Shown here one piece after another: positions 1-21,102 of a DNA stretch of 21,102 bases (positions are counted from its first letter, which is position 1; every line of letters begins with the position of its first letter). The stretch covers positions 1 through 21,102 of the IMG/VR virus record IMGVR_UViG_3300042509_001838, one strand, 5' to 3'. The notes under the pieces were generated by a model, which made no database searches, was not told where the DNA came from, and saw nothing but the letters and a program-made list of their open reading frames with translations. The position numbers were made by a program, and so were the translations under genes. This stretch comes from a virus.

Positions 1-190
1 CATGCCATACGCCTTTGATTTCAATGTCTATACATCCGTTGCTGTGTACGTGTCGAACGGCATTAGCGCCGGTCGTACACCAAACGAGGTAAACAACATT
101 GGTGTCAAACGACAGATAGTAATCTGCCGGACGAATATCAAACTCTTCCAGTGCATCTTGAAGTTCTTTGTGATCAATAGTGACTGGCAT
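1..190 (-). CDS. Hypothetical protein, C-terminus beyond window edge
   Basis: This leftward reading frame opens at an ATG (188-190) and stays open to the window edge, giving 63 residues beginning MPVTIDHKELQDALEEFDIR. The start is acidic and probably helical; the visible remainder (YYLSFDTNVVYLVW...) looks like beta strands. I recognise no family. It is the last visible gene of the leftward array. There is no Shine-Dalgarno sequence; a CTTAACCAC stretch lies directly before the ATG, resembling the TTAA-containing stretches before several neighbouring starts. A plus-strand frame over the same bases exists but reads less like a protein and runs against all neighbours. Confidence 0.6.
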   Translation of the reverse strand, partial: MPVTIDHKELQDALEEFDIRPADYYLSFDTNVVYLVWCTTGANAVRHVHSNGCIDIEIKGVWH

Positions 191-217
191 GTGGTTAAGA
201 TGTTGGGTAAATGTTGA

Positions 218-262
218 GCAGGATGTTGAGTCCTGCAAGAAAGGCCCTGGTAACCCAAGGCC
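218..262. repeat. Tandem hairpin pair between leftward genes
   Basis: Hairpin 1 is GCAGGA (218-223) paired with TCCTGC (231-236) around a 7-nt loop. Hairpin 2 is GGCC plus TGG (243-250) paired with CCA plus GGCC (255-262). Read on the minus strand, hairpin 2 comes first after the stop of the 276-656 gene and is followed by TTTCTT, as in an intrinsic terminator; hairpin 1 then lies in the leader of the next gene. The loop and core of hairpin 1 recur at 678-698. Confidence 0.65.
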
Positions 263-275
263 CTTGATGCAGGAA

Positions 276-656
276 TCAGAATGCAATCTCTTCAAGAGTT
301 GGTTCGACAGTTGGTGCCACAACCTCAGGCTTGGGCCTGGGTGCGGCACCGATGATAGCCCTCACTCGAGTGAGTGCAAGCTCAGGGTACTTAAGTTGAT
401 GCATCAGTCCATCCTTCAGGTAGTGCGTACGAATGCTGCTGATTCGCACGTCGTATTGACTCAGGATGAGCTGGTGTCCAACAATGAGTGTGCCGTTGTT
501 GTATGCAGTCAACAACCCGTTGGAGTTGTTGAACCGGACTCGGCAAGCACCGTCGTACATGTCGTTAACTGTCATGGTGATCGCAAGGAACTCGCGACCC
601 TCATGCACAGCTTTCTCCATGTAGGTGATGTTGCCGATGATGGTGTTGCTCAGCAT
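276..656 (-). CDS. Putative single-stranded DNA-binding (OB-fold-like) protein
   Basis: The 126-residue product starts MLSNTIIGNITYMEKAVHEG, which resembles the first strands of SSB OB-folds, where an N-x-x-I-I-G-N-I-T pattern opens the domain. Beta-type stretches follow to about residue 100 (REFLAITMTVND, CRVRFNNSNGLL). The tail is proline-rich (about 106-120) and ends PTLEEIAF. Bacterial and phage SSBs end in an acidic tip with a terminal phenylalanine that recruits replication proteins, so domain, linker and tip all fit. The length also suits a small phage SSB. If correct, it coats single-stranded DNA during phage replication. Function is inferred from pattern only. The ATG at 656 was chosen because the OB-like motif begins there. 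Confidence 0.5.
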   Translation of the reverse strand: MLSNTIIGNITYMEKAVHEGREFLAITMTVNDMYDGACRVRFNNSNGLLTAYNNGTLIVGHQLILSQYDVRISSIRTHYLKDGLMHQLKYPELALTRVRAIIGAAPRPKPEVVAPTVEPTLEEIAF

Positions 657-677
657 GGAATTGAATTAACAATGGGA

Positions 678-725
678 TACAGGATGTTGAGTCCTGTAGA
701 AAACCTACCGCCGAAACGGAAGGTT
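678..725. repeat. Tandem hairpin pair between leftward genes
   Basis: Hairpin 1 is TACAGGA (678-684) with TCCTGTA (692-698) around loop TGTTGAG, the same loop as at 224-230. Hairpin 2 is AACCT-CCG (702-710) with CGG-AGGTT (717-725). On the minus strand hairpin 2 is followed by TTTTCT, so it could terminate transcription from the 744-917 gene, while hairpin 1 sits in the leader of the SSB-like gene. Confidence 0.65.
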
Positions 726-761
726 AAGTACAGAAGTCAGTAGTCAGTCTGCGTTCTGGCG
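717..761. repeat. Direct repeat, copy 1
   Basis: A 24-nt block (717-740) and a 14-nt block (748-761) are identical to 934-957 and 958-971. This copy has 7 extra bases (TAGTCAG, 741-747) between the blocks. It covers the 3' end of the 744-917 gene. Confidence 0.8.
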
Positions 762-917
762 CTGCTGCTGCAACTGTTGAAACAGTTCTTCGATCTGTTC
801 AGTAGTCAGCAAAATGTCAAGTCCATCGTATGTGGTGAAAGGAAACTCCTTGTCACCATTAGCGAATAGTTCTATGCAATGCATAAGAAATTCCGCTTCT
901 TTCCAATTGATATTCAT
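744..917 (-). CDS. Small acidic hypothetical protein (57 aa)
   Basis: ATG at 917-915 to TGA at 746-744 gives 57 residues, starting MNINWKEAEFLMHCIELFAN and ending in a glutamine-rich helix (EELFQQLQQQRQNAD). It is acidic and probably mainly helical. No family is recognised. The last five residues, RQNAD, are identical to those of the upstream neighbour (954-1193) because both stops lie in a duplicated DNA segment. No Shine-Dalgarno is visible. The frame fits the gap between neighbours and shares their strand, which supports it as a real gene. Confidence 0.6.
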   Translation of the reverse strand: MNINWKEAEFLMHCIELFANGDKEFPFTTYDGLDILLTTEQIEELFQQLQQQRQNAD

Positions 918-933
918 GTTGTAAAATACAGTG

Positions 934-971
934 CGGAAGGTTAAGTACAGAAGTCAGTCTGCGTTCTGGCG
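934..971. repeat. Direct repeat, copy 2
   Basis: These 38 bases match 717-740 plus 748-761 without mismatch, lacking the 7-nt insertion of copy 1. The copy spans the stop codon and last codons of the 954-1193 gene. Confidence 0.8.
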
Positions 972-1193
972 TTCCCAACGTAGCAAATCTCGGTTGAGAT
1001 TTACCTGGCGTTGGAGTACCACGCAGAATGGTATGACGTCTTCAAATTGACAGGCATGATCCTGCCATTTGAAAAAAATTTCGAGTGCAGCTTGACGCTG
1101 CGCTTCAAGTTCTTGGTCAATGGCAGGGGCATCTCTCCTGGCAAGCAGGCGAGCGTCCTGCGTGAGTAGATGTTCAACAGCTTTAGGAGTCAT
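954..1193 (-). CDS. Hypothetical helical protein (79 aa)
   Basis: The product has 79 residues, starting MTPKAVEHLLTQDARLLARR. It is rich in Arg, Gln, Glu and Ala, and almost all of it should be helical, with a coiled-coil-like stretch at about 20-42. The end is RWERQNAD, sharing RQNAD with the next gene. No family is recognised. The ATG at 1193 has no Shine-Dalgarno, but the tandem hairpin at 1219-1258 lies just upstream, as for other genes of this array. Confidence 0.65.
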   Translation of the reverse strand: MTPKAVEHLLTQDARLLARRDAPAIDQELEAQRQAALEIFFKWQDHACQFEDVIPFCVVLQRQVNLNRDLLRWERQNAD

Positions 1194-1218
1194 GTGAATC
1201 CAAGTGGTGTGAATTGAA

Positions 1219-1258
1219 TGCAGACAATGAGGTCTGCAGAAAAGGGCCGTAGCCCCTT
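1219..1258. repeat. Tandem hairpin pair between leftward genes
   Basis: Hairpin 1 is TGCAGAC (1219-1225) with GTCTGCA (1232-1238). Hairpin 2 is AAGGG (1242-1246) with CCCTT (1254-1258). Read leftward, hairpin 2 runs into CCCTTTTCT, a plausible intrinsic terminator for the 1269-1457 gene. Confidence 0.65.
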
Positions 1259-1268
1259 AGTGCAAACG

Positions 1269-1457
1269 TCAGATGTTTGTCTTAGGTGTGATAACGAATG
1301 CCATGTCGTTAGGCATTACAAGTGCAGCTGCTCGACAACGAATGTCATGCAGTGCATTGGATGCTTGTGTCTTGGTAGGTACTTTGGCATTCTCTACTGC
1401 TGATGCTGCAATCTTAAGCAGACCAGCAGTGTTCTTGCGGATGTTAAGTGCGGTCAT
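1269..1457 (-). CDS. Hypothetical protein (62 aa)
   Basis: ATG at 1457 gives 62 residues: an amphipathic Ala-rich helical first half (MTALNIRKNTAGLLKIAASA) and a more beta-like end (AFVITPKTNI). It is basic, with no recognised family. A plus-strand frame (1273-1467) covers the same bases but runs against the array and has a Cys/Met/Ala composition typical of shadow frames, so the minus frame is preferred. The sequence before the ATG, AACTTAAAGCAAC, closely resembles that before the 1745-1924 gene (AACTTAATTTAGCACC). Confidence 0.55.
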   Translation of the reverse strand: MTALNIRKNTAGLLKIAASAVENAKVPTKTQASNALHDIRCRAAALVMPNDMAFVITPKTNI

Positions 1458-1472
1458 GTTGCTTTAAGTTAA

Positions 1473-1519
1473 GCCACACTCTGTGTGTGGCAATTGTTGA
1501 GTGGGGCATTCGATGCCCC
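1473..1519. repeat. Tandem hairpin pair between leftward genes
   Basis: Hairpin 1 is GCCACAC (1473-1479) with GTGTGGC (1485-1491), nearly identical to the copy at 2222-2240. Hairpin 2 is GGGGCAT (1503-1509) with ATGCCCC (1513-1519) around a 3-nt loop. Confidence 0.7.
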
Positions 1520-1533
1520 GGCATCACGCCTGG

Positions 1534-1731
1534 TCAGATGACCATCTCAACGTCGGACATCATCATCTCAGGAAGAGTGAGAAGTTTAATGTCGTGGGAA
1601 CCCTGAACGCCATCGTTTAACTCTGGTGAGTTGTAGATGTGGTCCAGTTGTGCGGCATCTTCCAATGCCTCGACGTACTCGTTGGACGAATAATGACGGT
1701 ACTGTTTACCGTCAAGTGTAATGAAATACAC
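1534..1731 (-). CDS. Small acidic hypothetical protein (65 aa), GTG start
   Basis: The frame is open from an ATG at 1824, but the first 31 codons overlap the neighbouring gene and read poorly. A GTG at 1731-1729 is preceded by AAGGAG with 9 nt spacing, so it is the likely start. The 65-residue product begins with a beta hairpin (YFITLDGKQYRHY), continues with an acidic helix and ends LPEMMMSDVEMVI. It is strongly acidic with no recognised family. The Shine-Dalgarno lies at the stop codon of the upstream 1745-1924 gene, so the two may be translationally coupled. Confidence 0.6.
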   Translation of the reverse strand: MYFITLDGKQYRHYSSNEYVEALEDAAQLDHIYNSPELNDGVQGSHDIKLLTLPEMMMSDVEMVI

Positions 1732-1744
1732 GTACGTATTCTCC

Positions 1745-1924
1745 TTAATGAGTGGGGTAATTGTTGGCTGCACACCAGGCCATGTGGACCTCGTGCGCAG
1801 ACTTGGGCCAGTCGTGGTTAGCACATTGCTGTGCAGTAGCCTTCTCCAATTGGTGTACTGACACTTGCGTGCCTACACCAATGATCAATGCTGCGACACA
1901 AATGATTGTGGCTGCATTACGCAT
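1745..1924 (-). CDS. Membrane-anchored or exported microprotein (59 aa)
   Basis: ATG at 1924 to TAA at 1747-1745 gives 59 residues. Residues 4-21 (AATIICVAALIIGVGTQV) form one hydrophobic segment, a signal anchor or signal peptide. The rest is hydrophilic with two cysteines and several histidines (QQCANHDWPKSAHEVHMAWC), suggesting a disulphide or metal site outside the cytoplasm. The family is not recognised. It could act on the host envelope, for instance in superinfection exclusion or lysis, but that is a guess from topology. The gene lies immediately upstream of the 1534-1731 gene, 13 nt between them. Confidence 0.55.
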   Translation of the reverse strand: MRNAATIICVAALIIGVGTQVSVHQLEKATAQQCANHDWPKSAHEVHMAWCAANNYPTH

Positions 1925-1946
1925 GGTGCTAAATTAAGTTGTGCGG

Positions 1947-2009
1947 TGCCTATCTCCGCTGAAGGCAATAACTAAGGGAGGAATCGAACCTCCCTGGAAC
2001 CCACCAGGG
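1947..2009. repeat. Hairpin cluster with tRNA T-arm-like sequence
   Basis: Three stems are present: TGCCT (1947-1951) with AGGCA (1963-1967); AGGGAGG (1975-1981) with CCTCCCT (1989-1995); and CCCTGG (1992-1997) with CCAGGG (2004-2009). The last two share bases, so they are alternatives. On the minus strand the middle stem-loop reads GGAGGTTCGATTCCTCC, matching a tRNA T-arm. No cloverleaf could be built around it. Confidence 0.6.
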
Positions 2010-2210
2010 TTAGCTAAAGGTGATCTTGCGACCGCTCGAAGTTGAGCGTGCGTAGTCACCAGTGATCAAGCTGTCAATGTGCTTGCTTCTGCGTTGAGCA
2101 GCAGCAGCGGCAGCATTGACCTGGTATTCGGCAAACCCAGTTGAAAGCTCGTGGTTGAAAACAGTCCAACCAGCGCTTACAGCTTTGCCGAGCGAAGAGC
2201 GAAGTCCCAT
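2010..2210 (-). CDS. Hypothetical protein with poly-alanine helix (66 aa)
   Basis: The product starts MGLRSSLGKAVSAGWTVFNH and contains a run of six alanines in an Ala/Gln/Arg helix at about 30-42, ending SSGRKITFS. It is basic, with no family recognised. The frame also opens at a GTG at 2228, but that codon lies inside the hairpin stem 2222-2240. The ATG at 2210 follows AAAGGA, though with only 2 nt spacing. The start is therefore uncertain by six codons. Confidence 0.55.
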   Translation of the reverse strand: MGLRSSLGKAVSAGWTVFNHELSTGFAEYQVNAAAAAAQRRSKHIDSLITGDYARSTSSGRKITFS

Positions 2211-2221
2211 GGTCCTTTGAA

Positions 2222-2269
2222 GCCACACTCAGTGTGTGGCAATAACTGCCAGGGGGTTTGCACCCCTGG
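2222..2269. repeat. Tandem hairpin pair between leftward genes
   Basis: Hairpin 1 is GCCACAC (2222-2228) with GTGTGGC (2234-2240), differing from the 1473-1491 copy only by one loop base. Hairpin 2 is CCAGGGG (2249-2255) with CCCCTGG (2263-2269) around a 7-nt loop. The two are joined by AATAACTG; GGCAATAACT is also found between the hairpins at 1964-1973. Confidence 0.7.
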
Positions 2270-2284
2270 ACCCGCTTGTACGGA

Positions 2285-2590
2285 TCAGTAGTTTGGTTCA
2301 AGGGCGTTGGTGTAGCAGAGCCACTGTTTCAGTACGTCCTGCCGTTTGCCTTGGACCTTGTATACAACTTCGTCATCCTCGATCCATTGACCGATGATGT
2401 ACCAGTTGGTTCCAGGTTTCTGTGCCACCGTGGTAGCCCAGTCCAAAACGTCTGATTGGTCGTACATTGTCCAGGTCTGCCATCCTTTAGCCCTTGCTTC
2501 TTGTGCGGCTTTCTCTGCAAGCTTGTTGCAAGTGACGCCGTGATACTCGCGACCCGACAAGCGGACGCGGCGAATCTCTTTGGTTAGCAT
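2285..2590 (-). CDS. Hypothetical protein (101 aa), first gene of leftward array
   Basis: The start at ATG 2590 was chosen because GAGG lies 8 nt upstream; the frame itself opens further up at 2665. The product starts MLTKEIRRVRLSGREYHGVT, with a helix at about 23-36 (LAEKAAQEARAKGW), then an aromatic-rich mixed alpha/beta part (WTMYDQSDVLDWATTVA, NWYIIGQWIEDDEVVYKV). It is soluble, with no recognised family. As the first gene downstream of the promoter at 2724-2732, it is likely expressed early, but timing is inferred. Confidence 0.65.
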   Translation of the reverse strand: MLTKEIRRVRLSGREYHGVTCNKLAEKAAQEARAKGWQTWTMYDQSDVLDWATTVAQKPGTNWYIIGQWIEDDEVVYKVQGKRQDVLKQWLCYTNALEPNY

Positions 2591-2673
2591 TAAGTTGACC
2601 TCAAGTTTGCAATGGAATGTCTGCGTTGTACGGATGCGCAGCCCCCGAAAACCCAGTATTGACAACAGTTCTT

Positions 2674-2719
2674 CCTGAAAACAGTCAGGGAGTGTAGCTA
2701 AGCATATCGCAGCGCGATA
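2674..2719. repeat. Hairpin pair in leader of leftward array
   Basis: CCTGA (2674-2678) pairs with TCAGG (2685-2689), and TATCGC (2705-2710) pairs with GCGATA (2714-2719) around a 3-nt loop. The second lies at the expected transcription start of the leftward promoter. It could cap the 5' end of the transcript. Confidence 0.5.
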
Positions 2720-2723
2720 CGGG

Positions 2724-2732
2724 ATTATATCA
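2724..2732 (-). promoter_or_regulatory. Leftward extended -10 promoter
   Basis: The minus strand reads TGATATAAT, a perfect extended -10 (TGnTATAAT). No good -35 is seen at 17 nt, which extended -10 promoters tolerate. It sits about 130 nt upstream of the first leftward gene and faces the whole leftward array. Confidence 0.6.
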
Positions 2733-3056
2733 GCTGAATGTCTTAGTTCTTACTGTTGGTTGATGGTTGGTAGGGACGACAGTATATATTTGCCCGCTCG
2801 TCGCACTAGCGAACGAAGTGAGCGGGTATAACACTATCGTTATAACGTAGTTAGGGGATTGTTGGTGCCACCGCACCCCCTCCTACTCTCACTGCCACCG
2901 CCGACATTCTTTTTTTTCTCCCCGTGATCGCACTCGGGTGGGTGGGTGTAGAAGCGTCAGGAAAATCTAGTCCCTTTTTGGGGTCTATAGGGCCCCTCTT
3001 TTAAGTAAAAGTGCAATTGTGTCATGTAAAACAAGGTTTATCCCAAATTTTTAGAC
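2733..3056. other. Gene-free control region
   Basis: No credible reading frame is seen here. Contents are the long hairpin at 2793-2826; two TATAAC boxes (2827-2832 and 2841-2846), the second inside the perfect palindrome CGTTATAACG (2838-2847); a 9-bp direct repeat TGCCACCGC (2866-2874 and 2893-2901); an 8-T run near 2909-2916; GGGTGGGTGGG near 2936-2946; and a GGGG/CCCC stem followed by TCTTTT near 2979-3000 that could terminate rightward transcription. This mixture fits a regulatory or replication-origin region, but nothing proves an origin. Confidence 0.5.
2793..2826. repeat. Long imperfect hairpin
   Basis: CCCGCT (2793-2798) pairs with AGCGGG (2821-2826), and CACT (2804-2807) with AGTG (2817-2820), leaving a 5-nt bulge and a 9-nt loop. 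It could be a structured RNA element, an origin element or a protein-binding site. Confidence 0.5.
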
Positions 3057-3083
3057 AAAAAAGCCGGGGCAAATGACCCCGGC
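3057..3083 (-). terminator. Intrinsic terminator of the 3108-3320 gene
   Basis: On the minus strand, GCCGGGG (from 3083-3077) pairs with CCCCGGC (3069-3063) around a 7-nt loop and is followed by six T (3062-3057). This is a textbook rho-independent terminator 24 nt downstream of the stop codon of the leftward gene. It separates that gene from the leftward array. Confidence 0.85.
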
Positions 3084-3107
3084 CGATATTTAAAAGTCCT
3101 TATATTT

Positions 3108-3320
3108 CTAAGATTCCTTTTTACGCTTGTACGCGAGGGTTGCGTTCATTGCTTTTTTGAATGCTTCTTCGTCAGGCAACTCATATGCCAGTTCTTTTTT
3201 GGCTGAAGTCACAAAATCACGCACTTCAAACGGATCAGTATTCTTTTCAGCCATCCCAAGAGCCCTATCTTTAATTGCTTCAAGAGCTTCGACCCGTTTT
3301 TGGCGTGTACCGGCGTCCAT
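3108..3320 (-). CDS. Small charged hypothetical protein (70 aa), possible regulator
   Basis: The ATG at 3320 gives 70 residues starting MDAGTRQKRVEALEAIKDRA and ending in a lysine-rich tail (AYKRKKES). It is strongly charged and predicted all-helical, without a motif I can name. The frame is open upstream to 3473, but those codons are AT-rich with rare ATA and AGA and overlap the divergent promoter, so the shorter form is preferred. It is a single-gene unit: its own promoter (TATAGT at 3353-3348) and a strong terminator (3057-3083). Its isolation next to a divergent operator suggests a regulatory role, by position only. Confidence 0.6.
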   Translation of the reverse strand: MDAGTRQKRVEALEAIKDRALGMAEKNTDPFEVRDFVTSAKKELAYELPDEEAFKKAMNATLAYKRKKES

Positions 3321-3347
3321 CCCTGGAATCAAATACGTTATTGTTTC

Positions 3348-3379
3348 ACTATAGCGTCCATGTTTTCTAGATTTGTCAA
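3348..3379 (-). promoter_or_regulatory. Leftward promoter of the 3108-3320 gene
   Basis: The minus strand reads TTGACA (3379-3374) and TATAGT (3353-3348). The spacer is 20 nt, longer than the usual 16-18, so strength is uncertain. The -10 ends 27 nt before the ATG, as for several rightward genes. Confidence 0.4.
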
Positions 3380-3395
3380 CAATAGAATGTTGACA
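3374..3395. promoter_or_regulatory. Operator-like inverted repeat at divergent promoters
   Basis: TGTCAACA (3374-3381) and TGTTGACA (3388-3395) form a perfect 8-bp inverted repeat around ATAGAA. Each arm contains a TTGACA -35 box pointing outward. A protein bound here would cover both -35 boxes. Confidence 0.55.
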
Positions 3396-3419
3396 TATCA
3401 AATAATCAGGCAATAAACC
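3390..3419 (+). promoter_or_regulatory. Rightward promoter of the structural cluster
   Basis: TTGACA (3390-3395) and TAAACC (3414-3419) are separated by 18 nt. The predicted start lies only a few bases before the ATG at 3429, so the mRNA would be nearly leaderless. No Shine-Dalgarno is present. Confidence 0.45.
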
Positions 3420-3428
3420 TTTAATTAC

Positions 3429-6400
3429 ATGACTCCTGAGCAATACGCGTACTATCAACAACCTCAGCAGCAAGAAGAAGGTGGATTGCTTGACTTTTTA
3501 GGTAAAGCCGCCCTTGCGGCAGGTGCTGTAGCCGGTGGTATTGCTGGAACACGCTACTTAAGGGGTCGTATGGCCCAGCAGGCCCCTCCGCGTGAAGCTA
3601 AACGCCCCGGCGCACCCAACTATGAGGCGGTGCGGCGTGCGGCTGCAACACAAATGCCGGAGAACCCAAAGGTAACAAGGTCACAAACACCACCATCCCC
3701 TGGTTCCACTGCCGACCGAGTGCGTCGCATGGAGCAAATTACCCGTGAAGCCCGTGCTGAGCGGATGCCTGGGGTAATTCAGACCGACCTTGCCTCATTA
3801 GTTGCACAAACCGGTGCTCCTTCCCCGTCATTAAGCGCTGTACCCGTCAGTGCCACACCCGTACGCCCAGTCACCGGACCGATTGTGACTGATTTGTCAC
3901 GTTTACAAGGTCAAGCAACTGAATTACCGTCTACTTACTACAGTCGTCAACCAGGTTCTTTTGCAGACATCACTTCTGCACAACGTGAAATTACTGGTGT
4001 CAATGCAGCAGAGCGTTTGTCACAAGATCCAGAGTTATTGTCGCTTGTTCGTCAACAAAAAGCAGAAGAGCTGTCAGAAGCCCGCAGTATGCAGGCAAAA
4101 GCTCAAGCTGAGTACCGTAACTTAATTCGTGATACAGCAGAAGAAAAAGTTTTAGAGCCACTCCGTGCTACACCTAAAAACTTCCTACAAGAACGCCTGG
4201 AACAATCTGGATATGTTCCCACGCAAGTTGAAAAACAACAATCAACTGCTGCGGTAATTTCCGATCAATCAGTTAATGCCGTTTACTCTGCAGAAGATCA
4301 GCAAACAGGGCGAGTAAAACAACAACTTCAACGTAATGAGGATGTTGACCTTTCCAGGGTAGACCTTCTGGAGGATATGGCAGAAGCTGACCGTCAAGCC
4401 ATGATTCAAAATGCAACTCCATCTGAAATGATTGGATATGAAGCAGATGCTCCAATTAATCGAGTTGCCGCACAACTTCCAGATGGTCTTCCTGTTGATC
4501 AGGCAGAAGATTGGGGATTAAACGTACTTGATCTTCAAAACAAACAATCTTTCCGTATTTCCCCCAGGGCTTTAAGCCAAGAAGAAATTGGTGATCCTCT
4601 GGCACAACAAGCACGTCAATATTTACGTGCAAAAGAAATTGATACAGATTTTGATTACTCTGCGGAGAATAAAATTCAAGCAGCACAAGTTCGAGATCGT
4701 GTAGAAAAAGCAAGAACTCTTCAAGCGCAAGCCGAACAAATTCTTGCTGACATCAGGAATGAGAATCAACTGCCACGCGAGCAATTGTCACCCGAACAAT
4801 TTGCCGCAGAATTTAACAAGACCTACAGAGAAGAATTAAACGATCAATTACAACTTGTTGACAACGCTCGCCAACGTGCTGAATTACGCGATAAATCAAC
4901 TGCAAATTTAGGTGAAGACATTGATTCCTTATTAACAGGTGGCGCTGTTCCAATTGAAACCACCATGCGCGGTAAAGCTTTGCGTGGCGGTAAACCTGGT
5001 GTTACTGGCGATGTTGTTTATCAAGATGCGGCTGGTGAGTTTGTTTCTGCCGATACAGGGTTAAAAACCAGGTTAAAACAAGGTACGGAATATAAAATAA
5101 AAGCACAGCTTTCAAATGAACTTAATAGAGCTTCCGATGAAGACCTAACGGAATTGATCACAATGGGCCAGCAGGCCTCAATGAATCAATATCTCAAAAA
5201 TCTTGTAGCATCTAAATATACAAAATATGGCGCAACTCAACAATTAAACTTGCCTGTTCAATCTGTTGATCCTGAACAAACTTTTGGTAGTGCATTTGAT
5301 GAAGAACTCGCCAGAATGGCGTCTGAAGTTTTGCGTACTAGGGCATCCAAAAGAGCAGAACCTACGTCTTTACAGTTAGATGCTTTGGATCGCTCCAGGG
5401 TTGCTGTTGCTGCCTCGCAAGAGGTATTGCAGCAAGCTCGTAATCTGCGCCCAACGGTTCCCCCTGGACCTGCACAAGACGTAGCTCGTTCAATGGAAAC
5501 GTTAAGGCGCGGAATGATTGTTGATCCTTCTGAGCCACTCCCAGTGTTTCCAAGTGTCACTCAACTTAGAACTGGGTATGTCACCGACGAAGACCTTGGC
5601 CCAATCCTGGGAGCTTCTGATGTTTATACAGGAGCTGCCGCCGAAGCTGCTGGACCTGTAATTTTTACAGGCAAAAGCAAAGCAAATAGCGTTATTCGTC
5701 AACCACGCATTACTGGCGCCATTAAAACGCCAACAGGTCGTTATTTAACTCAAGACAATCCCGATGTCTTGGGTACTGTTTACAACGTTGCGGGTACTCG
5801 AGCAAACCGTGCAATTTCAACTCAAGTCGAAGCAAATGCCCAGGCTTTCTTGGCAGACGCTTTGACGGGCGGTCTTCAAGCAAAAGTTATTGCATCTCCG
5901 GAAAGGTTTGTAACTCCAACAAGAACGCCATTAAGGCAATTAGAACTTTTACCTGATCCTGGTGAATCAGCCCAAGTATCGCGCAGGTCTCCGTTACGTC
6001 TTAAGTCAACACTTGGTCTCCCTGGCCAAGAGCCCAGTAAACGTACCCTTTATGCGCAATATCAACCGGGGCGTAGTGCGTTAACTCCTTTAAGCCCGTT
6101 CATTGGTGATATGCCCGGCGGCACCGTGGTTATCGAACCAACACCAGGTGCCGCTTCTAATGAACGACGCGATATTGGAACTCCCCCTGGAAGCAGGATT
6201 GACTTAACACGGCGCGGAGCAAAAGCTCGTTTCTTCCCTGATTTCCTTCTTGGTGATGTTCCCCAAGAAACGCTTGTAACGGGTATGGAACCAGCTCCTA
6301 TTGGGCCCTTGACTCAATCCCCAGGTTTGTCTCGTATTGGCGGTTGGACAGAACAAGTAGTAATGGGCGCTGGTTTACAGCCGGTCATTCAAACTACTAC

Positions 6401-6653
6401 TCAAGGACAAAAAATTGCTTACCCACGGATGGCTAAACCTATTACGGCAGAAGGCTTCCGTGGTGGTAAAGTGACCAATATTCCACCGTATGGCATCGAT
6501 CCTGGTGCTGAAGATTGGAGGAATGACCTTATGCGATCTGCGTATCGCCGTGGCGGCCCTGTTCGTACTTATCCAGCCACTCCTCAACAACTTGGCATTG
6601 AGGGTCGAGGATTGGATCTTCTATTAGAATATCTAAATATTGGCAAGTCATGA
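3429..6653 (+). CDS. Large virion structural protein, putative internal/ejection protein (1074 aa)
   Basis: The product starts MTPEQYAYYQQPQQQEEGGL. Residues 19-41 form an Ala/Gly-rich hydrophobic segment (KAALAAGAVAGGIAG) followed by basic residues. Residues about 190-500 are Gln/Glu/Arg/Ala-rich and predicted to be long helices or coiled coils. The C-terminal third is Pro/Gly/Thr-rich with many beta-type repeats of TP and PG turns. I see no enzyme motif. Size, membrane segment, helical body and position as first gene of the structural cluster fit an internal virion or ejection protein; a tail or fibre protein is an alternative. It overlaps the next gene by 4 nt (ATGA). Confidence 0.7.
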   Translation: MTPEQYAYYQQPQQQEEGGLLDFLGKAALAAGAVAGGIAGTRYLRGRMAQQAPPREAKRPGAPNYEAVRRAAATQMPENPKVTRSQTPPSPGSTADRVRRMEQITREARAERMPGVIQTDLASLVAQTGAPSPSLSAVPVSATPVRPVTGPIVTDLSRLQGQATELPSTYYSRQPGSFADITSAQREITGVNAAERLSQDPELLSLVRQQKAEELSEARSMQAKAQAEYRNLIRDTAEEKVLEPLRATPKNFLQERLEQSGYVPTQVEKQQSTAAVISDQSVNAVYSAEDQQTGRVKQQLQRNEDVDLSRVDLLEDMAEADRQAMIQNATPSEMIGYEADAPINRVAAQLPDGLPVDQAEDWGLNVLDLQNKQSFRISPRALSQEEIGDPLAQQARQYLRAKEIDTDFDYSAENKIQAAQVRDRVEKARTLQAQAEQILADIRNENQLPREQLSPEQFAAEFNKTYREELNDQLQLVDNARQRAELRDKSTANLGEDIDSLLTGGAVPIETTMRGKALRGGKPGVTGDVVYQDAAGEFVSADTGLKTRLKQGTEYKIKAQLSNELNRASDEDLTELITMGQQASMNQYLKNLVASKYTKYGATQQLNLPVQSVDPEQTFGSAFDEELARMASEVLRTRASKRAEPTSLQLDALDRSRVAVAASQEVLQQARNLRPTVPPGPAQDVARSMETLRRGMIVDPSEPLPVFPSVTQLRTGYVTDEDLGPILGASDVYTGAAAEAAGPVIFTGKSKANSVIRQPRITGAIKTPTGRYLTQDNPDVLGTVYNVAGTRANRAISTQVEANAQAFLADALTGGLQAKVIASPERFVTPTRTPLRQLELLPDPGESAQVSRRSPLRLKSTLGLPGQEPSKRTLYAQYQPGRSALTPLSPFIGDMPGGTVVIEPTPGAASNERRDIGTPPGSRIDLTRRGAKARFFPDFLLGDVPQETLVTGMEPAPIGPLTQSPGLSRIGGWTEQVVMGAGLQPVIQTTTQGQKIAYPRMAKPITAEGFRGGKVTNIPPYGIDPGAEDWRNDLMRSAYRRGGPVRTYPATPQQLGIEGRGLDLLLEYLNIGKS

Positions 6654-6877
6654 CTAACAAAAACAAGAAAGATAAAAAGTGGATCCAAGGCGCTGACATC
6701 AAGGAAGGCGTCTTCACAGCTAAAGCCAAAAAGAAAGGCATTACTTCTGCTCAGCTCCAGGAAAATGTTCTTTCCAATCCGGATAAGTACGATGAGAAAA
6801 CAGTTAAGCAAGCACGGCTTCGCCAAACGTTGGTAGGATTAAAGAAGAAAAAAGACCAGAAGAAATCTGAGGGCTGA
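6650..6877 (+). CDS. Small basic virion-associated protein with WIQ motif (75 aa)
   Basis: The product starts MTNKNKKDKKWIQGADIKEG and is lysine-rich at both ends. From memory, a K-W-I-Q-x-A start followed by FTAKAKKKG, then VLSNPDKY, EKTVKQARL and TLVGL is a recurring layout of short basic proteins in many phages, usually next to structural genes. The function is unknown. The charge suggests nucleic-acid binding or packing in the virion. It overlaps its upstream gene by 4 nt and its downstream gene by 1 nt (TGATG), so the three are translationally coupled. Confidence 0.65.
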   Translation: MTNKNKKDKKWIQGADIKEGVFTAKAKKKGITSAQLQENVLSNPDKYDEKTVKQARLRQTLVGLKKKKDQKKSEG

Positions 6878-7530
6878 TGGCAAAAGATGACAGGCTTGAT
6901 CTAGGTCGTTACATTCAAAACCCATTTAATCGCCGTGGTGAAATCGCCAAACGATTAAATTTCGACGACTTGTTTCGCTCCGAAGCGGAGACCGGTCAGT
7001 ATCCCTGGAACCCATCAAGGTTTGGTCAACAGGATTTAATGCGTCGCGCCATGACGCGTAAGATCACCTTAAACCCGGATCTTGATTTTGTTGGTAATAC
7101 ACCATTCTTTGATGACAACAGTAAAGTAACCGAAGCATATGACATGTTTGGCCTAGGGACGTTTGATCGTCCTACTGCTTACGATTTTGAAGAGGGTCGA
7201 CCAAGAACTGCGCAGCGCCCCCAGGACCAACCTGATTTTAATCCTCAATGGATTGAAGCATACAAACTTAGTCCAACATTAAATCCAAGTAAGGTCGCTA
7301 AGAATCCAATGCCACGGATGCGTAATCCGGATCCCAATGGATACTTAATGGCAATGGCAGAAAAACGTGCGGAGAACGAGGTTGAGGATAAACCGTCAAT
7401 TGCTCAACTTCTTGATCGTAAAGGCGTCATGAAATCAATGCCGGTCAAGGAGGAAGAAAAAGAAGGCGAGGACACTGTCGACGAAAAATCAGTGGAAACA
7501 AATACCTCCCCCGGCAAAACACTTAAATAA
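6877..7530 (+). CDS. Hypothetical virion-cluster protein (217 aa)
   Basis: The product starts MAKDDRLDLGRYIQNPFNRR. The first 150 residues are rich in Asp, Asn, Pro, Phe and Arg with little hydrophobic core (NPFNRRGE, PWNPSRFGQQDL, PTLNPSKVAKNPMPRMRNPD). The last 50 are highly acidic (EEEKEGEDTVDEKSVE). This looks like an extended or partly disordered protein. No family is recognised. Coupling to the preceding gene (TGATG) implies a linked structural role. Confidence 0.6.
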   Translation: MAKDDRLDLGRYIQNPFNRRGEIAKRLNFDDLFRSEAETGQYPWNPSRFGQQDLMRRAMTRKITLNPDLDFVGNTPFFDDNSKVTEAYDMFGLGTFDRPTAYDFEEGRPRTAQRPQDQPDFNPQWIEAYKLSPTLNPSKVAKNPMPRMRNPDPNGYLMAMAEKRAENEVEDKPSIAQLLDRKGVMKSMPVKEEEKEGEDTVDEKSVETNTSPGKTLK

Positions 7531-7537
7531 CTGATCG

Positions 7538-7543
7538 TAAAAT
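7538..7543 (+). promoter_or_regulatory. -10-like element before the 7565 gene
   Basis: TAAAAT ends 21 nt before the ATG. No -35 box is seen. Support comes from similar elements at similar spacing before other genes. Confidence 0.3.
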
Positions 7544-7564
7544 AAGCAAATAAGAAGTATAAAA

Positions 7565-8176
7565 ATGTTGGGATTAGCTGGAAGAATTGGGGCTGCATTG
7601 CAAGGTGTTAAAAACGCCCCTGTTATCCAGCAACGTCTCGCTGGTGGCGGCAAAGAATTGTTGGGACATTCTGCGCTCGGCGGTTTGTGGTCAGGTGCAT
7701 CCACTGCAATGTTTACAGGCAATCCGGTTGCAGGACTTGCGGTTGGCGCAGCTGATGCCCTGTTAAGTGCGGGTGCCGCCAAGCAACTTGGTAAAATCAA
7801 TCCCAAGCTTGCGGGTAAATACTACACCGTTACTCCACCGGGTAGCAAGGTTAGCCATCAAGAATATCGACCAAGTGGTCCTCAGTCTGCATTGATGATT
7901 GGTACATCGATTGCAGCACCAATGCTTGTGGAACCTATTTTTGCTTCCAGTCAAATTGCAGGTTTATCTCAACAGGAACTTCAACAGCTATCTGCAGAAC
8001 CAGTTGTAATGGATCAAACGGCAACTGCTGAACAACAATTAATGCAGCGCCAAGCAATGAATCCTGGAAGCCAAGAAGCATTATCACCTGGGACGATGTT
8101 CCAAATGCAAGGCGTCGAATCAAGTCTTTTCCGTGGCGCCATTGATCCATATGCACTGACCAGGGGGGCAATGTGA
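7565..8176 (+). CDS. Ala/Gly-rich membrane-active protein, putative virion protein (203 aa)
   Basis: The product starts MLGLAGRIGAALQGVKNAPV. Residues 36-72 (ALGGLWSGASTAMF, NPVAGLAVGAADALLSAGAA) form a small-residue hydrophobic hairpin, and 107-127 (SALMIGTSIAAPMLVEPIFA) form a second hydrophobic stretch. The C-terminal third is Gln/Met-rich. No enzymatic motif is present. Such segments fit ejection proteins that insert into the host membrane; a holin is an alternative but the length and position argue against it. The stop overlaps the next start. Confidence 0.6.
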   Translation: MLGLAGRIGAALQGVKNAPVIQQRLAGGGKELLGHSALGGLWSGASTAMFTGNPVAGLAVGAADALLSAGAAKQLGKINPKLAGKYYTVTPPGSKVSHQEYRPSGPQSALMIGTSIAAPMLVEPIFASSQIAGLSQQELQQLSAEPVVMDQTATAEQQLMQRQAMNPGSQEALSPGTMFQMQGVESSLFRGAIDPYALTRGAM

Positions 8177-9204
8177 TGAAGAAAGAAAACCTTGTGCAAC
8201 AACTTGGAAGTATCTGGGAAGACATCAAACTTGGTGCACGTAAAGCCGATGTAATTCAAGCTGGCCAAAAAGGTGTGTACACAAAAAGTGCCCCAGGTAC
8301 CAGCGCAGGAGGTGCAAATGCTGCATATAAACCCGGTGCCTCTTCTGTTGGATCGGGACTTGGTTACGGCCAAAGTATTCTTGATCCACGTTTTAAACAA
8401 TCGTTAGCAGCAGAGGGCGTGACCCTCCGTGGCACACCAGCGCAGTTTTTGGGTGCTTATACTTCACGTCTCGTTGTGGACGCCGCTAACGACGGTACAC
8501 GTACCTACTGGTGGCGTTACAACCACCCGCTTGCTGTATCGCAGGCAGGCGTTGGTTTAGGTATTAATGAAAAGGTAATTCCCTCCCCCACAATTCGTGC
8601 AGCCACTGCACTTGCAATTGCCGCTCCAGCCATTTCAGCTGCTGGTACATTTGACATTACTAATCCAGAAGAGCAGTTTCGGCCTGAGGGGTACGCTCAA
8701 TCTTATTCACCAAAAGGTGCAGAGGATAGGCGTCAAACCGGACAACCTGTTCAAGAAATGTTTGAACGTTTCTTTTTAGGGCGTACTGGTGATCCGTTAA
8801 AATACGAAACAGCAAAACAAGATATTCCAAGTCTTACTCCCCAGCGTTACGGTAACTACATGAATTACTTGTACAACGATAAGGGCCTGCTTGGTCTTGG
8901 TATTATCAAAGGAACCACAGAAAACCTACAAGGCAATCCTGAAGTTCGCATGCTTGGGTTCCCGGTTACCTTACCAATGGTTGGCGGTTTTACTGCAGGC
9001 ACTCTTGCTGCACGGCAGGCGTCCATTGCTTTGAATCGACCAGGTACCTCACCAGTTAAAAAATTACTAGGAACCATTGCCGCAGCAGCAGGTGGTTCAG
9101 TGGCTGGTGTTGCAGCAGGCAATCTTACCAATGCCGCAATTGCTGCAGGCAATCGACCACAACTTCCAACAACTTCTGAGTATTCTTCTTACACTGCTCA
9201 GTGA
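8176..9204 (+). CDS. Ala/Gly-rich membrane-active protein, putative virion protein (342 aa)
   Basis: The ATG at 8176 overlaps the previous stop (TGATG), and the G-run at 8163-8168 can serve as a weak ribosome site; a GTG at 8173 is a possible alternative. Hydrophobic segments lie at about 139-157 (RAATALAIAAPAISAAG), 261-280 (PVTLPMVGGFTAGTLAA) and 297-325 (GTIAAAAGGSVAGVAAG). The middle is polar, with many Tyr and Arg (GYAQSYSPKGAEDRRQTGQ). No family is recognised. Composition and topology match the flanking genes, so they likely form one functional group of internal virion proteins. Confidence 0.6.
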   Translation: MKKENLVQQLGSIWEDIKLGARKADVIQAGQKGVYTKSAPGTSAGGANAAYKPGASSVGSGLGYGQSILDPRFKQSLAAEGVTLRGTPAQFLGAYTSRLVVDAANDGTRTYWWRYNHPLAVSQAGVGLGINEKVIPSPTIRAATALAIAAPAISAAGTFDITNPEEQFRPEGYAQSYSPKGAEDRRQTGQPVQEMFERFFLGRTGDPLKYETAKQDIPSLTPQRYGNYMNYLYNDKGLLGLGIIKGTTENLQGNPEVRMLGFPVTLPMVGGFTAGTLAARQASIALNRPGTSPVKKLLGTIAAAAGGSVAGVAAGNLTNAAIAAGNRPQLPTTSEYSSYTAQ

Positions 9205-9212
9205 AATAGCAG

Positions 9213-9221
9213 TGATAGAAT
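9213..9221 (+). promoter_or_regulatory. Extended -10-like element before the 9246 gene
   Basis: TGATAGAAT matches TGnTANAAT and ends 24 nt before the ATG at 9246. Confidence 0.4.
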
Positions 9222-9245
9222 TTAGCAATAACAAATATTCCAATA

Positions 9246-10340
9246 ATGGCAAACGTTACAGGATACGGAAGTGGATCCAACGCAAACGTCACGGGAAATA
9301 ATGGTGCTCCCATGGATCCCCAAGAACTGAAGCGTCGTGCACAACAAGATCCTGGTTTTTTCCAGCAACTTTTAAGCTGGTTTAGTGGCGGTGGCGGTGG
9401 CGCCTCCCAACCAGGCGTTCAAGTTACTGGTGATACCTTAGGTACAACTCGTCAAGGTTTCAACATTACACAAGGTGCTGGTGCAGGTGGTAACACACAA
9501 GTCACTGGCTCTGGAGCCACCACGGCAAATGCAGGAGTAAATACAGCCGCCGGAGCAAATGCAGCCCCAGGGACGGGAGGAGGTGCCTCTTCTATTCCTC
9601 CGATGGGGGCAGCTGGCGGTGGCGGTGGCGGTGGCAGTGGACGCCCTCCTGTGACAGGTGCGGGCGCTTCAGCATCCCCCCCTGGCGGAAATAGCGGACC
9701 CGGTATTAACCTTGCCGGGATGCGTGATCAAGCAAGGGCAAGTCAGTTGGGCCAGTCTGTTTTACAGAACACCGGTAGAACAACTTTACGTGGTGCAGGA
9801 TTAGCACTCGCTGGTAAATACGGCCCCTTGATTGGTGGTGGCCTTGCTCTTGCGCAAGGTGATGTACTTGGTGCGGCCGGTACTGTTGCTGGTGGTTTAC
9901 TTGGTGGTGTTGTTGGCGGCCCCGTTGGTTCCATCATTGGTGCCACAATTGGTGGCGGCGCGACTAAAGCTCTTGCCGGTGGTGCTGCCAAAGCTGTTGA
10001 AGCAGTAACTGGCGCAAAACGTGAAGCAGGACAATCTGGTGTTTTTGGCGGCAGTATCCCAGGTCTTACCACGGGCGATCTTCAGGCTGCTGAAGCACTT
10101 CGTAGTGGCAACGTCAAAACTGCTGAACAAATGCTTCCGCTTTATCAACAGTATCGCGGCGTTGATATGCAGAACCAAATGCAGCTTAACCAACAACTTG
10201 GTCAACTCACTGGTGCATTAAACCGTCAGATGTACGCTGCACAACTTGCAGGCGGTGCACAGCAACAAGCTGGCCAAACAGTGCGCGATATTCTTGCTTC
10301 TTCTAATCCTTATGCTGCTTCCGTCTTTAGGGCTGGTTGA
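9246..10340 (+). CDS. Glycine-rich protein with glycine-zipper membrane domain (364 aa)
   Basis: The product starts MANVTGYGSGSNANVTGNNG. The N-terminal part carries five V-T-G tripeptides (4-6, 15-17, 60-62, 86-88, 136-138) and G runs at 48-52 and 124-130. Residues 193-238 form a classic glycine zipper with repeated GG and GxxxG (LIGGGLALAQ, GGLLGGVVGGPVGSIIG). The rest, from about 245, is helical and Gln-rich (LNQQLGQLTGALNRQMY). Glycine zippers pack membrane helices and build pores, so a channel or ejection role is plausible. A disordered N-terminus suggests flexible virion interior. No named family is recognised. Confidence 0.65.
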   Translation: MANVTGYGSGSNANVTGNNGAPMDPQELKRRAQQDPGFFQQLLSWFSGGGGGASQPGVQVTGDTLGTTRQGFNITQGAGAGGNTQVTGSGATTANAGVNTAAGANAAPGTGGGASSIPPMGAAGGGGGGGSGRPPVTGAGASASPPGGNSGPGINLAGMRDQARASQLGQSVLQNTGRTTLRGAGLALAGKYGPLIGGGLALAQGDVLGAAGTVAGGLLGGVVGGPVGSIIGATIGGGATKALAGGAAKAVEAVTGAKREAGQSGVFGGSIPGLTTGDLQAAEALRSGNVKTAEQMLPLYQQYRGVDMQNQMQLNQQLGQLTGALNRQMYAAQLAGGAQQQAGQTVRDILASSNPYAASVFRAG

Positions 10341-10342
10341 TC

Positions 10343-10750
10343 ATGACCCAATCACCTTTTGATCTGACACAATTTAGAAGTGACACTGAGCAGCTTAAGG
10401 GCCTTAGTCCTGAAGATCGTGCATTTGCTTTAAACCAAATGTATCAAAAGTCTGATCCTTTTAGTGACTTCCTGGCAGCGGCTTTAAAAAATAACACGAT
10501 TGAAAGAACTCGCGAGCTTGTAAATTTACAAAAGGAACTTGACAAAGATCGCATGAGGGAAGCCGGTAAATACAAAGCCCTGTTTGATTTACCAAATGCG
10601 TTGATTAACGCATACTCTGTTCCTTCCAGGATTCAAGCCCAAGGTGCAGCTGATATTGCGCAAATGATGTCCCAGGGTGCTGCAAACATTCCTAATCTGA
10701 CAAACTATCAACGCGGTTCGTTTAACTTCAGCCCGAATCGTTATTTCTAA
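10343..10750 (+). CDS. Hypothetical helical protein (135 aa)
   Basis: The ATG at 10343 lies 2 nt after the previous stop; a TTG at 10337 is a less likely alternative. The product starts MTQSPFDLTQFRSDTEQLKG, is helical and charged in the middle (ERTRELVNLQKELDKDRMRE), and ends with an Ala/Gln/Met-rich part and aromatic tail (GSFNFSPNRYF). The middle helix is a probable short coiled coil. No family is recognised. The tight spacing implies coupled translation with the glycine-zipper gene. Confidence 0.6.
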   Translation: MTQSPFDLTQFRSDTEQLKGLSPEDRAFALNQMYQKSDPFSDFLAAALKNNTIERTRELVNLQKELDKDRMREAGKYKALFDLPNALINAYSVPSRIQAQGAADIAQMMSQGAANIPNLTNYQRGSFNFSPNRYF

Positions 10751-10880
10751 TGTGAATGACAGTAGACTGTAGAAATGGAATTTCCCAACTATTCTTCTTC
10801 TTTTAGCAACACGAATTTTAATTCGTTTACCCCAGTTGCTTTTGGTGAAAATACAGGGAGTTTAAGCAAAGGAGTAAGTA

Positions 10881-10887
10881 AAGGAGG
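10881..10887 (+). promoter_or_regulatory. Strong ribosome binding site deciding a start
   Basis: AAGGAGG, 4 nt before ATG 10892, is the best Shine-Dalgarno match in this part of the window. The longer in-frame ATG at 10775 has none. Confidence 0.6.
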
Positions 10888-10891
10888 AAAA

Positions 10892-11362
10892 ATGGCTTTT
10901 GATCCGCTTACATTAGGTTTGGCTGGCGCAGGCGCATTAGCTTCTGTGTTTGGCGCAAATAGAGCAGCTGATACGCAAGCAAAAGTTGCCAATGCAAAGC
11001 TGGGGCTTGGGGCCGACCAGCTCAAATGGCAGGTGATGCTTGGCCGCGAACAAGGATATGGCCAAGCTGCCCAGGAAATTGGAAATCGCACAGCACAAGG
11101 CACCTGGATGCCAGACCTGGAACTTGGCAGGCAGCTTTATGCAAAAAAGTTTCAGCTTGGCCCACTTGCTGAAATGGAATCAGCCACTTTTTCTGATCGT
11201 GCTCGACGTGGTTTTGCCCTTGAAAATTCTCTTGAAGCACGCGAGCAAAGTCAAAGAGAAAACAGGGCAGCGTTAAATCGTTCCCTGGCTGAAAAAGAAG
11301 CCGCTATGGCTGGCATGTTTGGTCCCATTGCTAGACCTAATTTGAGCACAACGTTCGTTTGA
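10892..11362 (+). CDS. Internal-virion-like protein with N-terminal membrane helix (156 aa)
   Basis: The start at ATG 10892 follows AAGGAGG; an in-frame ATG at 10775 would add 39 Ser/Asn/Phe-rich residues. The product starts MAFDPLTLGLAGAGALASVF, a hydrophobic Gly/Ala helix (3-21), followed by an Ala/Lys/Gln helix (AADTQAKVANAKLGLGADQL) and a long charged helix near 120-145. This order (membrane helix, then Ala/Gln coiled coil) resembles T7-gp14-type internal virion proteins and microvirus pilot proteins in layout, not in demonstrable homology. A role in DNA ejection is inferred. Confidence 0.55.
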   Translation: MAFDPLTLGLAGAGALASVFGANRAADTQAKVANAKLGLGADQLKWQVMLGREQGYGQAAQEIGNRTAQGTWMPDLELGRQLYAKKFQLGPLAEMESATFSDRARRGFALENSLEAREQSQRENRAALNRSLAEKEAAMAGMFGPIARPNLSTTFV

Positions 11363-11372
11363 GGATTGAATC

Positions 11373-12266
11373 ATGGGTGGCGGCGGCACTAGAGTTGAAT
11401 ACAAATCCCCTGAAATTCCAAGGGACAATACTTTTGCTGAGTATTTAAAGTATCAGCAAGAAAGAGAGGCGCGTGCAGAGCAGCGTGCTGATACGGAAAA
11501 AGCAGAACAAAAAGCAGCTGCCGAGGCACGTAAATCATCTGGTGCAGCTGCATACTCCGGAATGCGTTCCGGAATTGAATCTCAACTTCGCCAGGGTTTA
11601 ATTTCGTACAATGATGCAGCGTCACAATTACGTGATTATGCATCCAAATATGATCTTTCTCCACCGGAGCAAGACGTTGCTGGATTGACGGATATCTATA
11701 CAAAAGAACTTCTCCCTGGTCGGCGTGCCACAGGCATTACGTCTGCGTATAAAGAAGTATTGGGTCGAGAGGCTAAAGAAGAAGAAAAAACAGAAGCACT
11801 GGAACGTTTTAATCAGGGCTACTACAGTACCGTCCAGGATCTTCGCGATTCTCTCGCAAAGGGTCAAGAGTATCAAGATAAGTTCAACAATAGCTATCTT
11901 GATAATTACTACGACACAACGTTTGGCAAGCAGGCGACTGACGCTGCTGGCAAGAAAACAGGACAACGTACTTTCAAGTTTGACAAGAATCTTCTCCCCA
12001 GCTACGCAGACACAACTAAAGCAAGGGCTGGGGTCCAGCTGCCAAACTTTGCTGATAGCTTCACCGGAACTCCCAGTGAAATTGAAGAGAACCTACAAAA
12101 CGTACGTGACACCCGCAAGTATCTTTACAGCGCTGGGTTGACCAACCTTCAAGGAGAGATCGACAAAGAAACCCAGAAGTTGAAAAATGAAGGCTCCAAA
12201 GAAGTCGCAAGAATAAATCGCGAAACTAGTGTGTTTTCAAATCTTGTTTCTGGTTTTTGGTCATAG
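11373..12266 (+). CDS. Virion-cluster protein with DUF4214-like segment (297 aa)
   Basis: The product starts MGGGGTRVEYKSPEIPRDNT. An Arg/Glu/Ala coiled coil spans about 25-60 (QEREARAEQRADTEKAEQKA). Around 120-170, AYKEVLGREAKEEEKTEALE followed by a polar helix and SLAKGQEYQDKF matches the DUF4214 layout (Y-x-x-V-L-G-R, acidic linker, then S-x-E-Y/F), a module found in bacterial surface and phage structural proteins. The C-terminus is helical and charged. It likely belongs to the virion interior or tail. The spacing of 10 nt from the upstream gene supports an operon. Confidence 0.6.
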   Translation: MGGGGTRVEYKSPEIPRDNTFAEYLKYQQEREARAEQRADTEKAEQKAAAEARKSSGAAAYSGMRSGIESQLRQGLISYNDAASQLRDYASKYDLSPPEQDVAGLTDIYTKELLPGRRATGITSAYKEVLGREAKEEEKTEALERFNQGYYSTVQDLRDSLAKGQEYQDKFNNSYLDNYYDTTFGKQATDAAGKKTGQRTFKFDKNLLPSYADTTKARAGVQLPNFADSFTGTPSEIEENLQNVRDTRKYLYSAGLTNLQGEIDKETQKLKNEGSKEVARINRETSVFSNLVSGFWS

Positions 12267-12274
12267 CTTGTTAT

Positions 12275-12283
12275 TGCTATAAT
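12275..12283 (+). promoter_or_regulatory. Extended -10 promoter before the 12308 gene
   Basis: TGCTATAAT is a perfect extended -10, ending 24 nt before ATG 12308. It is the strongest rightward -10 in the window and would express the packaging region. Confidence 0.6.
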
Positions 12284-12307
12284 TTATTTAGTTAACACTT
12301 TTGCAAA

Positions 12308-12481
12308 ATGTCTACCGAGTTATCTGGAACCGATACGGCCACAGATTTTAACATTGATCGTTTTCAGGAATTACTGAATCGGCTTGAAGCCTCTAAGGGG
12401 CGTCAACAACGTCAAAAGTCTGTTGAAGGTCGCCGCGACATCTTCTCCCAGGGCCTGGCATCGATGATGTCCAACTTCTGA
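12308..12481 (+). CDS. Hypothetical microprotein (57 aa)
   Basis: The product starts MSTELSGTDTATDFNIDRFQ and ends GLASMMSNF. The first third is acidic and Ser/Thr-rich, the middle is a basic Gln/Arg helix (KGRQQRQKSVEGRRD). No family is recognised. It is shorter than 60 codons but sits neatly between a strong -10 element and the next gene 24 nt downstream, on the same strand as all neighbours, which supports it as real. Confidence 0.55.
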   Translation: MSTELSGTDTATDFNIDRFQELLNRLEASKGRQQRQKSVEGRRDIFSQGLASMMSNF

Positions 12482-12505
12482 TTTTTCTTGTAAACTATCT
12501 AAGCC

Positions 12506-12754
12506 ATGACAAGCAGTGTACCCGCTGGTCAAACAGACGTTGATGACTGGTTTGATCTAGACAAGTACCGCCAGGCTGCTGGTGTGGCTTACGAATTTTC
12601 CAAGAAAAAAATGGAGACTGCTGGTGAACAAGAACGTGAAACCATCGGTAAGGGCGCAGAAGAACAACGTAGCTCTGCCGAACAAGGCCAGCAGTTCAAG
12701 CAACGCGATGAAGAGCGGGATTACGGGCAGGCCCAACGAGCTTATCGATATTGA
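12506..12754 (+). CDS. Hypothetical charged helical protein (82 aa)
   Basis: The product starts MTSSVPAGQTDVDDWFDLDK. After an acidic start it becomes an almost uninterrupted Glu/Gln/Arg/Lys helix (residues about 24-80), probably a coiled coil. No family is recognised. Its 3' end overlaps the next gene by 47 nt in another frame. A TAAACT element lies 9 nt before the ATG, and no Shine-Dalgarno is seen. Confidence 0.55.
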   Translation: MTSSVPAGQTDVDDWFDLDKYRQAAGVAYEFSKKKMETAGEQERETIGKGAEEQRSSAEQGQQFKQRDEERDYGQAQRAYRY

Positions 12755-13241
12755 GTTATTTGATTCATGGGTTGACAATCTCGATGCGTCAACTCAGGAA
12801 ACATTTTGCTCTTTCGCCAGCAACAACTATTCTGTAGTCGAAGTCTACTTGTATGCCCGGTTCTTGCGGTATACAGGTAGCATTACTGCGTGTGAGCTTT
12901 GGGTGCAAAACAATTACCCAAAGGCTGACCATCGTCAAAAACTTCTGTACGAAATTGACGAGATGCAGGAGGATGTTCGCAAACTCCGTGAAGATGTTGA
13001 GAACGGCAATGTTAAACGTGATGCGGGCGTTGCTCGCATTGCGTCAATGCAAAAAGAAATTCGTGGTCACATCGAACAAATTGACCGATTCACTGGCATG
13101 AAAGATCGCAAAGGCCTGTTAATGGCTGGTGCCGATCGTGCCATTCGTGAACTCCTATCCGTCTTCAAGGATGATCCCATTGAGATCCCCCTGGAAGAAG
13201 CGACCATGAGTGTGTGGGCAAAAATGCAACTTGACGAATAA
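12708..13241 (+). CDS. Putative small terminase subunit (177 aa)
   Basis: The ATG at 12708 gives MKSGITGRPNELIDIELFDS; the frame is open further upstream (12582), but those codons lie within the previous gene and read poorly. The first 70 residues look helical and could hold an HTH (SNNYSVVEVYLYARFLRYTG). A coiled coil spans about 85-130 (LLYEIDEMQEDVRKLREDVE). The C-terminus is a helical, acidic segment. DNA-binding N-terminus, coiled-coil middle and position two genes before the large terminase fit a small terminase, but no signature proves it. Confidence 0.45.
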   Translation: MKSGITGRPNELIDIELFDSWVDNLDASTQETFCSFASNNYSVVEVYLYARFLRYTGSITACELWVQNNYPKADHRQKLLYEIDEMQEDVRKLREDVENGNVKRDAGVARIASMQKEIRGHIEQIDRFTGMKDRKGLLMAGADRAIRELLSVFKDDPIEIPLEEATMSVWAKMQLDE

Positions 13242-13247
13242 CTGCCT

Positions 13248-13253
13248 TAAAAT
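13248..13253 (+). promoter_or_regulatory. -10-like element before the 13296 gene
   Basis: TAAAAT, 42 nt before ATG 13296. It belongs to the TANAAT set but has looser spacing, so it is weak on its own. Confidence 0.25.
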
Positions 13254-13295
13254 ATTGAGGTGCAATACAACATTGTTAACAGATAACTGATTTAA

Positions 13296-13460
13296 ATGGC
13301 TGGTAAAGTTCCTCCGCAGTTTCTTGCGCACCTTAAGAAAAAAGATGCGAAGAAAGAAGACGGCACTGAGATGTCGGACAAGGAAAAGCGTAAGGCCGCT
13401 TTAGAAAAAGCACGTAAGTATCAAAAGCAAAAGGCCAAAAAACAAGAAGACAAAAAGTAA
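13296..13460 (+). CDS. Lysine-rich microprotein (54 aa)
   Basis: The product starts MAGKVPPQFLAHLKKKDAKK. About a third of its residues are lysine, and the C-terminal half is a basic Lys/Gln/Ala helix (ALEKARKYQKQKAKKQEDKK). No family is recognised; short Lys-rich proteins with a PPQFL-type start are common among phage structural genes in my experience. It probably binds nucleic acid or an acidic partner. It lies between the putative small and the large terminase genes. Confidence 0.6.
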   Translation: MAGKVPPQFLAHLKKKDAKKEDGTEMSDKEKRKAALEKARKYQKQKAKKQEDKK

Positions 13461-13466
13461 GGTAGT

Positions 13467-13485
13467 ATTCAGTGATACTCTGAAT
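13467..13485. repeat. Inverted repeat just before the terminase gene
   Basis: ATTCAG (13467-13472) and CTGAAT (13480-13485) flank TGATACT. The repeat ends 7 nt before the GTG start of the terminase, so it could limit or time translation, or bind a protein. Confidence 0.4.
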
Positions 13486-13492
13486 TACTGCT

Positions 13493-15022
13493 GTGCCAAG
13501 CTATACGCATCTTGCTTACCGCCGCAATGCTCAAGCCGCCGCACGCAGACAGCAAATACGCAAGCCACGTAACGCAGAAGCACTGAAGAAAGCCCAGGAA
13601 GATTTTGGCTTCTTCTGTGAATACGTAGCAGATAAACCACCGGCTGCTCATCACCTCAACTGGCATCGACACTTCGTCACAGAGGAGGATAGCAGTTGCC
13701 TCATTAAGATCGCTGGTCCCAATGTGGATCTCCTGGCGCCCAGGGGTTCTGCCAAGTCCACAGTGTTGGGTCTGCTTACGGCGTGGGCCATTGGCATCCA
13801 CACGCACGCAGGGCTGCCACTGCAGATTCTGTATCTGTCCTATACGGTTGACATTGCTCGTTCCAAATCTTCCACCATCAAACGCATCATTGAAAGCAAA
13901 CGATACCAAGAGGTTTTCCCTAAAGTTCGCCTTCTGAAGAACGCCACCAGTAATGAGTACTGGTCAATTGATCACAAGTTTGCTGGCATTGACGTAACAG
14001 GTGACGAACAGTTTACGCTTTGCGCAGCAGGCCTCAAGGGTTCGGTGACTTCCAAGCGTTCGCACTTGGTCATGATTGATGACGCCATTAAGTCAGCCGC
14101 AGATATTGCCAACCCTGACATCAGGAAACAGATGCAGGACAACTGGAATGCTGTGATTGCACCCACCATGTTTGAAGGTGCACGAGCAATCTGTCTTGGT
14201 ACTCGCTTCAGACACGATGACATTCACTCCACAACATTCAACGAACAAAACAACTGGCAACAGATTATCCTTTCAGCAATTCAAAACAATCCCATCACTG
14301 GCGAAGAGGAATCGTATTGGCCGGACATGTGGTCATTGGATTACCTGAAGGAGAAAAAACGGCAGGCACCAATTGCTTTCTCGTTCCAGTACATGAATCA
14401 AGTCATCCGGCAGAACGAACTTTCGTTGGCTCCGGAGTTGATTGTAAAAGCGGAAATTGCAACGGAGTTTGACGCCCTTGGAGTTGGGGTTGACCTCTCC
14501 GCTGGCACTAAAGAGAAAAACGATTACACGGTTATGATTCTTGGTGGTCGCATTGGCGACCGCATTCATATCATTGATTACCGACGTATTCGCGTCATGG
14601 GTAACCTTGAAAAACTTGATGCCCTCAAGGAGTTGTTGAATGATTGGTCAGTGATTGCCAAAGACGAACAAAGCGGTTTGTATTACCCCAGCTATTCAAC
14701 GTGCGACATTTGGAGTGAGGCCGTACAGTACCAGGCATCCCTGGAGGCAGACTTCAAACGTGTTTGCTTGAACAATGAAGGTCTTTACAATTTGATTTGG
14801 CATCCCGTCAAAGGTTTCAGGGCAGATAAGTTGGCTCGCTTCCGTGGCATTATGGGTATGTTTGAGGACCGCAAGATCATCTTCAATCGTTTTCGTAATT
14901 TCACCAATATGTTTGAAGAGCTTACCAACTTTGGCGTAAGTAGTCACGACGATTGTGTTGACGCTCTCGTCTGGCTTGTTACTGGATTAGCAAGAAAAGG
15001 ACAGCTTCACCTTGATTACTGA
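13493..15022 (+). CDS. terL: Terminase large subunit
   Basis: This 509-residue ATPase/nuclease drives DNA into the procapsid through the portal and cuts genome ends. Walker A is APRGSAKST (82-90), Walker B LVMIDD (192-197), with the catalytic acidic pair at 196-197. The C-terminal RNase H-like nuclease shows GVGVDLS with D334, D344 in the NDYTVM stretch, and SSHDDCVDALVWL near the end (D486, D487, D490). Length and domain order are normal for the family. The start is a GTG at 13493 with no Shine-Dalgarno. Genes on both sides are on the same strand, with the portal 880 nt downstream across four tiny genes. Confidence 0.93.
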   Translation: MPSYTHLAYRRNAQAAARRQQIRKPRNAEALKKAQEDFGFFCEYVADKPPAAHHLNWHRHFVTEEDSSCLIKIAGPNVDLLAPRGSAKSTVLGLLTAWAIGIHTHAGLPLQILYLSYTVDIARSKSSTIKRIIESKRYQEVFPKVRLLKNATSNEYWSIDHKFAGIDVTGDEQFTLCAAGLKGSVTSKRSHLVMIDDAIKSAADIANPDIRKQMQDNWNAVIAPTMFEGARAICLGTRFRHDDIHSTTFNEQNNWQQIILSAIQNNPITGEEESYWPDMWSLDYLKEKKRQAPIAFSFQYMNQVIRQNELSLAPELIVKAEIATEFDALGVGVDLSAGTKEKNDYTVMILGGRIGDRIHIIDYRRIRVMGNLEKLDALKELLNDWSVIAKDEQSGLYYPSYSTCDIWSEAVQYQASLEADFKRVCLNNEGLYNLIWHPVKGFRADKLARFRGIMGMFEDRKIIFNRFRNFTNMFEELTNFGVSSHDDCVDALVWLVTGLARKGQLHLDY

Positions 15023-15026
15023 CTCT

Positions 15027-15032
15027 TAGAAT
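15027..15032 (+). promoter_or_regulatory. -10-like element before the 15052 gene
   Basis: TAGAAT ends 19 nt before the GTG start at 15052. Confidence 0.35.
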
Positions 15033-15051
15033 ATTAAAAAACCTTGGATTC

Positions 15052-15324
15052 GTGGGACCAGAGTATTTAGCTATTGCTCTTACGGCAGTGATCTCAGCTG
15101 CGACAGGTGGCTCCTGGGCAATGAGTAAGCTTATGAGCCGCCTGGGCGAAAGACTTAATTCACAAAACCGAAGAGTGGATCTCTTGGAAGACCAAGTCAA
15201 CCGCATGCCACTAGACTACGTGCTCAAGGTGGACTTCTTAAGGGAAATTCAAGAAATGCACAACAATTTTCGCGAGATCAATAATAAGCTTGATAAACTG
15301 ATGGAAAAGCTTTTGACCAAATGA
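15052..15324 (+). CDS. Small membrane protein with coiled coil (90 aa)
   Basis: The GTG start gives MGPEYLAIALTAVISAATGG, one membrane helix (about 5-24), followed by a short basic part and a long amphipathic helix (35-88, with LLEDQVNRM and FREINNKLDKLMEKLL) that should form a coiled coil. One membrane span plus coiled coil could serve as an envelope-acting protein such as a spanin- or holin-like factor, or as a minor virion protein. I cannot decide. The stop overlaps the next start by 4 nt (ATGA). Confidence 0.6.
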   Translation: MGPEYLAIALTAVISAATGGSWAMSKLMSRLGERLNSQNRRVDLLEDQVNRMPLDYVLKVDFLREIQEMHNNFREINNKLDKLMEKLLTK

Positions 15325-15503
15325 GTTACATCCTTGAAGTACAAGAGGACGAAAACGGAGATCAATATATTGTTTTGCCTGATGAAGTAATCGAAGAGTT
15401 GGGTTGGCAAGAAGGCGATGTCTTGAATTGGGATGTACGCGGCGAAGGTATCGTAATTTCTAAGGTAAATGACGCGTCTGGTTACGAAGTTTTAGAGGAC
15501 TAG
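15321..15503 (+). CDS. AbrB/MazE-like swapped-hairpin protein (60 aa)
   Basis: The product is MSYILEVQEDENGDQYIVLP, then DEVIEELGWQEGDVLNWDV and an IVISKV strand. This is the SpoVT/AbrB fold layout: two strands, the helix (D-E-V-I-E-E-L-G-W), the G-D-x-L loop and further strands. AbrB-fold proteins are dimeric DNA-binding regulators or antitoxins. Unlike many, this one is strongly acidic, which argues against simple DNA binding. A role in transcription control or as a protein partner is open. It is coupled to the upstream gene by ATGA. Confidence 0.75.
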   Translation: MSYILEVQEDENGDQYIVLPDEVIEELGWQEGDVLNWDVRGEGIVISKVNDASGYEVLED

Positions 15504-15506
15504 AAT
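15501..15506 (+). promoter_or_regulatory. -10-like element before the 15528 gene
   Basis: TAGAAT ends 21 nt before ATG 15528 and overlaps the TAG stop of the AbrB-like gene. Confidence 0.35.
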
Positions 15507-15527
15507 AAGGGAAAACAAGATAAGCAC

Positions 15528-15746
15528 ATGTATTACGGCGGAGAATCTAACGTCCCTGGAGCCCCTGGTAACCAGGGTGGCCTACTTGCTGTTAACCCAA
15601 GTTTCGACACTCCCCCCGGCGCAAAATTTAAAAAATTCCCTTCGGCGTTTGGTTCCAGCAATTTACCCGGTGCTGTTGGCAATCTTCAGGGAGTGGCTGA
15701 CGCTGAGCAGTTGCCAGCCGGGTTCCAATCCAAGTTTGTTTCGTGA
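15528..15746 (+). CDS. Gly/Pro-rich small hypothetical protein (72 aa)
   Basis: The product starts MYYGGESNVPGAPGNQGGLL and is rich in Gly, Pro, Asn, Ser and Phe, with no clear helices and no hydrophobic core. It is probably an extended or disordered linker peptide, perhaps a minor capsid or connector component. No family is recognised. It has a TAGAAT element 21 nt before the ATG; the ribosome site is weak (GGGAAAA further up). Confidence 0.55.
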   Translation: MYYGGESNVPGAPGNQGGLLAVNPSFDTPPGAKFKKFPSAFGSSNLPGAVGNLQGVADAEQLPAGFQSKFVS

Positions 15747-15755
15747 GGAAACGCT

Positions 15756-15902
15756 ATGAAAACTAAAAAACTTGTAAAGCAAGCGCTGCATCATCCAGAG
15801 CTTTATTCCTCTGCCGAACTGGTGTATTTTGGCAAATGGTTAGACCTTAAGAAGCAGGCAAAAGCTGCTAAGATTGAGTCAAAGAAAAAGGAAAATAGTT
15901 AA
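15756..15902 (+). CDS. Lysine-rich microprotein (48 aa)
   Basis: The product starts MKTKKLVKQALHHPELYSSA and continues ELVYFGKWLDLKKQAKAAK with a Lys-rich tail. It looks like two short helices. GAGGAAA lies 5-11 nt before the ATG, a good Shine-Dalgarno. The TAA stop shares one base with the portal ATG (TAATG), so its translation likely feeds the portal. No family is recognised. It is too short for many gene finders. Confidence 0.6.
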   Translation: MKTKKLVKQALHHPELYSSAELVYFGKWLDLKKQAKAAKIESKKKENS

Positions 15903-18274
15903 TGGCCGTCGACGCTAAGTCTAGACTCAAGGAAATTATTGACTCGTATCTTGAAAAAGACGGCGGGTCAATGATTGACACTGGCGTCGTAGCTTCACAC
16001 CTGGCGCAGATGAAATTATTCGGCATCCGCCAGGGTGTCGAGTTTTTTCCTGTGCAAGATAACTTTGGTAATCAGCGCAAAGACTTTATTGACCGTGTAA
16101 TCAAATACAACTCTCTCGACATCCGCTTCGATTCAATCTGGGATTATTCACTTTGTGATGGGCAAGGTCTTCTTTACATCCGTCCAACTCAGAACAACTA
16201 TCGTCTTTACTACTTTCGTAAGCACGAATATCGTAGCTATTACAACATTGATGGCGAGCTTGATGAAGTTGTAATTATTTACAGCTACAAGGTCAAGAAC
16301 GGGTTTGGTTACCAGCAGGACATTGATTCCGCAAGTTTAAGTGGTCCGGCCACCATGGGGCGGGGCGGTGCAAAGCGTTACATCCGCCTTTCCATCAAAC
16401 GCAAAACGATTGAAGAAACGCACTCGGAAGGCGAGCTGTCGTTTGATAGCAACTACCAAGCAAATTTCGGTAGGACAAAAACGTTCAAAAATACGCTGGG
16501 CTTTATTCCTTGCGTAGAAATTTTCCACAACGTCAAGGGTTTCTCTACTGAAGGTGTTGGTGAATTTGAAGCGTTAGCCAATCACATCTGTACGCATGAT
16601 GAAATGGTTCGTACCATGCGTAAGAACGTGCAGTTCTTTGGTAACCCCACGCTTCTTTCCTCCAGGCCCAAGACTGACCTTATGGAGGCCGGTGGCGAGA
16701 ACGTTGTCCAGCGTCCTTCTATCGCAGCTAACTCTGGGTTCAGTGGTCCCAGTGGACTGAGTCAATCCCGATTCAAGGCTGATCCCATTCACCGTGGTAT
16801 TGACGGACAGATCAGAGTTCCACGCGTCATTGCAAACCTGGAACCAAACGACCGTGTTGGTTACATTGTTCCTGATGCCATCACTGGCGACCAGAATTCT
16901 TTCGCACGTCAGTACCGAGAAGAGATTCGCACTGCCCTGGGTGGCGTTGACGAACTGTCAATTTCTGCAGGCGTGACTGCAACTGAGTACAAGTCACTGT
17001 TTGGTCGTGTTTCTGCCACGTCCAAGAAAAAGGCAATCGCTATTTACACTTACGGTATTTGCCGTTGTTTTGAACTGATCATCTACCAGGAAGAACGTCT
17101 GTTCAGGGAGACGCTGGCCGCTGCTGCAGGATTAGAAAAACCCCTGGATCTCCCAGAGGAATCTAGTGCGGAAGACTTGGCAGCGTACAACGATGCCATG
17201 AGTGCATTTGATGATCAGGTCAAGCAGTTGATGATGGCTTGCCTTCAAACGCAGCAGATTCCGCCCGGTGTTTCTGGTTTGATTCCAGATGGCGATGTGA
17301 CCATGCAGTGGCGTTGGCTTGGACCTGTTTATGAGGATTCCACTCAAGACATCCTGAACAACTCCATCGTGGTACGCAACTTACAGGAGTTAGGTGTTGA
17401 TAGCATTGAGGCACTGAAATACCTCTTCCCGTCCAAGACGGATGAGGAACGGGCCGAGATGTTATCTGGGTTTCCGTTCAGAATGGTGAATGAATTGCAG
17501 GGTGCATACTCTCAATTTGCTCGCCTTGTGGGGGGAATGATGCAAACTCCCCATCCGCAATCACCGGATTTACCGATGGCTGCGGACCCGCGATTAGATT
17601 TAACACCCTATCTATATCGCACTTTAGAAGCTTTACAAAAGGAGATGAGTTATGCAGGACGCTACCGTCCAATCGATCCCACAGACGAGCCAAGCACCAG
17701 TGGCCGTCGCGCCGAGCAGCTACGTGGTGGCAGCACCGCAAGCAGCTCCGGCCAGCTACCAGGCTCCGGCTCCGGTGGCGTATCAGGTGGGTACCAGTTA
17801 CCCCCAAGCGGTACCTCAGGCAGCCCCCAGCTACCAATCCAGCCCTACTCAGTACGCCCCCCAATCCCAACCGGCGGCGGACTCGGCGGGGAATCCCTGG
17901 GAATCGGCGTTCAACAAGGTGGTGAATCTGCTGAGCGCACCAGTCCAATCCCCGTTCCAGGGTCAACCCTCGCAGCCGACGACGGCGTATACCCCGGCCA
18001 ATTACGGACAGTACAGCAGCCAAGCTACGCAACAATCGGCTCCGCAGACTTGGTCTCCCAACCAGGCATACTCGCCCAGCTATTCCCCAACCTCCTCCAA
18101 TCAATCCTTGCAGGAGGCGGCAAGCCAAATGGCGGACCTCCTGGGAATGAGCCAGGACAGTCGGTACGTGATGGACGCGTTCGGGATCGAAGCTCCGGCA
18201 GTGCTGAACAACTACGCTCTAAACCTGGAGCAAATGCTGGACAGCGCCGTCGCGTGGGGAAACCGCGCCGCTGA
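15902..18274 (+). CDS. Portal protein with long low-complexity C-terminal tail (790 aa)
   Basis: Portals form the dodecameric DNA entry ring at one capsid vertex. Support: position between the terminase and capsid genes; a mixed alpha/beta N-terminal body with SIWDYSLCDGQGLLYIRP (about 79-96); and the helical stretch with GGVDELSISAGVTATEYKSL and YTYGICRCFELIIYQEERL typical of the portal stem/wing region. The normal body ends near residue 580 (MSYAGRYRPIDPTDEPS). Residues 584-790 are Gly/Ser/Pro/Gln-rich and are translated in a frame that overlaps the scaffold gene by 623 nt. This tail may be a by-product of overprinting or a real extension. The start shares a base with the preceding stop (TAATG). 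Confidence 0.75.
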   Translation: MAVDAKSRLKEIIDSYLEKDGGSMIDTGVVASHLAQMKLFGIRQGVEFFPVQDNFGNQRKDFIDRVIKYNSLDIRFDSIWDYSLCDGQGLLYIRPTQNNYRLYYFRKHEYRSYYNIDGELDEVVIIYSYKVKNGFGYQQDIDSASLSGPATMGRGGAKRYIRLSIKRKTIEETHSEGELSFDSNYQANFGRTKTFKNTLGFIPCVEIFHNVKGFSTEGVGEFEALANHICTHDEMVRTMRKNVQFFGNPTLLSSRPKTDLMEAGGENVVQRPSIAANSGFSGPSGLSQSRFKADPIHRGIDGQIRVPRVIANLEPNDRVGYIVPDAITGDQNSFARQYREEIRTALGGVDELSISAGVTATEYKSLFGRVSATSKKKAIAIYTYGICRCFELIIYQEERLFRETLAAAAGLEKPLDLPEESSAEDLAAYNDAMSAFDDQVKQLMMACLQTQQIPPGVSGLIPDGDVTMQWRWLGPVYEDSTQDILNNSIVVRNLQELGVDSIEALKYLFPSKTDEERAEMLSGFPFRMVNELQGAYSQFARLVGGMMQTPHPQSPDLPMAADPRLDLTPYLYRTLEALQKEMSYAGRYRPIDPTDEPSTSGRRAEQLRGGSTASSSGQLPGSGSGGVSGGYQLPPSGTSGSPQLPIQPYSVRPPIPTGGGLGGESLGIGVQQGGESAERTSPIPVPGSTLAADDGVYPGQLRTVQQPSYATIGSADLVSQPGILAQLFPNLLQSILAGGGKPNGGPPGNEPGQSVRDGRVRDRSSGSAEQLRSKPGANAGQRRRVGKPRR
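17641..17644 (+). promoter_or_regulatory. Ribosome binding site inside the portal gene
   Basis: AAAAGGAG ends at 17644, 7 nt before ATG 17652. It gives the overlapping scaffold-like gene its own translation start and supports that frame as a real gene. Confidence 0.65.
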
Positions 18275-18638
18275 TACCATCAAGGGTTACGCTAATTTCG
18301 CTGTTAACGAGCATCAAGAGAATCTTGCCTACAACGAGATCCTTACCAATCCCGATGTTCTGAGCGATTACACGCTTAAGTTCTTTGGTCCTGAAGGTCC
18401 GTACCCTGTGTACGAAAACGAGCAGGAACTTGAGACACGCGGTTATCCGACCCAGTCGATTGGTCAGTTCCAAGCTGGCAACTTCCCTGCTCCCCCGACA
18501 GCTGCTGCTCCGCAAGCACCTGAGAATTTCTGGGGCACTTTTGGCGAGATGATGAATCGCGATCCTCAGAATGCCTGGCGCGTCCTGAACCAAGCTCAGC
18601 CTCAAACCGTTGCAAACAAACTGTTTGTAATGGAATGA
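17652..18638 (+). CDS. Putative scaffold / capsid assembly protein (328 aa), overlaps portal
   Basis: The product starts MQDATVQSIPQTSQAPVAVA. Residues 1-150 are Pro/Gln/Ala/Ser/Tyr-rich and disordered-looking; an amphipathic helix region follows (SLQEAASQMADLLGMSQDS), then helices to about 230, a FFGPEGPYPVYENEQELE segment and a final helix (APENFWGTFGEMMNRDPQNA). Disordered start plus helical end, low complexity, and location directly before the major capsid gene fit scaffolding proteins. The frame has strong G/C third positions like the capsid gene and its own Shine-Dalgarno. The first 207 or so codons overlap the portal tail in a +1 frame. Confidence 0.65.
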   Translation: MQDATVQSIPQTSQAPVAVAPSSYVVAAPQAAPASYQAPAPVAYQVGTSYPQAVPQAAPSYQSSPTQYAPQSQPAADSAGNPWESAFNKVVNLLSAPVQSPFQGQPSQPTTAYTPANYGQYSSQATQQSAPQTWSPNQAYSPSYSPTSSNQSLQEAASQMADLLGMSQDSRYVMDAFGIEAPAVLNNYALNLEQMLDSAVAWGNRAADTIKGYANFAVNEHQENLAYNEILTNPDVLSDYTLKFFGPEGPYPVYENEQELETRGYPTQSIGQFQAGNFPAPPTAAAPQAPENFWGTFGEMMNRDPQNAWRVLNQAQPQTVANKLFVME

Positions 18639-18669
18639 TTTAATGCCGGTAATTAAATAAATTATCGGC

Positions 18670-18678
18670 TGCTAAAAT
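18670..18678 (+). promoter_or_regulatory. Extended -10 promoter of the major capsid gene
   Basis: TGCTAAAAT matches TGnTANAAT. It ends 79 nt before the GTG start, a longer leader than at other genes. Confidence 0.45.
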
Positions 18679-18690
18679 TTGTGTTAGATA

Positions 18691-18706
18691 AGACATAATC
18701 ATGTCT
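18691..18706. repeat. Inverted repeat in the capsid leader
   Basis: AGACAT (18691-18696) and ATGTCT (18701-18706) flank AATC. The right arm includes the ATG of a six-codon frame (18701-18721, MSESFT). It could be a leader stem-loop or a binding site. Confidence 0.4.
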
Positions 18707-18757
18707 GAATCTTTCACCTGACAACACACTTCCTGCGACACTGGAGGATAAAACAAA

Positions 18758-19921
18758 GTGTTTATTGATAACGACTTTCCAAAGATTTTAGGTGCGGAAC
18801 TTTATCGTCCCCACCCTGCGTACATCGCTGAGATGGCTGTGGAGCCCGTGGTTGTCCACGACTTCACACGTCAGCCTGGTCAAACCGTTCAGTTGGACCG
18901 CTACAAGTTCTGGGGTACCCCTGGTACTAAGGACAGCCGTGAGCGTATTGCTGACCAAACGATCGGTACCGCTAACAGCCGTAACATCACCAAAGAGAAA
19001 GTTCTGGTGGTGCTTAAGGAGTACACGGGTCCTGCGGATCCGGGCGACCCGACTCAGCCTAGCACATTCAAGATTGCTCGCGAAACTCTGGTTACCGCTC
19101 AGCGCATGCTGCTGGATACCGGCAACCTGAATATGTTCCACCAGTCGATCGGTAGCCTGACGCTGCTTGACGACTATCGCCGGTGGCGTGACCGCGTGTT
19201 CATTGATGAACTGTCCAAAGCTGAAGCCAACGGTGCAGCCTCTACAACTCAAGGCGGTTACTACTTCGCTGGTAACAAGGTTAAGGATTCTTCCGGTCGT
19301 ATTTCCTACACTGGTACTGAATACACCGCTGACCTGCAGCAGTTCCAGGTGCGTACTGACCTGCTGACCGTTGTTAAGGACCTGCGCAAGCGCAACGTTC
19401 CGACCTATGCCGATGGTCTGTATCGTTGTATTTGCGATCCCACGTTCATGATGCACCTGCGTCGTGACCCTGACTTCCGTGAGATCGCCCGTTACGCTGG
19501 TAATCCTGGTCAAGGCATGTACATGGGCAACCCCATGCTGCCTAACAACGCCAGCTTCTACCAAGGCCCCCAGGCCGGTCAAGCCTACTTCCTGGCTGGC
19601 GAACCTGTTATGCCTACTGGTGTGCAGTTTGAAGGCGTTAAGTTCTTCGAATCCACCAACTTCCCGATCAAGAGCATCAGCACTTCCTTTGACGGTGGTT
19701 CTACCTATAACGTGAAAGAAGCCGCTCAAGGTTACTTCTTCGGTCCTCAAGCGATTGGCGTTGGTATCGGTGGCCCGAACGCCCAGGTGCTCATCAACAA
19801 CAACGACGATTTCAGCCGTTTCATCATTCTTATTTGGCAACTGTACGCCGGTTTTGAAATCCTGAACAAGGACTTTGTGACCACCGCGTTCAGCTTCGTG
19901 CAAGATGACGGTAACATCTGA
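18758..19921 (+). CDS. Major capsid protein
   Basis: The 387-residue product starts MFIDNDFPKILGAELYRPHP. The GTG start follows GGAGG with 10 nt spacing. Features resembling the N4-gp56 type of HK97-fold coat proteins are the long extended N-arm, the helix of the E-loop/P-domain region with RETLVTAQRMLLDTGNLNMF, the RCICDPTFMMHLRRDPDF segment (in that family a strand-helix with a D-P-x-x-x-x-x-L-R signature) and the late GVQFEGVKFFESTNFP strand. Strong G/C third-position use suggests high expression. Assigned from pattern and position after the scaffold. Confidence 0.85.
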   Translation: MFIDNDFPKILGAELYRPHPAYIAEMAVEPVVVHDFTRQPGQTVQLDRYKFWGTPGTKDSRERIADQTIGTANSRNITKEKVLVVLKEYTGPADPGDPTQPSTFKIARETLVTAQRMLLDTGNLNMFHQSIGSLTLLDDYRRWRDRVFIDELSKAEANGAASTTQGGYYFAGNKVKDSSGRISYTGTEYTADLQQFQVRTDLLTVVKDLRKRNVPTYADGLYRCICDPTFMMHLRRDPDFREIARYAGNPGQGMYMGNPMLPNNASFYQGPQAGQAYFLAGEPVMPTGVQFEGVKFFESTNFPIKSISTSFDGGSTYNVKEAAQGYFFGPQAIGVGIGGPNAQVLINNNDDFSRFIILIWQLYAGFEILNKDFVTTAFSFVQDDGNI

Positions 19922-19956
19922 TCAATAACGTAAACAACTAACAAAAGGAAAAATAA

Positions 19957-20766
19957 ATGACCTATTTGTCCGCTAAAAAAATCTTCCCAGGCAACTGGGC
20001 AGAACCCCTGAACGGCTGGTACAAGAACATTGACTCTGTTGTCGAAGGCGGTACTGCTCTCGACAGCTCCCTTGGTGGCCCCACCTCGGTCCTTGCTCTG
20101 CCTGGTTACCGTTATTTCCAGCAGCGTGGCTATGTCGCAGTGACAACCACCTCTGGTGCTGGTAGCGTCAACTCCGCTGCTGTGATCGTTCCTTCTCCCT
20201 ATCGTCAGGATGACACTCGTCCCGACATCACGGGCATGGTGATCTCTGGCAGCAGCACACTGCCTGCTTACGTGTACCGCACCGCCATTTCGGTTGCCTC
20301 TGGTTGGGGTGACGGTCGTGTTGCCTCTGGTGTGTATGCCGCTACCGGTAACGTCATTTCGTTCGGTCGCAGCAACGGTGGTGCACCTGTCGCCGCTTCT
20401 GGCGTGGGTGAAGGCGTGATTCAAGCCAACCTAACTTCCACTGTTTCCGGCCTCCAAGCTGGCGAAATCTACTTCGCTGGCGGCACTGCCGGTTATGGTA
20501 CCAACGCCTTCCTGACCGCTACTGGCGCCGCTGGTGTCTCTGGTTCCGTGGTGAACTACCCGGTTACTGCCGCGACCACGATGCGTGTGTTTGCTAAGGA
20601 AACTGCAAACTCCACCACAACTTCCGGTGGTTTCTACATCTCCAGCGGTGACGCCGCCGCCGGTCGTATTGGTTACCTGGTTGTGGAAACCTGCTACGTC
20701 CAGCCTGACATTGCCCCTGGCTACGAAGACATCGAAGCTTACCTGCTTGGCCGCACTGTCAGCTGA
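19957..20766 (+). CDS. Putative capsid accessory or decoration protein (269 aa)
   Basis: The product starts MTYLSAKKIFPGNWAEPLNG. It is Gly/Ser/Ala/Thr/Val-rich with alternating beta-type strands throughout (SVNSAAVIVPSPYRQ, TSTVSGLQAGEIYFAGG), and few charges. AAGGAAAA lies 8 nt before the ATG. It directly follows the capsid gene, shares its high-GC codon use, and should be produced in large amounts, so a capsid decoration or stabilising protein is likely. A tail or fibre protein with beta structure is an alternative. No family is recognised. Confidence 0.6.
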   Translation: MTYLSAKKIFPGNWAEPLNGWYKNIDSVVEGGTALDSSLGGPTSVLALPGYRYFQQRGYVAVTTTSGAGSVNSAAVIVPSPYRQDDTRPDITGMVISGSSTLPAYVYRTAISVASGWGDGRVASGVYAATGNVISFGRSNGGAPVAASGVGEGVIQANLTSTVSGLQAGEIYFAGGTAGYGTNAFLTATGAAGVSGSVVNYPVTAATTMRVFAKETANSTTTSGGFYISSGDAAAGRIGYLVVETCYVQPDIAPGYEDIEAYLLGRTVS

Positions 20767-20772
20767 ATAAGC

Positions 20773-20778
20773 TAAACT
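20773..20778 (+). promoter_or_regulatory. -10-like element before the 20805 gene
   Basis: TAAACT ends 26 nt before ATG 20805, immediately before the hairpin. Weak on its own. Confidence 0.25.
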
Positions 20779-20803
20779 AGGACCAGAATTAACATCTGGT
20801 CCT
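20779..20803 (+). terminator. Perfect 9-bp hairpin, possible terminator or attenuator
   Basis: AGGACCAGA (20779-20787) pairs perfectly with TCTGGTCCT (20795-20803) around a 7-nt loop. Only a weak T stretch follows, so termination would be partial. The hairpin ends one base before the next ATG. Confidence 0.5.
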
Positions 20804-20804
20804 T

Positions 20805-21102
20805 ATGCTTTACCAGCACAAAAAAACTGGCGCTCGCGTCAAAGTTGTCAGTGAGTTTGATAATGGCGATTGGTTCATGGTCGAAGATCAGGACGGTCGC
20901 CTTTACACCGCTTACAACTCTGAACTTATCCCAGATGAAGAGGCTACCAAAAAGGTAAAAACTCTTCAAGTCAAAGATAAAGCAGCCAAAGAGGACCCAC
21001 GGGATTTTCCCCCTGATCACCGTTTAAATGTCAATTCCGCTACCGCACAAATGCTTGCGGATCACATTAAGGGAATTGGTCTTAAAACAGCACGTGAGAT
21101 TA
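20805..21102 (+). CDS. Helix-hairpin-helix protein, C-terminus beyond window
   Basis: The visible 99 residues start MLYQHKKTGARVKVVSEFDN. Residues about 9-50 resemble a small beta-barrel (GDWFMVEDQDGRLYTAYNS). A charged linker leads to LNVNSATAQMLADHIKGIGL, then KTAREI. The N-V-N-x-A-T-A start and G-I-G-x-x-x-A-x-x-I pattern is the ComEA-type helix-hairpin-helix, which binds DNA backbone. A DNA-binding role is therefore likely, unusual right after capsid genes. The start lies at the foot of the hairpin 20779-20803; a later start is possible. The frame is open at the window end. Confidence 0.65.
   Translation, partial: MLYQHKKTGARVKVVSEFDNGDWFMVEDQDGRLYTAYNSELIPDEEATKKVKTLQVKDKAAKEDPRDFPPDHRLNVNSATAQMLADHIKGIGLKTAREI

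Follow-up and report, generated by a model that had tools for sequence, protein, structure and literature searches.

Over about 500-640 nt, the DNA of a cyanophage lineage very probably carries two functional genes in two different reading frames, namely the end of a portal gene and the beginning of a scaffold-like gene, and this is the best explanation of the observations as a whole. That the overlap itself is dual coding is, from the comparison of related sequences, almost certain. The window, by which we mean the whole stretch of 21,102 nt of viral DNA that was analysed, contains the portal frame from an ATG at 15902 to the stop codon at 18272-18274 (+ strand, 790 aa) and the scaffold-like frame from an ATG at 17652 to the stop codon at 18636-18638 (+ strand, 328 aa), both as given by the open reading frame list and its translations. 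A preliminary description had reported an out-of-frame overlap of 623 nt between the two; its coordinates and the offset of +1 relative to the portal frame were confirmed, and the arrangement is the same in relatives. The relevant features are as follows.

13493..15022, + strand: terminase large subunit gene, given as context (Pfam Terminase_6C, E 5.8e-9; PHROG 38, E 1.4e-75)
15902..17650, + strand: body of the portal protein, residues 1-583 (open reading frame; Foldseek, VIA-align, PHROG 20475)
17390..17650, + strand: portal segment with low synonymous change, ~1.5- to 10-fold below the body depending on pair distance
17637..17651, + strand: ribosome-binding site AAAAGGAG of the scaffold-like gene with its 7-nt spacer, both within the portal gene (from the sequence)
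17651..18121, + strand: constrained part of the portal tail, residues 584-740, Gly/Ser/Pro/Gln-rich (omega, conserved motifs)
17652..18274, + strand: dual-coding overlap of 623 nt, kept in 358 of 358 testable loci
17652..18638, + strand: scaffold-like gene, 328 aa (open reading frame; Pro/Gln/Ala/Ser-rich N-terminal part in the overlap, conserved C-terminal part predicted to be helical)
18122..18274, + strand: last 50 residues of the portal tail and stop codon, portal-frame constraint not clear
18758..19921, + strand: major capsid protein gene, given as context (PHROG 1357 major head protein, E 1.9e-14)

The two head genes and their overlap

The upstream gene had been described as a portal gene, and fold comparison supports this. 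The AlphaFold model of the protein is of low confidence (mean pLDDT 40.3), and the top 28 rows that Foldseek returned for it from the PDB were all phage portal or tail-complex entries, with 22 of the 28 titled "portal" and 12 matches at E ≤ 0.001; the structures matched include those of P22 and Sf6. VIA-align gave best Z scores of 9.5 (portal), 8.5 (phage connector complex) and 8.1 (portal) at an rmsd of 6-7, with matches covering residues ~25-474 of the model. A search of the PDB with the portal sequence profile found no relative (best E 0.84). The gene matches PHROG 20475, a "virion structural protein" of the head and packaging class (E 3.1e-296), and it sits between the terminase gene and the scaffold-like and major capsid protein genes.

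The downstream gene lies where a scaffold gene is expected, with the portal gene on one side and the gene for the major capsid protein (PHROG 1357, major head protein) on the other, and a scaffold role is suggested by this gene order. No Pfam family matched the protein and no PHROG did at E 0.1 or better; eight PHROG families were each matched by one of 57 members, with a best E of 0.11. Its structural model is likewise of low confidence (mean pLDDT 43.9), with coil in most of the N-terminal part and helices predicted in the C-terminal part, between residues 153-245 and 293-324.

The nearest isolate is Synechococcus phage S-EIV1 (KJ410740), which shares the gene order and an overlap of 554 nt between a portal of 767 aa and a scaffold-like protein of 325 aa. 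Its proteins are ~80% (portal), 74% (scaffold), 86% (major capsid protein) and 83% (terminase) identical to those of the window, and by these identities of ~74-86% over four genes the window is placed with the S-EIV1-like cyanophages. The terminase of S-EIV1 contains an intein-like insertion, which that of the window lacks. Within the phages collection, S-EIV1 alone was returned with the portal body as query (E up to 5), with the tail and its 23 preceding residues (E up to 10) and with scaffold residues 161-328 (E up to 10), and the terminase search gave 10 further distant matches, all below 60% identity. A profile scan of genome_contigs yielded two MAG contigs of the S-EIV1-like lineage, one of them a portal N-terminal fragment only. 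A weak match of the major capsid protein (33% over 88 residues) leads to Komagataeibacter phages. The annotation of their head genes contains no overlap of this kind, and they are too distant to be used as an outgroup.

Most relatives came from scans of viral_contigs, each taking the best 80 loci per protein scan and 120 per pattern, so that distant relatives may be crowded out. Among the 380 loci with a portal match, 323 have both genes complete and correspond to 210 distinct sequences, as some contigs were fetched repeatedly. In all 323 the overlap measures 506-644 nt, its length is 2 modulo 3 and the offset is constant; a separate count found frame offset 1 in 127 of 127 relatives. The other 57 loci have a cut gene or a short portal frame: 35 of them show the portal stop, each with an overlap of more than 450 nt, and 22 have no visible stop. 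Together, the portal stop and the scaffold frame are visible in 358 loci among the matches listed, and the overlap is kept in every one; because all testable relatives keep it, we regard the overlap as settled as real. The best 80 viral loci ranked by full-length portal share the arrangement with S-EIV1, a few being cut by the contig end. To avoid selecting for tails, a further scan used a pattern from the portal body only, with the commonest codon excluded at one place; it returned 119 relatives among the 120 loci listed, down to ~71% identity to the window portal among the matches listed, and the overlap was present in 103 of the 103 loci with a visible portal stop. Relatives without the overlap were not found among the matches listed.

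Some of the evidence can be read from single sequences. G+C-rich third positions in the scaffold frame had been noticed before, and indeed they average 0.68 within the overlap versus 0.41 in the portal body (57 representatives). How often such a frame is open by chance was assessed with 5000 draws for each of three sequences (L003, identical to the portal of the window, L002 and L061, in this order below). When the tail protein was held constant, permuting its codons left the scaffold frame open in 6, 20 and 12 draws, and resampling them from the usage of the portal body left it open in 198, 17 and 28. When the scaffold protein was held constant instead, the portal frame was open in 57, 453 and 18 draws under permutation and in 0, 0 and 0 under resampling from non-overlap scaffold usage. 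A single sequence alone is thus moderate evidence for an overlap beyond chance. An antisense frame of 216 aa at 17478-18128 was also examined in the 210 sequences and is not maintained in relatives, being open in 13 of 38 sampled.

Selection on the two frames

The preliminary description had proposed that synonymous and non-synonymous change be measured in each frame. Here, 65 disjoint pairs that are 1-15% apart in the portal body were drawn from 208 of the 210 distinct sequences (two were left out for flank length or non-ACGT letters), and single changes were sorted by their effect in each frame; the resulting omegas are counting estimates and not the outcome of a likelihood model. An earlier two-frame estimate, which was saturated, had given an overall portal-frame NN/SN of 0.68 (0.50-0.89), weaker than the 65-pair result.

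For portal residues ~586-740, both portal-frame omegas are well below 1, with NN/SN 0.41 (0.35-0.47) and NS/SS 0.27 (0.22-0.34), and the scaffold-frame ratios over the same region are 0.30 (0.26-0.36) for NN/NS and 0.20 (0.16-0.26) for SN/SS. Over the whole overlap the ratios are 0.52 and 0.32 in the portal frame and 0.30 and 0.19 in the scaffold frame. As a control, the portal body read in the same pseudo-frame as the scaffold gave 1.20 (1.08-1.33) and an SN/SS of 0.86 (0.78-0.95), the latter itself slightly below 1. In its own frame the body shows ratios of 0.07 and 0.05, so that constraint on the tail is much weaker than on the body.

Which frame is under the stronger constraint changes with position. 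For the first ~116 scaffold codons it is the scaffold frame, for portal residues ~701-740 the portal frame (0.34 and 0.25, with a looser scaffold frame at 0.55 and 0.40), and for the remainder once more the scaffold frame. Portal residues ~741-789 are not clearly constrained (NN/SN 1.31, 1.01-1.81; NS/SS 0.51, 0.32-0.96), and the scaffold frame opposite them is (0.29 and 0.11). By these counts both frames are under purifying selection, except for the last ~50 residues of the portal.

Simulations along a tree of 57 dereplicated representatives, with constraint on one frame only and 60 runs, agree with the pair counts. When only the scaffold was constrained, portal residues 586-740 reached an identity of 0.46 (highest of 60 runs 0.48) versus 0.73 observed, and a stop was gained in 56.95 of the 57 sequences on average (lowest 56). 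When only the portal was constrained, scaffold residues 2-207 reached 0.43 (highest 0.44) versus 0.77 observed, and stops were gained in 55.6 of 57 on average. A slow null with about half the mutation rate narrowed the gap, with 0.61 (highest 0.63) for the portal and 0.57 (highest 0.59) for the scaffold, but both values remained below those observed. For portal residues 741-789 the observed identity is 0.58, which is above the main null with only the scaffold constrained (0.43, highest 0.46) and not above the slow null (0.57, highest 0.60). These last residues, ~741-790, may largely be a by-product of the scaffold frame, and the C-terminal end of the portal drifts, its final residues differing among groups of relatives.

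In 87 wide representatives pairwise identity over the tail segment together with 20 body residues averages 0.65 (lowest 0.48), and the tail keeps a series of motifs, SYAGRYRPiDPTDEP, QLRg, G..LPp, QLPI.P.s.RPPiP, G.GvQqg, iPvPGSt and iGsaDL..qP...aQLFPN (capitals in at least 95%, small letters in at least 75% of the representatives), between which both length and sequence vary. The constrained part ends in the last of these, and the low-confidence model predicts mostly coil, with the sole tail helix at residues 715-736. The pattern of short motifs and variable stretches suggests a flexible linker with binding motifs.

The probable internal start and the competing readings

The scaffold-like frame had been said to have its own ATG with AAAAGGAG 7 nt upstream. 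This site is found at 17637-17644, with the ATG at 17652 beginning 7 nt further on, and it is kept in the relatives: CAAAAGGAGATGAG[T/C]T stands immediately 5' of the scaffold ATG in all 323 complete loci, and the variant CAGAAGGAG occurs at the ribosome-binding site in 2 of the 103 loci of the body-pattern scan with a visible portal stop. A TGA at 17646-17648, the codon two before the scaffold ATG and in the scaffold frame, bars an in-frame run-in from upstream, which strongly implies that the scaffold starts at its own site. Independent initiation at the internal ATG is, judged from these signals, highly probable.

Upstream of this site the portal gene changes slowly. Synonymous change drops near codon 497 (17390), 262 nt 5' of the scaffold start, and stays low until the overlap; the drop is ~3-fold in pairs 10-15% apart, larger in nearer pairs and ~1.5-fold in the most distant. 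None of the other frames at 17390-17650 stays open in relatives (the best in 21 of 210 sequences), and a search for promoter-like sites gave none there. When the consensus of 20 sequences was folded in seven windows, three scored moderately better than column shuffles that preserve the phase (z -2.4 to -2.8), and the other four did not (z -1.5 to +1.7). Consistent compensatory pairs were not found there in 79 sequences, in which the predicted pairs vary mostly on one side; double changes occur in 3 of the 79, at a single pair that is itself poorly conserved. Distances in the segment rise with body distances (r 0.53), but it is identical in some pairs whose bodies differ by 15-20%, so that exchange between lineages, although not evident, may have occurred. 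The block TTAGGTGTTGATAGCATTGA occurs once in the window. The slow segment may act in the control of the scaffold gene.

Several readings of the overlap have to be weighed against these data, and the two that fare best concern which frame is the older. The scaffold-like gene could be the newcomer, its ancestral start having been further downstream and its N-terminal part overprinted on an older portal tail. We consider this a serious candidate of somewhat less than even probability: in 47 of 57 representatives the synonymous codon choice of the body is matched more closely by the tail than by the scaffold N-terminal part, and this Pro/Gln/Ala/Ser-rich part is predicted to be without structure. 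The signal from codon usage is, however, weak, with dual coding as a confounder, and an outgroup with a short scaffold was not found among the matches listed.

The reverse order, in which a portal stop was lost and the extension later came under selection, had been favoured by the preliminary description and is a possibility that we would hold only tentatively. Solved portals match just residues ~25-474 of the model, and the tail is of low complexity and predicted to be mostly coil, as is common in overprinted extensions. Against this order, codon usage leans slightly the opposite way in the same 47 of 57 representatives, which is a weak hint against the tail as newcomer, and no portal ending near residue 583, for which a comparison with relatives had been proposed, was found among the matches listed (a pattern scan for the junction, with EALQKEM and a further codon after it, yielded 0 relatives among the first 120 loci).

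It is very improbable that the overlap is real in the portal frame only, with the downstream protein starting after the portal stop and the frame upstream of it kept open by composition. The S-EIV1 record does place its downstream CDS (133 aa) at 59863-60264, just past the portal stop, and G+C-rich DNA favours open frames, as the 17-198 open draws per 5000 in the codon resamplings of the scaffold frame illustrate. This reading conflicts, however, with low scaffold-frame omegas (0.16 and 0.12 in about the first 57 codons of that frame and 0.20-0.30 across the constrained part of the overlap), with the ribosome-binding site and ATG kept in all 323 complete loci, and with the stops that the portal-only null introduces into nearly every sequence.

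Equally improbable is a tail that is non-functional read-through, tolerated after the loss of an ancestral stop near residue 583, an option also raised in the preliminary description. The seemingly unconstrained last 50 residues, the low-complexity composition and the mostly coil model would fit with it, but the tail is found in 358 of 358 testable loci, the portal-frame omegas of 0.27-0.41 for residues ~586-740 have upper bounds of 0.34 and 0.47, the motifs are kept at the mean pairwise identity given above, and the scaffold-only null is rejected. The portal tail thus appears to be functional by these comparisons, and the reading without function fails. The suggestion that the tail is a fusion carried by some portal subunits only finds no support: the first stop in the portal frame is at 18272, and any ribosome finishing the portal without a frameshift therefore makes the tail. 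An assembly or sequencing frameshift as the source of the overlap has a negligible probability and is refuted by independent sequences: many contigs, which supply 210 distinct sequences, and the isolate S-EIV1 all show the identical offset.

Proposed roles and known systems

If the overlap is dual coding, ribosomes that read the portal gene through would produce a 790-residue portal with a flexible C-terminal tail of ~200 residues on each subunit, and separate ribosomes would start at the near-invariant AAAAGGAG-N7-ATG inside the portal gene and produce the scaffold-like protein. Such internal initiation could yield far more scaffold than portal from a single mRNA. As portal C-termini usually face the head interior, the tail is probably located inside the procapsid alongside the scaffold. 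There its motifs, above all iGsaDL..qP...aQLFPN, may dock another inner-head protein or, as the simplest case, the scaffold onto the portal, and this docking may place the portal at one vertex. An interior docking module is a tentative assignment for the tail. A more specific proposal, that the tail is a disordered docking arm for the scaffold, with both partners co-encoded in the overlap and the ~260 nt upstream acting as a promoter or translation signal that sets the scaffold-to-portal ratio, is rather unlikely to apply in full; if it is true, one mutation in the overlap would alter both sides of one interface.

Internal scaffold starts are known from phage lambda C/Nu3 and from herpesvirus UL26/UL26.5, where the scaffold is made from an internal start in an upstream head gene, which raises the scaffold dose. 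The arrangement described here resembles these in having the scaffold start inside the upstream head gene. In those systems, however, both products are read in the same frame and share sequence, whereas here the upstream gene is the portal gene and the frames differ; a same-frame start of the C/Nu3 type is not what was found (offset 1 in all 127 relatives of the separate count, length 2 modulo 3 in all 323 complete loci). The P22-type portal has a C-terminal extension that forms a helical barrel. A long C-terminal extension into the head would be common to both, that of the present, predicted portal being Gly/Pro-rich and mostly coil by prediction instead of a helical barrel.

Rz and Rz1 of phage lambda are encoded in different frames. 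Like these, the portal and scaffold-like genes would make two proteins from one stretch of DNA, but Rz1 lies wholly within Rz, whereas the present overlap is terminal, measures ~600 nt and joins two head-assembly genes. The Rz/Rz1 spanins are named as overprinting in one article (PMC9409062). A portal-scaffold overlap elsewhere was not found in the open-licence literature searched. To our knowledge, a different-frame overlap of 500-640 nt that is selected in both frames and maintained over a diverse lineage is uncommon for tailed-phage head genes.

The S-EIV1 record does not annotate an overlap and instead carries the portal CDS and the 133-aa CDS past the portal stop. It thereby truncates the scaffold gene, of which the first ~190 residues are left unannotated. 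The PHROGs likewise contain a portal family, whereas the scaffold has no match in them at E 0.1 or better, and the same-strand overlaps that gene callers accept are limited; together these point to a blind spot of annotation, and such gene pairs may therefore be missed elsewhere.

Overlapping genes are thus known as a kind, and it is the location at portal and scaffold that is unusual, and mis-annotated in the sole isolate record found. By the sequences compared, the overlap is kept throughout the sampled lineage of these common cyanobacterial viruses. In them scaffold output would be coupled to portal expression although the two proteins share no sequence, and the overlap would offer a natural case in which to measure the evolution of two disordered proteins encoded by the same DNA.

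Portal gene 5' of the scaffold-like overlap

17390-17650, plus strand: portal segment with low synonymous change (codons 497-583), from pairwise comparison of relatives
17646-17651, plus strand: TGA GTT preceding ATG in the scaffold frame, the TGA lying two codons 5' of the scaffold ATG, from the sequence

Depending on the distance of the pair compared, synonymous change in portal codons 497-583 is 1.5- to 10-fold lower than in the remaining portal body, and a second open frame, which was looked for in this segment among the relatives, was not found. The segment starts with TTAGGTGTTGATAGCATTGA, which is near-invariant among the 57 dereplicated representatives; across the wider set (n=210), its third codon positions are variable. 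The scaffold-frame TGA is part of a conserved GATGAG[T/C]T block, and it could permit termination-reinitiation or else just block any fusion from upstream.

Antisense frames over the major capsid protein (MCP) gene

18788-19903, minus strand: antisense open frame of 371 aa with a TTG start, over the window MCP gene

This ORF is likely a by-product of codon use. However, Synechococcus phage S-EIV1 (L002) also carries an annotated antisense CDS over its MCP gene: the major capsid region of that record (60784-62010) is annotated as two CDS, one antisense and one short sense, despite a single open MCP frame from 60859 to 62010.

Terminase insertion and portal genes in bacterial contigs

L002:14544-17084 (S-EIV1 54080-56620): large terminase subunit of S-EIV1 (846 aa)

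At approximately residues 200-530, the S-EIV1 terminase contains an insertion with a match to Pfam Intein_splicing (E 1.4e-11); the window terminase (509 aa) has no such insertion. Portal genes of the S-EIV1-like lineage also occur in two bacterial MAG contigs (L142 and L143), complete in the one from a Lake Lanier bin and only as an N-terminal fragment, at the contig end, in the one from a Puniceicoccaceae bin; both are probably misbinned viral contigs.
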